Of a DNA stretch of 64,000 nt, positions 1 through 64,000 are shown in pieces. Position numbers and translations under genes: made by a program. Position 1 is the first letter of the stretch; each line of letters opens with the position of its first letter. Location of the stretch: the NCBI GenBank assembly GCA_017403955.1, contig JAFRDH010000019.1, positions 62,001 to 126,000 on the forward strand, given 5' to 3'. This DNA is from Mogibacterium sp. (GTDB lineage: Bacteria > Bacillota > Clostridia > Peptostreptococcales > Anaerovoracaceae). A model generated the notes under the pieces. That model had not been told where the DNA came from and made no database searches. It saw only the letters and a program-made list of their open reading frames with translations.

Positions 1-1
1 T

Positions 2-28
2 GAAGGACTCAGAGTTCTCAGCATGTAA
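2..28 (+). CDS. possible 3' tail of an upstream gene cut by the window edge
   Basis: Frame 2 at the left edge reads eight sense codons and then TAA at 26-28, followed 17 bases later by a strong intrinsic terminator. That spacing is what the end of a plus-strand gene would look like. The fragment is far too short to name, and chance is a real alternative. Confidence 0.25.
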   Translation, partial: EGLRVLSM

Positions 29-45
29 TAATGATAACTACAAAA

Positions 46-69
46 CCGGAGCCTCGCGGCTCCGGCTTT
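46..69. terminator. bidirectional intrinsic terminator
   Basis: CCGGAGCC (46-53) and GGCTCCGG (58-65) form a perfect 8-bp stem with a 4-base TCGC loop. CTTTT follows on the plus strand and TTTTG on the minus strand. It lies between the left-edge gene tail and the 3' end of the SPFH gene and can serve both. Confidence 0.8.
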
Positions 70-94
70 TGATTGCTTTTGGGTATAGTTCGTA

Positions 95-1141
95 CTAAAT
101 AATGTCCTTGCGTCTGCTCTCGAGGTCTACAGCAATTGCCTGACCTGTAGCTGCCGCATGCTTGCCTTCTTTGCTTGTTGTCGGATGTACACATGGATCT
201 GATTCAGGCGTTTTGGCAGGCTTCTCACTCTTATCTACAGGTGTTGAATCACCAATACCAAGAGATTCTGAAACAACACCGAGTGTGGATACGACCTTGG
301 AAATATCTGTAGGCATGTAGATCTTGGTAGCTCTTCCGTCAGCAACATCTCTCAGAGCTTCAAGACCTTTGAGTCTCAGAACACTCTCATCAATATGTGC
401 TTCTCTGAGTTTTTCAAGACCCTGCGCCTGCGCCTCATAGACCAGTCTGATGGATTCAGCTTCACCCTGAGCAAGAGCGATTTTTGCTTCTTTCTCTGCC
501 TCTGCAGCGAGGACCTTCGCCTTCTTATCACCTTCTGCTCTTGATACAACGGATTCCTGATGTGCCTGAGCTTCAAGTACAGTCTGTCGTCTTTCACGCT
601 CAGCTCTCATCTGCTTGGTCATTACTTCCTCGATCTCGCGCGGCGGGTCGATATTCTTGAGTTCTACTCTGTTGACCTTGATCCCCCATGGATCTGTTGC
701 TTCATCTAGGATAGCCTCCATCTGGGAGTTGATACTTTCACGGCTCGAGAGTGTGGTATCAAGTTCCATGCCGCCGATGATACTTCTGAGTGTAGTCGCG
801 GACAGATTCTGGAGTCCTGCGATAGGGTTCTCTACACCATATGTATACTTCTGCGGGTCAAATACCTTGGAAAAAACTACGGAGTCGACTTTGACCGAAA
901 CGTTATCCTTGGTGATTACAGGCTGTGGCGGGAAGTCGAACACCTGCTCCTTGAGGGAGATCTTATTCACGATCCTGTCAAAGAACGGGATCTTGAAATG
1001 TAGTCCTGCATACCATACGGATTTGAACTTACCGAGTCGTTCGATTATGTATGCATGTTCCTGCGGAACGATCCTGATGTTAGAAAAAACCAGGTAGAGA
1101 ACCAGCAGAATTATTATCGGGGTAACAATATAACTCATCAT
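95..1141 (-). CDS. SPFH/band-7 (stomatin/QmcA-like) membrane protein
   Basis: 348-residue member of the SPFH (stomatin, prohibitin, flotillin, HflK/C) superfamily, which forms membrane-associated scaffolds that organise lipid domains and regulate proteases. One N-terminal hydrophobic segment (about residues 3-22) anchors the protein. The SPFH domain follows, with the typical VPQEHAYIIERLGKF and DPWGIKVNRVELKNIDPP stretches. A long Ala/Glu-rich coiled coil runs from roughly 165 to 250, then comes a low-complexity tail. An AAGGAGG site precedes the first of two adjacent ATGs. The usual NfeD partner is not seen in the visible flank. The family assignment is firm; the cellular target is unknown. 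Confidence 0.9.
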   Translation of the reverse strand: MMSYIVTPIIILLVLYLVFSNIRIVPQEHAYIIERLGKFKSVWYAGLHFKIPFFDRIVNKISLKEQVFDFPPQPVITKDNVSVKVDSVVFSKVFDPQKYTYGVENPIAGLQNLSATTLRSIIGGMELDTTLSSRESINSQMEAILDEATDPWGIKVNRVELKNIDPPREIEEVMTKQMRAERERRQTVLEAQAHQESVVSRAEGDKKAKVLAAEAEKEAKIALAQGEAESIRLVYEAQAQGLEKLREAHIDESVLRLKGLEALRDVADGRATKIYMPTDISKVVSTLGVVSESLGIGDSTPVDKSEKPAKTPESDPCVHPTTSKEGKHAAATGQAIAVDLESRRKDII

Positions 1142-1279
1142 TTATATTCCTCCTTCCGGGCAGCCCCCGGCTGTCCAATTAAGATTCTACCGTATTATAT
1201 CACAAGCAATCAGAACCGATTTATAATGGCAATCGATTTCAGATTTATTTAAGAAATAGCGCTTGTACATGACGAACAT

Positions 1280-1798
1280 CTACCTGATATTCCTGACAGC
1301 CCACTCCTTAATGAACACTTCTGACTCACTGACCTTTGATCCCTGTATCGCCACACCTTTCACGATTTTGGCTCCTTTGAGGAACTTCTTGAGGTCCTTC
1401 TCTGCAGAACCCATCCCGGATCCTTCATGAGTCATAACAGGCATTACCCTTTTATTCCTGAAATCCAGTCTTTCGAGCAACGAAAAAACCGGCATCGGAT
1501 ATGTTCCCCACCAGCACGGACCGACGATGAAAATATTTTCATATCCTGCAAGCGAATCGAGATACTCCCTGAGCCTTGGTCTGGCATTTTCGCGGAGTTC
1601 CTTCTTTGCTCTCTCGGTACATGCGGTATAGTCCTCCGGATATGCTTTAGTTGTACATATCTCGAATGTATCAGCGTTGACTGCATCACTTATATATTCT
1701 GCAATCTGTTCTGAATTCCCTTTCTCCAGATCCACGACCTGGCCGCCAACGTAATTTTGCCCTCTTCTTGAATAAAAAATAACCAGATTGATTGACAT
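1280..1798 (-). CDS. flavodoxin-like FMN protein
   Basis: 172-residue flavodoxin-fold protein, a small FMN-binding electron carrier or quinone-reductase-like enzyme in the cytosol. The N-terminal beta strand leads to a phosphate-binding loop (YSRRGQN, then GNSEQIAEYI), and the second FMN loop GPCWWGTYPMP has the aromatic residues that stack on the isoalloxazine ring. The SHEG-type loop near the end reads THEGSGMGS. An in-frame ORF extends 49 codons upstream, but GGAGG sits 6 bases before the ATG at 1798, so that start is used. It is divergent from the LtrA-like gene, with only 55 bases between the starts. The redox partner is not evident. Confidence 0.85.
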   Translation of the reverse strand: MSINLVIFYSRRGQNYVGGQVVDLEKGNSEQIAEYISDAVNADTFEICTTKAYPEDYTACTERAKKELRENARPRLREYLDSLAGYENIFIVGPCWWGTYPMPVFSLLERLDFRNKRVMPVMTHEGSGMGSAEKDLKKFLKGAKIVKGVAIQGSKVSESEVFIKEWAVRNIR

Positions 1799-1853
1799 AT
1801 ATGCCTCCAGATTCAAATAATATGATACTATTATACACTGTGAGGTGAGAATT

Positions 1854-3008
1854 ATGTTTGATTTCCTTAAGAACGAAGAAAAGAAAGTAGAATATATCGA
1901 GCTGATATATGATCTGTTTTTTGTATATATAATTGGAAGAAACAACTCTCTGGTGAGTCATATTTCCAACGGATTTATCGAGCCCCATATATTTCTGTCT
2001 TACGTGCTTTGTACTCTTATCACTATTCAGATCTGGTACATGACAATACTGTTCATCAACCGGTACGGTGATAACAGCTTCCGGGAATACATCGGACTCT
2101 TTATCAATATGTTTCTCCTCTATTATATTGCGGACGGGACTCGTGTTTACTGGCAGGAATCGTTCTATACATATAATATAGCCTGGGCGCTGATACTTCT
2201 AAACATTTCTGTACAGTATTACCTTAAGTACCGTGAGACAAAAGCAGAAGCTCCGTGGGAAAGTCTGAACATCAAGTTCTTCATACAAACGCAGCTCCTC
2301 ATGATTCTGGTGATCGCTGCGGGCCTTGTCGTATATTCGTTCACAGGGATCCCTCTTACACCACTTGCTATGGTCGTGGGTTTTGCTGCAGCGATTCTTG
2401 GCCGCAAGAAACTTGACCTTATATCCGTAGACTTTCCTCATCTCACAGAGCGTGTAATGCTGTATGTCGTATTCACATTCGGCGAAATGATCATTGCGAT
2501 CTCAGGTTATTTCACCAGTGAACTCTCATGGCGTGCTTTTTATTATTCTTTATGTGCCTTCCTTATAGTAGTCGGCCTTTTCATGAGTTACGGTTTCTTC
2601 TATGATAAGCTGCTCGATCGCGACATGACTGTCAGCGGCAACACTTATATGCTCATACATATATTCATCATTTTCGCGCTGAGCAGCCTCACAATGGCGC
2701 TCGAATTCATGAGAGAAGACGCAATAGCACTTATTCCCAAAACCGCATATCTGATCGGTTCCTTCACGGTGTATTACGTCTTCCTGTTCATGCTCGCACC
2801 TTTTATAAAAGGATACTGCGGCTCACTCAAGGATTTCCGGGTATTCGGTGTGCTTCTCATCGTTTTCATCGCCCTGATGATTTTGAGTTACAACAAGCCT
2901 TTGATCAGCATCGGCGTGTCTGTCCTGATGACATTCGCCTGCTGGAATCTTGAATACAGATACTGGAAAAACTGCGTACTGCCGCAGTCCGCAAACTCTG
3001 AAGAATAA
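1854..3008 (+). CDS. LtrA-like polytopic membrane protein
   Basis: 384-residue integral membrane protein with about eleven hydrophobic segments. It resembles the low-temperature requirement A (LtrA) family in its N-terminal EYIELIYDLFFVYII stretch and in the later HLTERVMLYVVFTFGEMIIAI region, where the conserved E-R and GE residues of that family sit in membrane helices. The biochemical role of LtrA proteins is not established. The ATG at 1854 is preferred over an in-frame GTG at 1845 because GAGGTGAGA lies at the right distance. It converges on the VWA gene. Confidence 0.75.
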   Translation: MFDFLKNEEKKVEYIELIYDLFFVYIIGRNNSLVSHISNGFIEPHIFLSYVLCTLITIQIWYMTILFINRYGDNSFREYIGLFINMFLLYYIADGTRVYWQESFYTYNIAWALILLNISVQYYLKYRETKAEAPWESLNIKFFIQTQLLMILVIAAGLVVYSFTGIPLTPLAMVVGFAAAILGRKKLDLISVDFPHLTERVMLYVVFTFGEMIIAISGYFTSELSWRAFYYSLCAFLIVVGLFMSYGFFYDKLLDRDMTVSGNTYMLIHIFIIFALSSLTMALEFMREDAIALIPKTAYLIGSFTVYYVFLFMLAPFIKGYCGSLKDFRVFGVLLIVFIALMILSYNKPLISIGVSVLMTFACWNLEYRYWKNCVLPQSANSEE

Positions 3009-3017
3009 TGCTTTCTA

Positions 3018-3695
3018 TCAGGCGTTCCTTTTGTGACGCCTTTTGAAGTCTTCACGGATCGGGGCAAGTACATCCTCGTCATCGAACACAGCAGAGGCTT
3101 TCGCATACTCACTGGTTCTGAATTTGCTGACTGCGTCGGAAACTACAGAATAATTCAGCGCTGTTCCCTCGCAGTCATGCTCATATCTGGCCGCTCTGCT
3201 TGCGGATATACCGAATCTTGCTGCTTCTCTTGCGGCATCGATATTAGCTCCGAGAAAAATGAATTCCCATCCGTATTTTTCCTTCTGTCTTTCTATCCTG
3301 CGGCGGACTTTGTCATAAGTATATCGGCGGCTCGCATTTTCCATTCCGTCTGTTGTGATAACGAAGAGAGTCTTTTCCGGTCTGTCCTCCTCCCGTGCAT
3401 ATTTATGAATATTACCGATATGATGGATCGCGCCGCCTACTGCGTCAAGCAATGCTGTACAGCCTCTTACGTAATACTGGTTGTCAGTCATCGGTTCGAT
3501 TTTCTGTATATCCACCCTGTCATAGATCACTTCAATCTGATCATCGAATAACACTACCGAAACATATGCCTCACCTTCTTCTTTTCTCTGCCGCTCTATC
3601 ATACTGTTGAATCCGCCGATCGTATCAGCCTCAAGGCCGCACATCGACCCGCTTCTGTCGAGAATCATTACAAGTTCTGTGAGTCCTTTTTTCAT
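3018..3695 (-). CDS. von Willebrand factor A domain protein
   Basis: 225-residue soluble protein made almost entirely of one VWA domain. The metal-ion-dependent adhesion site DxSxS is at residues 13-17 (DRSGS), followed by a GCTALLDAV segment holding the MIDAS Thr and the later TTDGMENAS strand. No signal peptide or membrane helix is present, so it should act inside the cell as a metal-dependent protein-binding module. AGGAGG precedes the ATG. Stand-alone cytosolic VWA proteins of this sort are usually left as hypothetical. The neighbours give no clear partner. Confidence 0.85.
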   Translation of the reverse strand: MKKGLTELVMILDRSGSMCGLEADTIGGFNSMIERQRKEEGEAYVSVVLFDDQIEVIYDRVDIQKIEPMTDNQYYVRGCTALLDAVGGAIHHIGNIHKYAREEDRPEKTLFVITTDGMENASRRYTYDKVRRRIERQKEKYGWEFIFLGANIDAAREAARFGISASRAARYEHDCEGTALNYSVVSDAVSKFRTSEYAKASAVFDDEDVLAPIREDFKRRHKRNA

Positions 3696-3898
3696 TTTTA
3701 TATACCTCCTGTATTATCTGTAAGTATGAATTCTTTGTTTTCTGCAATAACAGAATAACAAAACAGAAGTGGCATAAGGTCGCTTCCCGTGCGACAAATG
3801 ACTACGAAAGCAGGTAACAGAAAAACGCCTGGCCAAATAATGCGCCTTATTGTATTTGTGAAAAAACACAAAAAACTGTATATTTATGCAAATAATTG
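3696..3898. other. intergenic region upstream of the first ABC operon
   Basis: About 200 bases without a convincing ORF. It holds a small hairpin (GTCGC, 7-base loop, GCGAC near 3780-3796) and an AT-rich run leading into the promoter at 3899. I did not recognise a known riboswitch here. Confidence 0.4.
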
Positions 3899-3926
3899 TT
3901 GACTAAAAAAATGAGACGTGTATAAT
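3899..3926 (+). promoter_or_regulatory. sigma-A type promoter of the first amino-acid ABC operon
   Basis: TTGACT (3899-3904), a 16-base spacer and TATAAT (3921-3926) form a near-consensus promoter. The leader that follows contains the self-complementary AATAATTATT and a second AATAATT copy, so it may fold weakly. Confidence 0.8.
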
Positions 3927-3995
3927 GGGCATTGTAACAATTACTAATAATTATTCAAAAAAAGTAATAATTTTACAGAAAGGTTGAAGGGGGAA

Positions 3996-4958
3996 ATGAA
4001 AATGAAAGGTTTAAAGAAATTTCTCGTACTGATTCTCGGAATCATCATGGTAGTATCAATGGCAGCTTGCGGAGGCAGCGGAAGCGGAAGTGACAGCGGC
4101 GAAGGCGGCGGCGGAGAAGAAGCAGCTCCTGATGTTGCAGCAGCTTACAACAATATCCTCGAAGGTCTTAACAGCGAAGCCGGCACAACTGACGGACAGA
4201 TCGTAGTAGCTACATCTCCTGACTTCGCTCCAATGGAGTTTGTAGACCTCTCCCGTGAGGGCGATGACCAGTATGTAGGATATGACATCCTTCTCGCGAA
4301 GTACATCGCGAACCACCTCGGCAAAGAGCTCGTTATCAAGCCAATGTCATTCGATGCTGTTCAGGCTGCAGTTCAGACCGGAAGCGTAGACATGGGAATT
4401 TCCGGATTCAGCTGGACAGAAGAGCGTGCTCAGAACTACTTCATCACAGATTGGTATGAAGCAGGCGACAACGAAACTGAGCAGGTTGTTATCACTACAA
4501 AAGCAAACGAAGGTAAACTCACTACAGCTGCTGACTATGCAGGACTGAAGGTTGGAGCTCAGGGCGGATCACTCCAGAAGATCATGGTTGAAACACAGCT
4601 TCCTGACGCAGAACTCTCACTCTATGAGAACCTGAACGATGCTGCAACAGCACTCCTCACAGGTAAGATCGATGCTCTCGCAGTAGCATACGGAAATGGT
4701 GAGTCATTCATCTCCGCAAATCCGGATGACCTGATCTTCTCAGGATTCGAATTCGAAGTAGATGACCTGTACAAGAACAACGTAGTTCTCCTCAACAAGG
4801 ACAACACTGAACTCGGTGAGCAGGTCAACGAAGTCATCGCTCAGCAGAAGAAGGACGGCGTATCAGATGCATGGTATGAAGCTTGCCAGCTCCTCGCAGA
4901 GATCAAGACTATCGACGAACTCGGATATGATGATGAAGGTAACAAGATCACTGAGTAA
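3996..4958 (+). CDS. amino-acid ABC transporter substrate-binding lipoprotein (system 1)
   Basis: 320-residue extracellular solute-binding protein (bacterial family 3). The N-terminus is a lipoprotein signal: basic KK, a hydrophobic run, then lipobox SMAAC with the lipidated Cys at residue 25, followed by a Gly/Ser/Glu-rich linker. The mature domain shows the family-3 pattern: VVATSPDFAPMEF, GYDILLAKYIA, MGISGFSWTEER and GLKVGAQGGS. A TTG at 3984 and an ATG at 4002 are also in frame; 3996 is chosen from the AAGGGGG site. It is the first gene of an SBP-permease-ATPase-amidohydrolase operon and is separated from the permease by a hairpin. The specificity is probably a polar amino acid or derivative. 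Confidence 0.9.
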   Translation: MKMKGLKKFLVLILGIIMVVSMAACGGSGSGSDSGEGGGGEEAAPDVAAAYNNILEGLNSEAGTTDGQIVVATSPDFAPMEFVDLSREGDDQYVGYDILLAKYIANHLGKELVIKPMSFDAVQAAVQTGSVDMGISGFSWTEERAQNYFITDWYEAGDNETEQVVITTKANEGKLTTAADYAGLKVGAQGGSLQKIMVETQLPDAELSLYENLNDAATALLTGKIDALAVAYGNGESFISANPDDLIFSGFEFEVDDLYKNNVVLLNKDNTELGEQVNEVIAQQKKDGVSDAWYEACQLLAEIKTIDELGYDDEGNKITE

Positions 4959-5001
4959 TAACCCAGATCTCATCTATTCAAACAACAGGAATTAAACTAA
5001 A

Positions 5002-5032
5002 GGGGCTTTCCCTATCGGAAAGCCCCTTATTC
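5002..5032 (+). terminator. intra-operon hairpin between binding protein and permease
   Basis: GGGGCTTTCC (5002-5011) pairs perfectly with GGAAAGCCCC (5017-5026) around a 5-base loop. TTATTCTC follows, a weak U-tract. This is the classic layout for partial termination or 3'-end stabilisation, which gives more binding protein than membrane components. Confidence 0.7.
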
Positions 5033-5055
5033 TCGGAAAAACGGAGGATCTGATT

Positions 5056-5745
5056 ATGTCAATGGGATCGATATTCCATGATATGTGGGATATTTTTGTA
5101 ACATATTATATCGGGCAGGGACTGCTTGCCTCAGGCGTAGGCTATACACTCGCACTCTCTGCCATTGCTGTAGTTGCCGGAGCTATCCTCGGAGCACTTC
5201 TTGCAATCGGCAAAATGAGTCACTTCAAAGTGCTCAAGTTCTTCATTACAGCATTCGTAGAAATAATGAGAGGTACGCCTGCCCTTCTCCAGCTCTACAT
5301 AGCATACTTCATCGTACCGATGATATTCAGCTTTGCTGAAATGACTCCATTTGCATGCGTTGCCGTCGGTCTGTCACTCAACTCTGCCGCATATGTATCT
5401 GAAATCATCCGTTCAGGTATCGGCGCTGTTGACAAAGGACAGACAGAAGCAGCAAGAGCTCTCGGTCTTACATCAAAGACCACAATGATCAAGGTAGTAC
5501 TTCCGCAGGCGATCAAGAACATTCTGCCTGCACTTGGTAATGAGTTCGTAACGATCATCAAGGAAACATCACTTGCTTCCACTTTCTTCGTAGGCGAGCT
5601 TATGACGACTTATGCTGTCATCAAGGGTATCACCTTTAATATCATCCCGACCCTTATGGATATCGGTATCATTTATTTCGTTATGACATTCACGCTGTCC
5701 AAGCTTCTTGGTGTAGCTGAAAGAAAGATGAAGGAAGGTGTATAG
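5056..5745 (+). CDS. amino-acid ABC transporter permease (system 1)
   Basis: 229-residue inner-membrane permease of the HisM/GlnP class. Roughly five hydrophobic helices are visible. The MRGTPALLQLYIAYF motif marks polar amino-acid permeases, and the cytoplasmic EAA loop (TEAARALGLTSKTTMIKVVLPQA, trimmed here to EAARALGL and VLPQAIKNILPALGNEF) docks the ATPase. GGAGG lies 8 bases before the ATG. It sits just downstream of the intra-operon hairpin, and the ATPase gene begins 3 bases after its stop, so the two are co-translated. A single permease gene implies a homodimeric channel. Confidence 0.93.
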   Translation: MSMGSIFHDMWDIFVTYYIGQGLLASGVGYTLALSAIAVVAGAILGALLAIGKMSHFKVLKFFITAFVEIMRGTPALLQLYIAYFIVPMIFSFAEMTPFACVAVGLSLNSAAYVSEIIRSGIGAVDKGQTEAARALGLTSKTTMIKVVLPQAIKNILPALGNEFVTIIKETSLASTFFVGELMTTYAVIKGITFNIIPTLMDIGIIYFVMTFTLSKLLGVAERKMKEGV

Positions 5746-5748
5746 AGT

Positions 5749-6681
5749 ATGAGCATGCTTGAGGTCAAGAATATTTATAAAAATTTCGGATCGCTCAAGG
5801 TCCTCAAAGGCGTTTCGACAACTGTCGACAAGGGCGAAGTGATCTCGATCATCGGAGCTTCCGGTTCCGGTAAGTCGACCCTCTTAAGATGCATGAACCT
5901 GCTTGAAGAGCCGACTTTCGGAGAAGTCTGGATCGAAGGAAAACTGATGACTCCGGTCGATCCGTATCTGCATTTTGACGTTATCAGGCTTTCCAACACT
6001 TACAAGAAGCTGGTTGCCGAAGGCCTTGATGATATGGAAGCTATCAAAAAAATCAAAGAAAACGACATGCTGCTTGAGAAGCATTCTCAGGAAGGTCCTG
6101 AGTATAAAGCCCTCATGCAGAAGATCTATAAAGAAAATCACATAGATACTAATCTCGGACGCCGCAAGATGAGTATGGTGTTCCAGCAGTTCAATTTGTT
6201 CAATAATCTTACAGTGCTCGAGAATATCATGCTTGCGCCTGTAGAGACCGCCAAGTACAACAAAGTCAAGGATCTGAAGGCCGAGAAAGAGAAAATCCAG
6301 GCTCAGGCCATGACCCTTCTGAAGCGTATCGGTCTTGAGGATAAGGCAAATGTCTATCCTTCCAAGCTCTCCGGTGGACAGAAGCAGCGTATCGCTATTA
6401 TTCGTTCGCTCGCAATGAATCCGGATGTCATGCTGTTCGATGAGCCGACAAGTGCTCTCGACCCTGAAATGATCGGTGAAGTACTTGATCTGATGAAAGA
6501 GCTCGCAGCTGCAGGCATGACAATGGTAGTCGTAACTCATGAGATGGGATTTGCAAGAGAAGTCTCCAACCGCGTACTTTTCGTAGACGAAGGTTATATC
6601 AAGGAAGAGGGTTCACCTTCTCAGGTATTTGATAACCCTCAGGATCCGAGACTGCGCGACTTCCTCAGCAAAGTACTGTAA
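5749..6681 (+). CDS. amino-acid ABC transporter ATP-binding protein with an extra internal segment (system 1)
   Basis: 310-residue ATPase of the GlnQ/HisP type that energises the transporter. The Walker [10 protein letters not shown] is at residues 36-44, Q-loop VFQQFNLF follows, then signature LSGGQKQR, Walker [13 protein letters not shown] and the H-loop THEMGFA. Family members are usually about 240-250 residues. This one carries an additional charged, helical-looking insert of about 60 residues (approximately 67-135) between the first beta sheet and the Q-loop. The same gene in the second ABC operon of this window has only a short segment there. The function of the insert is unknown; a regulatory or partner-docking role is inference. 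Confidence 0.93.
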
Positions 6682-6686
6682 TAATT

Positions 6687-8135
6687 ATGGATAAGAAAGC
6701 AATAATAGAATATATAGACAGCAGAGCAAGTGAGATCATTTCTGTATCTCACAGCATATGGGAATTTGCCGAGCTCTCACTCAAGGAAAAGAAATCGGCA
6801 GCCCTGTATGTTGAAAAGCTCAAATCAGAAGGCTTTGAAGTAGAGACAGGCCAGGCAGATATCGAGACCGCATTCTCAGGCAAGTTTGTATCCGGAAGCG
6901 GTAAGCCTGTCATTGGGATTCTCGGAGAATTCGATGCATTATCTGGTCTCTCCCAAAAAGCCGGATTTACGTATCATGAAGAACTTGTTCCTAACGGAAA
7001 CGGTCACGGATGCGGACATAGTATGCTCGGCGCAGGTTCATTCGGTGCTGCGCTCGCCATCAAGAAGTTCCTTGAAGAGACCGGCACTGACGGAACTGTG
7101 ATCTTCTTCGGCTGCCCGGGCGAAGAAGGCGGAGCAGCCAAAGCTTTCATGGCAAGAGAAGGTCTGTGGAAGTCGCTCGATGCTGCTCTCACCTGGCATC
7201 CGGGTACAACTTATGAGGTATCTACAGGTACAAACAACTCTTGTACACAGGTCCTCTATAAATTCAAGGGGATCGCTGCACACGCAGCAGGTAATCCTGA
7301 AGCCGGAAGATCAGCGCTCGATGCAGTCGAGCTTATGAATATCGGTGTCAATTATCTCAGAGAGCATATGAAACGTGAATGCAGCGTTCATTATGCTATG
7401 GTAGACGGCGGCGGACTCTCCCCAAACGTAGTTCAGCCTCGTGCATCGGTTCTGTACATGGTCAGAGCATGTTCTGTCAAAGACACTCTTGACCTGCAGG
7501 AACGTGTAGACAAATGTGCTGAAGGCGCAGCTCTGATGACCGGCACTACATTCGAAAGAGTTTTCGTCGACGGAACAGCTGATGCTGTGCCTAATACTAC
7601 TCTTGAGAAGCTCCTTTACAAGAACATGCAGATCGTTCCGCTGCCTGAGTACACTGACGAAGAGAGAGCTTTCGCTGCAAAACTCGATGCTACATGTCCT
7701 CAGTCTTTCGAAATACCGGGGCACGGCAGCTACTTCAACAAAGAGATCAGGAAAGCGGTCAAGGAGCTGTCACAGGGCGGCACCAAAGTTCTGAATGATT
7801 TCCTGATGCCATTCTATACAGGAAATGAATTCTCGCCGGGTTCATCAGATGTAGGCGATGTCAGCTGGCAGACTCCTACAGCTCAGTTCAACGCGGTCAA
7901 TTTCACAGCTCATTCACCGGGACACTCGTGGCAAAACGTTTCCTGCGGAGCATCCTCTATCGGTGATAAAGGAACGGTTTATGCAGCGAAGGTGCTGGCA
8001 TTATCTGCAGCAGACCTTTTCACTGACAACAATATAATAAAAGAAGCCTCTGAAGAATTCGCAGAGAGGCTTGGTGGTGAAGAATATACTTGCCCTATCC
8101 CTCAGGGCGCTGTACCTGTCATCATCGAAGAATAA
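6687..8135 (+). CDS. M20 family amidohydrolase, AbgB-like
   Basis: 482-residue zinc-dependent amidohydrolase/carboxypeptidase of peptidase family M20, closest in pattern to AbgB, the p-aminobenzoyl-glutamate hydrolase subunit B. Visible landmarks are LGEFDAL, the metal ligand block GHGCGHSMLG, the catalytic Glu pair in GCPGEEGG, the dimerisation domain start (KGIAAHAAGNPEAGRSALDA) and a late SSDVGDVSW and HSPGHSW region. It starts 5 bases after the ABC ATPase stop and is clearly in the same operon. The likely role is to cleave an N-acyl or amide-linked amino acid imported by the transporter. The exact substrate cannot be read from sequence. Confidence 0.9.
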   Translation: MDKKAIIEYIDSRASEIISVSHSIWEFAELSLKEKKSAALYVEKLKSEGFEVETGQADIETAFSGKFVSGSGKPVIGILGEFDALSGLSQKAGFTYHEELVPNGNGHGCGHSMLGAGSFGAALAIKKFLEETGTDGTVIFFGCPGEEGGAAKAFMAREGLWKSLDAALTWHPGTTYEVSTGTNNSCTQVLYKFKGIAAHAAGNPEAGRSALDAVELMNIGVNYLREHMKRECSVHYAMVDGGGLSPNVVQPRASVLYMVRACSVKDTLDLQERVDKCAEGAALMTGTTFERVFVDGTADAVPNTTLEKLLYKNMQIVPLPEYTDEERAFAAKLDATCPQSFEIPGHGSYFNKEIRKAVKELSQGGTKVLNDFLMPFYTGNEFSPGSSDVGDVSWQTPTAQFNAVNFTAHSPGHSWQNVSCGASSIGDKGTVYAAKVLALSAADLFTDNNIIKEASEEFAERLGGEEYTCPIPQGAVPVIIEE

Positions 8136-8172
8136 TCGTTTATAGCAAAGAGGAATCTTTCTAAACCTTTCA

Positions 8173-8230
8173 TCAAAACGCGCCACTTCGCTGCATGCCG
8201 CAGTACAGGTGACGCGTTTTGATTTTTTTT
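8173..8230 (+). terminator. intrinsic terminator of ABC system 1 operon
   Basis: TCAAAACGCG (8173-8182) pairs with CGCGTTTTGA (8213-8222) and is followed by eight T residues. It closes the plus-strand operon before the convergent macro-domain gene. Confidence 0.85.
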
Positions 8231-8244
8231 ATATTATGAATCAT

Positions 8245-9423
8245 TTAAGCTCCGAGAAGCTGCTGATCATATTCAAACAGAATAGCATTGACCTCATAAA
8301 TATCGTAGATCTTGTTGTCTATACAATATCTGACGATCAGATCAGCCTTGCTGCTCGGCTGAAGCGCAAGACCTGCCCTTTTCAGCAAGTCCACTGTTTC
8401 GTCAATATTAAGTTCCAGTGAAATAGCCAGTGCCAGAACAGTGGCCTTCGAAGGCTTGTAGTTCACATTGCACCTGATCTTGGAAAACAGTTTGCGGTCG
8501 ATATTTGCATTCTTATATACCTGCGTATCTGAAAGGCCCCTGTCATCGATCAGGCTCAGAAGTTTCTGTTGGAATGTCATTCCGAGATTTTTGATCGCAT
8601 CATCAAGACTGTATGACTTTCCCGGTGCTTCTGATCTCGGCAAACTGCCAAAAGTTGCTGATTTTCTGTATGGCGCAGAATAATCAGAAGAAGCATCAGG
8701 AGCTATGCTCTCTTCATAAAGATTGTGGAAGTAGGCATCAAACTCCTCTTCACTGAGAAGATCGATATCTTCCTCCAGTGAAGCCAGAGGAGCCATTTCG
8801 TCGGAATCTTCTTCCTCGTCTGAAGCCTCATCAGGTAATGCTTCCTGCAGCATGGAAGAATTTCCACCGCCAAATTCCCGATTGATCTGCTCATCTACAT
8901 AGTTGTCATCTATGTACTGCCGGACTCCGTCAAGAAGACTTTTGGAAAGATCGAAGGAACTCTTATCGAAAACTACAAGAGTGACTTCCATCTCAGACAG
9001 CATCAGGAAATCGGATATCTCTTCGATCGCGACTTTGAGCGCCAGATCCTTCGGGAAACCGTATACACCGGTAGAGATCATAGGAAATGCAATGCTTTTG
9101 CACCCGAGATAATCAGCCAGAAGCAGCGAATGACGGTAACAGGCTCCGAGGATCTCGAGCTCATCCTTATCACCGCCGTCCCAGACCGGGCCAACTGTAT
9201 GAATAATATAGCGCGCATCAAGACCATACGCAGGCGTATACACAGCATCGCCCGGCTTGATCGGACCTATCTTCTCCCGGTCAGCAAGGAGCTGTTCTCT
9301 GCCCGCTGCTTCGTAAATCGCATGGTCTGTTCCACTTCCTACTACAGGCATGGGATTGGCAGAATTGACAATAGCGTCAGCCTTGACCTTGGTTATATCA
9401 TTTCGTTCTATTCTGAAAGGCAT
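8245..9423 (-). CDS. macro-domain protein with C-terminal HTH-like domain
   Basis: 392-residue fusion. Residues 1 to about 170 are a macro domain, the ADP-ribose-binding and de-ADP-ribosylating fold: DAIVNSANP, GSGTDHAIYEAAG, the GDAVYTPAY strand and the ISTGVYGFP loop are all present. A very acidic linker (about 180-270) follows. The last 110 residues (LLSLIDDRGLSDTQVYKNA, then SKIRCNVNYKPSKAT) look like a lambda-repressor-type helix-turn-helix with a helical extension. GGAGGG precedes the ATG. The gene stands alone between a terminator and a divergent nitroreductase. Binding of ADP-ribose or a related nucleotide coupled to DNA or protein recognition is inferred from the architecture. Confidence 0.85.
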   Translation of the reverse strand: MPFRIERNDITKVKADAIVNSANPMPVVGSGTDHAIYEAAGREQLLADREKIGPIKPGDAVYTPAYGLDARYIIHTVGPVWDGGDKDELEILGACYRHSLLLADYLGCKSIAFPMISTGVYGFPKDLALKVAIEEISDFLMLSEMEVTLVVFDKSSFDLSKSLLDGVRQYIDDNYVDEQINREFGGGNSSMLQEALPDEASDEEEDSDEMAPLASLEEDIDLLSEEEFDAYFHNLYEESIAPDASSDYSAPYRKSATFGSLPRSEAPGKSYSLDDAIKNLGMTFQQKLLSLIDDRGLSDTQVYKNANIDRKLFSKIRCNVNYKPSKATVLALAISLELNIDETVDLLKRAGLALQPSSKADLIVRYCIDNKIYDIYEVNAILFEYDQQLLGA

Positions 9424-9485
9424 CTCCGTATCCCTCCTTGTAAAGGAAATTGTAACCTATATCGCATCAGAAATATATAACAAAG

Positions 9486-9514
9486 TTGAACATCTTATGA
9501 TTGAGGTATATCAT
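9486..9514 (+). promoter_or_regulatory. promoter of the nitroreductase gene
   Basis: TTGAAC (9486-9491), 17-base spacer, TATCAT (9509-9514), 56 bases upstream of the nitroreductase start. Confidence 0.6.
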
Positions 9515-9570
9515 ATTCAATAACGATCTGTAAACATGCAGTCCATCACCGGAATACAGGAGGTTCTACT

Positions 9571-10161
9571 ATGCTCAAAGATCTGATCATCCGTAACAGA
9601 AGTGTCCGCGGCTACGATCCGTCAGTCAAAATTCCACGTGACGAGCTCGCAGATATGATCGACTGTGCGAGGCTCAGCGCATCGAGCCGGAATGTGCAGC
9701 CCCTCAAATACTATATATCAAATGAAGGTCGTTCCGTAGAAATACTGAACGGTCTTATCCATTACGGCCGCCGGCTTCCCGGGATCACTCTACCGTTCAA
9801 AGGAACTGAGCCGCCTGCTTTCATAGTCATCTGCCTTGACACTTCAATAAACAGCAGCAAGCAGATTTTCATACGAGATGTCGGTATCGCTGCCGAAGCC
9901 ATCACTCTGAGAGCAGCAGAACTCGGATACGGCGCCTGCATGATAGGCAATTTCTCTCCTGACGAAGTAAAGGCTCAGCTTGGATTCAGTGAGGAGATCG
10001 ATCCTATGCTTATTATCTCTATCGGCAAATCAGTCGAAGATATAAGGCTCGTTGATCTCGGTCCTGACGGGAATACGGATTATTACCGCGACGATGCCGG
10101 AACACATTTCGTACCAAAACGCAGTCTTGAAGATATTATTCTTCCATCATCAGACAAATGA
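9571..10161 (+). CDS. nitroreductase family flavoprotein
   Basis: 196-residue protein of the nitroreductase (NfsA/FRP-like) superfamily, FMN-dependent NAD(P)H oxidoreductases that form dimers in the cytosol. The N-terminal RNRSVRGYDP motif binds the FMN phosphate. The SASSRNVQPLKYY stretch is the conserved SPSxxNxQPW-like loop, and AELGYGACMIG is the C-terminal FMN contact. AGGAGG lies upstream of the ATG. It is monocistronic as far as can be seen. The physiological electron acceptor is unknown. Confidence 0.88.
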   Translation: MLKDLIIRNRSVRGYDPSVKIPRDELADMIDCARLSASSRNVQPLKYYISNEGRSVEILNGLIHYGRRLPGITLPFKGTEPPAFIVICLDTSINSSKQIFIRDVGIAAEAITLRAAELGYGACMIGNFSPDEVKAQLGFSEEIDPMLIISIGKSVEDIRLVDLGPDGNTDYYRDDAGTHFVPKRSLEDIILPSSDK

Positions 10162-10240
10162 TCTCCCCGGGAAAACAGTCTATTATCCAATAACCTCATC
10201 AGTTGTCTTATTATAGCATTTCTGCTGTTAATAATCGTGC

Positions 10241-10246
10241 TATAAT
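10241..10246 (+). promoter_or_regulatory. extended -10 element before the YwaF-like gene
   Basis: TGC directly before TATAAT (10241-10246) makes an extended -10. No good -35 is seen at 17 bases. Confidence 0.5.
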
Positions 10247-10288
10247 TCAACCGTAGATGTTGTTTTGCAGAGCATACCAGGAGCGTTT

Positions 10289-11038
10289 ATGCAGGGGAAT
10301 TTTCCGGGATCGATACTTGAAGCGACTGCCTGGCAGATGGATAAACCTGAGCTGTTTTCAGGCTTCCACCTTGCCGCATTTTTCATTACTGTCATTGCTT
10401 CAGTGATCCTTGCGAAAAAAGCATCCGGGCATTATCGCGATGAATATCTTATATATTCGGGGTGGATCCTCGCCGTTCTTGAGGTATACAAGCAATTGTT
10501 CATTTATTTTGTTATAAACGATGGTGTTTATAACTGGTGGTTCTTCCCGTTTCAACTATGCTCTGTTCCGATGTATCTGTGTGTGCTGCTTCCGCTTGTA
10601 CAGGGCAGCATCAGAGAATCATTCCTGACTTTTATGTCATCATATACACTCATCAGCGCTGCAGCTGCGCTGATCTATCCTGAAGATTTCCTTCGTCCGT
10701 ATATAACGCTTACTGCTCACGGTTTTATCTGGCATGGAATATTGCTTTTCATAAGTCTGCTGCTGTTATTTTCTAATGTTCCGGACCGCTCGATCAGAGG
10801 ATTCGTGCGTGCCACAGGTCTCTTTATTGTATTATCTGCAGTTGCCGTCCTGATAAATGCTCTTGTGGATACATACATGTTCTATCTGAATCCTTATCAC
10901 AACTCTCCGCAGCCTCTCGTCGGAACTGTTCAGAATGCTCTCGGGATCCCTGCAGGACTAATACTCTATATACTCGCAATAATAATCGCTGCCGGTCTTA
11001 CACTTATAATCAAGCCCTCAGGAAAAAAAGCCGGTTAG
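10289..11038 (+). CDS. YwaF/TIGR02206-type integral membrane protein
   Basis: 249-residue membrane protein with about six to seven hydrophobic helices, matching the pattern of the YwaF (TIGR02206) family: an early FSGFHLAAFFIT helix, NWWFFPFQLCSVPMYL and the DTYMFYLNPYHNSP stretch before the last helices. The function of the family is not established. A TTG-initiated frame starts at 10265, but AGGAG sits 5 bases before the ATG at 10289. It lies between the nitroreductase and the TetR gene and has its own promoter. Confidence 0.75.
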   Translation: MQGNFPGSILEATAWQMDKPELFSGFHLAAFFITVIASVILAKKASGHYRDEYLIYSGWILAVLEVYKQLFIYFVINDGVYNWWFFPFQLCSVPMYLCVLLPLVQGSIRESFLTFMSSYTLISAAAALIYPEDFLRPYITLTAHGFIWHGILLFISLLLLFSNVPDRSIRGFVRATGLFIVLSAVAVLINALVDTYMFYLNPYHNSPQPLVGTVQNALGIPAGLILYILAIIIAAGLTLIIKPSGKKAG

Positions 11039-11045
11039 TTGTTTT

Positions 11046-11098
11046 GTAAATAATATTTACCAACAAATACATTTAACCTTACCACTTGGTTTGTGGTA
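11046..11098 (+). promoter_or_regulatory. TetR gene control region with two palindromes
   Basis: GTAAATA-A-TATTTAC (11046-11060) is a perfect 7-1-7 palindrome. TACCAC (11080-11085) and GTGGTA (11093-11098) form a second perfect inverted repeat that overlaps a -10 hexamer TACAAT at 11097-11102. Palindromes this size are typical TetR-family operators, so autorepression is the simple reading. Confidence 0.5.
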
Positions 11099-11143
11099 CA
11101 ATAATAGAAAATATTTATTGTTGATCATTGAAAAGGAGTTGTT

Positions 11144-11725
11144 ATGCCTCTTGTAGTAGACAAAGATAAAGTCAGAATGGACATTCTCATGGCATTCGAG
11201 AGATGCATGAGTGAGACTCCGATGTCAAATGTATCTCTTAGAGACATAGCCAAAGAAGCAGGAATGTCACATGCTAATCTTCTTAATTATTTCAGCAGCA
11301 AGGACGACCTTATTGTCAGCTATGCAAGATATATTAAAGATTACATCCGTGATCTGTGCAGTGAATGGTTCCATACTCACAGCCGTAAGAGGTTTAAATC
11401 AAACCTCAATTACATGAATGCATTCATGAGTTACCTCACAAGCGGCAAGGTAAATGAAAGCCGCAGGAATGCTACGACACAGACTCTTGTTTTCTCCCAG
11501 TATAATCCTGAGATCGCATTACTGGTACAGGAGCAATTCGCTGAGTGGAGACGGATCATGGAGGAATGTCTTGTTTCGATTTATGGTGAGCAGGTCGGCG
11601 CCAAGGAAGCCGAAGTCATGGTGGCTCTTGTCGCAGGTGTTTTCCTGTGCAACTATACACATACCCTGACAGGCAAAGCTAACGATAACTTCATCGGTCT
11701 GTTCGGAAACCTTGCAAAATCCTGA
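11144..11725 (+). CDS. TetR family transcriptional regulator
   Basis: 193-residue TetR/AcrR-type repressor. The N-terminal helix-turn-helix reads SLRDIAKEAGMSHANLLNYF, the TetR signature in which the Tyr-Phe pair contacts DNA backbone, followed by SKDDLI. The C-terminal helical domain (from about residue 60) binds an unknown ligand and forms the dimer. It has its own promoter with palindromes overlapping the -10, and a strong terminator follows. The target genes are not obvious. The upstream YwaF-like gene on the same strand is one candidate. Confidence 0.9.
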   Translation: MPLVVDKDKVRMDILMAFERCMSETPMSNVSLRDIAKEAGMSHANLLNYFSSKDDLIVSYARYIKDYIRDLCSEWFHTHSRKRFKSNLNYMNAFMSYLTSGKVNESRRNATTQTLVFSQYNPEIALLVQEQFAEWRRIMEECLVSIYGEQVGAKEAEVMVALVAGVFLCNYTHTLTGKANDNFIGLFGNLAKS

Positions 11726-11737
11726 TATTATTGCAAA

Positions 11738-11795
11738 TCATCTCAAAAAAACCCGCAGTTCTGCTTCGGCAAAACTGCGGATTTTTTTGAGATGA
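11738..11795. terminator. strong bidirectional intrinsic terminator
   Basis: CCCGCAGTT and AACTGCGGA-type arms are enclosed by A7 on the left and T7 on the right and extended by TCATCTC/GAGATGA. Both strands end in a run of T after the stem. It terminates the TetR gene on the plus strand. On the minus strand it would terminate transcripts from the structured element at 11808-11915. Confidence 0.9.
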
Positions 11796-11807
11796 ATTCA
11801 TGATTTG

Positions 11808-11915
11808 GCAGGGAGAGACTATGCCAGAGGAATCGCATAAGGGGCGAAAAGCCGTTAAGCCTGCAAGGAGTCTCCCCCGATCACTCTTGCTTTCTCCTCT
11901 GACCAGTCTCCTGAG
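11808..11915. ncRNA. candidate multi-helix structured RNA of unknown class
   Basis: Four mutually compatible pairings are visible: GGAGAGACT/AGTCTCC (11812-11820 with 11905-11911), CAGAGGA/TCCTCTG (11825-11831 with 11895-11901), a GGC-GAAAA-GCC hairpin near 11842-11852, and GCAAGGAGT/ACTCTTGC (11863-11871 with 11883-11890). The segment is GC-rich in an AT-rich intergenic region and has no ORF. On the minus strand it runs directly into the terminator at 11738-11795, which would make a small RNA of roughly 180 bases. I could not match it to a known riboswitch, and the orientation is uncertain. Confidence 0.4.
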
Positions 11916-12015
11916 ATTCAATTTACTTCAATAACTTCATCACGTAAAATATCAAAATCTAATATAGTAATAGACATTATAAATAATAGAATGCTGTGTG
12001 TATCTACCAGTTTTC

Positions 12016-12044
12016 TTGAAAAAATAATTTTATCACAATATAAT
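12016..12044 (+). promoter_or_regulatory. promoter of the LysR-type regulator
   Basis: TTGAAA (12016-12021), 17-base spacer, TATAAT (12039-12044), 47 bases before the start codon. Confidence 0.75.
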
Positions 12045-12091
12045 TATTCAAGTATTTAACCATTGCGCCCTGAATCCGGGAGGCTAATATT

Positions 12092-13033
12092 ATGAATATT
12101 CAGCAAGTCATTTATGTTATGGCAGTCAATGACTACCATTCTTTTACAGAAGCTGCAAAGTCTTTATACATCTCTCAGCCCAGACTGAGTCAGGCTATAC
12201 GCGAACTTGAAGAAGAACTTGGATTTGAAATTTTCGTACGCAACAGAAAAGGGATATCCGGCGCAACCGTTAAGGGAGCTGAGTTCCTTCGTCAGTCACG
12301 CATACTCCTCAGACAATTTTCCGCACTTGAATCACTCAAAGAACGCAACATGTCTACTTTCCATCTTGCGTCAACACTCGTAACACAAGCGCAGGACGCT
12401 TTTATTAAACTATGTAAAGAAGTATCGAACGACCCTCTTCTCAACATGGATATCTGGTTCTGCGGATGCTTTGATGCAGCAACCCGGATCAAGTCTATGG
12501 CATCTGATCTGGGTGTCGTAGCCATCCTGGATGACCAGATGGAAGAATGGCTTTATTATTTTAAGTCAAATAATATTGATTATCACGAGCTTACTTCTCG
12601 TGATGTAACAGTTACGATCAGTAAAAGCAGTCCCCTTGCCAGCAAGGACGTCATCATGCCGGAAGATCTCAGGCATTACACGTATATAGCTGAGAAATGC
12701 TCCCGTATGAATGATCTTTCTGTAAAAATGGCTGCTCTCCTTGAAAAGATGTGTCCGGAAGCCAGGATCCTTGTATCCAACACATACATGATGTACACGC
12801 TTGTGTCAGAATCTCCTGAGCGTGCTTTTACCTTTGAGCCGGTCTCACCTTCACCGGAAACGCTTGAAAAGTTCGGTCTTGTTTCTATCCCGTTCGGCGC
12901 AGGCATTACTGCTCATCTCGGGTACATCCACCCTGCAGAACGCCGTCTCTGCAGTATTGCGATCAGATATCTGGAGCTTCTTCACAAGGAACTCTGCATA
13001 CCGTTTGTTCCTCTGGAAGGATCTTCGTTATAG
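12092..13033 (+). CDS. LysR family transcriptional regulator
   Basis: 313-residue LysR-type regulator. The winged helix-turn-helix occupies about residues 1-60 (FTEAAKSLYISQPRLSQAI, then LEEELGFEIFVRNRKG), the standard LTTR signature. The remaining 250 residues form the periplasmic-binding-like effector domain. GGGAGG precedes the ATG. No divergently transcribed target sits next to it: the upstream neighbour is the intergenic RNA-like element and the downstream gene is convergent and overlaps its 3' end. Effector and regulon are unknown. Confidence 0.9.
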   Translation: MNIQQVIYVMAVNDYHSFTEAAKSLYISQPRLSQAIRELEEELGFEIFVRNRKGISGATVKGAEFLRQSRILLRQFSALESLKERNMSTFHLASTLVTQAQDAFIKLCKEVSNDPLLNMDIWFCGCFDAATRIKSMASDLGVVAILDDQMEEWLYYFKSNNIDYHELTSRDVTVTISKSSPLASKDVIMPEDLRHYTYIAEKCSRMNDLSVKMAALLEKMCPEARILVSNTYMMYTLVSESPERAFTFEPVSPSPETLEKFGLVSIPFGAGITAHLGYIHPAERRLCSIAIRYLELLHKELCIPFVPLEGSSL

Positions 13034-13565
13034 AAGATTCATCCCTGTATTCAGACTCCATCTCAACAAGATCATAAATGAGAGGGTCACGGATAAGGTG
13101 CTTCCATACCGTATATGTCGCACGGATGAATCTCGGATCCAGTTCCGTTTTATCCTCTATCATAGGACATTTGTACGGAAGCTCTGCATCATTATAAATA
13201 AGCTGAAGTATTCCGTCTTCCGTAAGATGCGGAGCGAGAGGAAAACTTCTGCACTGAATCGGTCTCATCCCCCGCAGGCAATGCGGGGGTGTTTTACATC
13301 TCACGAAATAAACCGACCCGTGCCATGACTCAGGGAATTCGTACTCCTCCGTACTGAGCGTGCTCCATGTCAGCCAGTCTGCATGTCTGTCATGGATCTT
13401 TTCTTCACCCGGCAGCAGAAATATCCCCATCTCCTCGTCATAATGCGCAGCGTTGCAGCAAGCAGCCCCGCAGATCATTCCGCAGTCAAAAGGGACCGGT
13501 GAAACTCTGTCCAGCAATCTGTATATTGCTCTGTATGTTCGTTTTCTGATAGTAGATTTGATCAT
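12963..13565 (-). CDS. cysteine-cluster (YkgJ-like) protein
   Basis: 200-residue cytosolic protein with a Cys-rich N-terminus, FDCGMICGAACC, and later CKTPPHC and PIQCRSFPLAP. This spacing resembles the YkgJ/UPF0153 putative metal (zinc or iron) chelating family, where the PxxCRxFP motif is diagnostic. The function is unknown. Its last 71 bases overlap the 3' end of the convergent LysR gene. The codon pattern still looks coding there (EMESEYRDESSITKILPEE), so the overlap is probably real. A shorter protein cannot be excluded. Confidence 0.7.
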   Translation of the reverse strand: MIKSTIRKRTYRAIYRLLDRVSPVPFDCGMICGAACCNAAHYDEEMGIFLLPGEEKIHDRHADWLTWSTLSTEEYEFPESWHGSVYFVRCKTPPHCLRGMRPIQCRSFPLAPHLTEDGILQLIYNDAELPYKCPMIEDKTELDPRFIRATYTVWKHLIRDPLIYDLVEMESEYRDESSITKILPEEQTVCRVPCEEAPDI

Positions 13566-13583
13566 TGATCCTGTTCACCTTAG

Positions 13584-13609
13584 TAAAAAAGGCGGGAATA
13601 CATCCCGCC
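13584..13609 (-). terminator. intrinsic terminator of pta
   Basis: On the minus strand GGCGGGA-TGTAT-TCCCGCC is followed by six T residues. It lies directly after the pta stop codon. Confidence 0.9.
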
Positions 13610-13635
13610 CTTTCCGTAAATGATGTTGTTTGATA

Positions 13636-14646
13636 TTACAGAGCTGCTGTGATGATAGACATTCTGTATACTTCCTCTGCGTCGCATCCGCGGGAGAGGT
13701 CGTTGATAGGAGCATTAAGTCCGAGAAGGATCGGGCCGTAAGCAGCATATCCGCCAAGTCTCTGAGCGATCTTGTATCCGATATTACCTGCCTCGATAAG
13801 CGGGAATACGAATGTGTTAGCGTAACCTGCAACCTCTGATCCAGGGAACTTGAGCTGTCCTACTGTAGGTGATACAGCTGCATCGAACTGCATCTCGCCG
13901 TCGATCTTCATCTCAGGGTTGAGTTCCTTTGCGATCTTGGTAGCTTCTGCTGAGAGAGCTACTGTGCCGCCCTTTCCTGAACCCTTTGTGGAGAAGCTGA
14001 GCATTGCTACCTTAGGATCGATTCCGAATGTCTTCGCGCATTTCTCGATCTCAACAGCTACCTCAGCAAGCTTCTGTGCTCCTGTGAAAGTAACATTACC
14101 TTCTTTGTCCTTGCTGTCAGTATAATCAAGATTAACTGCGCAGTCGCCCATAGCGATAGTACGGAGATTCTCATCACCGAAATCTCTGTTGAGAATGAAG
14201 CATGAGCTTACAAGGTGTGCACCAGGTTTGGTTTTGACAAGCTGAAGTGCAGGACGGATCGTATCTGCAGTTGAGTAAGTAGCTCCGCCGAGCAGGCAGT
14301 CAGCCTTACCCATCTTAACGAGCATGGTTCCGAAATAGTTGCCCTTGAGGAGATTAGCTCTGCACTCTTCAGGAGTCATTTTGCCCTTACGGAGTTCTAC
14401 CATCTTCTCTACCATTTCTTCCATTCCGTCATAGTTCTCAGGATCGATGATCTGAGCTTTTTCGATATCGAAGCCCTTTGCAGCAGCGGCTGCCTTTACC
14501 TCATCAACATTTCCTACAAGAACTACTCCCATAAGATCCTCAGCGAGGAGTCTTGCAGCTGCTTCCTGGATACGTGCGTCTGTTCCTTCAGTGAAAACAA
14601 TTGTCTTTGGCTGTGCTTTGACCTTTTCTATCAGTTTATCAAACAT
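13636..14646 (-). CDS. pta: phosphate acetyltransferase
   Basis: 336-residue phosphotransacetylase that interconverts acetyl-CoA and acetyl phosphate, a cytosolic step in acetate formation and ATP gain in fermenters. The length matches the short single-domain Pta class. The N-terminus IVFTEGTDARIQEAAARLL, the LLGGATYSTADTIRPALQ stretch (here trimmed to LGGATYSTADT) and the C-terminal GPILLGLNAPINDLSRGC are characteristic. GGAG lies 7 bases before the ATG. A consensus promoter (14718-14746) and a terminator flank it, so it is monocistronic. The usual acetate kinase gene is not adjacent. Confidence 0.95.
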   Translation of the reverse strand: MFDKLIEKVKAQPKTIVFTEGTDARIQEAAARLLAEDLMGVVLVGNVDEVKAAAAAKGFDIEKAQIIDPENYDGMEEMVEKMVELRKGKMTPEECRANLLKGNYFGTMLVKMGKADCLLGGATYSTADTIRPALQLVKTKPGAHLVSSCFILNRDFGDENLRTIAMGDCAVNLDYTDSKDKEGNVTFTGAQKLAEVAVEIEKCAKTFGIDPKVAMLSFSTKGSGKGGTVALSAEATKIAKELNPEMKIDGEMQFDAAVSPTVGQLKFPGSEVAGYANTFVFPLIEAGNIGYKIAQRLGGYAAYGPILLGLNAPINDLSRGCDAEEVYRMSIITAAL

Positions 14647-14717
14647 ATTCTGTCTCCAATCGATTAATAATTGAATAATGTTACCTGCAGGCGAGTCATA
14701 CTCGTCCTAACATTCAA

Positions 14718-14746
14718 ATTATAAATCATAGCAGTATTTATTTCAA
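14718..14746 (-). promoter_or_regulatory. promoter of pta
   Basis: On the minus strand TTGAAA (14741-14746), a 17-base spacer and TATAAT (14718-14723) make a near-consensus promoter with a leader of about 65 bases. Confidence 0.8.
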
Positions 14747-14805
14747 TATTACGTAATTCCTGACGATCTGGATGCATCGCTAGTTATGTTTAAAAGTACA
14801 AAATT

Positions 14806-14833
14806 TTCACCAATATTTGTGGAATAGTACAAT
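14806..14833 (+). promoter_or_regulatory. possible promoter of the ATP-grasp gene
   Basis: TTCACC (14806-14811), 16-base spacer, TACAAT (14828-14833). The -35 is weak. Confidence 0.4.
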
Positions 14834-14899
14834 CATTTGATGTATTATTTAGCACAGCAGACTTTTTCTCAAAGAACAAAACAAAGGATAAAAGGAACT

Positions 14900-16087
14900 A
14901 TGAATTTCATTTTTATATCACCGAACTTTCCGGTTTCATACCGTTATTTCTGTATGCGCCTTGCAGGCAACGGAGTCAATGTTCTCGGAATTGGGGACTC
15001 GCCTTTTGACGACCTGATGCCTGAACTCAAAGAAGCACTCACAGAGTATTACAAGGTCGATTCTCTCGAAGACTATGATTCTGTCCTGAGAGCAGTCGCT
15101 TTCTTTACTTTCAAATACGGCAAGATCGACTGGATCGAATCGAACAACGAATACTGGCTCACTTTCGATGCATCACTCAGAAAAGATTTCAATGTCACTA
15201 CAGGTGTGCAGCCTGAGGATCTTTCTCTGTGGAAGAGCAAAGCAGCAATGAAGCCGGGATACCGCAGTGCCGGAATTCCGTGCGCACGCGAGCATCTGGT
15301 AACTGATATTGCAGCGGCAAAAGAATTCCTTGATGAAATCGGCGGATACCCGGTCTTTGCGAAACCTAACGTAGGAGTTGGTGCAGAAGACACCTTCAAA
15401 ATCGAGAATGAAGACGATCTTGTCAAATTCTTCGAGGTCAAGCCGGATGCACAATACATTATGGAAGAATTTGTATTCGGCGATATTTACACATATGACG
15501 CTATCTGCGACTCTTCGGGGAAGCCTCTCTTCGAGTCGTCATTCAGATGTCCTAATGTCGCTGAGACCGTCAACAACGGAGAAGACTGCTTCTATTTTGT
15601 TACAGCGGATATCCCTGAGCAACTCCGTGAATACGGCCGCAAAGCACTCGAAGCATTCCACGTCAGGAGCAGATTCGTTCATTTCGAATTCTTCCGTCTG
15701 ACCAAAACAAAGAAAGGTCTCGGTAAGAAAGGTGAGTTCGTAGGACTGGAAGTCAATATGAGACCTGCCGGCGGATACACTCCTGATCTGATGAATTATG
15801 CTCATTCTACAGATGTCTACCAGATCTGGGCAGATATGGTCACCGATGATGCAAGACTGGTACAGGACAGCGGCCCTCATCGCTACTGTGTATATGCCGG
15901 AAGAAAGGATTCCAATCCTCATTCACACACTCATGATGAGGTGCTGGCACACTATGGCGACAGGATAATGATGGCTGACCGCATGCCTGATATATTCGCT
16001 GCTGCGATGGGTAATCAGATGTATGTCCTGCTCTGCGATACCCTTGATGAGGTTGAGGAAGCAAGGAATTACATAATCGAAAGCTGA
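14900..16087 (+). CDS. ATP-grasp domain protein
   Basis: 395-residue ATP-grasp enzyme, the superfamily that joins a carboxylate to an amine or thiol through an acyl phosphate. The preATP-grasp N-terminus (about 1-110) precedes the ATP-grasp fold: GGYPVFAKPNVGVGA is the lysine and glycine-rich loop, YIMEEFVFGDIYTYDAI the second subdomain, and GLEVNMRPAGGYTPD the metal-binding ExN motif. The annotated start is the ATG at 14900 after AAGGA; an upstream ATG at 14837 lacks a site. It is a stand-alone gene between pta and the second ABC operon. The substrate is unknown; peptide or amino-acid ligation is possible. Confidence 0.85.
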   Translation: MNFIFISPNFPVSYRYFCMRLAGNGVNVLGIGDSPFDDLMPELKEALTEYYKVDSLEDYDSVLRAVAFFTFKYGKIDWIESNNEYWLTFDASLRKDFNVTTGVQPEDLSLWKSKAAMKPGYRSAGIPCAREHLVTDIAAAKEFLDEIGGYPVFAKPNVGVGAEDTFKIENEDDLVKFFEVKPDAQYIMEEFVFGDIYTYDAICDSSGKPLFESSFRCPNVAETVNNGEDCFYFVTADIPEQLREYGRKALEAFHVRSRFVHFEFFRLTKTKKGLGKKGEFVGLEVNMRPAGGYTPDLMNYAHSTDVYQIWADMVTDDARLVQDSGPHRYCVYAGRKDSNPHSHTHDEVLAHYGDRIMMADRMPDIFAAAMGNQMYVLLCDTLDEVEEARNYIIES

Positions 16088-16102
16088 TTTCCAGTTTACT
16101 TC

Positions 16103-16131
16103 TTTACATCATCACTTTAGCGTGCTAAAAT
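16103..16131 (+). promoter_or_regulatory. promoter of ABC system 2
   Basis: TTTACA (16103-16108), 17-base spacer, TAAAAT (16126-16131), 55 bases before the binding-protein gene. Confidence 0.7.
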
Positions 16132-16186
16132 GCTATAGTGATTCGCGAAGATTTTTGCTTAATAACTGAACAAGGGAGAAATAATT

Positions 16187-16993
16187 ATGAAAAAGATATT
16201 CGCACTGCTTCTTATACTTATGATGACATGTGCTGTGTTTGCGGGCTGCGGTTCTAAATCAGAAGAACCTGCTTCAGAAGAAACTTTTGTATTCAAGCAC
16301 GGTTTCGATCTGGACTACCCTCCTTATTCCTATGTAGATGACAACGGTGAAACAAACGGTTTCGACGTTGAGATGGCTAAGGCTGTATGTGAATACTACG
16401 GATGGGAATATGAGGCAGTTCCTTTCAACTGGGATGCAAAGGATGCTGAGCTCAACGCAGGAAGCTGCGACTGCATCTGGTCAGGCTTCACAATGAACGG
16501 ACGTGAAGATGACTATCTCTGGAGCAAGCCATACTCTGACAACACGCAGATGATCATGGTCAAGAAAGATTCTGGTATTGCAGCACTGGCTGACCTTGCA
16601 GGCAAGAAAGTCGGAGTTCAGACAGCTACTTCTGCTTATGATCTTCTGAATAATGAAGAAGGTCAGAAAGCTCTCAAAGACACATTTGCTTCACTTGAAG
16701 TATATGAGACTTATACGATCGCGTTCAATGATCTCCAGGCAGGCGCTATCGATGCTATAGCCATCGATGTTACAAGCGGAAACTTCCTGATGAGCGGCAA
16801 GGATGACTACACATTCCTCGAAGAACAGCTCGGAAGTGAGCAGTATGGTATCGGATTCCGCAAGGATGACACAGAGCTCTGCGATAAGATCAACGCTGCT
16901 CTTGACGCTCTTGCTGCAGACGGTACAATGGAAAAGATCGGACAGAAATATCCGGAGATCTATCAGTACCTGACAATGATCGAAAAGAAGTAA
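16187..16993 (+). CDS. amino-acid ABC transporter substrate-binding lipoprotein (system 2)
   Basis: 268-residue family-3 solute-binding protein. The signal peptide ends in the lipobox VFAGC (Cys about residue 21). The mature part carries GFDLDYPPYSY, NGFDVEMAKAVC, CDCIWSGFTMNGRE and the GKKVGVQTATSAYDLL segment typical of glutamine/cystine/histidine-type binding proteins. It heads an SBP-permease-ATPase operon with a terminator-like hairpin after it, the same layout as system 1. The proteins of the two systems are clearly different, so their substrates probably differ. Confidence 0.93.
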   Translation: MKKIFALLLILMMTCAVFAGCGSKSEEPASEETFVFKHGFDLDYPPYSYVDDNGETNGFDVEMAKAVCEYYGWEYEAVPFNWDAKDAELNAGSCDCIWSGFTMNGREDDYLWSKPYSDNTQMIMVKKDSGIAALADLAGKKVGVQTATSAYDLLNNEEGQKALKDTFASLEVYETYTIAFNDLQAGAIDAIAIDVTSGNFLMSGKDDYTFLEEQLGSEQYGIGFRKDDTELCDKINAALDALAADGTMEKIGQKYPEIYQYLTMIEKK

Positions 16994-17032
16994 TCTCACT
17001 TATCATTCAAACTTTAATTCACAGTTATCAAG

Positions 17033-17075
17033 CCGTTGTGCCGGTACATATTCATTCCGGCGCAGCGGTCTTTTT
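17033..17075 (+). terminator. intra-operon terminator between binding protein and permease (system 2)
   Basis: CCGTTGTGCCGG (17033-17044) pairs with CCGGCGCAGCGG (17057-17068), 12 bp including two G-U pairs, followed by TCTTTTTC. It is stronger than the matching hairpin in system 1 and should lower permease/ATPase expression relative to the binding protein. Confidence 0.8.
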
Positions 17076-17096
17076 CAGAAAATGTGAGGATCCATC

Positions 17097-17744
17097 ATGA
17101 CCTTGACCACAATGATTTCAACAATGGCTGCAGGAATGCTGCGGACTACCGGGATATTCGCACTGACCCTGATAGGGTCTCTTCCGCTCGGCATGGTCGT
17201 AGCACTTCTCAGAAAATCCCGGTTTGCACCGGTACGCGGTATTATCAGAGGTTTTATCTCAATAATGCGCGGCACCCCGCTTATGCTGCAGCTCCTCGTA
17301 TGGTATTTCGGTCCGTATTACCTGTTCGGATGGAATATCGGTAACTGGCGATTCCCTGCGCTGATCCTCGGCTTCGTGCTCAACTATGCCGCATACTTTG
17401 CGGAAATATACCGCGGAGGCATAGAATCCATACCTGTAGGTCAATATGAAGCCTGCGAAGTGCTCGGATACACAAAGAGCCAGACATTTATGCGAGTGAT
17501 ACTCCCTCAGGTCATCAAGAACATCATGCCATCTGTGACTAACGAGGTCATCACTTTGGTCAAAGATACTTCCCTCGCCTTCACACTTGCTTATCAGGAA
17601 GTATTCTCGCTGGCCAAGCAGATATCTGCTTCACAGACATCATTCATGCCGTTCCTGATTGCGGGTATTTTCTACTTCATAGCAAATTATCTTGTGGAAA
17701 TAATTATGAACAGAATCGAGAAATCGATGGATTACTATAAATAA
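17097..17744 (+). CDS. amino-acid ABC transporter permease (system 2)
   Basis: 215-residue HisM/GlnP-class membrane permease with about five helices. It has the [15 protein letters not shown] motif and the EAA loop ([18 protein letters not shown], then [16 protein letters not shown]) that contacts the ATPase. GAGGATC precedes the ATG. It is followed after 16 bases by the ATPase gene. One permease gene means a homodimer in the membrane. Confidence 0.93.
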
Positions 17745-17760
17745 CGGGAGGCTGAAAGAT

Positions 17761-18519
17761 ATGATAATCGAAATGAAAAATATCAGAAAAAGCTTTGACG
17801 GACTTGAAGTCCTCAAGGATATCAGCTTCGGTGTAGACAGCGGAGAAGTCGTCAGTATCATCGGTCCTTCCGGCTCAGGCAAATCGACTCTTCTGAGATG
17901 TGCGACCTTCCTTGAGACTATAGACGGCGGTGAGATCCTGTATATGGGAGAGCATGCGGCGCATACGGATGAGTCAGGGAATGCAGTCTATGTGAGTCCT
18001 CACGAACTGAGGCATTTCCGCAGCTATTGCGGTCTGGTGTTCCAGCAGTTCAACCTCTTCCCTCACTACAGTATACTCAAGAACATCATCGACGCTCCTG
18101 TACATGTACAGCACAGGAATATTGAAGAAGCCAAGACTGAAGCGATGGAGCTTCTAAGCAAGATGGGGATAGCGGACAAAGCAGATGCATATCCGTATCA
18201 GTTATCCGGCGGACAGCAGCAGCGTGTGGCTATAGCGCGTGCCCTCGCGATGAATCCGGAAATATTGTTCTTTGATGAACCGACTTCAGCGCTTGACCCT
18301 GAGCTGACGGGAGAAGTCCTGAAAGTTATCCGCCAGCTCGCGGATGAAAAAATGACGATGGTCGTGGTCACCCACGAGATGCCTTTTGCAAAAGCTGTAA
18401 GCAATAGAGTCATCTTCATGGATGGCGGTGTCATCGTCGAACAAGGTGATCCTCTGAAAGTTTTCGAAGATCCGCAGGAAGAAAGAACTAAGCAATTCCT
18501 GAGAGTCTTCGAAAGGTAA
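17761..18519 (+). CDS. amino-acid ABC transporter ATP-binding protein (system 2)
   Basis: 252-residue GlnQ/HisP-type ATPase of standard length. Walker A is GPSGSGKST, the Q-loop [12 protein letters not shown], the signature LSGGQQQR, Walker [13 protein letters not shown] and the H-loop THEMPFA. Between the first sheet and the Q-loop there is only a short segment ([12 protein letters not shown]), so the long insert of the system 1 ATPase is not a general trait here. It is the last gene of the operon. Confidence 0.95.
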
Positions 18520-18535
18520 TCAATAAAAGATCTTA

Positions 18536-18586
18536 TATGCCGTTCTTATGTCAGCGAACCATTATTGCTGCCAGAGGAACGGCATA
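18536..18586. terminator. inverted repeat at the convergent ends of the ABC ATPase and esterase genes
   Basis: TATGCCGTTC (18536-18545) and GAACGGCATA (18577-18586) are a perfect 10-bp inverted repeat. The right arm lies inside the last codons of the esterase. U-tracts are poor on both strands, so a terminator function is only likely. Confidence 0.4.
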
Positions 18587-19332
18587 AATATTCCTATCTG
18601 TTTCTCCCAGTCGGCTTCGCAATGACGTCCGCCTATCTGGCAATATAATTGTGCCGCCCCGCCTGCCGCCAGGATCTTATTGGCTGTCGCTTTGTTCGTC
18701 TTATATATCCAGCTCGAACGGTCTTCAGCATCAGGATCCTTGATATTACCGTAACCTTCCATTGTCCCCCACGAGAGAAATACTCTTGTATCGGGACTGA
18801 TCTCAGTATTATTCATGTCATGCCAGAGCTTGCCGCTCACACTTCCCAGAGATGGTGATACACATGCTGCCTTTGAAAAATATCTGTTGTATTTGACGAC
18901 TGCATATGCTGCCATCAATCCGCCCATACTTGATCCGCCGATCGCAGTACATTCGCGGAACGGAATAGTCGGAAATGCAGAGTCAATGTATGGTTTGAGC
19001 TCGTGAATGATCCCCTGCATCGTATTATCTCCCAGCGGTTCTATACCTTTGAGCCATCCGAACCCGGAGCCATACGGAAGGTACTCAGATAAGCGCTTAT
19101 TTCCCCCGTGAGCGCACTCTATTCCCACAATGATCATCTGCTTATCCCAAGCACTCATATACTCCTCAAAGCCCCAGGATTTGCCGTATGTGGCATCCTC
19201 GCCACGGAACAGGTTATGCCCGTCAAAGAAATACATGACAGGATAAGGAGGTTCTCCTGCGTCAGGTATCCTGATATGAAGAGGTCTGTTATCGCCTAAT
19301 GAATTAAAATAGAAATCTTGTTTGATAAGCAT
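18562..19332 (-). CDS. alpha/beta-hydrolase esterase (YbbA/Fes/EstD-like)
   Basis: 256-residue alpha/beta hydrolase of the putative esterase family (PF00756 type). The oxyanion region is PVMYFFDGHNLF, the nucleophile elbow is IGGSSMGGLMA (Ser within GGSSMGG), and the final His lies in GGRHCEADW. There is no signal peptide, so it acts in the cytosol. Relatives include the siderophore-ester hydrolases and S-formylglutathione hydrolase-like enzymes; the substrate cannot be chosen from sequence. An upstream in-frame ATG (19380) overlaps the HU terminator, while GGGAGA sits before the ATG at 19332, so the shorter form is used. Confidence 0.82.
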   Translation of the reverse strand: MLIKQDFYFNSLGDNRPLHIRIPDAGEPPYPVMYFFDGHNLFRGEDATYGKSWGFEEYMSAWDKQMIIVGIECAHGGNKRLSEYLPYGSGFGWLKGIEPLGDNTMQGIIHELKPYIDSAFPTIPFRECTAIGGSSMGGLMAAYAVVKYNRYFSKAACVSPSLGSVSGKLWHDMNNTEISPDTRVFLSWGTMEGYGNIKDPDAEDRSSWIYKTNKATANKILAAGGAAQLYCQIGGRHCEADWEKQIGIFMPFLWQQ

Positions 19333-19345
19333 TTTATTCTCCCTT

Positions 19346-19393
19346 GAAAAAAAGCCCTGAGCTCTTATAACAGATGTCATAAGTGGCTCAGGG
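19346..19393 (-). terminator. intrinsic terminator of the HU gene
   Basis: On the minus strand CCCTGAGC and GCTCAGGG arms (19386-19393 with 19355-19362) are followed by CTTTTTTTC. It lies between the HU stop codon and the esterase ribosome binding site. Confidence 0.75.
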
Positions 19394-19421
19394 AATTTAA
19401 AGCTGATTGTATTAAAATCAA

Positions 19422-19685
19422 TTAGCCGAGAAGCTTGTCAGAGAACTTAGCCTTAACAACCTTCTTTGCAGGGATCTGCATCTCTTCGCCAGTCTGTGGG
19501 TTGCGGCCTGTTCTTGCAGCCTGCTCCTTGACCTCTACCTTGAGAACGCCAGGAATAACTACCTTATCGCCAGCCTTAACAGCGTCAGCGATCACTTCGT
19601 GATAAGCGTCAACAGCAAGAGCTGCATCCTTCTTGGTGAAACCGGTCTTCTCTGCGAACTTTTCGATGAATTCTGCCTTTGTCAT
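19422..19685 (-). CDS. hup: DNA-binding protein HU
   Basis: 87-residue HU/IHF-family nucleoid protein. The N-terminal helices (TKAEFIEKFAEKTGFTKKDA) and the beta-arm signature GRNPQTGEEMQIPAKK are diagnostic. It binds DNA without strong sequence preference, bends it and compacts the chromosome as a homodimer. GGAGAAG precedes the ATG and a terminator follows, so it is a single-gene unit. Confidence 0.96.
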   Translation of the reverse strand: MTKAEFIEKFAEKTGFTKKDAALAVDAYHEVIADAVKAGDKVVIPGVLKVEVKEQAARTGRNPQTGEEMQIPAKKVVKAKFSDKLLG

Positions 19686-19823
19686 TTTTCTTCTCCTTGT
19701 ATTGTAGTATTAATAATATTCTGATTGGATCGGTTGTGTTCATTACTGCGTAATAAGCACAACCACTCGTTGAGTATACGCTATTTTGGCTGTAAATGCC
19801 ATAGTTTTTCGATAATACTTCGA

Positions 19824-20225
19824 CTATTCAGCCAGGAGATCTTCGCCCGGTCCCATCATAGGAATATCGACTGCAACAGCGTCTTCAAGATGGAACATCA
19901 TCAGCTTGTGGCCGGTCTCTTCATTGTAGATGCCTTTGAGTTGCGGCATTGCTTCGAGACTTGCTTCGGCATACTTAGGTTCTGTCTCGAAAACAGCTTT
20001 GCCGGTGTAACGGAGCCAGTGGCCATCCGGCTTGGCACATGCGATCTCGACCTTCGGATTAGCAACAAGCTGTCTGTATACTTCTTTAAAGTCTCCTACT
20101 CCGAAAAGCACCTTTCCGTCCATTTCCATGTGTGCACCGAGCGGTCTGACTTTAGGCTGATCACCGTCTGCAGTTGCAAGATAGAATACGCCTGCTTCTG
20201 TAAGAAAATCATTTACTTTGCTCAT
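19824..20225 (-). CDS. pyridoxamine 5'-phosphate oxidase-like flavin-binding protein
   Basis: 133-residue split-barrel protein of the PNPOx-like superfamily. It has the short N-terminal helix, the GVFYLATADGDQPKVRPLG strand-loop pair (conserved RP for FMN phosphate) and the YRQLVANPKVEIACAKP segment seen in general-stress-type or uncharacterised PNPOx-like proteins. It begins 17 bases after the DUF1653 stop codon, so it is probably the last gene of the macro-RlaP-DUF1653 operon. A role in RNA repair is not known for this family; it may simply ride along. Confidence 0.85.
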   Translation of the reverse strand: MSKVNDFLTEAGVFYLATADGDQPKVRPLGAHMEMDGKVLFGVGDFKEVYRQLVANPKVEIACAKPDGHWLRYTGKAVFETEPKYAEASLEAMPQLKGIYNEETGHKLMMFHLEDAVAVDIPMMGPGEDLLAE

Positions 20226-20242
20226 TTCTCTCCTCCTTGATT

Positions 20243-20548
20243 TTAATAAGCTTTATGAATAACACTGTCGGGATGGTCCATTACCTTCTCGAAACGGTAT
20301 TTCTGACGTATCCCGGGATATTTATCATGGTCCACTTCGCTAAGGAACATTTCGAGCGGACGCACGAACAGACCGCCATCATCATAAAGTGGTCTGTATA
20401 CCATCATAGGTTCTCTTGTCTCAGTGTGAGTAGCGACTCCTACTATCTCGTAAAGATACTTCTTAGTCTTGCGCTCCTCATCAGACAGAAGTTCGCGCTT
20501 GAAATGCTGAACTGTGTCTCCCGGTTTGAATCTGATATCAGTATTCAT
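20243..20548 (-). CDS. DUF1653 protein
   Basis: 101-residue protein with a DUF1653 domain: FKPGDTVQHFKRE, YLYEIVGVATHTETREPMMVY and FVRPLEMFLSEV follow the family pattern of a small beta barrel with a conserved YxPL/RPLxMF core. Biochemical function is unknown. Its ATG overlaps the stop of the RlaP-type nucleotidyltransferase by 4 bases, so the two are translationally coupled. That suggests a working link to the nucleotidyltransferase. Confidence 0.85.
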   Translation of the reverse strand: MNTDIRFKPGDTVQHFKRELLSDEERKTKKYLYEIVGVATHTETREPMMVYRPLYDDGGLFVRPLEMFLSEVDHDKYPGIRQKYRFEKVMDHPDSVIHKAY

Positions 20549-21309
20549 AGTACTACACTCCTGAAGAATTCTTCCAGCTTTGCCTTATCGTTATAACGGG
20601 TCTCTGCCTTATCTGCCCATTCTTTGATAGATTCCAGCTGCTCATTGATAAAACTGTCCAGTTCAGGTATTCTCGCACCGCTCCCGAACTCGGGTGTGTT
20701 CTTCTTGATATCTATCAGTTCTTCCACTATCGGGCGCAAAATCTCAGGCAGCTCAGCTTTGACAAGGTCATCAAACAACATCGGAGCAGCTGTGCCATAA
20801 TCGACCACCCATTTCGCTGCCAGCAGAGGTCTCAAAACATAGAAATATTTCTTGAGACGGACCTCATCTGAAGACAAATACTTCTTCGCATTACTATGTG
20901 CCATGCTGAAATAGTGATACAAAGCCCGCTTTGGCAGGAAGCATTCCTTCGCAAGCTCCCTGAGCGGATCCGCCAGTTCACTTTCTCTGTAGATGATCGG
21001 CGAACTGCACCACTCCTGCAGAGCAGGGTTTGAATCATACATAAGTCTCAGCGCTTTCTGAAGATCCCACCCCGATACATCATAGACCTCATCGAGCTGC
21101 CACTCAATTACATCTCTCGCAGGATAAAGACTGAGATACTCAGGTAGCTTTCTGACATAAATAAAACGCACGTCATAATCACTGTCAGGCGAAGCAAAGC
21201 CCCATGCCCTGCTTCCCGATTCCACAGCCATAATGATCTTCACATTTTCTTTGTATTCTATCTCATCAAGCTTGTTTCTGATCTGTGCAACAATATCGAT
21301 GTGCTCCAT
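20545..21309 (-). CDS. RlaP-type nucleotidyltransferase (DNA polymerase beta superfamily)
   Basis: 254-residue nucleotidyltransferase matching the RlaP family (RNA repair pathway DNA polymerase beta family, PF10127). The catalytic block is SGSRAWG (residues 31-37) followed by SDYDVR with the metal-binding Asp pair at 44 and 46. The WQLDEVYDVSGWDLQKALRL region holds the third acidic residue (cited here as VSGWDLQKAL), and a helical C-terminal half follows. In published comparative genomics RlaP genes sit beside RNA ligases and are thought to add nucleotides to damaged RNA ends. Here it is coupled to DUF1653, preceded 31 bases upstream by a macro-domain gene, and lies in the same block as two rtcB genes. 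Confidence 0.88.
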   Translation of the reverse strand: MEHIDIVAQIRNKLDEIEYKENVKIIMAVESGSRAWGFASPDSDYDVRFIYVRKLPEYLSLYPARDVIEWQLDEVYDVSGWDLQKALRLMYDSNPALQEWCSSPIIYRESELADPLRELAKECFLPKRALYHYFSMAHSNAKKYLSSDEVRLKKYFYVLRPLLAAKWVVDYGTAAPMLFDDLVKAELPEILRPIVEELIDIKKNTPEFGSGARIPELDSFINEQLESIKEWADKAETRYNDKAKLEEFFRSVVL

Positions 21310-21340
21310 GCTATTTACCTTTCCGTACCTGATAGAAATC

Positions 21341-21859
21341 TTATTCGTATCTGGCGAGAACGCTCTTGCCGAGATTCAGCATGCCCTCGTTTAGTACTGT
21401 GAAAACAATATCCATTTCATACTCAGGATTATCTTCGATCCATTCATGACATGAACTTAATGCCTGCACCCAGGCTTTATCCTTCGGATATCCGAATATG
21501 CCGCTTGAAATAAGCGGAAATGCTATTGAATGACAGCCGGCTTCTTTCGCTTTGTTAAGAGAAGACTGATAGCAACTGTACAGAAGTTCCGGCTCATCTT
21601 CACCGCCGCCAGCCCATACAGGTCCGACAGCGTGGATCACATATTTTGCCTTGAGTTTAAACCCCGGAGTGATGACTGCACTTCCTGTCGGGCATGAACC
21701 GATCTTGTCGCAGGCATCCTGAAGTTCTCTTTCGCCTGCTGCTCTGAAGATAGCGCCGCATACTCCGCTTCCCATCATAAGATGCCTGTTGGCTGCATTT
21801 ACGATGCAGTCAGTATCCATATTTATAATATCCGCAATAATTATTCTGACAGAACTCAT
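21341..21859 (-). CDS. macro-domain protein
   Basis: 172-residue single macro domain. It shows DCIVNAANRHLMMGSGVCG, the GSAVITPGFKL strand, HAVGPVW and the ISSGIFGYP phosphate loop, so it should bind ADP-ribose or a terminal ribose phosphate such as 2'-phosphate or cyclic phosphate products. Macro domains recur in RNA-repair gene sets, where they may process 1''-phosphate ADP-ribose made by 2'-phosphotransferase or act on RNA ends. GGGAGG precedes the ATG. It is the first gene of macro-RlaP-DUF1653-PNPOx, with a likely -10 (TATAAT at 21903-21908) of its own. Confidence 0.92.
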   Translation of the reverse strand: MSSVRIIIADIINMDTDCIVNAANRHLMMGSGVCGAIFRAAGERELQDACDKIGSCPTGSAVITPGFKLKAKYVIHAVGPVWAGGGEDEPELLYSCYQSSLNKAKEAGCHSIAFPLISSGIFGYPKDKAWVQALSSCHEWIEDNPEYEMDIVFTVLNEGMLNLGKSVLARYE

Positions 21860-21942
21860 TCCTTACCTCCCGCAGATCATCTGCTTAACTATTTCTGTAC
21901 CAATTATAATAGTTCTGACCCCCGGAAGGAACCCTTTTCAGA

Positions 21943-22033
21943 GAAGGTATTTCAGCCGGTCCCGGGATCTGACGTTAAAAGACCGGCCCGGATAATAGGC
22001 TGATCCGGGTCCGGCCTTTGAGAAATACCTTAT
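21943..22033 (-). ncRNA. strongly folded intergenic element, candidate terminator or Y-RNA-like transcript
   Basis: Between rtcB1 and the macro gene the minus strand has an outer 10-bp stem AAGGTATTTC/GAAATACCTT enclosing two GC-rich hairpin options. Option A is GGCCGG-CCCGGAT with ATCCGGG-CCGGTC (22017-21981), followed by TTTTAA, which would act as a terminator for rtcB1. Option B pairs GCCGGACCCGGATC with GATCCCGGGACCGGC and spans the terminator. Alternative folds of this kind suggest attenuation. The end-paired, about 90-base shape is also reminiscent of Y RNAs that accompany Ro60-type proteins, but that is inference only. Confidence 0.45.
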
Positions 22034-22053
22034 TTGTTTCTTTCATTACTGAT

Positions 22054-23253
22054 CTAGTTCGCCTTGTAGTTGAAGACCGGCTTGAGGACTTCGATAACAT
22101 CTACTGATTCTTCGATGACATCAATGATATCCTCAAGTGACTTATATGCCATAGGCGCTTCATCGAGAGTCGAAGTGTTGACAGAAGTAGTGTAGATCCC
22201 TTCCATCGCCTTCTTGTATTCTTCCAGATCGATAGAATCCTTAGCCTTTGTTCTTGACATGATCCTTCCGGCTCCGTGAGGCGCTGAATAGTTCCATTCA
22301 GGGTTCCCCTTACCGACAGCGAGGACAGAACCATCTCTCATGTTGATAGGGATGAGGACCATCTCTCCGGCATGAGCTGAGATAGCACCCTTTCTGAGGA
22401 TCATCTCACCGGTATCGATATAGTTGTGGATAGTATGGAACGCGTCAAGCGCAGTAAGTCCGGCATGTCTGAGAATGACTTCGGCCATCTTCTCTCTGCT
22501 GATTCTCGCGAATTCCTGGCAGATCTCAACATCGTGCAAATAGTCTTCAAGATCCTGACCTTCGAGGTAGCACAGGTCATCAGGCAGATCGGCATTGATC
22601 TTCTCGGCCTTGAGTTCCTGCAAAGCAGCAGAGATCTCTTTCTCTCTTCCTGCTTCCTTGTACTCCTTAATGATCTGCATACGCTTAGCGAGATACTGTT
22701 CCTTACCCTCGTTCTTTTCGATAGCGAGCTTCTGGTAATAATCTGCTACCTGCTTACCGAGGTTTCTTGAACCCGAATGGATCACAAGATACTTAGTTCC
22801 GTCAGATGCCACATCGATTTCGATAAAATGGTTACCTCCGCCGAGTGTACCGAGTGACATATTAAGTCTCTCAGGATTGACCAGCATCTTGTAGCATCTC
22901 AGTCTTGTCAGATCGAAAGGCCACATGACCTTATCCCAAGTATTGCAATCCGACGGGATAATGTGACATGCCTCATCGATCTTTGCAAAATCGATATCTA
23001 CTTTACCGAGCTTAACAGTATACATACCGCATCCGATATCCACCCCGACTACGTTAGGCACAGCCTTATCTACGATAGTCATTGTAGTACCGATCGTACA
23101 GCCCTTTCCTGCATGCACATCCGGCATGATCCTGATCTTGCAGCCTCTTGTCATCTCTGTATCGCACATTCTTCTGATCTGTGCGATAGCTTCATCTTCA
23201 ATTACTTTAGCAAAGCACAGAGCAGTAGCGATCTTTCCTTCGATAATCAACAT
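22054..23253 (-). CDS. rtcB: RtcB family RNA ligase (paralogue 1)
   Basis: 399-residue RtcB, the GTP- and Mn2+-dependent ligase that joins 2',3'-cyclic phosphate or 3'-phosphate RNA ends to 5'-OH ends. Metal ligands are visible in VGVDIGCGM (Asp72, Cys75), GGGNHFIEI and HSGSRNLGK, and the guanylylated His is in APHGAGRIMSR. An in-frame extension of 30 codons upstream lacks support; GGAGG before the ATG at 23253 and alignment to paralogue 2 set this start. It carries a charged 35-residue segment after QKLAIEKNEGK that paralogue 2 lacks. It lies 70 bases after the DUF2828 gene, a Ro60-like partner. Confidence 0.95.
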   Translation of the reverse strand: MLIIEGKIATALCFAKVIEDEAIAQIRRMCDTEMTRGCKIRIMPDVHAGKGCTIGTTMTIVDKAVPNVVGVDIGCGMYTVKLGKVDIDFAKIDEACHIIPSDCNTWDKVMWPFDLTRLRCYKMLVNPERLNMSLGTLGGGNHFIEIDVASDGTKYLVIHSGSRNLGKQVADYYQKLAIEKNEGKEQYLAKRMQIIKEYKEAGREKEISAALQELKAEKINADLPDDLCYLEGQDLEDYLHDVEICQEFARISREKMAEVILRHAGLTALDAFHTIHNYIDTGEMILRKGAISAHAGEMVLIPINMRDGSVLAVGKGNPEWNYSAPHGAGRIMSRTKAKDSIDLEEYKKAMEGIYTTSVNTSTLDEAPMAYKSLEDIIDVIEESVDVIEVLKPVFNYKAN

Positions 23254-23323
23254 TTCTGCCTTGTCCTCCATTAATACTTTTTTTGAATTATATTCTAATC
23301 GTTTTATTCTGTCATCAGGCATC

Positions 23324-24802
23324 TTATGCCGTGATCTTCGCATAACGCTCGCTTCCTGCGATCTGCATCATGACTTTGTAAGGGTCGATATCTCCGCTTG
23401 CAACCATCGAGAACAGTCTTGGAGTACATCCGCTTACAAGGGCAACCCCCTGTTCGTTCATAGTCACAGGCTGCTGTCTGTTACGGCTCTGGACGTTCCA
23501 GAATACGACATCAGGCAGCTTGTAGCCATAAGCAGCGTAACGTCTCTTTGCGTTCTCAAAGATCGTAAGGCTTGCGTTCCTTACACATGAGTCAAACTCC
23601 ATATCAGAGATGATGTACAGAGTTGAAGGGAGTTCTTCCTGAGGGATGTGGTGTGTTGCCGCAGCGATCAGGATGAGATCGAACACCGACTCAAGATTTG
23701 TGTTCGCGACCTTGTTTAATGAAGCGACATATCTGAGCTTCTCGACGAAAGTCTTACCCTTGATCTCGATGAGCTGTGCATCTTCCGAAAACTCAATGAA
23801 GTAGTTGTGGAAGATCCCCTTGTTCCTCTCAGCGAAGTATAATCCGAGTGAAAGTGCGACACTTGCAGGAGTTGGTCTGCCGCTCCAGTACATAGATCCT
23901 GATGTATCCACTACAGCGATCGCATTTTCGTTTCCGCCGAAATCAGGGAATGAATCCCATGTTGCATTAAGGACCGACACCTCTTCCGCACTGATTCTTA
24001 TTGCATTTCCTCTTCCATATCTGCTGAGGAAGGCGTCAACAAGCTCATAAGGCATGAGTGTGTCTGCATGCAGCTTAGTCTCACCTCTTGAAACGCTTCT
24101 GATAAAGTCCATATAACGACTTTTGTCATTTCTGATGAACGCTGCACGGTACTTGAACATAGCCTTGGATGGCTGCTTCGAGTAGTCAAAAGTGTAGTCG
24201 CTCTCTCTGAGGTTATTCTCAATGATCCTGATCCTCGCTCTGAGTGCTGTGAGCACCTTACGGTATTCTCTGTCACTCATTTTAAGGCTGCGAGCGATCT
24301 TCTTCGCCGTAGCAACTGTTTCGGCATTGCTTGCGTTGACAGATGGGAGCCACTTAGCGAGAAGAGAAACATTTTCTCCGGTTTCGAGAGCTTTTCTGTC
24401 TGCTTCAAGCTGCTTTGCGATAAATGAAAGCATTTCCTTTTCGCATGGTGTTCCCATAAGTGAAAGCAAGTCGTCGAATCTTCCGTATTCGCCGAAGAAT
24501 TCGATATTCTTCTTCACGGAAGCAGGTTCATGAGTCGCAAGATATGTCATGACGATCCTGAACACTCTGCGTTCACCAAGGCCTCCGCGGATATCTCTGG
24601 CGTAGAAGATGATCTTCATGGCGAGATCCGGGTCCTCAGTGTACGCGCGGATGAATCTGTCAGTGATTTCCTGCTCAGGTGCATTTCTGATTGCACCGAC
24701 TGTTGCGAATAAGTCAAGACAATCTGAATGTGTGCTGACATGAGTCACAGCACCGTTTTCAGTAAATGTCCTGTTCGCCATTCTCTTGAGTGCATTTAAC
24801 AT
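23324..24802 (-). CDS. DUF2828 (Ro60/TROVE-like) VWA protein
   Basis: 492-residue protein of the DUF2828 pattern: an N-terminal TENGAVTHVSTHSDCLDLF block and RDIRGGLGERRVFRIV, a HEAT-like helical domain, then a VWA-type domain with MIDAS VVDTSGSM and the conserved ALxLGLYFAERNKGIFHNYF stretch. The layout (helical ring plus VWA) is that of Ro60/TROVE proteins, which hold misfolded or broken RNA and Y RNAs. A longer form starts at 24850 but has no ribosome binding site, whereas AAGGAAG precedes 24802. It is directly upstream of rtcB1, the same association seen for rsr with rtcB in other bacteria. Confidence 0.82.
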   Translation of the reverse strand: MLNALKRMANRTFTENGAVTHVSTHSDCLDLFATVGAIRNAPEQEITDRFIRAYTEDPDLAMKIIFYARDIRGGLGERRVFRIVMTYLATHEPASVKKNIEFFGEYGRFDDLLSLMGTPCEKEMLSFIAKQLEADRKALETGENVSLLAKWLPSVNASNAETVATAKKIARSLKMSDREYRKVLTALRARIRIIENNLRESDYTFDYSKQPSKAMFKYRAAFIRNDKSRYMDFIRSVSRGETKLHADTLMPYELVDAFLSRYGRGNAIRISAEEVSVLNATWDSFPDFGGNENAIAVVDTSGSMYWSGRPTPASVALSLGLYFAERNKGIFHNYFIEFSEDAQLIEIKGKTFVEKLRYVASLNKVANTNLESVFDLILIAAATHHIPQEELPSTLYIISDMEFDSCVRNASLTIFENAKRRYAAYGYKLPDVVFWNVQSRNRQQPVTMNEQGVALVSGCTPRLFSMVASGDIDPYKVMMQIAGSERYAKITA

Positions 24803-24868
24803 TGTTGTTTTTTCTTCCTTTCCAAGATGCTTTTTAAGTAAATCTACCATTGTTCTACTTATGATCAG

Positions 24869-24997
24869 TTATTGCTGTGAGCATCTTTCTGTTTTTTCAA
24901 AGCGCTTTATGGTGTTGGTTCTATGATTAGGAGTCATATCCAGTGAAATGTATTGCTGTAAGCGCTTTTCGTCAGATTCTTCAGGCTTATTATTCAT
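24869..24997 (-). CDS. 42-residue small ORF upstream of the DUF2828 gene
   Basis: An ATG at 24997 opens a 42-codon frame ending TAA at 24869, 66 bases before the DUF2828 start. The product would be hydrophilic and charged (MNNKPEESDEKRL at the start, RFEKTERCSQQ at the end). GAAGGCGG lies just before the ATG, close for a ribosome binding site. Two internal segments, AAGCGCTT with CAGCAATA, are repeated in the DNA. It may be a genuine small protein, a leader peptide or chance; nothing in it is recognised. Confidence 0.35.
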   Translation of the reverse strand: MNNKPEESDEKRLQQYISLDMTPNHRTNTIKRFEKTERCSQQ

Positions 24998-25063
24998 CCG
25001 CCTTCGAACCAGTATTAAAATTTTACTCGTTCATATCATTGTTCCCCCGGAGGGGGGAGAAAC

Positions 25064-25357
25064 TCAGATCACATGCTCAAATCCCATAATGGCATCGCAC
25101 TGAGTGCCGCTTTCTACAACGATGATCTCGTCGATGGTCACTCCGAGTACAGCTGCAAGGATGACAAGGTTGTCGATCGTTGGCAAGCTGTCGCCGTTCT
25201 GCCACTTGTAGATAGCCTGAGGGTTTGTGAATCCGAGGATCGTCTGGAGTTCTCTTACCGAGACCCCTGCAGACTGTCTGAGTCTCTTGATGTTCTGTCC
25301 TGTTGCTCTTGTGTCGATGATCGGTACTTTTGCCATCATGACCAATGTAACACTCAT
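25064..25357 (-). CDS. XRE family helix-turn-helix regulator
   Basis: 97-residue Cro/CI-type DNA-binding protein. The HTH runs from about residue 20 to 75: GQNIKRLRQSAGVSVRELQ, then the recognition helix region FTNPQAIYKWQNGDSLPT and the LAAVLGVTIDEII helix. AAGGAAGG precedes the ATG. It is placed between rtcB2 and the DUF2828-rtcB1 pair on the same strand, so it is the natural candidate for control of the RNA-repair genes, perhaps including its own promoter at 25643-25672. The short C-terminus has no ligand-binding domain. Confidence 0.88.
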   Translation of the reverse strand: MSVTLVMMAKVPIIDTRATGQNIKRLRQSAGVSVRELQTILGFTNPQAIYKWQNGDSLPTIDNLVILAAVLGVTIDEIIVVESGTQCDAIMGFEHVI

Positions 25358-25410
25358 TGCAATGTCCTTCCTTTCCGGCCGCCTGGCGGCCTGATTTTTT
25401 ATTTCCCATG

Positions 25411-25442
25411 AAAAAACCGCTTATCTACTTGAGACAAGCGGT
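25411..25442 (-). terminator. intrinsic terminator between the 41-residue ORF and the XRE gene
   Basis: On the minus strand ACCGCTTGTCT-CAAGT-AGATAAGCGGT forms an 11-bp stem with a 5-base loop followed by TTTTTTC. It lies in the leader of the XRE gene, so transcripts from the promoter at 25643-25672 must read through it to reach XRE and the downstream repair genes. Confidence 0.85.
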
Positions 25443-25469
25443 CTATGGAATCTGTAATATACACGGCAT

Positions 25470-25595
25470 CTAACTCACATGCCGCACATCCGTTTCTCTT
25501 GTCTCATTTTTACACACAAAGCAAAGTCCCAGACCTTTTATCTGGAATCTTGTATCCTTATTGATCAGTTCAGGTATGTAGTGTGTATATAACAT
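25470..25595 (-). CDS. 41-residue small ORF in the leader of the XRE gene
   Basis: ATG at 25595 to TAG at 25470, preceded by AGGAGAGG 10 bases upstream and by a good promoter. The product would begin MLYTHYIPELINKD and contain a Cys pair in GLCFVCKNETR. The stop codon is 28 bases before a strong intrinsic terminator. The layout fits either a small protein or a leader peptide whose translation affects termination. No homologue is recognised. Confidence 0.5.
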   Translation of the reverse strand: MLYTHYIPELINKDTRFQIKGLGLCFVCKNETRETDVRHVS

Positions 25596-25642
25596 TTGTG
25601 AGTTTTCCTCTCCTGTATTATTGATTTTGCCAAAGTGAATAT

Positions 25643-25672
25643 ATCATATGTGGCATCACCGTGTAAATTCAA
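25643..25672 (-). promoter_or_regulatory. promoter between rtcB2 and the small ORF/XRE unit
   Basis: Minus strand TTGAAT (25667-25672), an 18-base spacer and TATGAT (25643-25648). It would drive the 41-residue ORF and, by read-through of the terminator at 25411-25442, the XRE-DUF2828-rtcB1 genes. Confidence 0.65.
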
Positions 25673-25683
25673 TTTGTGGTTTA

Positions 25684-25713
25684 ATGGCAGGCCGGGCCGG
25701 GATCCCGTCCGGC
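25684..25713 (-). terminator. GC-rich hairpin after rtcB2
   Basis: Directly after the rtcB2 stop codon the minus strand has AGGCCGG and CCGGCCT arms with an inner CGGGATCCCG palindrome. No U-tract follows, so it may protect the 3' end or pause polymerase more than terminate. Confidence 0.5.
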
Positions 25714-26811
25714 CTAGCTTGCCTTGAAGTTAAATATCGGTTTAAGCACTTCTATTATCTCTACCGACTCCTCAACGACATCGATAATATCTTCGAGTGA
25801 CTTATAAGCCATCGGTGATTCGTCAATAGTAGAAGTTTTGATCGATGTGGTATATATACCTTCCATCGCCTTTTTGTAGTCCTCAAGGTCGATCAGTTCC
25901 TTGGCTTCAGATCTTGACATGATCCTCCCTGCGCCGTGCGGTGCAGAATAATTCCATTCAGGGTTGCCCTTGCCCGTTGCCAGAATAGAACCATCTCTCA
26001 TATTGATCGGGATCAGGACCAGTTCGCCCTCATGTGCTGCAATAGCTCCCTTCCTGAGAATCATTTCATCAGTGTCGATGTAATTGTGGACAGTGTGGAA
26101 TGCATCCTGTGCCTCAAGACCGGTATGCCCGAGGATCACCTCAGCCATCTTTTCTCTGCTCAACCTTGCAAACTGCTGGCAAATAGCTACATCATGCAGG
26201 TAGTCATCCAAATGTGAGCCCCAGAGGTAACTGAGGTCATCAGGTATGCGTACCTCTTCATTGTTCCTGTTGAGCTCTATAGCAAGGTTCTGATAATGTT
26301 CAGCGACCTGCTTGCCGAGAGTTCTTGAACCGGAGTGAATCACCAGATATTTAGTGCCGTCTTCTGCCTCATCGATCTCGATGAAATGGTTTCCTCCGCC
26401 AAGAGTGCCAAGCGACAGCCCAAGCTTATTGATGTCTTTCAGTTCCTTGTAACACTTGAGATCAGAAAAATCGAACTGCCACATTACTTTGTTCCATACA
26501 CTGAATCCTGACGGGATGATATGGCAGGCTTCATCGACCTTCCCGAAGTCGATATCCACTTTGCCAAGTCTCACCGTGTACATTCCGCAGCCTATATCCG
26601 ACCCTACGACATTCGGCACTGCTTTGTCGAGAATAGTCATGGTCGTTCCGATCGTACAACCTTTACCAGCGTGAACGTCCGGCATGATCCTGATCCGGCT
26701 GCCTCTTGTCATTTCGGTATTGCACATCCTCATGATCTGCGAGATCGCCTCATTGTCGATCACTTTGGCGAAGCAGACAGCTGTATTTATTTTTCCTCTG
26801 ATCTCAAACAT
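25714..26811 (-). CDS. rtcB: RtcB family RNA ligase (paralogue 2)
   Basis: 365-residue RtcB close to paralogue 1 along its length. The same active-site elements are present: VGSDIGCGM, GGGNHFIEI, HSGSRTLGK and APHGAGRIMSR with the nucleotidylated His. It lacks the charged 35-residue segment of paralogue 1, the two reading directly from LAIELNRNNEE into RIPDDLSYL. GGAGG precedes the ATG at 26811; a longer frame to 26850 is not supported. It follows the GIY-YIG/Nudix gene by 74 bases and probably shares its transcript. Two ligases in one locus may reflect different substrates or a damage-resistant backup. Confidence 0.94.
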   Translation of the reverse strand: MFEIRGKINTAVCFAKVIDNEAISQIMRMCNTEMTRGSRIRIMPDVHAGKGCTIGTTMTILDKAVPNVVGSDIGCGMYTVRLGKVDIDFGKVDEACHIIPSGFSVWNKVMWQFDFSDLKCYKELKDINKLGLSLGTLGGGNHFIEIDEAEDGTKYLVIHSGSRTLGKQVAEHYQNLAIELNRNNEEVRIPDDLSYLWGSHLDDYLHDVAICQQFARLSREKMAEVILGHTGLEAQDAFHTVHNYIDTDEMILRKGAIAAHEGELVLIPINMRDGSILATGKGNPEWNYSAPHGAGRIMSRSEAKELIDLEDYKKAMEGIYTTSIKTSTIDESPMAYKSLEDIIDVVEESVEIIEVLKPIFNFKAS

Positions 26812-26885
26812 TTTTCTACACCTCCGTACATTAATTATCATAATCAACATACCGGTGCCGGGTCTGCTAAAATGAAAGGGGGGGC

Positions 26886-27653
26886 TTATTTGCCCCAGGT
26901 GCTCCTGCCGTTTCTGGCAAAGAAGAGGTATCCGAGCAGATCCTTCTGGTACGGAATAAATGTACCCTCATCGATCATAGCTTCTATCTCTTCCTTCGAA
27001 GCCCACTTTGCATCGGCAACTTCATCCTCCTGAAGGTGAAGCTCTGAGATCTCTACATCATGATCTACGGTATAGAAGTCATCAAATCCGTCAGAGAAAT
27101 TGATCGTTATAACAGGCCTGAGCTCACTGAAGTCGATCTTTACGCCTAGTTCTTCGGCAGTCTCACGCTCAGCAGCCTGCCGGCTGTTATCTCCCGCGCT
27201 TGCTCCGCCGCCTACACTTACATCCCACAGCCCCGGCCAGCGGACTATATCATCTGCCCTTTTCTGTATAAGCATCTCATCCTTGCTGTTGAAAATACAG
27301 ACATGTATCACCATCCTGTATGTCCCCTCAGGTAAGTGCTCTCCTCGAAATGCAGTCCTGCCGGTCAGCTCTCTGTCCACAGTGTAAAGATCGATACGTT
27401 CCTTCATGCTCCCTATAAGCCTTTCCTTTTCTGCTCTTGTTAATTGTTTTATTGAGTATTCGCGGCGCTGGGCTTCTATCTTGTCATCGAAAGCCTCATG
27501 ATAAACCAGTTCGACAGGTCTTCTTGCCCTGGTATATTTGGCCCCCTGCCCAAGATTATGTGCCCTGACACGTTTGTCAAGGTCGGTAGTCCAACCCGTA
27601 TATAAAGTGCCATCCGCACACTTCAGAATATATACATAGTTCCTTCTGATCAT
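26886..27653 (-). CDS. GIY-YIG nuclease / Nudix hydrolase fusion
   Basis: 255-residue two-domain protein. Residues 1 to about 85 are a UPF0213/YhbQ-type GIY-YIG nuclease domain: [33 protein letters not shown] and the metal-binding Glu in [11 protein letters not shown]. Residues 110 to 250 are a Nudix domain like YfcD, with [13 protein letters not shown] and the Nudix core RETAEELG; the first acidic position of the box is Asp instead of Glu. Nudix enzymes cleave nucleoside diphosphates linked to another group. Placement between the hydrolase-ferritin gene (17 bases) and rtcB2 suggests trimming or decapping of RNA ends before ligation, which is inference. Confidence 0.9.
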
Positions 27654-27670
27654 TCTTTTTCCTGAGTGTT

Positions 27671-28732
27671 TTACTTGAGCAGACCAAGGACAGCATCGCC
27701 ATGATGGGTCTCATCATTCATTACTGCCTTCACTTCCGGGAAGTCTGCTATTATGCCTTTGTATTTTTCGGCAGCTTCATATTCGGCTTTGGCGATTATC
27801 GGATAAACCTTCTCTCTGCCGATCGTCCTGTAAAGCATCGGAACGAGAATGGATTTTGCCGGATTTGCTTTGATCGTAGCACCTGTATATTTGAAGAAAA
27901 CATCAGCATGCCTTGCTTCATCTCCCGCAAGCCTCTCGAACGCGGCTTTGTCCTTAGGATCTTTGACCACAGCAGCTAATTTCTCATACATGAGCACGGC
28001 ATCGATCTCACCCTGCTGAGCATTCTTCAGTATCTCCATCTGTGCGCTCGTGATGTTACCTTCAGCAGCAGGAGCTTTGACCCCGGCTTCTTCCATTATG
28101 ATATCTGCAAGCCGGCTTCCGTTGACAGCATAACTGATGTGCCCTTCACCCTCAAGTATCCTGAGTTTCGCTCCCGGTACCGCTTCTGCGATCGCACGGG
28201 TCTCCTCTTCTTTGATAATATCCTTGCTGCCGGCTATAACTACAGTCGGAGTCTTGATCGTTGCCAGCTCCTCAGCTGTAATATTCGGCTCCTTAAGCAT
28301 CATAAGCAGCTTAGGGTCTTTTGTGACTGTATGCATTACCTTGATGCCTCCTCTGAGCCAGGATGCTACAGCCTGCGGGGTCATGTTCGCACTACCTGCG
28401 AGCAACAGACCGATTCTGTCTGTTCTCATTGCAGTGAGAAGACCGATGATCGCACCATCACTGTGGCCGAAATATACCACATCTCTGAGGTCCAGCTGCT
28501 CCATAAAAGCGACCATATCATCCGCCATATCTGTATAATGAAGTTCATCTACTTTTGAACTGAGGCCGTGGCAGCGCGAGTCCACGTTGTATACGGTAAA
28601 GTTCCTTCTCAGCAGCCAGATCGAATTCTTGAACTCATTATGGTCTGCACCATTACCGTGTACCAGGATAAGAGGTCTCCCTACGCCGCACTTTTCATAG
28701 TACATGTCGATTCCGTTTACATTGATTCTCAT
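27671..28732 (-). CDS. alpha/beta hydrolase fused to a ferritin-like (rubrerythrin-type) domain
   Basis: 353-residue fusion. Residues 1 to about 215 are an alpha/beta hydrolase: oxyanion LVHGNGAD, nucleophile elbow GHSDG with Ser91, and late GEGHISYAV with the catalytic His. From about 225 a ferritin-like four-helix bundle follows: [31 protein letters not shown] and MNDETHHGD supply the E and ExxH ligands of a di-iron site. GGGGGAGC precedes the ATG, and a consensus promoter lies 80 bases upstream. It heads the three-gene unit with GIY-YIG/Nudix and rtcB2. A peroxide-scavenging or iron-protective role under oxidative stress would fit, but the substrate is unknown. Confidence 0.85.
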
Positions 28733-28809
28733 AATTCCGCTCCCCCTTTTTTCTCTTTAGTTCCTTGAACGCGGCCATGTGCAGACTTTGTCGTATGATT
28801 ATTGAATTA

Positions 28810-28838
28810 ATTCTATCTTATAGGTGGTCAGATATCAA
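28810..28838 (-). promoter_or_regulatory. promoter of the hydrolase-ferritin/GIY-YIG-Nudix/rtcB2 unit
   Basis: Minus strand TTGATA (28833-28838), 17-base spacer, TAGAAT (28810-28815). Confidence 0.7.
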
Positions 28839-28894
28839 TTGAGCAGCGCGCACAGAAAATGCAGCTGAAGTTCATTGTAAATCTTGATGAGCCC

Positions 28895-28954
28895 CTCATG
28901 CCAAAGTTCAACTTCTCATGCCAAAGTTCAGCCTCTCATGCTAAACTTCAACTT
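28895..28954. repeat. three 20-bp tandem repeats
   Basis: Three head-to-tail 20-bp units (28895-28914, 28915-28934, 28935-28954). The first two differ at three positions, and the third carries two more changes. The consensus starts CTCATGCCAAAGTTCA. No ORF crosses them. They directly abut the inverted-repeat element that starts at 28954. Confidence 0.85.
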
Positions 28955-29237
28955 TACTGAAAATAGCGGTTATATCACTCGATTTTCAGTAATGAGCAAT
29001 TACCGGCCGTCCGGCATTTTGCGTTAAACAAATTTTTTCTCATTATATTGAATAACTATTCACCGGAAATGTCCTAACATTTCCTCACATAATCTTTCTT
29101 ATGCTGTACCGGCATTAATATCGACCAAATCGCCATGACATTTTATCGTACTCTGCCACTTTCCTGATCTCACAATGCGCCACATGGCATTTTTTTTACT
29201 GAAAATCGAATGTGTTTATGCAGTTTTTCAGTAAAAA
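28954..29237. repeat. MITE-like element bounded by ACTGAAAA inverted repeats
   Basis: TTACTGAAAAT (28954-28964) pairs with ATTTTCAGTAA (28982-28992), and TTTTTACTGAAAA (29193-29205) pairs with TTTTCAGTAAAAA (29225-29237). The four arms share the core ACTGAAAA. The outermost copies face inward like terminal inverted repeats of an element of about 284 bp, and the inner copies mirror them. No transposase or credible ORF lies between. A decayed insertion or a regulatory repeat are both possible. Confidence 0.5.
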
Positions 29238-29327
29238 TGAACCGCGTCATCCAAAAGCATATAAAATCAGCTGCAAAGGTGAGTGTATATTTATTATTTG
29301 TGTTGCAGCGCACACTCTACAGCTTTG

Positions 29328-29975
29328 TTAATTGCCGGTATCGTCAAGCTCGACCCACGATTCCCCTCCATCGAAGGAGTGATTGTACATTGAGTATGAA
29401 TCCAGAGTGTTCTCCTCTTCATATGCCGACAGATCCTTTTTCACATAGCTGCTGTACCGGCTCAGGGTCTCATCGTCAGGATATGAAAGATAGATATACA
29501 CGATTCTATTCTCACTTTTGTCGGCAAGCGCATATTCAAAGGTGTTGCCAAAGCCGTCTATAGTAATGTATGCGGGATATGCGTAGGATGCTTCATCATA
29601 CAGGACTTTGTTGGTAAACTGTTCATCCCCAAACGAGATAGTCTTGGAAAGGCCTTGCAGCCTGCTGATCTCACCGGCAAACTGCTCGTCATCATAAGTG
29701 CATTCGAGTATCATTCTTCCGTCTGTATCAAATAGATTAGAACTGAAATGAACGGAGTAATCTGCCGTATCTGTCAATAGTACATCCGGAAAAACTGATA
29801 AGTCACTGTCCAGATCTCCGCCATACTTTTCTATTACGAGAGATTTATCGTATTCACCTATGTCATCTGTGTCCAGAGGGCTGCTTTTGCCGGTATCAGG
29901 GCCGCAGGAGCTAAGCAGCGTAATGCATAGAAGAAATGTTGCAATTGCAATCAGTCTATTTATTTGTTTTTTCAT
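29328..29975 (-). CDS. putative lipoprotein of unknown function
   Basis: 215-residue exported protein. From the ATG at 29975 it opens with a lipoprotein signal peptide (KK, hydrophobic core, lipobox LLSSC) followed by an acidic soluble domain without recognised motifs. The segment GESWVELDDTGN closes the protein. It overlaps the end of the GNAT gene by 20 bases, so the two are probably co-transcribed. An in-frame start at 30035 would destroy the signal peptide. Ligand and role are unknown. Confidence 0.72.
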   Translation of the reverse strand: MKKQINRLIAIATFLLCITLLSSCGPDTGKSSPLDTDDIGEYDKSLVIEKYGGDLDSDLSVFPDVLLTDTADYSVHFSSNLFDTDGRMILECTYDDEQFAGEISRLQGLSKTISFGDEQFTNKVLYDEASYAYPAYITIDGFGNTFEYALADKSENRIVYIYLSYPDDETLSRYSSYVKKDLSAYEEENTLDSYSMYNHSFDGGESWVELDDTGN

Positions 29976-30456
29976 AAGCGTATCTCGGATAATTGTCTTC
30001 TTCCACATGGATGATGCCGCGCATCTCAAAGCCAAGCTTGGTAAGAAGATTCTGCATTGTCAGATTGTCAGGATGTGTATCCGCTCTGAGGTGAGGTATC
30101 TGTTCGAACGCCCAGTCAAAGCAGCAAACGCCTACGCCTTTGACCGCACCGTCACTTGCGATACGGTGTATCACGCCATACGGCTCATCATTCAGCCATT
30201 CGCCGTTTTCGATGACCCTGTATGTCGGCTCAACATCTTTGCCCTTATCAAAATAGAACACGCCTGCAACGGCACCGTCAGCCTCGCAAACAAAACTTTT
30301 GCCAAGCTTTATGTCCTCACGGATAAGTGCTTCAGGCGGCCAGTTCGTTCCGCCCCACTGGTTCGGATTCCCGTGCGATGCCATATATTCTCTGGCATGA
30401 GCATATATCTCCATTATTCTCGGCAGATCTGCCTCCGTTGAATTCCTGATATTCAT
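29956..30456 (-). CDS. GNAT family N-acetyltransferase
   Basis: 166-residue acetyltransferase of the GNAT fold, transferring acetyl from acetyl-CoA to an amine. It begins IRNSTEADLPRIMEIY, has a central FVCEADGAVAGVFYF strand pair, the acetyl-CoA-binding loop region HRIASDGAVKGVG and the late HPDNLTMQNLLTKLGFE motif typical of the family C-terminus. GAGGTC precedes the ATG. The substrate is unknown. The downstream overlapping gene encodes a lipoprotein. Confidence 0.88.
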   Translation of the reverse strand: MNIRNSTEADLPRIMEIYAHAREYMASHGNPNQWGGTNWPPEALIREDIKLGKSFVCEADGAVAGVFYFDKGKDVEPTYRVIENGEWLNDEPYGVIHRIASDGAVKGVGVCCFDWAFEQIPHLRADTHPDNLTMQNLLTKLGFEMRGIIHVEEDNYPRYAYEKTNK

Positions 30457-30551
30457 ATAGACCTCATTTTATGTTCTCTTAATTGGAGTATATGCTGATG
30501 GTAACACATTTTTATACCAAATTGTTGGCATATCCTTGTGCACGTGTACCA

Positions 30552-30580
30552 TTGCGAAGGATTATTTATGCACATATAAT
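30552..30580 (+). promoter_or_regulatory. promoter of the 3-hydroxyacyl-CoA dehydrogenase gene
   Basis: TTGCGA (30552-30557), 17-base spacer, TATAAT (30575-30580); leader of roughly 110 bases. Confidence 0.6.
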
Positions 30581-30695
30581 AAATTCAGGAGATGGCATCA
30601 TTCTGAGTTTTTCTGCCTGAAGCCTATCAAATAATATCCCCCGGTATTGAACAAGCTAATGTATCGCATGATCCAATGATATGAAAGGAGTCAAT

Positions 30696-31658
30696 ATGAG
30701 TAATAAAAAAGTTGTTATTGCCGGCGGTGGTGTTCTGGGTACACAGATAGGTCTGATATGCGCTTATCACGGATTCGACACTACATTCTGGCTCAGATCA
30801 GAGAGTTCTATAGGCAGAACTACACCTAAAATCGAAAGATATTCAGCTCTTATGATCGAGGATCTTCTCAAAGCAAAAGCCTTGGTCGGTAATCCTATGG
30901 GCGCTTTTATGTATCCTAAAGGAATGATCTCAGATTGGCTGGGGATGACTGCAGAGAAAATCGATGAACTCGCAGAGGAAGCCAAAAGAATCCTGAAAGA
31001 GAACATTCATATTGAGCTCGATATGGCCAAAGCGGTCAAAGGAGCATATATAGTAATAGAATCAATGTCCGAGGATCCTAAGGCTAAAATCGATGTATAC
31101 ACAGCAATGAAGGACCTTCTTGATGAGGACACGATTCTCTGCACCAATTCTTCGACTCTGCTTCCAAGCATGTTCGCGGAATATACCGGAAGACCGGAAA
31201 AGTACTGCTCGCTCCATTTCGCCAACACGATCTGGAAGAATAATACAGCAGAGATAATGGGACATCCGGGAACATCCCCTGAGACCTTCAATGCTGTCGT
31301 TAAGTTCGCTGAAGAAATCGGCATGGTACCACTTCAGCTCCACAAAGAGCAGCCTGGATATATCCTTAATTCAATGCTCGTTCCTTTCCTCAGCGCAGCT
31401 CAGGCTCTGTGGGCTAACGGTGTATCCGATCCTGAAACTATCGACCTTACCTGGAGACTTGCGACCGGTGCTCCGGCCGGCCCGTTCCAGATCCTGGACA
31501 TAGTCGGTCTTGAAACAGCTTATAACATCAATCAGATGAAGCCTGCAGCTCAGCAGGAAGGAACCATTGAGAATATGATTGGCAAGCTTCTCAAAGAGAA
31601 AATCGATCGCGGTGAGAAGGGCGTCAACTTCGGAAAAGGTTTCTATGAATATAAGTGA
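30696..31658 (+). CDS. 3-hydroxyacyl-CoA dehydrogenase family protein
   Basis: 320-residue NAD-dependent dehydrogenase of the 3-hydroxyacyl-CoA / 3-hydroxybutyryl-CoA type. The Rossmann motif is VVIAGGGVLGTQIG. The catalytic region reads LCTNSSTLLPSMFAE and HFANTIWKNNTAEIMGHPGTS, and the C-terminal helical domain contains GYILNSMLVPFL and the substrate-lid motif TGAPAGPFQILDIVG. Length and order fit the family. AAAGGAG precedes the ATG at 30696; an ATG at 30681 lacks a site. No thiolase or crotonase is adjacent, so its pathway (butyrate-type, amino-acid or carnitine-like metabolism) stays open. Confidence 0.88.
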   Translation: MSNKKVVIAGGGVLGTQIGLICAYHGFDTTFWLRSESSIGRTTPKIERYSALMIEDLLKAKALVGNPMGAFMYPKGMISDWLGMTAEKIDELAEEAKRILKENIHIELDMAKAVKGAYIVIESMSEDPKAKIDVYTAMKDLLDEDTILCTNSSTLLPSMFAEYTGRPEKYCSLHFANTIWKNNTAEIMGHPGTSPETFNAVVKFAEEIGMVPLQLHKEQPGYILNSMLVPFLSAAQALWANGVSDPETIDLTWRLATGAPAGPFQILDIVGLETAYNINQMKPAAQQEGTIENMIGKLLKEKIDRGEKGVNFGKGFYEYK

Positions 31659-31691
31659 TCCTGCTCACGCTTAAATAATTATCGGCAAAAT

Positions 31692-31744
31692 AAAACTGAC
31701 CTCCCTGCCGGGCCGTTGATTCGGCACAAAGAGGTCAGTTTTTC
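31692..31744. terminator. bidirectional intrinsic terminator
   Basis: AAAACTGACCTC (31692-31703) pairs with GAGGTCAGTTTT (31731-31742). T-runs follow on both strands. It serves the plus-strand dehydrogenase and the minus-strand AAA unit. Confidence 0.85.
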
Positions 31745-31761
31745 GTTGTACAGTTTATCCT

Positions 31762-31938
31762 CTATTCATTCTTATGGTCATCATCAGACTTGTCATTTGA
31801 CCTTGTCGAAAGTGCAAAGAATGCAATCGCCAGGGCAAAGTCCCCATATGCCATGACCTTAGATGATCCCATCATAAGCATTGTAATTCCCATTGCGAGG
31901 AAAACTATGCCGAATATAAGATATCTATTACCTTTCAC
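31762..31938 (-). CDS. 58-residue small membrane protein
   Basis: GTG-initiated frame with GGGGGAG 5 bases upstream, ending in TAG. The product has two short hydrophobic helices (YLIFGIVFLAMGITMLMMG and FALAIAFFALS) and a charged tail rich in Asp and Lys. It starts 42 bases after the stop of the membrane AAA ATPase and before a terminator, so it is the second gene of that unit. No family is recognised; a small subunit or modulator of the ATPase is possible. Confidence 0.7.
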   Translation of the reverse strand: MKGNRYLIFGIVFLAMGITMLMMGSSKVMAYGDFALAIAFFALSTRSNDKSDDDHKNE

Positions 31939-31980
31939 GTTGACTCCCCCCTATTATCAGCTTAATGCAATGTAGTGGTC

Positions 31981-34545
31981 TTAGAGAATGCTTTCGAAAG
32001 ACTTGAGGGATTCGTATCTCTTACGTTCCTCAGGGCTGACACTGGATTTTACCTTGCTGATAATGCTCAGGATGTCCTCAGTGGAGATCTTTTCTGCATT
32101 CTCCTCGCCCTTGACGATCTGACGCTTAACATATATCTCTTTTGCTTTGTTGGCTATAGCAACAATATCTGCGCAAGTATAACCGTCAAGCTTTTCGGAA
32201 AGAAGTTCCAGATCTGCGTTATGCGGCATCGGCTCCAGACTGCCCTTGAGAAGTTCCATAATAGATGCTTTGTCAGGCAGCGGAATATAGATCTTGGTAT
32301 CAAATCTGCCTGATCTCATCAGAGCGCCGTCGAGGGATTCCGGTCTGTTGGTAGCTGCAATGACCATAACTCCATCGAGAGAATCCATACCATCTATCTC
32401 AGTAAGGAGCTGGTTAACGATACGTACCGAACCGTCATTGCTGCCGCGCTTTCCGGCGATAGCATCGATCTCATCAAAGAAAATGATCGATGGCTTTGTC
32501 TCGCGTGCATCCCTGAACTTTCTTCTCAAATTCTTCTCAGATTCACCTGTACCTGCACCCAGAAGTTCCGGTCCATTGACTATATAGAAAGCAGCATTAC
32601 TCTCATCTGCTGCAACTTTTGCAAAGAAAGTCTTTCCGCATCCCGGAGGGCCAAAGAGGAGTATACCCTTAGAAGCAGGTATTCCGAACTCTTTGTACTT
32701 CTCGGCGTTCTTGATAGGGCTCTCGATCTTGTCCTTGAGCATCTTCTTGGTCTCTTCCATTCCCTTGATGTCATCCCAAGTGAGTTTCTTTGTCTCTTTG
32801 CCCTTATTGTCCTGCTGAGCGATCGAGGAACGTCCGAATTTCTTGCTGTAACGCTCATAGCGCTCCTGAAGATCCAAAGTATATGAAGGAAGCATCGATG
32901 CGGTCTTATCAAGAATAGCTTCGACTGAAAGCTGCTTGAAGTCATTGTCTCTGAATGCATCTTCACAGACTGCCTTGATGTCCGCACCTGTAAATCTCTC
33001 AGTGTTTGCGACAAGTTTGTCGATTTCTTCATCGGTGAGCTCTGCTTTGCCCTTGAGGTACTTGTTGAACAGTGCCTTTCTTCCGGCAGGGTCAGGTGCT
33101 CCGACATAGATGATCCTGTCAAATCTTCCAGGTCTCATTGCGGCCTCATCGATCATCTCAGGATTGTTGGTCGTAGCAACTACGAGAACGTTTTTCAGTT
33201 CATTGAAGCCGTCCATCTGCGAGAGGAAAACATTGATGATAGATGTCTCATAGTTTCTGTCTGTCTCAGTTCTCTTGCGCAGGAACGCTTCGACTTCTTC
33301 GAAACAGATAATTGCAGGAGCTTTTGCCTTAGCCTGTGTGAATATGTTCTTCAGGTTTTTCTCAGACTCTCCGACCCACTTCGACATGAATTCACTTGCG
33401 TTGACAAGTATGAGATTCATTTTGCTCTCATTCGCAATGATTCTCGCCATAGTTGTTTTACCGGTTCCCGGAGGGCCGTAAAGGAGGATACCTTTGACAG
33501 GTCTCATACCTGCTTTGGCTACTTTATTCATCTCAGCCTTGTCCACGTAAGGCTTGATGATATCCTGGATCTCTTTCTTAGTGCTGTCATATCCGGCAAG
33601 GCTGTCCCATGTCTCTCCTGCATTGACAGCAGTGATTCTTGCAGCCGCTTTCCTCGGATCTGTAGGTTTCTCCATCTCCAGAGCAACCATTCCGGTCCAC
33701 GGCCTGCTGATGATATATCCTAAAACTCCTCCGACTATTATCTTTACATACGGGATAGTCATCTCGATCTTGCAGATCTTGCTGATGGCAAAGTATGCAG
33801 CAATAGTAAATATAATAAGCAGCAGGAAGTTCAAAGCATCATTGACATCATTGTTAAGTGTCCTCAGCATACGGATCTTAACAAACAGCAGATAAGCGAT
33901 GATTCCAAGTACTAAAAATATACCGAGGATAATCAGGAAATTCTGAAAACCGGCAGCCTGGATCCTGTTATATCCTTTGAGAGGGTCGAACTTTTTGAAC
34001 ATATCTTCCATCGGACCCTCAGCTTTCTTTAATGAAAAGCCTTTCTTATACAGGAAGTTCGGTAATCCGCTGTCACAGGTGAAAAGACTCCATGCACCCC
34101 AGAGAAGTGAATAGAACGCTGCCTTGTATGCTTCATCATATTTCACGAACATACAGATCCCGAAGAACAATATCGCGAAACCTACAGAGAGCAGCGGTGA
34201 TCCCGGAAGAAATGCAAGCGGGAGCATAAACACTGCACAGGCAGCGGGATGCGCGTTAGTGTTCAGAAGCAAAGTCAGCACGGTAAGAACGATCACCATA
34301 AACGCGCTTACATGCATCAATGAAAAGAACACTGCAATGGTATACAGTATTATCGATACCTGCGGCATAAAGTAGAAGCATACGCCCAGAACAGCCGCAA
34401 TGGCCCAACATGCGTTGGCACTGAGCACACATGAATCCAACAGCATTTTGGAAGCGTACATCGCGATCAGCGCGCCTACCGCATTCCACAATCTGCCGTT
34501 GTAAAAATTGTCGATTGTCCTTCTCAGACCTTCAATAAAACCCAT
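31981..34545 (-). CDS. membrane-anchored protein with two AAA+ ATPase domains
   Basis: 854-residue Cdc48/p97-like type II AAA protein attached to a membrane N-terminus. Residues 1 to about 290 hold eight or more hydrophobic helices. Domain D1 has Walker A GPPGTGKT (357-364), Walker B IICFEEVEAF (the usual Asp-Glu is Glu-Glu) and RPGRFDR. Domain D2 has Walker A GPPGCGKT (632-639), Walker B IIFFDEIDAI (Asp691, Glu692) and the RSGRFD arginine finger. No FtsH-type zinc protease motif HExxH follows. An unfoldase or extractor for membrane proteins is likely. It is followed by a small membrane protein gene. Confidence 0.9.
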   Translation of the reverse strand: MGFIEGLRRTIDNFYNGRLWNAVGALIAMYASKMLLDSCVLSANACWAIAAVLGVCFYFMPQVSIILYTIAVFFSLMHVSAFMVIVLTVLTLLLNTNAHPAACAVFMLPLAFLPGSPLLSVGFAILFFGICMFVKYDEAYKAAFYSLLWGAWSLFTCDSGLPNFLYKKGFSLKKAEGPMEDMFKKFDPLKGYNRIQAAGFQNFLIILGIFLVLGIIAYLLFVKIRMLRTLNNDVNDALNFLLLIIFTIAAYFAISKICKIEMTIPYVKIIVGGVLGYIISRPWTGMVALEMEKPTDPRKAAARITAVNAGETWDSLAGYDSTKKEIQDIIKPYVDKAEMNKVAKAGMRPVKGILLYGPPGTGKTTMARIIANESKMNLILVNASEFMSKWVGESEKNLKNIFTQAKAKAPAIICFEEVEAFLRKRTETDRNYETSIINVFLSQMDGFNELKNVLVVATTNNPEMIDEAAMRPGRFDRIIYVGAPDPAGRKALFNKYLKGKAELTDEEIDKLVANTERFTGADIKAVCEDAFRDNDFKQLSVEAILDKTASMLPSYTLDLQERYERYSKKFGRSSIAQQDNKGKETKKLTWDDIKGMEETKKMLKDKIESPIKNAEKYKEFGIPASKGILLFGPPGCGKTFFAKVAADESNAAFYIVNGPELLGAGTGESEKNLRRKFRDARETKPSIIFFDEIDAIAGKRGSNDGSVRIVNQLLTEIDGMDSLDGVMVIAATNRPESLDGALMRSGRFDTKIYIPLPDKASIMELLKGSLEPMPHNADLELLSEKLDGYTCADIVAIANKAKEIYVKRQIVKGEENAEKISTEDILSIISKVKSSVSPEERKRYESLKSFESIL

Positions 34546-34620
34546 TTTACAAACCTCACATATAATTTAGATATAATTTACCCTTGACCTTATAAATGTA
34601 TCACAATAACGCTTCATTTC

Positions 34621-36495
34621 TCAAGCCTTTGGAGACGGGGGACGGTTCTCTGTCTCCTCGCCGTACTTATCGATAAGCAATTTTATCACCACCATTGATG
34701 CTGCTGATAATCCGATGTAGACTATTCCGGCAATAGCGGTCCTGCCCATATTGAGGTCACCCAGACCTCTTCCTATCATCGCGTAAAGTATGATATCCGG
34801 CAGCAGCCCGAGAAGACTGCAGGCTACGTACTGCGGGAGCTTGACTTTTGCAGCACCAAGATACATGCTGCATATATCATAATTCATTACCTTGAAGAGT
34901 CTGAGCAGGAGCACAAAGAGGAACGGCCTTTCGTTCTTCAGCCTTACAAGTCCGCGAAGCTTCGGGTATTTCTCCTCTATATCCTGCATCTGTTCTCCAG
35001 CCAGTTTGTTGCCGAAAAAATATCCTTCGAAAATCATGACAAGTGCTCCGGCTATGTTCATGGCAATGGCTGTCGGAAGACTGAACAGAGTTCCGTTTGC
35101 CAGAAACAGAATTCCTGAATAGAAGAACACTGACAATGTCTTGAGGGCGAACATAAGCAGCATCACTGCAGCAGCCATATACGGGTCCGAAGGTGTATAC
35201 GACAGTATGGCACTTAGGGATATCCGGTCATGCAGGCACAGCACAACTATCATGACTATCACCCACAGCGAGATTATCAAAGTCCTTGAAACCGCTGAAA
35301 TATTTGCCGTGTATTCATCTCCCCATACGACCTTCAGATACATGCGTGTGTACATAAGAAGAGCCAGCAGTATGGTGGCGGAACATGCAATGATCATCAG
35401 ATTGGCTGCAAGTCTCGGAACATTTTGCCACAGGAAGAGAATTGCAGTAACAGAGATCATTGAAACCTTACATATCTTCCCGAACCACTTCGAACTGTAT
35501 ACCCTGTCATATCTCGAGAACAAAATATATCCATATATGATCTGGCAAAGTTCTCTGAACATCATAGCCATCAGAAGAAGCCACATCCATCTGTATTTAG
35601 GTACCAGGCAAATAATGAGCACAGCGATCATTATCTTGCTCACTGCCGAGTCAAAGAACTTTCCGAAGTCCGTGACACATCCGGTCCGTCTTGCTACAGC
35701 GCCATCGATGAGATCGGATACGACAGCGACCACAATAACGGCAAAGCTTTCTGCATACGATCCCTCCAGATACAGTCGGACGATCACGGGGATAAGGAGA
35801 AACCTCATCAGTGTGATCGCATTCGGCAAGTTGATGATATTCTTTCTGCTCATCACCTCTCTTAGCTTGACTCCTGCCTCCGGACTTGCTTCATTGAAAG
35901 AGAGTCCCCATGCCGCAAAGCTTGCAGGAAGCGCGACCACAGCATCGACTATGGAATGCTGCTTCACAAAGAGTGTGGATACGCAAATGAAGAAAACTGT
36001 GACGGCCATTGCAGTCTTGATCTGAATAGACATCTTCTCGTTGGCATACATCGCTGCAAACATCAGCCCCATGGATCCGATGACATGCATAGACGGGCAT
36101 ACATTTGTAGGTGTATCGAAAAGGTAGATCATCGATACGATCCAGGTAAAGATGTTATCGTGTTCGAAGCTGTCAGGTCTCAGGGAGTGGCAGCTCGGAT
36201 ATATCAGGAAAACCGCGAAAGATATGATCGCTCCTACGATGAAGAACTGCATCATCTTCCTGAACACCGGCCGGTCATTTCGATATAAGTAAATGATCAT
36301 TACCACTGAGATCACATGCCACGAAAGATATGGGATCACAAAAAATTCGCTGAACGGTATCAGGTCATCCATAAACATATGGATAGTATGATACTCAGCG
36401 CCTATGTTTACCCTCTCAACGATCACGAACGCGATAAGGTACAGTGGAAGAAACCACAGATATTGATAATCTTTATCACCATTTCCGTTATTCAT
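34621..36495 (-). CDS. PAP2 / CDP-alcohol phosphotransferase / VTT triple-domain membrane protein
   Basis: 624-residue integral membrane protein with three lipid-related modules. PAP2-like: SLRPDSF, PSMHV (His137) and KQHSIVD (His180, Asp184) match the acid-phosphatase/inositol-phosphorylceramide-synthase type. CDP-alcohol phosphotransferase: DLIDGAVAR (261-269), then GKFFDSAVS, where the fourth conserved Asp is Ser286. A DedA/VTT-type (SNARE-associated) domain lies about 460-620, with FEGYFFGNKLAGE and ALLPD-like helices. There is no ribosome binding site; an extended -10 (TGATATAAT) lies 7 bases before the ATG, so the mRNA may be leaderless. The role is probably phospholipid synthesis or remodelling. 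Confidence 0.85.
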   Translation of the reverse strand: MNNGNGDKDYQYLWFLPLYLIAFVIVERVNIGAEYHTIHMFMDDLIPFSEFFVIPYLSWHVISVVMIIYLYRNDRPVFRKMMQFFIVGAIISFAVFLIYPSCHSLRPDSFEHDNIFTWIVSMIYLFDTPTNVCPSMHVIGSMGLMFAAMYANEKMSIQIKTAMAVTVFFICVSTLFVKQHSIVDAVVALPASFAAWGLSFNEASPEAGVKLREVMSRKNIINLPNAITLMRFLLIPVIVRLYLEGSYAESFAVIVVAVVSDLIDGAVARRTGCVTDFGKFFDSAVSKIMIAVLIICLVPKYRWMWLLLMAMMFRELCQIIYGYILFSRYDRVYSSKWFGKICKVSMISVTAILFLWQNVPRLAANLMIIACSATILLALLMYTRMYLKVVWGDEYTANISAVSRTLIISLWVIVMIVVLCLHDRISLSAILSYTPSDPYMAAAVMLLMFALKTLSVFFYSGILFLANGTLFSLPTAIAMNIAGALVMIFEGYFFGNKLAGEQMQDIEEKYPKLRGLVRLKNERPFLFVLLLRLFKVMNYDICSMYLGAAKVKLPQYVACSLLGLLPDIILYAMIGRGLGDLNMGRTAIAGIVYIGLSAASMVVIKLLIDKYGEETENRPPSPKA

Positions 36496-36502
36496 AAAAA
36501 GG

Positions 36503-36511
36503 ATTATATCA
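36503..36511 (-). promoter_or_regulatory. extended -10 promoter, leaderless start
   Basis: Minus strand TGATATAAT with 7 bases between the hexamer and the ATG of the PAP2 fusion. It is just downstream of the lysS terminator stem. Confidence 0.55.
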
Positions 36512-36547
36512 CAAAAGGCATGGTCCGGGTTCAACAGACCATGCCTT
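36512..36547 (-). terminator. intrinsic terminator of the greA-lysS operon
   Basis: Minus strand AAGGCATGGTC (36537-36547) pairs perfectly with GACCATGCCTT (36515-36525), loop of 11 bases, followed by TTGTG. The U-tract is short. Confidence 0.7.
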
Positions 36548-36606
36548 GTTTCATAATAGACCGTCAATATATTTACTTTCGGGAGACCGAGAGTCGCCCC
36601 TGTTCC

Positions 36607-38547
36607 CTAGTACAGCTTTGCGCCAGCCGGGATCCTGTCGTCTACGAGCAGAAGGTTGAGCATTTCCTCTCCGTCATACTCGTTGACTGCGCTGATGAGC
36701 ATGCCGTTACTGTACTGTCCCATCATCTTTCTCGGCGGAAGGTTCACGATCGCAATCGCAGTCTTTCCAACGAGTTCAGCCGGATCATAGTACGCTTTGA
36801 TGCCGCTCAGGATGATCCTGTCCTCGCCTGTTCCGTCGTTCAGTGTGAACTTCAAGAGCTTGTCCGACTTAGGAACTTCCTCGCAGTTTTTGATCTTTAC
36901 AGCTCTGAAATCCGACTTGCTGAAGGTGTCGAAATCGACGAATTCTTCGAACAGCGGCTCGATCTCAACCTTGCTGAAATCGATCTTTACTGTCTCCTTT
37001 TTCTGAGCTCCGCCCTTGCCTTCCGGCTTCATTACAGGGAAGAGCTGGACGTCTCTGATGGTTGCGCTGTCTGTAAGGAGCATAACCAGTCTGTCTACGC
37101 CGATACCGATACCGCCTGTAGGAGGCATACCGACTTCGAGTGCGTTGACAAAATCTGTATCCATCGGATGAGCTTCATCGTCAATACCGAGATCGAGCTG
37201 TCTCTGCTGCTCTGCAAATCTCTCATACTGGTCGATCGGGTCGTTCAGCTCGGAGAATGCGTTTGAAAGTTCCCAACCATTGATGTAGGACTCGAATCTT
37301 CTTGTGATACGAGGATCCTTAGGGTCTTTCTTAGCGAGCGGGGAAACTTCGAGCGGATGTCCGCATACGAAGCACGGTCCATCGAGGAATCCCGGAATAT
37401 CTTCACAATAATCCTCGAACATTTCTGCGATCAGTTTTCCTCTTGACCAGTCAGCTTCGTTCTCGAATGTCATTCCGTATTTCTTTGCAGCCTCGATAGC
37501 CTCTTCATCTGTGTCGATCTTGTCGAACGGGATGCCTGTAGCATCGATAACTGCCTGAGTCATGTCGATCTTCTTCCATGGCGGAGTAACGTCGAACTCT
37601 TTATCGCCATATTTGATGATCGGAGTTCCGTTTACTGCCATAGCGCACTTATATGTGACCTGCTCCATGAGATCCATCATTGTCTCGAGGTTTACATAAG
37701 CCTTATAAGCCTCCATTGATGTGAACTCAGGGCTGTGGTTCTTGTCCATTCCTTCGTTACGGAATACTTTACCGATCTCATAGACACCATCAAGTCCGCC
37801 GACGATAAGTCTCTTCAGATGAAGCTCGAGTGAGATTCTGAGCGTCATATCGATATCGAGGGTATTGTGGTGAGTCCAGAATGGTCTTGCTGCAGCACCG
37901 CCGGCGATGTTGCCGAGTACCGGTGTCTCTACCTCGATCAGATCATAATCCTCTTCGAGGACTCTACGCATTGTGCTGATGATCTTAGCTCTCTTGAGGA
38001 ATGTATCTCTTACATCCTCATTCATGATGAGGTCAACATATCTCTGGCGGTATCTGAGGTCTGTATCCTTGAGGCCATGCCACTTATTCGGAAGCACCTG
38101 AAGTGACTTGCAAAGGAGTTTGACTTCCATTGCTCTGATACTTGTCTCTCCGGTTTTGGTCTTGAAAACGATGCCGCTGATACCGAGGATGTCGCCAACG
38201 TCATATGTCTTGAAAATATTGTATTCGTCCTGACCGATGTTGTCTCTTGCGACAAAGATCTGGATCCTGCCCTGCTTGTCCTGCATGTCGACAAAAGCAA
38301 CTTTGCCCATGCGGCGGAATGCCATAATACGGCCTGCGACTCTGACTTCCTCGTCTTCCATAGCTTCAAAGTTGCGTTTGATGTCCATGGAATGTGCTGT
38401 CACGTCAAAAGTCTCTTCCAGATAAGGGTCTCTTCCCATAGCGCGGAGCTCTTCGAGCTTCTTCCTCTTGATCTGTCTCTGCTCACCTATTTCCTTTTCG
38501 GTCAGTTCGCGCTCTTCTGCCTGATTAACCGGCTTGTTCTCTGCCAT
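36607..38547 (-). CDS. lysS: lysyl-tRNA synthetase (class II) with C-terminal tRNA-binding domain
   Basis: 646-residue LysRS, charging tRNA-Lys in the cytosol. The N-terminal OB-fold anticodon domain (ITAHSMDIKRNFEAM region, AGRIMAFRRMGKVAFVDMQD) and class II catalytic core (motif 2 FRNEGMDKNHSPEFTS, motif 3 GIGIGVDRLVML) are complete by about residue 505. The last 110 residues form an EMAP-II/Trbp111-like OB domain (SKSDFRAVKIKNCEEVP, LKFTLNDG, GQYSNGMLISA), as in MetRS C-termini. Ordinary bacterial LysRS lacks this, so it is a fusion that should raise tRNA affinity. The gene begins immediately after greA, the usual Firmicute pairing. Confidence 0.96.
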   Translation of the reverse strand: MAENKPVNQAEERELTEKEIGEQRQIKRKKLEELRAMGRDPYLEETFDVTAHSMDIKRNFEAMEDEEVRVAGRIMAFRRMGKVAFVDMQDKQGRIQIFVARDNIGQDEYNIFKTYDVGDILGISGIVFKTKTGETSIRAMEVKLLCKSLQVLPNKWHGLKDTDLRYRQRYVDLIMNEDVRDTFLKRAKIISTMRRVLEEDYDLIEVETPVLGNIAGGAAARPFWTHHNTLDIDMTLRISLELHLKRLIVGGLDGVYEIGKVFRNEGMDKNHSPEFTSMEAYKAYVNLETMMDLMEQVTYKCAMAVNGTPIIKYGDKEFDVTPPWKKIDMTQAVIDATGIPFDKIDTDEEAIEAAKKYGMTFENEADWSRGKLIAEMFEDYCEDIPGFLDGPCFVCGHPLEVSPLAKKDPKDPRITRRFESYINGWELSNAFSELNDPIDQYERFAEQQRQLDLGIDDEAHPMDTDFVNALEVGMPPTGGIGIGVDRLVMLLTDSATIRDVQLFPVMKPEGKGGAQKKETVKIDFSKVEIEPLFEEFVDFDTFSKSDFRAVKIKNCEEVPKSDKLLKFTLNDGTGEDRIILSGIKAYYDPAELVGKTAIAIVNLPPRKMMGQYSNGMLISAVNEYDGEEMLNLLLVDDRIPAGAKLY

Positions 38548-39027
38548 TTATCTCTTGACCTCCAGTACTTCATACTTAGCGAGTCCGTCAGGAACTGTGA
38601 ACTCAACGATATCGCCTGCCTTGAGACCGATCAGATGCTCACCTACAAGAGAAGCATTTGAAAGCTTGCCGTTAAGCGGATCTGCTTCTGTTGTACCTAC
38701 GATTTTGTAAGTAGAAACGAGATTGAGGTAATGCTCTTTTACTGTTACAGTACGTCCGGTCTGAACTGTATCGTCTCCCTCATCGAGTTCCTCAACGATG
38801 ACAGCAGTACGGAGAATCTCTTCGATCTCAGTGATTCTCTCTTCGGTTTCTGCCTGAGCATCCTTAGCAGCATCGTATTCAGCATTTTCACTGATATCTC
38901 CGAGGGAGATCGCTTCTTTGAGCCTTTCAGCGTTCTCTTTACGAACTACAGTAATAAGATGTTCAAGTTCAGCATTCAGGTTATCATAACCTTCTCTTGT
39001 CATTTCATGGATTTTGTTAAGTGCCAT
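38548..39027 (-). CDS. greA: transcription elongation factor GreA
   Basis: 159-residue GreA, which rescues backtracked RNA polymerase by stimulating transcript cleavage. The N-terminal coiled coil has the tip acidic residues in SENAEYDAAKDAQAE, and the C-terminal FKBP-like domain ends with LSNASLVGEHLIGLKAGD and VEFTVPDG. AAAGGAAG precedes the ATG at 39027; a longer frame to 39042 is not supported. Its stop codon is adjacent to the lysS start, giving a two-gene operon. Confidence 0.96.
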   Translation of the reverse strand: MALNKIHEMTREGYDNLNAELEHLITVVRKENAERLKEAISLGDISENAEYDAAKDAQAETEERITEIEEILRTAVIVEELDEGDDTVQTGRTVTVKEHYLNLVSTYKIVGTTEADPLNGKLSNASLVGEHLIGLKAGDIVEFTVPDGLAKYEVLEVKR

Positions 39028-39097
39028 GTCTCTTCCTTTCAAATCAATGATGTATATGTTGTATATGAATTAATGAAATTTGATTATCGTTCTAAGG

Positions 39098-40192
39098 TCA
39101 CAGCTCATAAGTCGTGACGTTCTCACTTGATGTCAGTCTGAGGATCGCGGAATACTTGAGTTTGAATTTGATAACATCGCCCACTCTTACCTGCTCTTTG
39201 CATTCTTCGACATCCATTATCGTATGGTCGCCGGACGCGCCGATAATAAATGCTCCTTCGAGCTGAGGAATGATATCGTCGATATCGCCGTAATCGGCTC
39301 TCCCGATCGCCAGAAGAGCTCTTCTCCTGTTGCCTCTGTCAACATATTTGGCTCTCTTGCCAAAAGCATCGACACCCAATTTGCCGATAGGATGCGTCGG
39401 TTTGGTCCTTACCTCGATGACTTCCGCCTCCAGCGTGAAAACATCATCGTGCAAAGCATCCGCTTCCTTCCTGCCGTAAGCCTGCCTGAGATCTTCGAGC
39501 GGTCCGCAGAAAGTCACCGCACCGATCCTTAGCATATTGACTTTGTCAGGCATCTCTTTATCGAACACCGGCATCAGGCTCGAAGTAGCGCCTCCGGATA
39601 TTATCTCGAGCGGTCTGTCTATAGCAGCTTCGACCGCCTCAGCATATCTTACAAGCTGCTCCATCTTTTCTTTGGTCGGAACTACTGAACCATAGCATCC
39701 GAGGTTGGTTCCGATACCTGCAAGATGAAGGCCTCCGCAGGAATCTTCCACATACTTCGCGACATCAACAAGCTCTTCCAGCTCGAAAAAACCTTCTCTC
39801 AGATCACCGAGATCTGCCATGAGTATGACATTGTGGACCTTGCCTGCATTCAAGGCTGCTTCATTAGCCGCTTTGAGTGTCGCAAACTCGCTCTGAAGAC
39901 TGTACTCGCATATCTCGACAAGCTCTTCGAGTTCGGAAATCATCGGGACTCTGATCATGAGCATCGGGATATCCACGCCTGCTGATTTGGCTCTTGCAAG
40001 CTGTTCCAGCCTGGATGAAGCGATCATCACAGCGCCACATTCCTGATAGTCTCTTGCCACAGATGCCATTCCGCCGGTAATTTTGAACACACCGGCCACA
40101 TCGATGCCGGACCGGCCGCACCAGCCGATCACCATGCGCATATTATAGCGTAGTTTATCGTGATCAAGAATTAGAGCAGGTCTTCTTCTCAT
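39098..40192 (-). CDS. alanine/ornithine racemase family PLP enzyme
   Basis: 364-residue PLP-dependent amino-acid racemase of the alanine/ornithine racemase-like group (fold III). The cofactor lysine is in AGVFKITGG (Lys37). The DLGDLREGF stretch, ISGGATSSLM and LRIGAVTFCG are typical of the ornithine racemase (Orr) and YhfX-like subfamily rather than classical Alr. Orr converts L- to D-ornithine in amino-acid-fermenting clostridia. The C-terminal beta domain includes DHTIMDVEE. AAGGGGG precedes the ATG. It lies 24 bases downstream of the acyl-CoA synthetase and may be co-transcribed with it, though the metabolic link is unclear. Confidence 0.82.
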   Translation of the reverse strand: MRRRPALILDHDKLRYNMRMVIGWCGRSGIDVAGVFKITGGMASVARDYQECGAVMIASSRLEQLARAKSAGVDIPMLMIRVPMISELEELVEICEYSLQSEFATLKAANEAALNAGKVHNVILMADLGDLREGFFELEELVDVAKYVEDSCGGLHLAGIGTNLGCYGSVVPTKEKMEQLVRYAEAVEAAIDRPLEIISGGATSSLMPVFDKEMPDKVNMLRIGAVTFCGPLEDLRQAYGRKEADALHDDVFTLEAEVIEVRTKPTHPIGKLGVDAFGKRAKYVDRGNRRRALLAIGRADYGDIDDIIPQLEGAFIIGASGDHTIMDVEECKEQVRVGDVIKFKLKYSAILRLTSSENVTTYEL

Positions 40193-40216
40193 GAGTGTCG
40201 CCCCCTTCCCGGGTTG

Positions 40217-42106
40217 TTAGTCAGCCAGCTTGTTCTCCTCAACGAATCTTCTGATTTTCATTCCGGTCGTCTTATTGAATTCACCCTTCTTGACGACTAT
40301 GTGCTTGATTCTCTTCCAGTCCGGCCACATTGCATTGAGTCTGTCGATCTCGCTGCTCAGAAGTGCCAGAACGGCGCTGTCATCATCGGCATTGTTTCCG
40401 AGTGCCTCGCGGACATTCTCCTTATCAGGCTTGAGTGTGACATAAATGCCGCGCTTCATCCTGTCCTCATTGGTCTCATCTGCCCATACCATACATTCCT
40501 CAACATACGGACTTCTGGCGATTTTCTCTTCGAGTTCTTCAGGGAAAACGTTCTTGCCGTTGGCTGCGATTATGACATTCTTCTTGCGGCCTGTGATGTA
40601 TACATAATTATCTGCATCAAGATATCCGATATCTCCTGTGTGGAACCAGCCGTCTTCCATGCATGCGGCAGTGGCTTCCGGATTCTTGTAGTAACCCATC
40701 ATTACCATAGGTCCTCTGAAGCAGATCTCGCCGTTGCCGTCCTCGTCCTTGTCGATGATCTTGCATTCGGTGAACTGGAACAGTTTGCCGGCGGATTCAT
40801 TTCTCATATATTTCCACTGGTCAGGGTTCAGCGCTACCATCGGTGATGTCTCTGTCAGGCCGTAGCCCTGCAGACATGGGATGCCCATGCTGCGGAAGAA
40901 TGCGAGCACCTTAGGGTCCACTCTTGCTCCGCCGGCGATGAACATTTCGATACATCCGCCGAACTGAGCCATGATCTTCTTAGCTATTGGCTTAGCCACA
41001 TTGATACCGATCTTGCTGGTAACGTTGTTGATCGCGAACAGTGTATTGACAAGCTTGTCCTGTTTCTGTTTGCGCAAAGTCTTCTGGATAGTATTGTAGA
41101 ACTTCTCGTAAATCAGCGGAACTGCGAGCAGGAATGTCGGGTGGACCGCCTGCATGTCCTTGGTGATGTACTTGAGTCCTCTGCAGAATGCCATGGAAGC
41201 ACCCATGAACATTCCTTCGATCATCGTGCAGGTGCACTCGTATGTATGATGTATCGGCAGTACACTGAAGAAGATGTCGCTCGGACAAACTTCCAGATAA
41301 GTCTGTGCGATGAGAACGTCAGTGCAGAGGTTCCTGTGCGAGAGCATAACGCCCTTGCTGACACCGGTCGTACCTGATGTGAAAATGATGGAAACCATAT
41401 CTGAAGCTCTTACTCTTGCGTCAAGATATGATCTGTCCCCTGCTTCGACCTTTGCGATACCGTCTGCTCTGAGAATGTTCCAGCTGTAAAGACCTTTTGC
41501 CGGGTCCTCATGCTCAGTCTTATTCACTCCGATAACAGCCTTGAGACCGGTTTCTCCGGAGCTCATGATGGCCTTGAAAATATCATAATACTTGTCCTGA
41601 CAGCAGATGACCGCATCGAGGTCTCCCATGTTGCACAGATTAGCAAGTTCTTCCGGTGTGAGTTCCTTGTCCAGCGGAACTACTACACCTACGCCTCCTG
41701 TGATCGCAAAATAGGATTCTGCCCACTCATAGCAATTCGCTCCGATGACACCGATATGCGCACCTTTGAGCCCGAGTCCCAGCAAAGCAGTACCGAGGCC
41801 TCTTACATCCGTGCGTACCTGACCATAGGTGAACTCCGTGAACTCTTTGTCGCCCGGCATGATCTGATGGTAGAGGACTTTGTCGCCAAATGCCTCAACA
41901 CCGGTCTCCAGCATCATCTTAAGATCGGTGATCGGTCTGCCGATGCGATACATTACCTCAGGAACATCACTGGTAGTGATAGCATCTACATAATACTGCA
42001 TATCCGCCAGCTCAGCGGCCTTGAGTTCTTTATATTCTTCTTCTGAAAGCTGGTCAAGATCAGCCTCAGCATACTTCAGCAATATACTTTTATAATTGTC
42101 AGTCAT
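40217..42106 (-). CDS. AMP-dependent acyl-CoA synthetase/ligase
   Basis: 629-residue long-chain-type acyl-CoA synthetase that activates a carboxylic acid through an acyl-AMP. Motifs in order: the P-loop IFTSGTTGVSKGVMLSH, VLPIHHTYECT, LQGYGLTETSPM (A5), WFHTGDIGYLD (A7) and GRKKNVIIAANGKNVFPEE (A8 hinge and catalytic-lysine region). AAAGGAA precedes the ATG. The length and motif spacing match fatty-acid type ligases (FadD/FAA). The substrate chain length is not evident. Confidence 0.92.
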   Translation of the reverse strand: MTDNYKSILLKYAEADLDQLSEEEYKELKAAELADMQYYVDAITTSDVPEVMYRIGRPITDLKMMLETGVEAFGDKVLYHQIMPGDKEFTEFTYGQVRTDVRGLGTALLGLGLKGAHIGVIGANCYEWAESYFAITGGVGVVVPLDKELTPEELANLCNMGDLDAVICCQDKYYDIFKAIMSSGETGLKAVIGVNKTEHEDPAKGLYSWNILRADGIAKVEAGDRSYLDARVRASDMVSIIFTSGTTGVSKGVMLSHRNLCTDVLIAQTYLEVCPSDIFFSVLPIHHTYECTCTMIEGMFMGASMAFCRGLKYITKDMQAVHPTFLLAVPLIYEKFYNTIQKTLRKQKQDKLVNTLFAINNVTSKIGINVAKPIAKKIMAQFGGCIEMFIAGGARVDPKVLAFFRSMGIPCLQGYGLTETSPMVALNPDQWKYMRNESAGKLFQFTECKIIDKDEDGNGEICFRGPMVMMGYYKNPEATAACMEDGWFHTGDIGYLDADNYVYITGRKKNVIIAANGKNVFPEELEEKIARSPYVEECMVWADETNEDRMKRGIYVTLKPDKENVREALGNNADDDSAVLALLSSEIDRLNAMWPDWKRIKHIVVKKGEFNKTTGMKIRRFVEENKLAD

Positions 42107-42289
42107 GATTCATTTCCTTTGCAAAAAAGCATTGTGAATGCGGAGCATTCTTCCCCTGCCAATAATTCTCCGTATCCAATGAATTTTACCATTATCAGAA
42201 TATCGTGTCAAACTCAAGAGCAGGATTCATCAATGAAAATAGGAAGACTGAAATCTACAGTATTTTTTGAAAGATCTCTTTTCTGTGCA

Positions 42290-42298
42290 TGCTAAAAT
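42290..42298 (+). promoter_or_regulatory. extended -10 promoter of DUF285 paralogue 1
   Basis: TGC-TAAAAT at 42290-42298. The second paralogue has TGT-TAAAAT at the same relative place (50293-50301), so the element is conserved between the copies. Confidence 0.55.
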
Positions 42299-42335
42299 AA
42301 TGAAAAATATAAGTGTGCTGAAAGGAGATTATTTG

Positions 42336-43799
42336 ATGAAGAATGGACGACTATTTGCCATATTACTGGCGCTTATAATGATCGTTTCTGCGGTCCCTGC
42401 GGCTTCCTATGCTGCAGATCCGGATATAGCTTCCGGTACTTGCGGAACATGCCGCTGGACTATCGATTCCGAAGGAGTCCTGACTATTGGTGCAGGCAGC
42501 ATGACTGACTGGGTAGAAATGCCGCCATGGTATGATTATTCCAATGATATCAAAGCAGTAAAAACCTCAGGCTCCGTAAAACTCGCGACCGCTTTTAACA
42601 TGTTTGCTGAATGTTATAATCTTAAGTCTATCGACCTTAGGGGTTTTGATACAAGCAATGTCACAAATATGAGTGGTATGTTTGCATATTGCACAGAGAT
42701 AAGCGAACCTGTTGATTTCAGTAATTTCAATACAAGCAGCGTTACAGACATGAGCAGAATGTTCTTGATCAGCAATGTTCCGGATTATGCGACAGGTTTC
42801 AGCAGCTTTGATACAAGCAGAGTCGAAGACATGAGCTGGATGTTCTATGTATGTAAGACAACCAAAAAACTGGATCTTAGCAGTTTTAATACAAGTAATG
42901 TTAAAGATATGAGCAATATGTTCTGCCAATGCTCTGACCTTACCGATCTTGATATCAGCAACTTCAACACCGGTAGTGTCTTGTATATGCCCTATATGTT
43001 TTCCGGTTGCGGGAGCCTGAATAATCTGGATCTCAGCAGTTTCGATACCGGTAAATGTGCAGTGATGGATTGCATGTTCGACTATTGCTTTTCGCTTGAG
43101 TCACTAAAAGTCGGAAATTGGAGTTATGCCAGCTTCAATTCAGCATATACAAAATATCCGGAATTCCCAATTGACATGACAGACTCAGAGTCCGGTACCG
43201 CATATTCCGCAGGTGACAACATACCTGAGCTCAGCTACAGAACATATGAATCCGCAAAAGAAATCGACATCAGCAATGCCGATGTCGTGCTCAGTAAATC
43301 CAGTTATGTGTATAGTGGCAAGCCTAACAGACCTTCTGTCACAGTAACCTATAACGGGCAAAATCTCGCAGAAGGAACCGATTATACAGTCAATTATTCA
43401 AGGAATGTGGCTGCAGGAACAGCATATGCTGAGATCGTCGGACAGTCCGGTTACTCAGGATCAGTAACTAAGACATTCACCATCACCAGAGCTGCAAATC
43501 CTCTTTCGGTCAAGGCAAAGACCGCAACAGTAAAGTATTCCGCTGTAAAGAAAAAGAATAAGAGTCTTGCAGTAACGAAGGTTCTTTCATTCACTAAGGC
43601 CGGACAAGGTGCGATGACATATACCAAGTCATCTGGAAACAAGAAGATAACTATAAACAAGACAACAGGAAAGGTTACGATCAAGAAAGGTCTGAAGAAA
43701 GGAAAATACAAGGTCAAGGTCAAAGTAAAGGCTGCAGGCAACTCCAATTATCAGGCTTCTTCAGTAAAAACCATAACTTTCATAATCAAGGTTAAATAA
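42336..43799 (+). CDS. DUF285 (BspA-like) repeat surface protein, paralogue 1
   Basis: 487-residue exported protein. Signal peptide (MKNGRLFAILLALIM, cleavage near SYAAD), then a stretch of DUF285 leucine-rich-like repeats with the recurring pattern FDTSNVTNMSGMF, and after about residue 320 an Ig-like/MBG-type module (TYNGQNLAEGTDYTVNYSR) ending in a Lys-rich beta domain (GKVTIKKGLKKGKYKVKVK). No LPXTG or membrane anchor is visible. BspA-type proteins bind host or neighbour surfaces. AAAGGAG precedes the ATG at 42336. A near-duplicate lies at 50339 and differs mainly in the repeats. Confidence 0.88.
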   Translation: MKNGRLFAILLALIMIVSAVPAASYAADPDIASGTCGTCRWTIDSEGVLTIGAGSMTDWVEMPPWYDYSNDIKAVKTSGSVKLATAFNMFAECYNLKSIDLRGFDTSNVTNMSGMFAYCTEISEPVDFSNFNTSSVTDMSRMFLISNVPDYATGFSSFDTSRVEDMSWMFYVCKTTKKLDLSSFNTSNVKDMSNMFCQCSDLTDLDISNFNTGSVLYMPYMFSGCGSLNNLDLSSFDTGKCAVMDCMFDYCFSLESLKVGNWSYASFNSAYTKYPEFPIDMTDSESGTAYSAGDNIPELSYRTYESAKEIDISNADVVLSKSSYVYSGKPNRPSVTVTYNGQNLAEGTDYTVNYSRNVAAGTAYAEIVGQSGYSGSVTKTFTITRAANPLSVKAKTATVKYSAVKKKNKSLAVTKVLSFTKAGQGAMTYTKSSGNKKITINKTTGKVTIKKGLKKGKYKVKVKVKAAGNSNYQASSVKTITFIIKVK

Positions 43800-43810
43800 T
43801 GAAAAAGTAA

Positions 43811-43852
43811 CATCCCCGGGCAGCAAGTTCTGCTCGGGGATGCTTTGTTTTC
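43811..43852. terminator. intrinsic terminator after DUF285 paralogue 1
   Basis: CATCCCCGGGCAG pairs with CTGCTCGGGGATG around CAAGTT, followed by CTTTGTTTT on the plus strand; TTACTTTTTC follows on the minus strand. It separates the convergent DUF285 and giant-protein genes. Confidence 0.85.
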
Positions 43853-43881
43853 AGTCAAAATTCCAGATGTACCTTTTTATT

Positions 43882-46800
43882 TTACTTGGTTTTGATTTTC
43901 TTTGCCTTGCTCCAAGCGGAGTAGTACATCTTGCCTCCGACTTTCTTGTATGTGCGGATCCTTACATAGTATTTCTTCTTGGCTTTGAGCTTTTTGATAG
44001 TAGCTTTTACCGTCTTATTTTTCTTGACTGTATAAGTCTTAGCTCCTTTGAAGTTGCTCTTCAGGCCATACTGGATCTGATAACCTGTAGTCTGGACCGC
44101 CTGTTTCTTCCATGTAGCTGTGAACGACTTCTTTCCGGCTTTCAGCTTTGAAAGCGTTGTTCCCTTAGGATTGATATTGAATGTCTTAGACCACGTCCCT
44201 TCATAATTACCAACACCTGTAGCAGTTACAGTTGCCACACCAACACTATTATTATTCTTATATGAAAGCTTGTAGTCTTTTCCTTCTTCCAGCATCCATG
44301 ATGACAACTTAGGTGTGATCGACCTTCCGTTATATATGAAAGCCGTATTGCTAAGATTGATGTCTGTATCTCTAATATCTGCCGGACGAATATCAAATGT
44401 CAGAGTGACGCTTCCGGTGTATTCTCCGATTCCTTTAATTACTACCTCCGCCGTCCCGACATCTATATTATTCTTGTATTCAACAGTATAGTCTTTGTCT
44501 TCAACCAGACCATCTGAATACACAGCCGGGAAGAAATAATAGTCCTCATATGTCACCCATGTATAATCCAGTTCAAAGTCATAATCCTCGATGTTATAAC
44601 TGTCATTGTATCCGGGATCTATATCCAGTTTGATTTCCGCAGCTTCGAGTTTCTCGATCAACTCAGGACTTACAAGATGTTTCTGATCTTCAGTCAGAGA
44701 ATCATATACGGCTTTTGCTTCAATAACTGCCCGATAGTCATCATCTGTGATATCTTCAACAGCAGGAAGAGCCTCTATTATTTCTTCTACTCTTACTGTA
44801 GGGCCGTTATTGATTGCTGTCGGCTGAGATGCATCGATATCCCATACACGAACTTCATCAGTATTGTTGTACTCATAATATTCTTCAGCATCTGTTTCAC
44901 AATTGACAATAAGAACACTTCCGTCTCCGCTGAGGTCTACCAATGAATCATCTATCTCATATCTGTATGTTTTGCTCTCACCTGCATCGATCTCATCCAC
45001 ATATTCAGCCAGAACTGCATCATTCTGATTATTGATTCTGGTAGTTGTGGTTGCTTTGGATCTGCCGGTATTGCTTACCTTTACCTCTACGAAACGTCCA
45101 TCTTCATCCATCACATAGTCAGATTCAGCCACAATGTCCGCCTTGCTGAAATCTACTTCATACTGGTTAGATTCACTAGTCTGTGTTGTTCCCGGTTCTG
45201 TAACAGTAACAATGTATTCTGTAGGATCGAGTTCCGGCGGGAGCGTGAACTGAACTGTTTTGTCTATGCTCTCTCCCGGAGCCAGGCTTGCATCGACAGG
45301 AACAGTCTGGATTATTTCGGAACTTCCTTTTTTGCAGATAGAAGCTTCCATATTGCTTACAGCATCGGTACCATTGTTGGTCAAATACAGCTGAACATCC
45401 AGGTTGCTGCCTTCATTGATTGCTTCAGTGTCAAATAATACTGCATCCAATACTAACTCAGAATTGTTGATATTGTTCATGAATTTGAGTGAGGATACGG
45501 AATCCATATCTTCGCTCTCCAGGTCGACAGAGCTGGTTACACAGACAAGTTTCTGCCCGGTAACATCAAAGCTATCGACATATGTATCTTCTGTTGTGAT
45601 CGGAATACTGTTCCAAATATCTCCGTTTTGCTCAGCGCGGAACACATTTCTGCTGCTCTGATCAGACTTGAGATAATAAATCTTGTTATCGCATACTTTC
45701 AGGTCACTGTACAGATCCATATTTCCTGAAGGAACTAATTCAGAGGTGCTCTTATCTGTTCCACTCATGCTTCTGACTGAACCGTTGAAATTGTAGATAA
45801 GGTTATCTTCTCCATTGATATTTACAAATAACGGATGAGAAATATTACCTTTTTCACTGAGAGAACCTGCGATACCACCCGCAATAACATGCATTTCCTT
45901 TTCTTCAGTAGTGAGATCATTATCTGTATCTGTCACATATGCTGTCGCATTTTCTGACCCTAGTTTTCCGGTTGATAAGCCTGTTATGCATTTTACATCA
46001 CTGGCTACAGCTTCCGGTACAGACCATTTGCCGTCTGAATATACAGATCTGAAAATATCATTTCTACCGGTAACACCAAAAATATTACCGTCACTATTCT
46101 CTGCCCATGTGCACTGAAGACCTTGATCTGTCATTGAAAGAGAAGGCACGTAGCAATACTGTTCACCTGCATCCGGATTGCCGAGATTAATGAACTTCTT
46201 TTCGATCTTGTCATATTTTGCTACAGATATGCCGAAGCTGTTCGCATAAGTGTTCAGATCCGGGTCTTCGCCTTCAGCATATTCCGTCTTTGAATCTTGC
46301 CAGCACAGGTACAGATCGCCATTACTTTCAAGGAGTTCAGGCATTGCATCTGCCGTTCCGTCGTCTTCTGCCGCCAAAGCCGGACTGAACAAACCTGTAT
46401 CTTCATCATAAACAGAATATTTAAGAACAGTCTGGTTTGCTTCGGCTCTACTCTGATCTACATCAACATAGGTCAGAATTGTTGTTCCGTCTATAGATGC
46501 AAGCTTAGGTTCTGCAGCCGGGTATGAATTGTGAATAAGCTCGTCATTTCTATTTGCACTTTTTAACTGTCTCGAGGTACTTATGTTGCTCATTTCAAAG
46601 AACTCATCCGGGCTCTTATAGAGGCGCTTTTGAATATTATTTGCAGCATTGGAAGAAACACTTTTATTTGTCAACGATCCGCCATATCTGGACCAAATGA
46701 GCAACTCATTATCATCATTGATGTATGGCGCGAGCGACTTTATCTTCCTCATATCATTCATTGAGATCAGAGCCACTTTGTACTCTTTCGTGGCAAGATA

Positions 46801-49800
46801 CGCCTTTGCTCCCACATCTCCCGTGATGAAGAATTTTGTAGGTCCACCCTTTTCCACAGTGCTTACCCATATTATGTTCACGCCACTTGTCAAATTGCCA
46901 TAGCAGCCACCGCTTATCCATTGTCCCGCTCCTACGCCAATATAAGGTTCCAGAGAAACGTTGATATCCGATGAGATGTTCCCATCAAATGGGGAATCAT
47001 CGGAAGAAAGGAAGAACTTGGCTTTGCCACCTGCGGAGGCACTTCCTGAAACCTCGACATTCGCAGTCACCGGAACTATGATAACAAACTGCCACTGAAG
47101 AGTGGCTTCTCCCTGTAGCACTATTGCAATGCTTCCGCTGACAGAATCAAGCTTATCGCTCCATTCACCCTCAAAATATCCGACAATGCTTATCTTAACT
47201 TGTTTTTCCATAAACGGAATATCTGCAGATATATCTGTTTGGCTGAGATCATCGATTTTCTTCCCGAGCACTTTTTGTAATACTTCTCCGGATTTAACTG
47301 CGTCTTTCTCTCCTTGCTCCAATTGTTCTGCAATTGACTGAAATTCTTTTGGTGTTGTAGTATTTCCCTCGGCCGAATCCCCGGAATCATTGTAAAGCAT
47401 TGGATAATTAACACCTATTTTAATTTTGCCGTCTTCAATTACGGCAGAGACAGGAAGTGTGATCGGAAGGTCAAAACTTACAGTCTTTCCTCCTAAAACA
47501 GGTATCTCATCGCTTATTTGTATTTCCAAACTGGAATCCATGGAATTAATCAAAGAGATTTGGGAGTCAAGCAAAACAGCCTTACTTTCTATTTGCAGCC
47601 TCAGCGGGGTCTTGAGTGAACCTTTTTGGCCCTTTACTATTACAGATATCTCTTTCCCTTCGATAAATTTGGAAGGATCCAGATTATAGAAATTTCCGTT
47701 TTGACTTTCCTGTATTTTCTTCTTTCCTGAACAAAGAATAAAGCTGCTGACATCATTTCCGGCTTTACTCTTGCAGAGAAGATCGAATTTACCATGATCA
47801 GGTTCTATGGAATGTACTTTTGTAAGCACATCTTTTTCCAGTTTCTTGCCTTGTTTGCCATAACTGTATATAGCAGACTCAAGAGCAAGTTCCTTGGCCT
47901 CTTTCTGATACTCTTTTTCACTGCCTGAATCATAATTATAAAGGTACACTACATTATTACCGTAACCCGGAGCCAGGAATGATATAGTCGGATACAGATT
48001 GGCATTCATTGCATAAATCTCTTTCGGATTATAATCCGAATTGATCTTGCTCTTAAACTGTCCTTTTAATATGTAGTTCCCTGAAATGTCAACTAGTCCA
48101 ACAGTCTTTTCATAACTGCTTCCAAATTCTTCGACATATGATGCACCATTTCTAAAGCTTCCCACAAATTGATAATCGCAGCCAAGTATCTCTGTACCAT
48201 CAGAAGCAATCAAACCCTGATATGTTTTTTCGTTTTTCTCCTGTTCAATAACATATGCCGCATTATACGTCCACTCGCAGGAAACTGTACCATCATCGTG
48301 TCTTATGATGTCTTGTCTATCAAGAAGTATATTTCCATCATAGTCCAGAATATGAAAAGATCCGTCTCCTGATGGCTCGTAGTCACCTCCTTCACCTGTA
48401 AATACATGCTCCGCTACGATTTTAAATGTATCGCCTGAGCGAACATCCGATATCACGTGATCTTCATCTATAACATTGAAATCAGAATTGATTATTTTGG
48501 AGAAATTCTTATAAGATAACTGACATAACCATCCGAGATTATCAAACCTGTGAACCCGGCTGATAGATAACAGATCAAGATCTAAGTTGTCTGTTTCATA
48601 AATATAACCGGAGAATCGCGGAGTACCTGAGTACAAATCGAGTATTCCATATTTGTCTGGATCATCAGGGCTGACCAGTACCGCCAGACCATCATTTGCA
48701 ATTGTATTTGCCCCATCATCAGAACAAATATAAGCAGGCACATCCTCAGCTACCGTTACGTGATCTATATAATTATAGAAATAGTAATGATCCTCTTTAG
48801 GGTCTCCGGCATTATGGCCGCCGACTTTGTAATATCCTATGATATATTTGCCGCGGATATCGACATCATGGAATCCTTCAAGTCCCATTACATATTCACC
48901 GGTACTTTTGTTTTTTACTGAATACCCGGGGTAGCTGACCGGACTATATGCTATTCTAAGATCACGGAAATACATTGTACCATTGTGATCACTGTTGTCA
49001 GTTGTTTCCCATTTTAAGTCAAAATGGGCTGTGTTATATACTTCACTTCCATCTGGTGAGAGCCATGTAAAGTCAGCTGTTTTGTTCAAGTCATCTTCGT
49101 ATTCATTTTTCAATAATAATACCGGCGCAAAATTACTGTTAAAAGTAGCAACCGTTGTGGTATCCGGATATAAATCGCTGAGATTTATTATAGCATCCTC
49201 TGAAATCAGGAAATAATCTTTTACATCCGGGTTGGAAGTTTCTTTTGAACATAAGTAATAATATGTTCCATTATATTTGTAGGCTTGCATCGGATAATAG
49301 TTATCTTCCAGGCTTGTAAGAAGTTCACCTGTTTCACAGCTCACTATTGCCCAAGTGTCTCCACTTTTTATTCCAAAAACAATATCTGAATCTGAGTCAA
49401 GGAATTTGCATTCATCGAATTCGACAGCTCCTGTGCCATTCTTTGAGACCAAATAATCATGTTCTTTGTTTATCTGCAGAATACAATTTTTGTAGCATCT
49501 ATAATCGTAGAAAACCGCATCCGTAATGACCTCTCCTTCGTTATTTAAGAAGCCTTGGAGATAACTGTATGGTCCTTCTTCTGCTTTAACCGTGTATGTA
49601 ACAAAGCCATTCTTATAGTAAAAATCACCGGCATTATGGTCTATACTATACTGGTCAAAGCCATAATCATAGTAAGTATCTGTAGTGGCATTGTATAAAT
49701 CCCTCTTACCTGAATCCGAAAAATAGATTTCATATAATTCATAAGGATAGTACTGAATTATATTTCTGTCAGTCGAAGAGGTGAGCAGATTTGCTGATAC

Positions 49801-50133
49801 ATGTCCGCCTTTTTCAACTTCAAAAAACCTTACAAATCCATGAGTGCTTATCAGATAGTAATAGTCCTTATCAGTACCACTTTTACTGACCATCACAACT
49901 CCGCCATCACTACTTACTAACTCAGCACCATCTGTCAGCGTTATTTTCATTCCCATAACACTCTCATCTTCAATGCCATAAGATGTATCTTCAATAATGA
50001 ATGGTAGATTTGTATAGCTTTCTGCATAAGAATTATGATAGTTGCCCCCAAACGGCAAATATGGAGAAGCGATCACCGCACAAAGTACGATTGCAGTAAT
50101 GCGCTTAAGCTGGCTGAAAAACATCTTTCTCAT
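43882..50133 (-). CDS. giant exported multidomain protein, 2083 residues
   Basis: Signal peptide at the N-terminus (KRITAIVLCAVIASPYL). The first 700 residues alternate short statements such as GLVDISGNYIL and FLNNEGEVITDAVF, like WG/KWG beta-propeller-type repeats. A central region of about 350 residues has FDLPITLPVSAVIEDG and AKFFLSSDD stretches of unknown type. A second propeller-like part follows (about 1150-1500), then CARDB-like Ig domains (YLTNNGTDAVSNM), MBG-type repeats (DYTVEYKNNIDVGTAEVVIKG, cited partly) and a C-terminal fibronectin-III-like Lys-rich domain. No sortase motif is seen. GGAGG precedes the ATG at 50133. It is probably cell-surface or secreted; the target is unknown. 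Confidence 0.85.
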   Translation of the reverse strand: MRKMFFSQLKRITAIVLCAVIASPYLPFGGNYHNSYAESYTNLPFIIEDTSYGIEDESVMGMKITLTDGAELVSSDGGVVMVSKSGTDKDYYYLISTHGFVRFFEVEKGGHVSANLLTSSTDRNIIQYYPYELYEIYFSDSGKRDLYNATTDTYYDYGFDQYSIDHNAGDFYYKNGFVTYTVKAEEGPYSYLQGFLNNEGEVITDAVFYDYRCYKNCILQINKEHDYLVSKNGTGAVEFDECKFLDSDSDIVFGIKSGDTWAIVSCETGELLTSLEDNYYPMQAYKYNGTYYYLCSKETSNPDVKDYFLISEDAIINLSDLYPDTTTVATFNSNFAPVLLLKNEYEDDLNKTADFTWLSPDGSEVYNTAHFDLKWETTDNSDHNGTMYFRDLRIAYSPVSYPGYSVKNKSTGEYVMGLEGFHDVDIRGKYIIGYYKVGGHNAGDPKEDHYYFYNYIDHVTVAEDVPAYICSDDGANTIANDGLAVLVSPDDPDKYGILDLYSGTPRFSGYIYETDNLDLDLLSISRVHRFDNLGWLCQLSYKNFSKIINSDFNVIDEDHVISDVRSGDTFKIVAEHVFTGEGGDYEPSGDGSFHILDYDGNILLDRQDIIRHDDGTVSCEWTYNAAYVIEQEKNEKTYQGLIASDGTEILGCDYQFVGSFRNGASYVEEFGSSYEKTVGLVDISGNYILKGQFKSKINSDYNPKEIYAMNANLYPTISFLAPGYGNNVVYLYNYDSGSEKEYQKEAKELALESAIYSYGKQGKKLEKDVLTKVHSIEPDHGKFDLLCKSKAGNDVSSFILCSGKKKIQESQNGNFYNLDPSKFIEGKEISVIVKGQKGSLKTPLRLQIESKAVLLDSQISLINSMDSSLEIQISDEIPVLGGKTVSFDLPITLPVSAVIEDGKIKIGVNYPMLYNDSGDSAEGNTTTPKEFQSIAEQLEQGEKDAVKSGEVLQKVLGKKIDDLSQTDISADIPFMEKQVKISIVGYFEGEWSDKLDSVSGSIAIVLQGEATLQWQFVIIVPVTANVEVSGSASAGGKAKFFLSSDDSPFDGNISSDINVSLEPYIGVGAGQWISGGCYGNLTSGVNIIWVSTVEKGGPTKFFITGDVGAKAYLATKEYKVALISMNDMRKIKSLAPYINDDNELLIWSRYGGSLTNKSVSSNAANNIQKRLYKSPDEFFEMSNISTSRQLKSANRNDELIHNSYPAAEPKLASIDGTTILTYVDVDQSRAEANQTVLKYSVYDEDTGLFSPALAAEDDGTADAMPELLESNGDLYLCWQDSKTEYAEGEDPDLNTYANSFGISVAKYDKIEKKFINLGNPDAGEQYCYVPSLSMTDQGLQCTWAENSDGNIFGVTGRNDIFRSVYSDGKWSVPEAVASDVKCITGLSTGKLGSENATAYVTDTDNDLTTEEKEMHVIAGGIAGSLSEKGNISHPLFVNINGEDNLIYNFNGSVRSMSGTDKSTSELVPSGNMDLYSDLKVCDNKIYYLKSDQSSRNVFRAEQNGDIWNSIPITTEDTYVDSFDVTGQKLVCVTSSVDLESEDMDSVSSLKFMNNINNSELVLDAVLFDTEAINEGSNLDVQLYLTNNGTDAVSNMEASICKKGSSEIIQTVPVDASLAPGESIDKTVQFTLPPELDPTEYIVTVTEPGTTQTSESNQYEVDFSKADIVAESDYVMDEDGRFVEVKVSNTGRSKATTTTRINNQNDAVLAEYVDEIDAGESKTYRYEIDDSLVDLSGDGSVLIVNCETDAEEYYEYNNTDEVRVWDIDASQPTAINNGPTVRVEEIIEALPAVEDITDDDYRAVIEAKAVYDSLTEDQKHLVSPELIEKLEAAEIKLDIDPGYNDSYNIEDYDFELDYTWVTYEDYYFFPAVYSDGLVEDKDYTVEYKNNIDVGTAEVVIKGIGEYTGSVTLTFDIRPADIRDTDINLSNTAFIYNGRSITPKLSSWMLEEGKDYKLSYKNNNSVGVATVTATGVGNYEGTWSKTFNINPKGTTLSKLKAGKKSFTATWKKQAVQTTGYQIQYGLKSNFKGAKTYTVKKNKTVKATIKKLKAKKKYYVRIRTYKKVGGKMYYSAWSKAKKIKTK

Positions 50134-50292
50134 AACAATCCTCCGGCAAAGCATGCCAATTATCATCAGCGAATATATACATTGAGTGTATCATTTGAGT
50201 ATTTATATTTTTTCAAAAGAAAGCTTCCGTTTTCTTTTTTTCAAAAATGTTGAAGATGGCAGTGATTCTTTGAAAAACCTCTGATTTGCGCA

Positions 50293-50301
50293 TGTTAAAA
50301 T
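50293..50301 (+). promoter_or_regulatory. extended -10 promoter of DUF285 paralogue 2
   Basis: TGT-TAAAAT at 50293-50301, matching the element before paralogue 1. Confidence 0.5.
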
Positions 50302-50338
50302 CAAGAAAATTTAGCTTATGCTGAAAGGAGATTATTTG

Positions 50339-51802
50339 ATGAAGAATGGACGACTATTTGCCATATTACTGGCGCTTATAATGATCGTTTCTGCGGTCCC
50401 TGCGGCTTCCTATGCTGCAGATACGGATATAGCTTCCGGTACTTGCGGAACATGCAGCTGGACTATCGATTCCAAGGGAGTCCTGACTATTGGTGCAGGC
50501 AGCATGACTGACTGGGAGGATACACCCCCATGGTATAATTATTCCCCTGATATTACTGCAGTAAAAACCACCGGCTCAGTAAAACTTGCGACCGCACGTA
50601 ACATGTTCTATGATTGTTATAAACTTAATTCTATAGACCTTACGGGTTTTGATACCAGAAATGTCACAGATATGAGCTGTATGTTTGGATATTGTAAAAG
50701 GATAAGTGAGCCTGTTGATTTTAGTAATTTCAATACAAGCCGTGTAACAGACATGAGCGGCATGTTCATGATCAGCAAAGTTCCGAACTATGCTACAAGT
50801 TTCAGCAGCTTTGATACAAGCAGAGTCAAAAACATGAACTCGATGTTCTATTGTTGTGAATCAGTTAAAAAACTGGATCTTAGCAGCTTTGATACAAGCA
50901 GAGTCAACTCCATGCGCTCGATGTTCAGCAGTTGCTATGACCTTACCGATCTTGATATAAGCAACTTCAGCACCGGTAACGTCTCGAATATGGACTATAT
51001 GTTTTATGATTGCTCCAGCCTTACCGCTCTTGATCTCAGTCACTTCGATATCGGCAAATGTGAAAATATGGGTTGCATGTTCGACTGGTGCTTTTCGCTT
51101 GAGTCACTAAAAGTCGGAAAGTGGAGTTATGCCAGCTGTGATCCTGAAGATAAATTATATCCGGAATTCCCAAAGAGTATGACAGATACAGAGTCCGGTA
51201 TCACATACTCCGAAGGTGATTATATACCTGAGCTCAGCTACAGAACATATGAATCCGCAAAAGAAATCGATAACAGCAATGCCGATGTCGTGCTCAGTAA
51301 ATCCAGTTATGTGTATAGCGGCAAGCCTAACAGACCTTCTGTCACAGTAACCTATAACGGGCAAGAGCTCGCAGAAGGAACCGACTATACAGTCAATTAT
51401 TCAAGAAATGTGGCTGCAGGAACAGCATATGCTGAGATCGTCGGACAGTCCGGTTACTCAGGATCAGTAACTAAGACATTCACCATCACCAGAGCTGCAA
51501 ATCCTCTTTCAGTCAAGGCGAAGACCGCAACAGTAAAGTATTCCGCTGTAAAGAAAAAGAATAAGAGTCTTGCAGTATCGAAGGTCCTTTCATTCACTAA
51601 GGCCGGACAAGGTGCGATGGCATATACCAAGTCATCCGGAAACAAGAAGATAACTATAAACAAGACAACAGGAAAGGTTACGATCAAGAAAGGTCTGAAG
51701 AAAGGCAAATACAAGGTCAAGGTCAAAGTAAAGGCTGCAGGCAACTCCAATTATCTGGCTTCTTCAGTAAAAACCGTAACTTTCACAATCAAAATCAAAT
51801 AA
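50339..51802 (+). CDS. DUF285 (BspA-like) repeat surface protein, paralogue 2
   Basis: 487-residue paralogue of the protein at 42336, of identical length. The signal peptide, first 50 residues and the C-terminal Ig-like and Lys-rich domains are almost identical even at DNA level, including the ribosome binding site and leader. The DUF285 repeats in the middle (FDTSRVKNMNSMF, FSTGNVSNMDYMF) have diverged. It should be exported and exposed on the surface like its copy. The pattern of constant ends and variable core suggests exchange between the copies or selection on the repeats. Confidence 0.88.
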   Translation: MKNGRLFAILLALIMIVSAVPAASYAADTDIASGTCGTCSWTIDSKGVLTIGAGSMTDWEDTPPWYNYSPDITAVKTTGSVKLATARNMFYDCYKLNSIDLTGFDTRNVTDMSCMFGYCKRISEPVDFSNFNTSRVTDMSGMFMISKVPNYATSFSSFDTSRVKNMNSMFYCCESVKKLDLSSFDTSRVNSMRSMFSSCYDLTDLDISNFSTGNVSNMDYMFYDCSSLTALDLSHFDIGKCENMGCMFDWCFSLESLKVGKWSYASCDPEDKLYPEFPKSMTDTESGITYSEGDYIPELSYRTYESAKEIDNSNADVVLSKSSYVYSGKPNRPSVTVTYNGQELAEGTDYTVNYSRNVAAGTAYAEIVGQSGYSGSVTKTFTITRAANPLSVKAKTATVKYSAVKKKNKSLAVSKVLSFTKAGQGAMAYTKSSGNKKITINKTTGKVTIKKGLKKGKYKVKVKVKAAGNSNYLASSVKTVTFTIKIK

Positions 51803-51811
51803 TTTAAAACA

Positions 51812-51850
51812 GCATCCCCGAGCTTAGATATTTGCTCGGGGATGCTTTCT
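51812..51850. terminator. bidirectional terminator after DUF285 paralogue 2
   Basis: GCATCCCCGAGC (51812-51823) pairs perfectly with GCTCGGGGATGC (51834-51845), followed by TTTCTT; the minus strand continues TGTTTTAAA. It ends both the DUF285 gene and the kinase operon. Confidence 0.88.
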
Positions 51851-51852
51851 TA

Positions 51853-53664
51853 TCAGTCGAAATATTCATAATCTCCGAATGATCCTTCTTCTTTAGAACC
51901 CCCGGATTTTGTCTTGCTGCGAGTTTTGTTCTTCTTGCTGTTCCCCGAGTTCCCCGGGTTGCTGTACGTAACGACAACAGGATTTTTGATTATAATCTTC
52001 TTTTTTATTGTGCATCCGCCTGAACTGATTTTGAGGGTCGTTTCGCCGGCTTTGAGGGCAGTCAGATGTATCGACGCAGCGGTTTCTGTGTCTCCGCTGG
52101 AATCTGCGGCTATTGCGACCGTCTTGTCTCCGACTTTATAGGAAATCGCCTCACGGCTGAATTTCTCCGGCTCGAGCTGTACTGCCAGCTCAACATTATC
52201 ACCTGTGGTAAGATCGATCGATCCTCCAACACTTTGTAAGGTCTGCCCGTCCGGATCTACTGAAAAAAGCTTTATCGAAGTGACTTTAGGCACGACCCTG
52301 ACCGTGATTTCTTCAGTATAGTCATCATCAGAATAGTCCTCTGCCTTCATCGTCATGATCGCCTCTCCGAGCCCTTTGGCAGTTAACACGCCTCTCTCAT
52401 CAACCGTAAAAACAGTCTCATCCGACGAGGTAAATATTATCGGCTCTCCCTCGTAATGCTTAGGACTGATAGTATAATCCGGAGTCAGCCGGTCGCCGAT
52501 ATAGATCTCTGTATCGCTGCCGACCTCGACTCCATCAGCGGTCAAAGCTATCGACTCTATCTCCCACGGGAAAAGCGCAGCGAAGATACCTGCACCGATC
52601 AGCACAATAAGTGCAATTACGACTATTATTGGCATGATCCGGTGCTTTTTGGTTTCTTCAGTCAGCGAATCGTCTTGTTTTATCTCTGCACGTTTATCAT
52701 CCTTGAGTGCAGTGATCTTATCCAAATCGCCTCTTCTGAGTGCCTCCAGATCTGCTTTCATTTCAGAAGCATTCCGGTATCTGTCTTCTTTCCTGAACGA
52801 GAATGCTTTCTGCACGATAGCTGCAAGAGTCTCAGAGCCATGGACCGGAGGCGGTGCAGCCTTTCCTGCAATACGTTTTGCGAATGCATTCTCCTGATCT
52901 TCCAGGTCATATCTTTCGGGATAAGCCGGAACGAAAGCATTTCTCCCGTCATTCAGGCACTGGTACAGGACCATCCCGAGAGAATAGATATCCGCAGTCT
53001 GATCGTACTTACCGCCACGGTACACCTCAGGCGCCATATAAGTATAGGTGCCTCTTCTCGATAGCGAGGTCTGTGTCTCCTCTACGATCCTTGCTATCCC
53101 GAAGTCGCCAAGCTTGAAATCGCCATTATCAGCCACGAATATATTCGCAGGCTTTATATCCCTATGAACTATCCCGTACTGCCCGCACAGTTCGAGGCCT
53201 TCGCACAGATCGATCCCCATCCTGATGACCTCATCCTCGGTCATGGAGCGTCCATCGAAATAGTCCAGCATCGGTGTCAAAAGCTCCATCCTGACAAGGA
53301 TGTCCCAGCCGATACCGTTCTCATGCGGAATGATCTCATGATCCTCATAGCTAACGATATGGCTGTTCCCCTTAAGTTTTGTCATCAGCTCAAGCTCAGA
53401 TACCACCCTCTGGACAGCAGCTTCATAATATGCCTTGATCTCAACATCGGGCATCCCGCCAAATCTGACGACTTTGATCTCGTCCTCACCGCCTGCAGGT
53501 AAAGTGATCACCTTAACAGCAGCGTGCTGGTATATACCAAATTCATCTTTGCGTTCTATCTCAAATACACTGCCCGCAGCGCCTGTCCCAAGTCTTCTAG
53601 TTACATACCATGATCCGAACAAAGGCTCATATTCAGTTATCGGTCTCGCATTTGAACCTGTCAT
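51853..53664 (-). CDS. transmembrane Ser/Thr protein kinase with extracellular Ig-like domains
   Basis: 603-residue Hanks-type kinase. Kinase domain about 15-300: glycine loop GTGAAGSV (from residue 26), AAVKVI with Lys51, HRDIKPAN (167-174), DFG (187-189) and APE (211-213), so it looks active. One membrane helix at about 344-366. The outside part has BIG2-like Ig repeats (SIALTADG, FTVDERGVLTAKG) and a Ser/Gly/Lys-rich tail. It lacks the PASTA repeats of PrkC. It is the last gene of a three-gene unit with an LRR surface protein and a regulator-like protein, suggesting surface sensing and phosphorylation in one pathway. Confidence 0.92.
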   Translation of the reverse strand: MTGSNARPITEYEPLFGSWYVTRRLGTGAAGSVFEIERKDEFGIYQHAAVKVITLPAGGEDEIKVVRFGGMPDVEIKAYYEAAVQRVVSELELMTKLKGNSHIVSYEDHEIIPHENGIGWDILVRMELLTPMLDYFDGRSMTEDEVIRMGIDLCEGLELCGQYGIVHRDIKPANIFVADNGDFKLGDFGIARIVEETQTSLSRRGTYTYMAPEVYRGGKYDQTADIYSLGMVLYQCLNDGRNAFVPAYPERYDLEDQENAFAKRIAGKAAPPPVHGSETLAAIVQKAFSFRKEDRYRNASEMKADLEALRRGDLDKITALKDDKRAEIKQDDSLTEETKKHRIMPIIVVIALIVLIGAGIFAALFPWEIESIALTADGVEVGSDTEIYIGDRLTPDYTISPKHYEGEPIIFTSSDETVFTVDERGVLTAKGLGEAIMTMKAEDYSDDDYTEEITVRVVPKVTSIKLFSVDPDGQTLQSVGGSIDLTTGDNVELAVQLEPEKFSREAISYKVGDKTVAIAADSSGDTETAASIHLTALKAGETTLKISSGGCTIKKKIIIKNPVVVTYSNPGNSGNSKKNKTRSKTKSGGSKEEGSFGDYEYFD

Positions 53665-53689
53665 AACGTATCATATCCGGCCGGTCAGA

Positions 53690-55774
53690 TTATTTGGCCT
53701 TGACAGTCTTAACTTTTGAAAAATTGCTGTAATATGTCTTGCCCCCGATCTTGACGAAAGCGCGGACTTTGTATGAATATTTTTTACCTTTCCTGAGTCC
53801 CTTATGGGTTACTGCCTTGACCTTTGATGATGTTGTAAGAACCTTCTTGTATTTGCTCTTGCCCGGGAACTTGACGTAAATCTGGTAACCCTTAGCTTTT
53901 GCGACCTTGCTCCAGCCGATCTTGACCTTTCTTTTGCCGGCAGTACATTTGATAAAAGGCTTTGCGACCGACACATTGACTGTTACGGTTTTGACCGCCT
54001 TCTGATAAAGCTCGTTACCGGAAGCCGTGACAGTGATTTTCGCGGTGCCGGGAGACTTAATGGTGACCTTGCCGGTACTGCTGACCTGTGCTACGTTCGT
54101 ATTGCTGCTCTTGTAAGTAAGGCTGGTCTTCGCCTTTTGGCCCAGACTGAAGGCAGCACAGCCGAACGTTTTGGTGAAATTGCTGCTGCCGGTTATCGTT
54201 TGCCTGGCAGGCTCAGGTTTCTGTGAATCCCATACTATAAGGTCTATCGTCATCTCTGTAGGGGCAAAATACGCTTCGTCACCTTCTGCAACTACTGCGG
54301 TCAAATGGATCTTAGTTTTGCCTTCCTTATTGAGAGTCAGGATCCCGTCTTCACTGATCTCAGCCACGTCAGAATCATCACATGCATATGTAACGCCCCT
54401 GCGTGCAAAAGCACTCAGATCTGCGGTCTTGTCGTTCAGATCCAGTTTCAGCTGCTTTGTCCCGTCCTCAAGCACTGTAACCTTGCCGGATACAGAAGCG
54501 TCACACAGTGAAATGTCCTGTGGGATCTTCTCCTCTGCTATATTTCTGAACGTGTAACCGCTGTCAGGATCATAAGGCCATGTATCCGGATCATACAAAT
54601 CATTAATGTATGCTTCGGCGGCTGATCCGGGTATTCCATATATGGCTACCCCTTCAGGAACACCGCTAAGAAGATCCGTAAGATTCGTAGCAGTCTCTGG
54701 TATATATACATACTTCAGCGAATCACAGAACAGCATCGAATTGCTTCCTATGCTTTCCGTACCTTCCGGAAAAACAACTGTTGTCATGTTCCTGCAGTAT
54801 TCAAAGGCTCTTGCTCCTACCTCGCGTAAGCTGCCAGGAAGATCTATTTCCCTAAGTCTGCTCTCTCTAAAAGCACTTGCTATATATACTACTTTTCTCC
54901 CATCTACCTCGTCCGGAATCGCAAAGAATTCGTCATCTCTTCCCGGCGGATAATAAGCAAGCGTCATTTCGGTATCGTTATAATCCCAAAAATTGCCGTA
55001 AGAATACAGAACATTGTCGTATACCACCAGTTTTGTATTATTCTCAGATACTGTTACCTGTTCTATATTTGGACAGTACATAATCTGACTTCCGTTTATC
55101 CTGGACACCATGTTCAGATCAATAGATTTGAGTGATTCACACTCCACGATACTGTCACAGTACTCAGTTATCCCTGATGATAGCTTGAGACTCTCAAGAT
55201 ATTGAGTATTGCAGAATGCATACCACTTGAGGGAAGTGACACTTTCCGGTATTACATAATCGAGGCCCGGCTTAGCAGGAGGATACAGCAGGAGCTGGGT
55301 CATGTCTTTGTTAAACAGGACTCCATCCTGTACTTTAAGTTCCGGGTTGCTCTCGTTAACATTGACCGACTTCAGGTTTGGGGTATATCTGAAAGCATTT
55401 TCCGAGACAGTTGTTACTCCGTCAGGCAGACTTATTGCTGTGACATTTCCATTCCAAAGCAGGCAATCATCCCATGGAATCGATGTAACCGGATACCCCT
55501 CGATCTCTTCAGGGATATTCAATTCATAGCTTTCATCTTCGCATGTTATGGCTGTTATGTGGACCTCGCTGCCTTCAAGCTGCCACGTATACGAAACATT
55601 GCCGTCTGAATAAACGCCATTGCCATTATCTGCGGATGAGTCTTCTGCAAAAACAGGCATTTGCAGGGATGCGAGAAGAAGAACGAACACTGATACTGCG
55701 ATGATCGCAGCAACAGTACTGTTTATAATACTTTTGTTCATATGATCAACTATTTGCTTGTGCTTGCCAGTCAT
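53690..55774 (-). CDS. LRR_5 (BspA-like) surface protein with Ig-like and Fn3-like C-terminus
   Basis: 694-residue exported protein. An N-terminal hydrophobic segment (about residues 20-43, VAAIIAVSVFVLLLASL) acts as signal or anchor. LRR_5 repeats follow: ITAISLPDGVTTVSENAF and similar, to about residue 400. Then come BIG2-like Ig domains (SDVAEISEDGILTLNKEG) and a C-terminal Lys-rich fibronectin-III-like module (KAKGYQIYVKFPGKSKYKK) as in the giant protein. The ATG at 55774 overlaps the stop of the upstream gene by 4 bases (GAGGAAA before it), so the two are coupled. The kinase gene follows after 25 bases. It probably binds a surface ligand. Confidence 0.88.
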   Translation of the reverse strand: MTGKHKQIVDHMNKSIINSTVAAIIAVSVFVLLLASLQMPVFAEDSSADNGNGVYSDGNVSYTWQLEGSEVHITAITCEDESYELNIPEEIEGYPVTSIPWDDCLLWNGNVTAISLPDGVTTVSENAFRYTPNLKSVNVNESNPELKVQDGVLFNKDMTQLLLYPPAKPGLDYVIPESVTSLKWYAFCNTQYLESLKLSSGITEYCDSIVECESLKSIDLNMVSRINGSQIMYCPNIEQVTVSENNTKLVVYDNVLYSYGNFWDYNDTEMTLAYYPPGRDDEFFAIPDEVDGRKVVYIASAFRESRLREIDLPGSLREVGARAFEYCRNMTTVVFPEGTESIGSNSMLFCDSLKYVYIPETATNLTDLLSGVPEGVAIYGIPGSAAEAYINDLYDPDTWPYDPDSGYTFRNIAEEKIPQDISLCDASVSGKVTVLEDGTKQLKLDLNDKTADLSAFARRGVTYACDDSDVAEISEDGILTLNKEGKTKIHLTAVVAEGDEAYFAPTEMTIDLIVWDSQKPEPARQTITGSSNFTKTFGCAAFSLGQKAKTSLTYKSSNTNVAQVSSTGKVTIKSPGTAKITVTASGNELYQKAVKTVTVNVSVAKPFIKCTAGKRKVKIGWSKVAKAKGYQIYVKFPGKSKYKKVLTTSSKVKAVTHKGLRKGKKYSYKVRAFVKIGGKTYYSNFSKVKTVKAK

Positions 55775-56880
55775 TCAGGTTTCCTCTTTTCGGTATAGTA
55801 TGGGAACATCAGGCCTTGCTTTGCGAATCTGTCTCTCAAATCCAATCTCAGTTGAAGCATCGATTCTGCGGCTTTCAGCATTTCAGTACTATCAAGATCG
55901 ATTGGTTCATCATATATGCATCTTGACTTCATCGCTCTTTGCAGAGGGTGCTCTTTTTCCCATGAGTCAAGTGCCTCTGCAAGAAATCGTTCAACCGGAT
56001 CTTTGCTGCCAAGCGGCGCAAACCCCATCAGTCTGAGATACTGATCGACTTCATCTCCTGTCATCCCCAGCGCAAGGCACATGCTTATATGGATCTTGCG
56101 GCTTGCCGGTATATGTTTCGTGCTGAGAATTCTCACGCCCTTCTTCCTGTCTATGACATGGTGCGTATCAATGTCTCCTGAGAGATAGTTGATCATACTA
56201 TCATCCAGAAAGCCCCTTAGCCCATTCAATCTGTATTTAGAGCCTTTAATGTGCCTGGATTCATCGCTTGCATTGTCATTCGCAAGGCCTGCGGTCAGCC
56301 CTTCAAGAATGCATTCTACATAGCTGTCAAGCATCTTGCGCGGCTTAGTATATGCAGTTTTGAAGGAGTCCATATTATCGAAGATGAACTCTTTCAGTCC
56401 TTCAAACGTCTCATCATAAACAGCATCTTCCAATCGGACTTCCAGGTCCTGAGTGTCGATACTGTTTAGTATCACTTCTTCCCAGAGCTGTCTGTAAGTG
56501 ATATATGCGGTATTTTGACAGTCTTCATACATTTTGTAGTAGTTGATTGCCGGATGGAAGTTATTCTCCTCCATATATCTGTGATTCAATTCTATCAGAT
56601 ACAGCCAGACCAGATCTTCGCTTACATCTTTGACATACAGTCTCCGTTTACCACTGTACTTTAATATCCAGTTATTGATAACTGTTGCAGGCTGTCCAAG
56701 TGCCATTCCGATCCCTATGAATTTGCGTCTCTTCTGAGGCAATTTCGCGTAGAAATTTGTTTCCGAGCCATTATAAGGCACATCGATATAATCAGCGATC
56801 TGGCTGATGCTCGTTCCGGTCTTCTGCATTAAATCATCAAGTGTCTCACGCCACTCTCTGCTTCTGATCAAATTCGACAT
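55771..56880 (-). CDS. regulator-like protein of unknown family, first gene of the kinase unit
   Basis: 369-residue soluble protein without membrane segments. The N-terminus (LIRSREWRETLDDLMQKTG, then SISQIADYIDVP) resembles a divergent helix-turn-helix, and the C-terminal part (HISMCLALGMTGDEVDQYL, RLMGFAPLGSKDPVERF) recalls the helical HTH-like module at the end of the macro protein in this window. The middle is helical. It is translationally coupled to the LRR gene and precedes the kinase, so it may be a substrate or a transcription factor of that pathway. I do not recognise a named family. Confidence 0.7.
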   Translation of the reverse strand: MSNLIRSREWRETLDDLMQKTGTSISQIADYIDVPYNGSETNFYAKLPQKRRKFIGIGMALGQPATVINNWILKYSGKRRLYVKDVSEDLVWLYLIELNHRYMEENNFHPAINYYKMYEDCQNTAYITYRQLWEEVILNSIDTQDLEVRLEDAVYDETFEGLKEFIFDNMDSFKTAYTKPRKMLDSYVECILEGLTAGLANDNASDESRHIKGSKYRLNGLRGFLDDSMINYLSGDIDTHHVIDRKKGVRILSTKHIPASRKIHISMCLALGMTGDEVDQYLRLMGFAPLGSKDPVERFLAEALDSWEKEHPLQRAMKSRCIYDEPIDLDSTEMLKAAESMLQLRLDLRDRFAKQGLMFPYYTEKRKPE

Positions 56881-56914
56881 ATTATTTCAAAGCCTCGATG
56901 TTCAGATAACACTA

Positions 56915-56938
56915 TATTACATTATACTATTACATTAT
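56915..56938. promoter_or_regulatory. two direct 11-bp repeats upstream of the kinase unit
   Basis: TATTACATTAT occurs at 56915-56925 and again at 56928-56938, just upstream of the first gene of the kinase unit and close to TATAAT-like sequences. This is a candidate operator for the regulator-like protein. Confidence 0.4.
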
Positions 56939-57011
56939 TTGATATTATAGCATTCAACAGTGTGTGGTTTTTCAAAAAATCGCGGCCGCAAACGCATGAG
57001 CATTTGCATAC

Positions 57012-57050
57012 AAAAAGAATGGAAGTCCGTAGTCCAGACCTCCATTCTTT
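57012..57050 (-). terminator. intrinsic terminator of the dnaX-recR-brnQ-ybaK run
   Basis: Minus strand GAATGGAGGTC (57037-57047) pairs with GACTTCCATTC (57017-57027), with one G-U pair, followed by TTTTTG. A smaller TGTGTCA/TGACACA hairpin lies between it and the ybaK stop. Confidence 0.8.
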
Positions 57051-57097
57051 TAAATGTGTCGATATGTGTGTCAGAAAGAACCATCCCCGGTGACACA

Positions 57098-57574
57098 TTA
57101 TTCAGGGAGTTTGACGACGTCGATCCAGTCGAGTGCTCCGGATACTTCGAAGAGTTCATCCGGTGTGAATTCTGCGGCTGAATTGCCGGAGCCGCATGCC
57201 GGGAAGACTGTCTCGAAACGTTTCATAGTGACATCGCAGTATACTTTGACGTCATCGCGTGTCAGGCCGAATGCGCATACGCCTCCGATCTCGTGATTAG
57301 TATATTGAGGGACTTCTTCAGGGGAGAGCATTTTGGCCTTCTCACCGAAAAAGTCTTTGTATTTCTTGTTGTCTATCCTTGCATCCCCCGCTGTCTGGAT
57401 GAGTATGCCTGTACCGTCCTTGAGTTTGAAGCTGAGTGTCTTGCAAATGCGGGCAGGCTCAACACCTGCTGCTTTGGCTGCAAGCTCTACTGTAGCACTC
57501 GAAACTTCGAATACGCGTATTCTGTCAGCATAACCCTTCTCTGTAAGATATTTCGTTGCTATCTCTAAAGACAT
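57098..57574 (-). CDS. ybaK: YbaK/EbsC family aminoacyl-tRNA deacylase
   Basis: 158-residue YbaK/ProX-superfamily protein, the group that hydrolyses mischarged aminoacyl-tRNA such as Cys-tRNA-Pro. Recognised by ICKTLSFKLKDGTGILIQTAGD, containing the conserved Lys of the active site, KMLSPEEVPQYTNHEIGGVCAFGL and DVTMKRFETVFPACGSGN (short citations). GGAGG precedes the ATG at 57574. It follows brnQ by 40 bases and ends the minus-strand run that starts at dnaX. Confidence 0.88.
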   Translation of the reverse strand: MSLEIATKYLTEKGYADRIRVFEVSSATVELAAKAAGVEPARICKTLSFKLKDGTGILIQTAGDARIDNKKYKDFFGEKAKMLSPEEVPQYTNHEIGGVCAFGLTRDDVKVYCDVTMKRFETVFPACGSGNSAAEFTPDELFEVSGALDWIDVVKLPE

Positions 57575-57614
57575 TTTGAACCTCCGTCCGTTCAAAACCG
57601 CTTCAGACCTCAGT

Positions 57615-58955
57615 CTATGCGGCTTTTTCCTTTTTCACTTTAGTAAGTATGAGACCGATTGCCAGTCCTATGATCGATGGTACGATCCAGCCGAGTCCCA
57701 GTTCGAAGAGCGGGAATATCTTAGCGCCAAGAGCGTTCATCGCAGGGATCTGCATCCCCTCAGGCAAAGTCTTCGCAAAATCGAAGATCGCCGGTATAGC
57801 AGCTCCGATCGTTACCCAGATATAAACATATTTGCTCTTGCCGAACATCCTCTCTGTAAGTGCCAGAATTATGATAGTTATTGCCAGCGGATACAGAAGC
57901 ATCAGCACAGGTACCGCGTATGTGATAATTGCAGTGAGTCCGACATTCGATACGGCAAAAGAGAATAATGTGAATGCGATAGCCCATCCGTTGTAGCTGA
58001 GCTTGCCCGGGAACATCTTGACGAACATTTCAGAGCAGCTTGTGACTAGTCCGAGTGCTGTCTTCAGGCAGGCAAAAGTGATCGTTAAAGCGAGCACGAT
58101 TCTGCCAAATCCTCCGAGGTAATGACCTGAGATCTGCGTAAGAGCGATCGCTCCGTTATCTGAGAGCTCGAACAATCCTCTTGACTGTGCCCCCATGATA
58201 ATCGTCAGCAGATAGATCAGTCCCATCAGGGCACCGGTATAAACTCCTGCTCTGATAGTTTCTCTTGCGATGTCATTCTCATGCTCTATGCCAAATTCTC
58301 TGACAACTTTGATGATAACGATACCGAATGCAAGACCTGCAATGGCATCCATAGTACCGTAGCCTTCGATAAATCCGTTGAAGAACGCACCTTTCTGATA
58401 TGCGTCAGTCGGAGGGATCTCGGACATATGCGCACCCGGATGGATCATTGCAACTACTATCAGCAGTCCGAGGAATACCAGGAATACCGGGTTGATGATC
58501 TTGCCGATCCATGTTGTGATCCCGCTCGGTTTGAGCGAAAAATACAGTACGACCGCAAAGAATATGAAGGTGAAAATCAGTTGCCCGATCCTGAATGAGC
58601 TCTCGTTCATCATAGGTGCTACACCTGTGGTGAACGAGACCGTAGCGCATCTCGGGATAGCAAAGAACGGTCCGATAGTCAGATATAGCAAAGTAGTGAG
58701 CAGCACTCCATACCATCCGGAGACTTTGCTCGAAAGTCTGAGCAGATCATCGCTGTGTGTGTTGCCTATTGCCGCGACTGCAAGGATCGGAATACCGACC
58801 GCAGTAACGATAAATCCCACGATTGCAGGCCAGGAATTGCTGCCCGCCATCTGTCCGAGATGTACCGGAAATATCAGATTGCCCGCTCCGAAAAACATTC
58901 CGAACAGTGTGCTTGCAACAATTATGGTCTCACGTGTAGTAAGTCTTTTTTTCAT
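57615..58955 (-). CDS. brnQ: branched-chain amino-acid transport carrier BrnQ
   Basis: 446-residue LIVCS-family sodium or proton symporter for leucine, isoleucine and valine, with about twelve membrane helices. The N-terminal SMFFGAGNLIFPVHLG-like motif (here FGMFFGAGNLIFPVHLGQ) and AIPRCATVSFTTGVAP are family hallmarks. Its ATG lies one base beyond the recR stop, so translation is coupled. Placement in the recR operon is unusual but the overlap is clear. Confidence 0.94.
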   Translation of the reverse strand: MKKRLTTRETIIVASTLFGMFFGAGNLIFPVHLGQMAGSNSWPAIVGFIVTAVGIPILAVAAIGNTHSDDLLRLSSKVSGWYGVLLTTLLYLTIGPFFAIPRCATVSFTTGVAPMMNESSFRIGQLIFTFIFFAVVLYFSLKPSGITTWIGKIINPVFLVFLGLLIVVAMIHPGAHMSEIPPTDAYQKGAFFNGFIEGYGTMDAIAGLAFGIVIIKVVREFGIEHENDIARETIRAGVYTGALMGLIYLLTIIMGAQSRGLFELSDNGAIALTQISGHYLGGFGRIVLALTITFACLKTALGLVTSCSEMFVKMFPGKLSYNGWAIAFTLFSFAVSNVGLTAIITYAVPVLMLLYPLAITIIILALTERMFGKSKYVYIWVTIGAAIPAIFDFAKTLPEGMQIPAMNALGAKIFPLFELGLGWIVPSIIGLAIGLILTKVKKEKAA

Positions 58956-58956
58956 T

Positions 58957-59559
58957 TTAGAGTTCGCGCCTTCCTTCCATAGCTTTAAGAAGTGTTACCT
59001 CGTCAGCGTACTCCAAGTCCCCGCCGACCGGAATGCCGTGTGCAATTCTGGTGACCTTGATCCCAGCAGGCTTTAAGAGCCTTGCGATATACATAGCTGT
59101 AGCTTCTCCTTCAATATTAGGATTGGTCGCTACTATAATTTCCTTGACCTCACTATCCCCCTGAAGCCTTGTGATCAGTGACTTGAGGTTGATATCATTA
59201 GGGCCGATCCCCTCTGCCGGTGAAATAGCGCCATGCAGCACATGATACAGACCTTTGTATTCTCTGATCCGTTCCATTGCAACGACATCCTGAGGCGTCT
59301 CGACAACACATATGATCGAGTGGTCTCTTGAAGCATCAGAACAGATCAGACATTTCTCCTGATCTGTAAGATTTCCGCAGACACTGCAATAACGCAGAGA
59401 CCTCTTAGCGTTCTGGATCGCTTCAGCGAGATTCTCTGCTTCTCTGTCGGACAGGCTGAGTATATGAAAAGCCAGCCGCTGAGCTGTCTTGCCTCCGATT
59501 CCCGGAAGCTTGCCGAGCTCATTTATCAGTTTGTTGAGTGATCTGGGATATTGTTTCAT
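58957..59559 (-). CDS. recR: recombination protein RecR
   Basis: 200-residue RecR, a DNA-clamp protein that works with RecO and RecF to load RecA at gaps. Helix-hairpin-helix [20 protein letters not shown], four-Cys zinc finger ([16 protein letters not shown]), and Toprim domain with [15 protein letters not shown] and [13 protein letters not shown] are all present at normal length. It is downstream of ybaB, as in most Firmicutes. Confidence 0.97.
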
Positions 59560-59593
59560 TTATTTGTTGATAAAAAGTCTGAAGTCCGGTTGA

Positions 59594-59971
59594 TCAGAAT
59601 CCCGGGAAACCCATTCCGCCGCCCATTGCGCCGAGTCCGCCGGTGATCTTATTCATTTCTGATTCAGCGAGATCCTCTATCTGTCTGATAGCTTCATTTA
59701 CAGCAGCTATTACGAGATCCTGCAGCATTTCAACATCATCAGGATCGACTACATCCTTGTCAATAACGAGCTTAGTGATCTCTTTATTGCCGTTGATAGT
59801 TACCTCGATAGCACCGCCACCTGCTGTAGTTGTGAGTTCCTTCTCAGCAAGCTCAGCCTGTGTTCTTTCCATCTCAGCCTGCATTGCCTGAAGCTGCTTG
59901 AGCTGCTTCTGCATATCGTTCCCGGTCTGTCTTGTTTTAGGCTTCTTGCCTGCTTTCATTCCTTTTCCCAT
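59594..59971 (-). CDS. ybaB: YbaB/EbfC nucleoid-associated protein
   Basis: 125-residue YbaB/EbfC protein that binds DNA as a dimer. The central GGGAIEVTINGNKEITKLVI segment and DLVIAAVNEAIRQIEDL helix are typical. The N-terminal extension is basic (KAGKKPKTRQ), and the C-terminus is Gly/Met-rich. AGGAG precedes the ATG. It sits between dnaX and recR, its classical position. Confidence 0.95.
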   Translation of the reverse strand: MGKGMKAGKKPKTRQTGNDMQKQLKQLQAMQAEMERTQAELAEKELTTTAGGGAIEVTINGNKEITKLVIDKDVVDPDDVEMLQDLVIAAVNEAIRQIEDLAESEMNKITGGLGAMGGGMGFPGF

Positions 59972-60030
59972 TTCAATTCTCCTGACTATTTGATTGTAAT
60001 TCTATTACGTTAATTAGCAATTAATTGTTA

Positions 60031-61695
60031 TCAGTTGCTGACCTCAGGTTTGATCCCAAAGAGGTTCTCTACATCCTGAAGGACGTCATTGAGGTTCGCA
60101 TCTTCATCTATTATTCTGGAAGCTTCCTGTTCGGATACGACAGGCCGGCTTCCTCCATCTTCGTCCGGATCTCCGCCGCGCAGAGTGACAAATATTTCTG
60201 GACCGTAAATACCCTTAGCGGCCCTTGTTATCTCTCCGAGCTTGTCATTTGCCAGCCTCATTTTGTTAGGTTTGACTGTTACTACCAGCTCTCCCGAGTC
60301 GAACTCTGTGCCTTTCGAATGTTTGGCAACAAAGCTCATGAAGCTCCTGTCATTTCTTGATATCTCTCCGGCAATGATATTCCACATTTCTTCAGGGTCA
60401 CCCGGAACTTCTCTCGGAGCACTCTGTATCATAACAGGTGGTTCATAATCATCCGGTTCACTGACTGCATCCTTAACAGTATCTTCCTTAGCAGTATTTT
60501 CCCTGACAGATACTGAAGCAGCCGGCTTGTCCGTTTTCCTTTCTGCCGTGCGGGTCTGCACAGTTGCAGGCCTTGCTGCAGTCTGAACTGTTTCGATCCC
60601 TCCGGCAAGTCTGACGGCAGCAGTCTCAAGCAGGATCCTAGGTCTCTCTGAATATTTGCTTATATTGATATATTCTGAAAGGAGTCTGACAGCCTGTTCG
60701 ATCTGAGAAAGCTCAAGTGCGTCTGCTTGTTTCTTGAGTCTTCCGGAGTTCTCAACTGAAGAACCGATGATCCTTTCCGGCTTGGAGACATACTTAACGA
60801 CCATGAGATTGCGGTAATGCGTAAGCCAATCCTTGAGGATCTGCTTGGCATCCTTGCCGCGCTTGATTATTTCATCTATATATATGAAGACTTTGCCTAT
60901 ATCGCCTTTCCTTACAGCATCTGTCAGTGCGATGAAGAAGTCCTCACCTGCAGCTCCCGTATATTCAAGCACCAGACTTTTGTCAAGATGAGTATCTCCT
61001 GCAGCCATACACTGCTCCAGAATGCTGAGAGCATCTCTGACAGATCCGTCTGCGCGGGAAGCGATAGTTACAAGAGCGTCTCTTGTAGCCTCAACGCCTC
61101 TTCTTGAACAGATCCTGTCCATTCCGGCAACGAGATCCTCCTCAGATACTCTCTTGAAGTTGAGCTGCATACAGCGTGATCTGATCGTTGATCTGACCTT
61201 CTGCGGGTCGGTGGTTGCCAAAATAAAAATAGCATGTTCCGGCGGCTCCTCGAGCGTCTTGAGGAAAGCGTTCTCTGCCGCAGGGCTCAGCATATGTACC
61301 TCATCTATAATATAGACCTTGTAGCGGCCGACTGATGGAGGATACTTGACCATATCGATGATTGCACGGAGATCATCAACTCCGTTGTTCGATGCTGCGT
61401 CGAGCTCGATACAGTCTACAAAGCGTCCTTCTCTGATTGCCTCACAGTTCGCGCAGTGCCCGCAAGGAAGTTCCGCACCATTTTCGCTGCCCGGTATGCC
61501 CTCAAGGCAGTTCACAGCTTTGGCGAGGATCCTGGCCGTACTGGTCTTGCCTGTACCATGGGTCCCGGAGAAAAGATAAGCCTGGCTCACCGTCCCTGTC
61601 CTGATCTGATTCTTAAGGATCCTGACGATGTGCTTCTGCCCTATGATATCTTCAAATACTTCCGGCCTCTCGGCTCTGTATAATGAAAGCTGCAT
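60031..61695 (-). CDS. dnaX: DNA polymerase III subunit gamma/tau
   Basis: 554-residue DnaX, the clamp-loader ATPase. Walker A GTHGTGKT at 44-51, the zinc-binding cluster CGHCANC, Walker B VYIIDEVHML, sensor 1 ILATTDPQKV and the SRC motif SRCMQLNF are all present. After the AAA core and collar (about 370) a Thr/Ala-rich linker leads to the tau-specific C-terminal domain (MRLANDKLGEITRAAKGIYG). No obvious slippery A-run for a programmed frameshift was noted. GGAG lies about 12 bases before the ATG. It directly follows the SRP RNA gene. Confidence 0.96.
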   Translation of the reverse strand: MQLSLYRAERPEVFEDIIGQKHIVRILKNQIRTGTVSQAYLFSGTHGTGKTSTARILAKAVNCLEGIPGSENGAELPCGHCANCEAIREGRFVDCIELDAASNNGVDDLRAIIDMVKYPPSVGRYKVYIIDEVHMLSPAAENAFLKTLEEPPEHAIFILATTDPQKVRSTIRSRCMQLNFKRVSEEDLVAGMDRICSRRGVEATRDALVTIASRADGSVRDALSILEQCMAAGDTHLDKSLVLEYTGAAGEDFFIALTDAVRKGDIGKVFIYIDEIIKRGKDAKQILKDWLTHYRNLMVVKYVSKPERIIGSSVENSGRLKKQADALELSQIEQAVRLLSEYINISKYSERPRILLETAAVRLAGGIETVQTAARPATVQTRTAERKTDKPAASVSVRENTAKEDTVKDAVSEPDDYEPPVMIQSAPREVPGDPEEMWNIIAGEISRNDRSFMSFVAKHSKGTEFDSGELVVTVKPNKMRLANDKLGEITRAAKGIYGPEIFVTLRGGDPDEDGGSRPVVSEQEASRIIDEDANLNDVLQDVENLFGIKPEVSN

Positions 61696-61741
61696 ACTCT
61701 TACCATTCTCCGCTCAAAATGTGCAGTTAATTGACTCATTG

Positions 61742-61890
61742 AAAAACCGGCGTGGCGGTCTGCAGTACGCAGAGGCTTATCTGCGGCACACAGAACGGGC
61801 CGCTTAATGCTGCTACCTCTCGGTCCTGACATGGTTCACGGTGTCCTGTTGCGCAGGGCCCCCGCGCACTGCAGGCCGCCCGCCGGCACT
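61742..61890 (-). ncRNA. ffs: signal recognition particle RNA
   Basis: Minus strand contains the SRP domain IV signature GTGAACCATGTCAGG, then ACCGAGAGGTAGCAGCA. The flanks pair into one long rod: CCGGCG with CGCCGG, GGCGG with CCGCC and CTGCAGT with ACTGCAG. The 3' end runs into TTTTT. About 149 bases, which is the short bacterial form without a full Alu domain as far as I can see. It binds Ffh to deliver nascent membrane proteins. It lies just upstream of dnaX, a common arrangement. Confidence 0.92.
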
Positions 61891-61896
61891 TGAACA

Positions 61897-61925
61897 ATTA
61901 TAGCACAACTCTTTGTCTGTCTCAA
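61897..61925 (-). promoter_or_regulatory. promoter of ffs
   Basis: Minus strand TTGAGA (61920-61925), exactly 17 bases, TATAAT (61897-61902); the predicted start is 7 bases downstream at the first base of the SRP rod. Confidence 0.88.
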
Positions 61926-61935
61926 TGCCTAAACC

Positions 61936-61964
61936 TTGTCTCATTGGCTAAAGTGTGATACAAT
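61936..61964 (+). promoter_or_regulatory. promoter of the MFS carrier gene
   Basis: TTGTCT (61936-61941), 17-base spacer, TACAAT (61959-61964). It is back to back with the ffs promoter. Confidence 0.7.
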
Positions 61965-61987
61965 ATTTGAGTCGAAAAAATGTAACC

Positions 61988-62042
61988 CCGGGAATACGAA
62001 TCACATGCATCCGCGTAATGATTCCGATTCCCGGCTTTTTTT
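61988..62042 (+). terminator. leader terminator/attenuator upstream of the MFS gene
   Basis: CCGGGAAT (61988-61995) pairs with ATTCCCGG (62027-62034), helped by CGAATCA/TGATTCCG inside, followed by C and seven T residues. It lies between the promoter and the start codon, so the gene is only expressed by read-through. Confidence 0.8.
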
Positions 62043-62078
62043 GATAATAATATGTTATATAGGAGGCAATCAATAATT

Positions 62079-63329
62079 ATGAACACCAACAAAAGATGGC
62101 TTTACCTTGCTACAGCTACTCTGACACTGCTGTTTCTCGGCCTGATCTATGCTTGGTCTATATTCAGAGCTCCATTCAGTGAGTTGTTCCCTGACTGGTC
62201 TATCTCACAGATGTCCCTGACATTCACTATCTCAATGATTTTCTTCTGCCTTGGCGGATTTGCAGGCGGACTGATGAGCAAGAAAATGTCAGTGAGAACA
62301 AGATTCCTTATTTCAGCAATTATGTTGTTCGTAGGATTTTTCGCAGTATCCATGGTCAACACTTCTGCACCGGGATCGAGTCTGACGATGCTCTATATTT
62401 TCTACGGCGTATTCGGAGGAGGCGGCGTAGGTCTCGCATATAATTGTGTAATCGGAACTCTCAACAAATGGTTCCCTGATAAAGTCGGTCTCGCATCCGG
62501 TATCATGCTGATGGGATTCGGCCTCGGCGGACTTGTACTCGGTTCTATCGTAAATGGTATGATCGGCTCGATGGGTCTGCTGCCGGTATTTAAGATCCTC
62601 GGTATCGTCATCGCTATCGTATGTGTACTGGCTGCGATCATCATAAAGGCTCCGACAGCAGAAGACAGCGCAGCACTCGCTGATCTGGCAGCTACCGCAA
62701 AGGTCGCTTCTGGCAAAGGCGCAGCCGCCACGGCAGCACCTGCAAAAGACTACTCTGCAGCTGAGATGCTCAAGACCGGAAGATTCTGGTTTTTCACGAT
62801 CTGGGCGATCCTGCTCAACTCTGCAGGACTGCTGGTCATCAACAGCGCAGCTAACATTTCAGTAGCATTCGGCGGCACAGCTGTACTCGGAATGATCGTT
62901 TCACTCTTCAACGGAGCAGGAAGAATCATCGCAGGTAACAACTTCGACAAGTTTGGCCGTAAAGCAGCTACGATCGTAAACAACTCGTTCATGCTGGCAG
63001 CAGGTATCTTCTTAGCACTTGGCGGAATGACAAGCAAGTACATCTTCATTCTGATCGGACTTATCTTTGTCGGCCTGGCATACGGCGGATGCCCTACCAT
63101 CACATCAGCATATATCAACAAAGCATTCGGTCCGGCAAACTTCCCGACCAATTTCAGTATTGCAAACTTCAGTCTTATTCCTGCAGCTACTATAGGACCT
63201 ATGATCTCATCTGCACTCCTCGAAGCAGCAGGAGGCAGCTATAATACGAACTTCTATGCAATCATCGGATTCTCCGCAGCAGCGCTTGTAATGTGGGTAC
63301 TCCTCAACATCTCAAGCAAGAACGCTTAA
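62079..63329 (+). CDS. MFS transporter, OFA (oxalate/formate antiporter-like) family
   Basis: 416-residue major facilitator with twelve helices. The N-terminal RWLYLATATLTLLFLGLIYAWSIF pattern (cited as LGLIYAWSIFRAPF), GVGLAYNCVIGTLNKWFPDK and LFNGAGRIIAG are typical of the OFA family of monocarboxylate carriers. A Ala-rich cytoplasmic loop is in the middle (KVASGKGAAATAAPAKD). AGGAGG precedes the ATG at 62079; an earlier ATG at 62052 is unsupported. The substrate (oxalate, formate, lactate, pyruvate or other acid) is not determined. It has its own promoter with a leader terminator. Confidence 0.9.
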   Translation: MNTNKRWLYLATATLTLLFLGLIYAWSIFRAPFSELFPDWSISQMSLTFTISMIFFCLGGFAGGLMSKKMSVRTRFLISAIMLFVGFFAVSMVNTSAPGSSLTMLYIFYGVFGGGGVGLAYNCVIGTLNKWFPDKVGLASGIMLMGFGLGGLVLGSIVNGMIGSMGLLPVFKILGIVIAIVCVLAAIIIKAPTAEDSAALADLAATAKVASGKGAAATAAPAKDYSAAEMLKTGRFWFFTIWAILLNSAGLLVINSAANISVAFGGTAVLGMIVSLFNGAGRIIAGNNFDKFGRKAATIVNNSFMLAAGIFLALGGMTSKYIFILIGLIFVGLAYGGCPTITSAYINKAFGPANFPTNFSIANFSLIPAATIGPMISSALLEAAGGSYNTNFYAIIGFSAAALVMWVLLNISSKNA

Positions 63330-63373
63330 TAATAGTTTGCAGATCAGCCGGGATCATTCGATCCGGAATAACG

Positions 63374-63406
63374 AAAAAAACGGGTTGCCACATTTTGTGA
63401 CAACCC
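63374..63406 (-). terminator. intrinsic terminator after rplQ
   Basis: Minus strand GGGTTGTCACA and TGTGGCAACCC arms with a 3-base loop, followed by seven T residues after CG. It closes the ribosomal-protein operon and faces the convergent MFS gene. Confidence 0.9.
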
Positions 63407-63436
63407 ATTTATATTAGTATTAAATCCGTCTGTTGA

Positions 63437-63778
63437 TTAAACGAGCTCGAGGTATACTACTTCAGCATTATCTCCCTGTCTAGGTCCAAGCTTCAGTGTT
63501 CTTGTATATCCGCCGTTGCGATTCTCATACTTTGGTGCGATCTCGTCGAAGAGCTTAGCGACAACTGCCTCATCGAAGAGGTACTCAAGAACCTGTCTTC
63601 TTGCGTGAAGGTCGCCCTTCTTAGCAATAGTGATAAGCTTCTCAGCCTGACGGCCAGCTTCTTTAGCTCTCATATCAGTTGTTGTGATTCTTCCTTCTCT
63701 GAAAAGATCGGTTACCAGGTTTCTCAGCATGGATTTTCTGTGTGCAGAATTTCTGCCCAGCTTCTTATAACCCTTCAT
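63437..63778 (-). CDS. rplQ: 50S ribosomal protein L17
   Basis: 113-residue bL17. The start [20 protein letters not shown], the [18 protein letters not shown] helix and [17 protein letters not shown] are unmistakable. It packs near the peptide exit tunnel. AAAGGAG precedes the ATG at 63778. It is the last gene of the rpoA-rplQ operon, followed by a terminator. Confidence 0.97.
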
Positions 63779-63805
63779 CAATCTACTCCTTTCGATTATA
63801 TCCGA

Positions 63806-64000
63806 TTATTCTTCCTCGCTTGGCTTGAGTGAAAGTCCCAGTTCAGCGAGCTTGTTCTTTACTTCTATCAGCGACTTCATTCCGAGGTTTCTGACCTTCA
63901 TCATATCCTCTTCAGTACGCTGTGTGAGCTCCTCGACAGTGTTGATCGAGGCTCTCTTGAGGCAGTTGAATGAACGTACAGACAATTCGAGTTCCTCGAT
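63806..64000 (-). CDS. rpoA: RNA polymerase alpha subunit, C-terminal part (cut by window edge)
   Basis: The last 64 codons of rpoA run to the window edge. They encode the alpha-[24 protein letters not shown] and [19 protein letters not shown] are the conserved helices that contact the UP element and activators, then a short acidic tail. It is 27 bases upstream of rplQ, the usual order. Confidence 0.95.

Follow-up and report, generated by a model that had tools for sequence, protein, structure and literature searches.

Bacterial Y RNAs are encoded next to a Ro60-fold protein, close into a stem by pairing of their ends, and at each locus include one or more RNAs with a tRNA-like module; their YrlA class was reportedly described by Chen et al. 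in 2014. Burroughs and Aravind are likewise said to have predicted, in 2016, RNA-repair sets that combine RlaP and RtcB with Ro-like partners. In Salmonella, according to excerpts of one report, rsr-yrlBA-rtcBA brings together a Ro60-type protein, a tRNA-like small RNA and RtcB, and is regulated by damaged tRNAs (PMC7790460). Portions of two further sources report YrlA in phages (PMC7765460) and describe RlaP with RNA ligases (PMC7824862).

The locus considered here resembles the Salmonella operon, as the excerpts present it, in that a predicted Ro60-type protein, candidate small RNAs and RtcB are encoded together. The Salmonella operon has a TROVE/Rsr protein and the RtcR activator, however, whereas here the protein is DUF2828 at family level and is accompanied by a leader and an XRE-family gene; the RNAs present a stem and ACAGCAA without a Rfam Y-RNA match, and family search found neither RtcA nor RtcR among the ten proteins scanned. 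RlaP/RtcB repair sets offer the same company of RtcB, RlaP and Ro-like partners, to which this locus adds non-coding parts, the RNA elements and the leader.

Layout of the locus

The window, the whole 64,000-nucleotide stretch of DNA analysed, comes from a bacterium near Mogibacterium that has relatives in animal guts. A sequence-only reading had counted eleven or more minus-strand genes; ORF calls and family searches located every gene it named and give ten genes within 19824-28732. One further minus-strand gene (19422-19685), HU-like by eye and not by family search, lies just outside. The RNA-repair core of that reading, two RtcB ligases with a DUF2828 protein, RlaP and a macro-domain protein, is borne out.

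19824-20225, minus: PNPOx (family search)
20243-20548, minus: DUF1653 (family search)
20545-21309, minus: RlaP, RNA ligase-associated polymerase-beta nucleotidyltransferase (PF10127, 2.5e-83)
21341-21859, minus: macro-domain protein, a possible end-processing partner (PF01661, 4.7e-44)
22054-23253, minus: RtcB-b RNA ligase, 399 aa (family search; PHROG 1075, tRNA splicing ligase)
23324-24802, minus: DUF2828/DUF7788 protein, 492 aa, with a vWA domain (DTSGS) and a Ro60/TROVE-like predicted fold
24823-24887, minus: candidate Y-RNA-like element 2 (model R1 46.3 bits, E 4.6e-8, as a training sequence; fold z -2.6)
24898-24968, minus: candidate Y-RNA-like element 1 (model R1 51.7 bits, E 2.4e-9, as a training sequence; fold z -2.4)
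25064-25357, minus: XRE-family regulator (PF01381, 1.7e-11)
25411-25442, minus: intrinsic terminator, its 5' arm containing region 3 (25438-25430), whose sequence complements that of region 2
25464-25484, minus: hairpin CGGCAT...ATGCCG enclosing the stop codon of the leader ORF (from the sequence and an MFE fold of the window's leader)
25470-25595, minus: leader ORF of 41 codons, MLYTHYIPELINKDTRFQIKGLGLCFVCKNETRETDVRHVS (start codon and length class common to 11 aligned leaders)
25498-25506, minus: region 2, TGAGACAAG, a part of the leader ORF proposed as the 5' arm of the antiterminator (pairing with region 3)
25638-25667, minus: promoter-like site TTTACA-18-TATATT, with TG ahead of the second hexamer (consensus scan, 10/12 matches)
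25714-26811, minus: RtcB-a RNA ligase, 365 aa (family search)
26886-27653, minus: GIY-YIG and Nudix fusion (family search)
27671-28732, minus: alpha/beta hydrolase and rubrerythrin fusion (family search)

Two starts differ from the ORF list: RtcB-b probably begins at 23253 and not at 23343, and DUF2828 at 24802 and not at 24850, which falls within element 2. These genes do not evidently form a single operon, because the promoter-like site and the terminator separate RtcB-a from the XRE gene. Eight of the ten proteins had no match among PADLOC anti-phage systems, and the XRE and Nudix proteins gave weak domain matches only.

An RtcB family search of the assembly, which is 95% complete, found these two copies and no others. 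They share 282 identical residues of 399 aligned (71%), RtcB-a lacking a 34-residue insert in the alignment. The motifs DxGCG, GGGNHF, IHSGSR, HNYID and PHGAGR, which we take to be the metal- and guanylate-binding motifs of RtcB, are intact in both by script check.

The best indications of function, in our view, are the RNA elements and the leader, on which the sequence-only reading was silent. Promoter-like site, leader ORF, terminator, XRE gene, two elements, DUF2828 and RtcB-b follow one another, flanked by RtcB-a and by the macro and RlaP genes. On balance this arrangement favours a tRNA-damage response module made up of an attenuator, Y-RNA-like RNAs, a Ro60-like protein and RtcB/RlaP repair. 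When tRNAs are cut or uncharged, a ribosome would stall while translating the leader, whose peptide draws on most amino acids. Region 2 would then be available for pairing with region 3, terminator formation would be prevented and the genes would be transcribed. The DUF2828 protein would recognise the small RNAs, some of them tRNA mimics, by their terminal stem and ACAGCAA, and these RNAs would gate or target the protein in the way that Y RNAs act on Ro60. RlaP and perhaps the macro protein could tidy broken RNA ends, and the RtcB ligases would rejoin 2',3'-cyclic-phosphate and 5'-OH ends.

The leader and the spare tRNA arrays

The leader ORF and a mutually exclusive antiterminator and terminator are all found, the antiterminator by complementarity with little covariation, so that the leader and terminator are likely a ribosome-controlled attenuator. 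Across 102 overlapping pairs from 27 leaders, single-base codon differences are synonymous in 36% of cases when read in frame and in 15% and 25% when the frame is shifted, and the codon-position counts (467, 556, 669) lend moderate support to coding. Regions 2 and 3 pair in 99.0% of cells across 11 leaders, compared with 23-60% when slid; their covariation is thin, with one double-changed pair in two related leaders, and 28/500 shuffles are equally good. The terminator is paired in 98.3% of cells over the 11 leaders, with two pairs double-changed, and was not listed by the promoter and terminator consensus scan of the region. MFE folding from GTGTG to the T tract returns the terminator in all 10 leaders folded (10 of the 11 aligned), and antitermination must therefore be kinetic. 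The hairpin around the leader stop codon varies among relatives. It is not obvious that a ribosome halted at that stop codon would mask region 2, and in this the leader contrasts with the trp attenuator. Upstream, the promoter-like site is weak by itself, since 27 such sites occur in the 10 kb scanned against 17.3 in shuffles; a comparable site is seen by eye in relatives' stretches that extend far enough upstream.

In sister species the leader is followed by RtcB, XRE and an array of as many as 28 spare tRNAs, divergent in sequence and together serving all 20 amino acids, the XRE relatives of the genus lying between RtcB and the arrays, and the RtcBs of these units, mostly those with tRNAs, are the closest tree rows to RtcB-a. 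At least 17 amino acids are used within about 30 codons by 20 of 23 leader peptides, and all 20 by three of the 23 (none of 64,451 control windows), these three falling in two dissimilar leader classes. Such broad use suggests a sensor that would respond when nearly any charged tRNA runs short. With 17 amino acids (P about 0.05), the leader in the window is a milder case, and the second leader of its genome uses 14 (P 0.62). The count of 23 omits L016, L233, the second L049 leader and both L202 leaders: the divergent L016 leader uses 15 amino acids (P 0.39), L233 and the second L049 leader 18 each, and the L202 leaders 20 and 17, these two being identical to those of L201 and L200.

With one exception the leader was seen only in this genus, outside it going by a pattern search of 24 genomes; a less refined search, for any small ORF of diverse composition with a terminator, found none at 27 DUF2828 loci outside the genus. 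Among viral contigs the leader pattern picked out 32 stretches, with leader ORF and terminator together only in L233.

Could the leader be an alarm for the whole tRNA pool? A leader with nearly all amino acids would test the charged-tRNA pool, and any shortage would switch on RtcB and the Ro60-like protein together with its tRNA-mimicking RNAs, a family also found in phages; in sister species it would switch on a full set of divergent spare tRNAs as well. This extension is tentative, at somewhat under an even chance. If true, the regulator would sense loss of almost any tRNA and not of one amino acid, and phage-type tRNA islands, ROOL RNA and RtcB repair would be linked, with a bearing on the purpose of ROOL and of spare tRNA arrays.

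The module could instead be read as a piece of phage tRNA-island biology, taken from or kept by mobile elements against host anticodon nucleases, with the window holding a decaying remnant and no host stress system. Of 50,697 phage records, 682 contain DUF2828, and several of the loci retrieved have tRNAs next to it, among them Listeria P100, where a tRNA splicing ligase is also near. ROOL, a prophage and phage RNA often found near tRNA islands according to part of one study (PMC12286853), lies within some of the dense sister-species arrays; in the window no tRNA was found, and element 2 is without the tRNA-like interior found in relatives. Against this reading, no sign of decay shows in the sequences of the leader, DUF2828, RlaP or either RtcB. 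This origin is rather unlikely, if the strongest of the rivals. Unlike phage tRNA islands with ROOL and RtcB, the sister-species arrays follow a leader and XRE, and the window holds neither tRNA nor ROOL.

Unlikely too, and a little more so, is an attenuator for antibiotics or general translation inhibitors, in which wide amino-acid use would reflect nothing more than the absence of a dedicated amino-acid signal. A stall anywhere in the leader would suffice, and some Gram-positive drug responses stand under leader-peptide attenuators, going by sections of two papers (PMC4335068, PMC4191407). The present leader shares with trp, his, bmrCD and mef/mel a leader ORF and alternative antiterminator and terminator, but its peptides use 14-20 amino acids with no single bias, the all-20 peptides recur in two dissimilar classes, and behind the leaders stand tRNAs, RtcB for RNA repair, and XRE, not drug efflux or methylases.

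The DUF2828 protein and its candidate partner RNAs

The sequence-only guess that the DUF2828 protein is Ro60-like agrees with its predicted fold. The model (pLDDT 82) has the HEAT-repeat ring and vWA domain of Ro60, and the ten Foldseek matches at E<=0.001 are all Ro60/TROVE with both parts aligned, a full-length but loose match (TM 0.42-0.54, rmsd about 5). At sequence level, family search at E<=0.01 listed only DUF2828 and DUF7788 and no TROVE (PF05731), TROVE was absent from genome G000 at E<=0.001, and phmmer against PDB sequences gave nothing better than E 0.56.

Just upstream of DUF2828 lie two copies of an RNA element with an 8-bp covarying terminal stem and ACAGCAA. Element 1 has a 9-bp terminal stem, ACAGCAA and an inner hairpin, UAUGA-CUCCUAA-UCAUA, resembling an anticodon arm, which is the most that the window's copies show of tRNA likeness; a tRNA T-arm is present in 20 of 61 copies, with Rfam tRNA matches over some. 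Modelled copies were selected for pairing of their ends, and matches outside the training set agree. A bare DNA pattern, AARRYRCNNACAGCAA, was too loose, matching 209 of 391 class genomes, and a covariance model (R1) was therefore used instead.

Other Bacillota also have the element ahead of DUF2828, and some phages have it in the vicinity of that gene. A fresh test on 14 phage and plasmid loci gave six matches at E<=0.01 and eight loci without (four at E 0.07-0.37, one at E 2.9, three with nothing). A second fresh test on loci unseen in training gave six positives in four genera, three from one genus; there L157, a second, distant DUF2828, and L158, a broken one, had no match. Among 391 genomes, 14 of 16 R1-positive ones have DUF2828, an overlap partly built in because R1 was trained on DUF2828 loci; G010 has one match on a contig other than that of its DUF2828, whose locus, L016, matches at E 0.0054. 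In 8 of 9 stretches inspected, the elements are preceded by a terminator that itself comes after an ORF whose end, by eye, resembles a WYL-type regulator.

The elements look like Y-RNA equivalents, to judge from their sequence: they adjoin the gene of a predicted Ro60-fold protein, their ends pair, and some copies have a putative tRNA-like module. They differ in partner, DUF2828, and in the lack of Rfam Y-RNA matches at cut-off in the window or 23 loci (one window match at E<=5 lies outside the elements), and R1 matched neither three short Clostridia TROVE loci nor anything else in those three genomes. A literature search, which did not take in the main Y-RNA papers, found no named RNA partner for DUF2828; if the reading holds, this branch of Ro60-fold proteins would gain a partner-RNA family.

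The elements might instead act in cis, as 5' UTR structures through which DUF2828 regulates itself, or as processing stems of tRNA transcripts. All 69 R1 matches at E<=0.01 lie on the DUF2828 strand, mostly directly upstream of the gene; yet loci hold up to six copies, phage FADO has the element as far as about 2.8 kb upstream, a Staphylococcus phage has it on the downstream side of the gene, in L053 and L057 it precedes an RtcB-DUF2828 pair, and none of 11 leader stretches without DUF2828, nine of them with tRNAs, matches at E<=0.01 (one at 0.41). This alternative is quite doubtful, slightly more so than a drug attenuator.

Conservation of the neighbourhood

Conservation was assessed over 24 DUF2828 neighbourhoods, one only a DUF2828 fragment and several cut by contig ends, with RtcB counted from an RtcB-a query. 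The neighbourhood proposed by the sequence-only reading holds in part: RtcB is near DUF2828 in 14/24, an XRE relative in 8/24 (one weak), RlaP in 4/24 and a macro domain in 3/24. For PNPOx, for DUF1653 and for the hydrolase-rubrerythrin fusion the count is 0/24. Its larger proposal, a single eleven-gene system of RNA maintenance linked to oxidative stress, has one strand and tight packing in its favour and is very improbable given those absences and the split by terminator and promoter-like site; nothing in support of a guard against oxidative damage was found. The GIY-YIG and Nudix fusion is a neighbour gene whose link to the repair set is unproven; its relatives occur near DUF2828 in 3/24 neighbourhoods (one weak) and share a stretch with RtcB in L048, L049, L206 and L207.

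Gene order and its recurrence

The span that the sequence-only reading had called an RNA-repair-like island holds ten genes, all present on the minus strand of a window that belongs to a genome assembly of 2.2 Mb. From 5' to 3' the first three are hydrolase-rubrerythrin, GIY-YIG/Nudix and RtcB-a. A promoter-like site, leader ORF and terminator separate these from XRE, two RNA elements, DUF2828 and RtcB-b, and the last group is macro, RlaP, DUF1653 and PNPOx. Both RtcB ligases keep their active-site motifs and fall in one clade with sister-species RtcBs (14 rows, support 96/100). Short tandem repeats (TTGAACTTTGGCATGAG...) lie upstream of the hydrolase-rubrerythrin gene at window 28890-28950, and a bacterial large SRP RNA at 61739-61925. 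A search with the window's DUF2828 protein found four named genome records: two goat-gut MAGs labelled Mogibacterium, an uncultured Clostridiales MAG and Faecalimonas umbilicata.

The association of RtcB with Ro60-like proteins and RlaP is already a recognised theme in RNA repair, and two papers note Ro60-related proteins and YrlA in phages (PMC7765460, PMC12714340). Among 24 fetched DUF2828 neighbourhoods (one with a DUF2828 fragment only, several cut by contig ends), relatives of RtcB appear in 14, XRE in 8, RlaP in 4, macro in 3 and Nudix/GIY-YIG in 3; PNPOx, DUF1653 and hydrolase-rubrerythrin, also counted into the island, have relatives in none of the 24.

A small-RNA family beside DUF2828

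Reading the gap before DUF2828 in relatives revealed repeated units of the form AAGRYRC-NN-ACAGCAA ... GYRYCTTg. A stem-aware scan returned 70 candidates from 25 sources, where each of ten shuffles gave 2-7, and 61 of the candidates were kept as element copies. For the 38 shorter copies that can be aligned over their full length, pairing in the 8-bp terminal stem is 95.4%, with two-sided changes in six of its eight pairs. Because copies had been chosen for pairing, other searches test the element more fairly. R1, the covariance model of the element, gave 69 matches at E<=0.01, spread over 25 sources and always on the DUF2828 strand.

A fresh phylum-wide sample had the DUF7788 half of the protein in 8 of 398 genomes, the window's own included, and yielded eight further loci from seven genomes; six (L151-L156, four genera) carry R1 matches (E<=0.01) positioned at the gene's 5' end or a short way upstream, and the other two, a distant DUF2828 paralogue and a pseudogene, have none. 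Across 391 genomes of the class, R1 was found in 16; DUF2828 exceeded its cut-off in 16, 14 of them R1-positive, and its count at E<=0.001 is 20. The two DUF2828 genomes missed by the class-wide scan gave matches on locus search (L061, L066). Two genomes have R1 but lack DUF2828; the match lies on a 3.9 kb contig in one and near a contig end in the other. In 60 relatives the counts are nine, nine and eight. Mobile loci (12 phage, 2 plasmid) gave 16 matches at E<=0.01, all on the DUF2828 strand, in six of 14: Bacillus phage FADO, Campylobacter phage PC14, Enterococcus phage VRE9_1, Staphylococcus phage PG-2021_14, a fecal phage contig and a Subdoligranulum plasmid. The remaining eight had nothing at that threshold.

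Several copies resemble tRNA. T-arm sequence is present in 20 of 61 (shuffled mean 0.36), a 5+7 hairpin of anticodon-arm type, T-arms included, in 19 of 61 (shuffled mean 1.6), and some are recognised by the Rfam tRNA model. The minimum free energy fold of L014:4854-4958 has D-, anticodon- and T-arms, the terminal stem replacing the acceptor stem (z only -1.6). The window's two copies are without a T-arm; copy 1 retains the hairpin UAUGA-CUCCUAA-UCAUA. Rfam Y-RNA families had no match in the window or the 23 loci scanned. The simplest reading is that these RNAs would be to DUF2828 what Y RNAs are to Ro60. The literature searched, which covered few subscription papers, names no RNA partner of DUF2828; part of the family may already be in print.

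Elements also stand beside other genes. At L149:2-2512 (G022) an 836-aa protein, read as a putative polynucleotide kinase-phosphatase-ligase, lies just upstream of four R1 elements at the contig end, possibly a second kind of RNA repair tied to such RNAs. L130:2943-3210, on a 3.9 kb contig from which DUF2828 is absent, holds three R1 elements beside an ORF resembling, by eye, an HNH endonuclease. Other Clostridia have, ahead of the elements upstream of DUF2828, the end of a conserved ORF (..SFGP..VNLIK.RL..QKSCEL, by eye WYL-like) and a strong terminator (L017, L052-L054, L057, L059, L156, L167).

Leader, terminator and spare-tRNA cassettes

The window's XRE/DUF2828 unit and the sister units have one layout. 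In the window, which also has a hairpin around the leader stop codon, it reads:

25667-25638, minus strand, promoter-like site
25595-25470, minus strand, leader ORF
25506-25498, minus strand, region 2
25442-25411, minus strand, terminator, its 5' arm including region 3
25438-25430, minus strand, region 3, complementary to region 2

In the 11 leaders compared, 99.0% of cells are paired between regions 2 and 3 (23-60% after sliding); for the terminator the figure is 98.3%. Two leaders show a matched change, GAGAUAAG with CUUAUCUC, these being close relatives and 28 of 500 shuffles being as good. A search pattern of both regions, run on 60 relatives, hit 26 places in 13 genomes, every one of which is in the genus; reversed, it hit three places. 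Where codons of 27 leader ORFs differ by a single base, the change is synonymous in 36% of cases when read in frame and in 15% and 25% when the frame is shifted, a moderate sign from sequence comparison that the ORFs are coding.

Three sister-species loci (L048, L049, L014) have 26-28 tRNA genes interspersed in the island. In other genomes of the genus, leaders head tRNA operons that lack DUF2828; 11 stretches of this kind were fetched, nine containing tRNAs and eight RtcB. L200 and L202 carry 28 tRNAs each, for all 20 amino acids, and L203 28 for 19. Compared with the nearest ordinary isoacceptor, cassette tRNAs show 52-79% identity (three genomes, fetched stretches only), and therefore look like a second set, not copies. 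The CCA end is encoded in 216 of 219 cassette and 67 of 67 ordinary tRNAs. The window has no tRNA genes; its genome has a separate seven-tRNA array headed by a second leader (L199:7877-8617, G000:C17). ROOL RNA lies in spare-tRNA cassettes at L200:8425-8982, L205:5215-5774, L048:7199-7773 and L049:11772-12346, all four of which also contain XRE, and all except L205 RtcB. A pemK RNA (RF02913) lies near spare-tRNA arrays or DUF2828 loci at L200:11674-11754, L202:6980-7060, L057:4089-4146 and L017:18130-18194.

Leader peptides and a proposed mechanism

Classical leaders repeat one amino acid; these do the reverse and use many. In the stretch of 28-30 codons that ends at the cysteine-lysine immediately ahead of region 2, 20 of 23 peptides, which are related and so not independent tests, have at least 17 different amino acids, and three of two dissimilar classes (L201, L208, L209) have all 20. 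Among 64,451 control windows of 30 residues from same-locus proteins, 17 was reached by 4,324 (6.7%) and 20 by none; a composition model gives 1.3e-4 for all 20. No simulation out of 20,000 reached the diversity total over five classes (our own grouping). In the window the leader peptide uses 17 (P about 0.05), a divergent leader 15 and that of the seven-tRNA array only 14. Our reading is that these leaders sense a shortage of almost any charged tRNA, in keeping with the genes behind them.

Under such a mechanism, tRNA cleavage or shortage would stall the ribosome on the leader ahead of region 2, region 2 would pair with region 3, the terminator would fail, and XRE, the small RNAs, DUF2828 and RtcB would be made. 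RtcB joins the 3'-phosphate and cyclic-phosphate ends left by metal-independent RNases, and RlaP is predicted to restore lost nucleotides (PMC7824862). A role of the Ro60-like protein and its tRNA-mimicking RNAs may be to sort, hold or decoy damaged tRNAs. The weak points are that static folding favours the terminator in the 10 leaders folded, and that it is not obvious how region 2 would be covered by a ribosome standing at the stop codon, so timing must matter. The literature searched, with few subscription papers covered, describes no leader attenuator controlling RtcB or tRNA arrays. Between the leader terminator and XRE, a further small ORF (MQGFR.Y.D.IG...) is present at L051:2283-2490 and L150:8050-8262.
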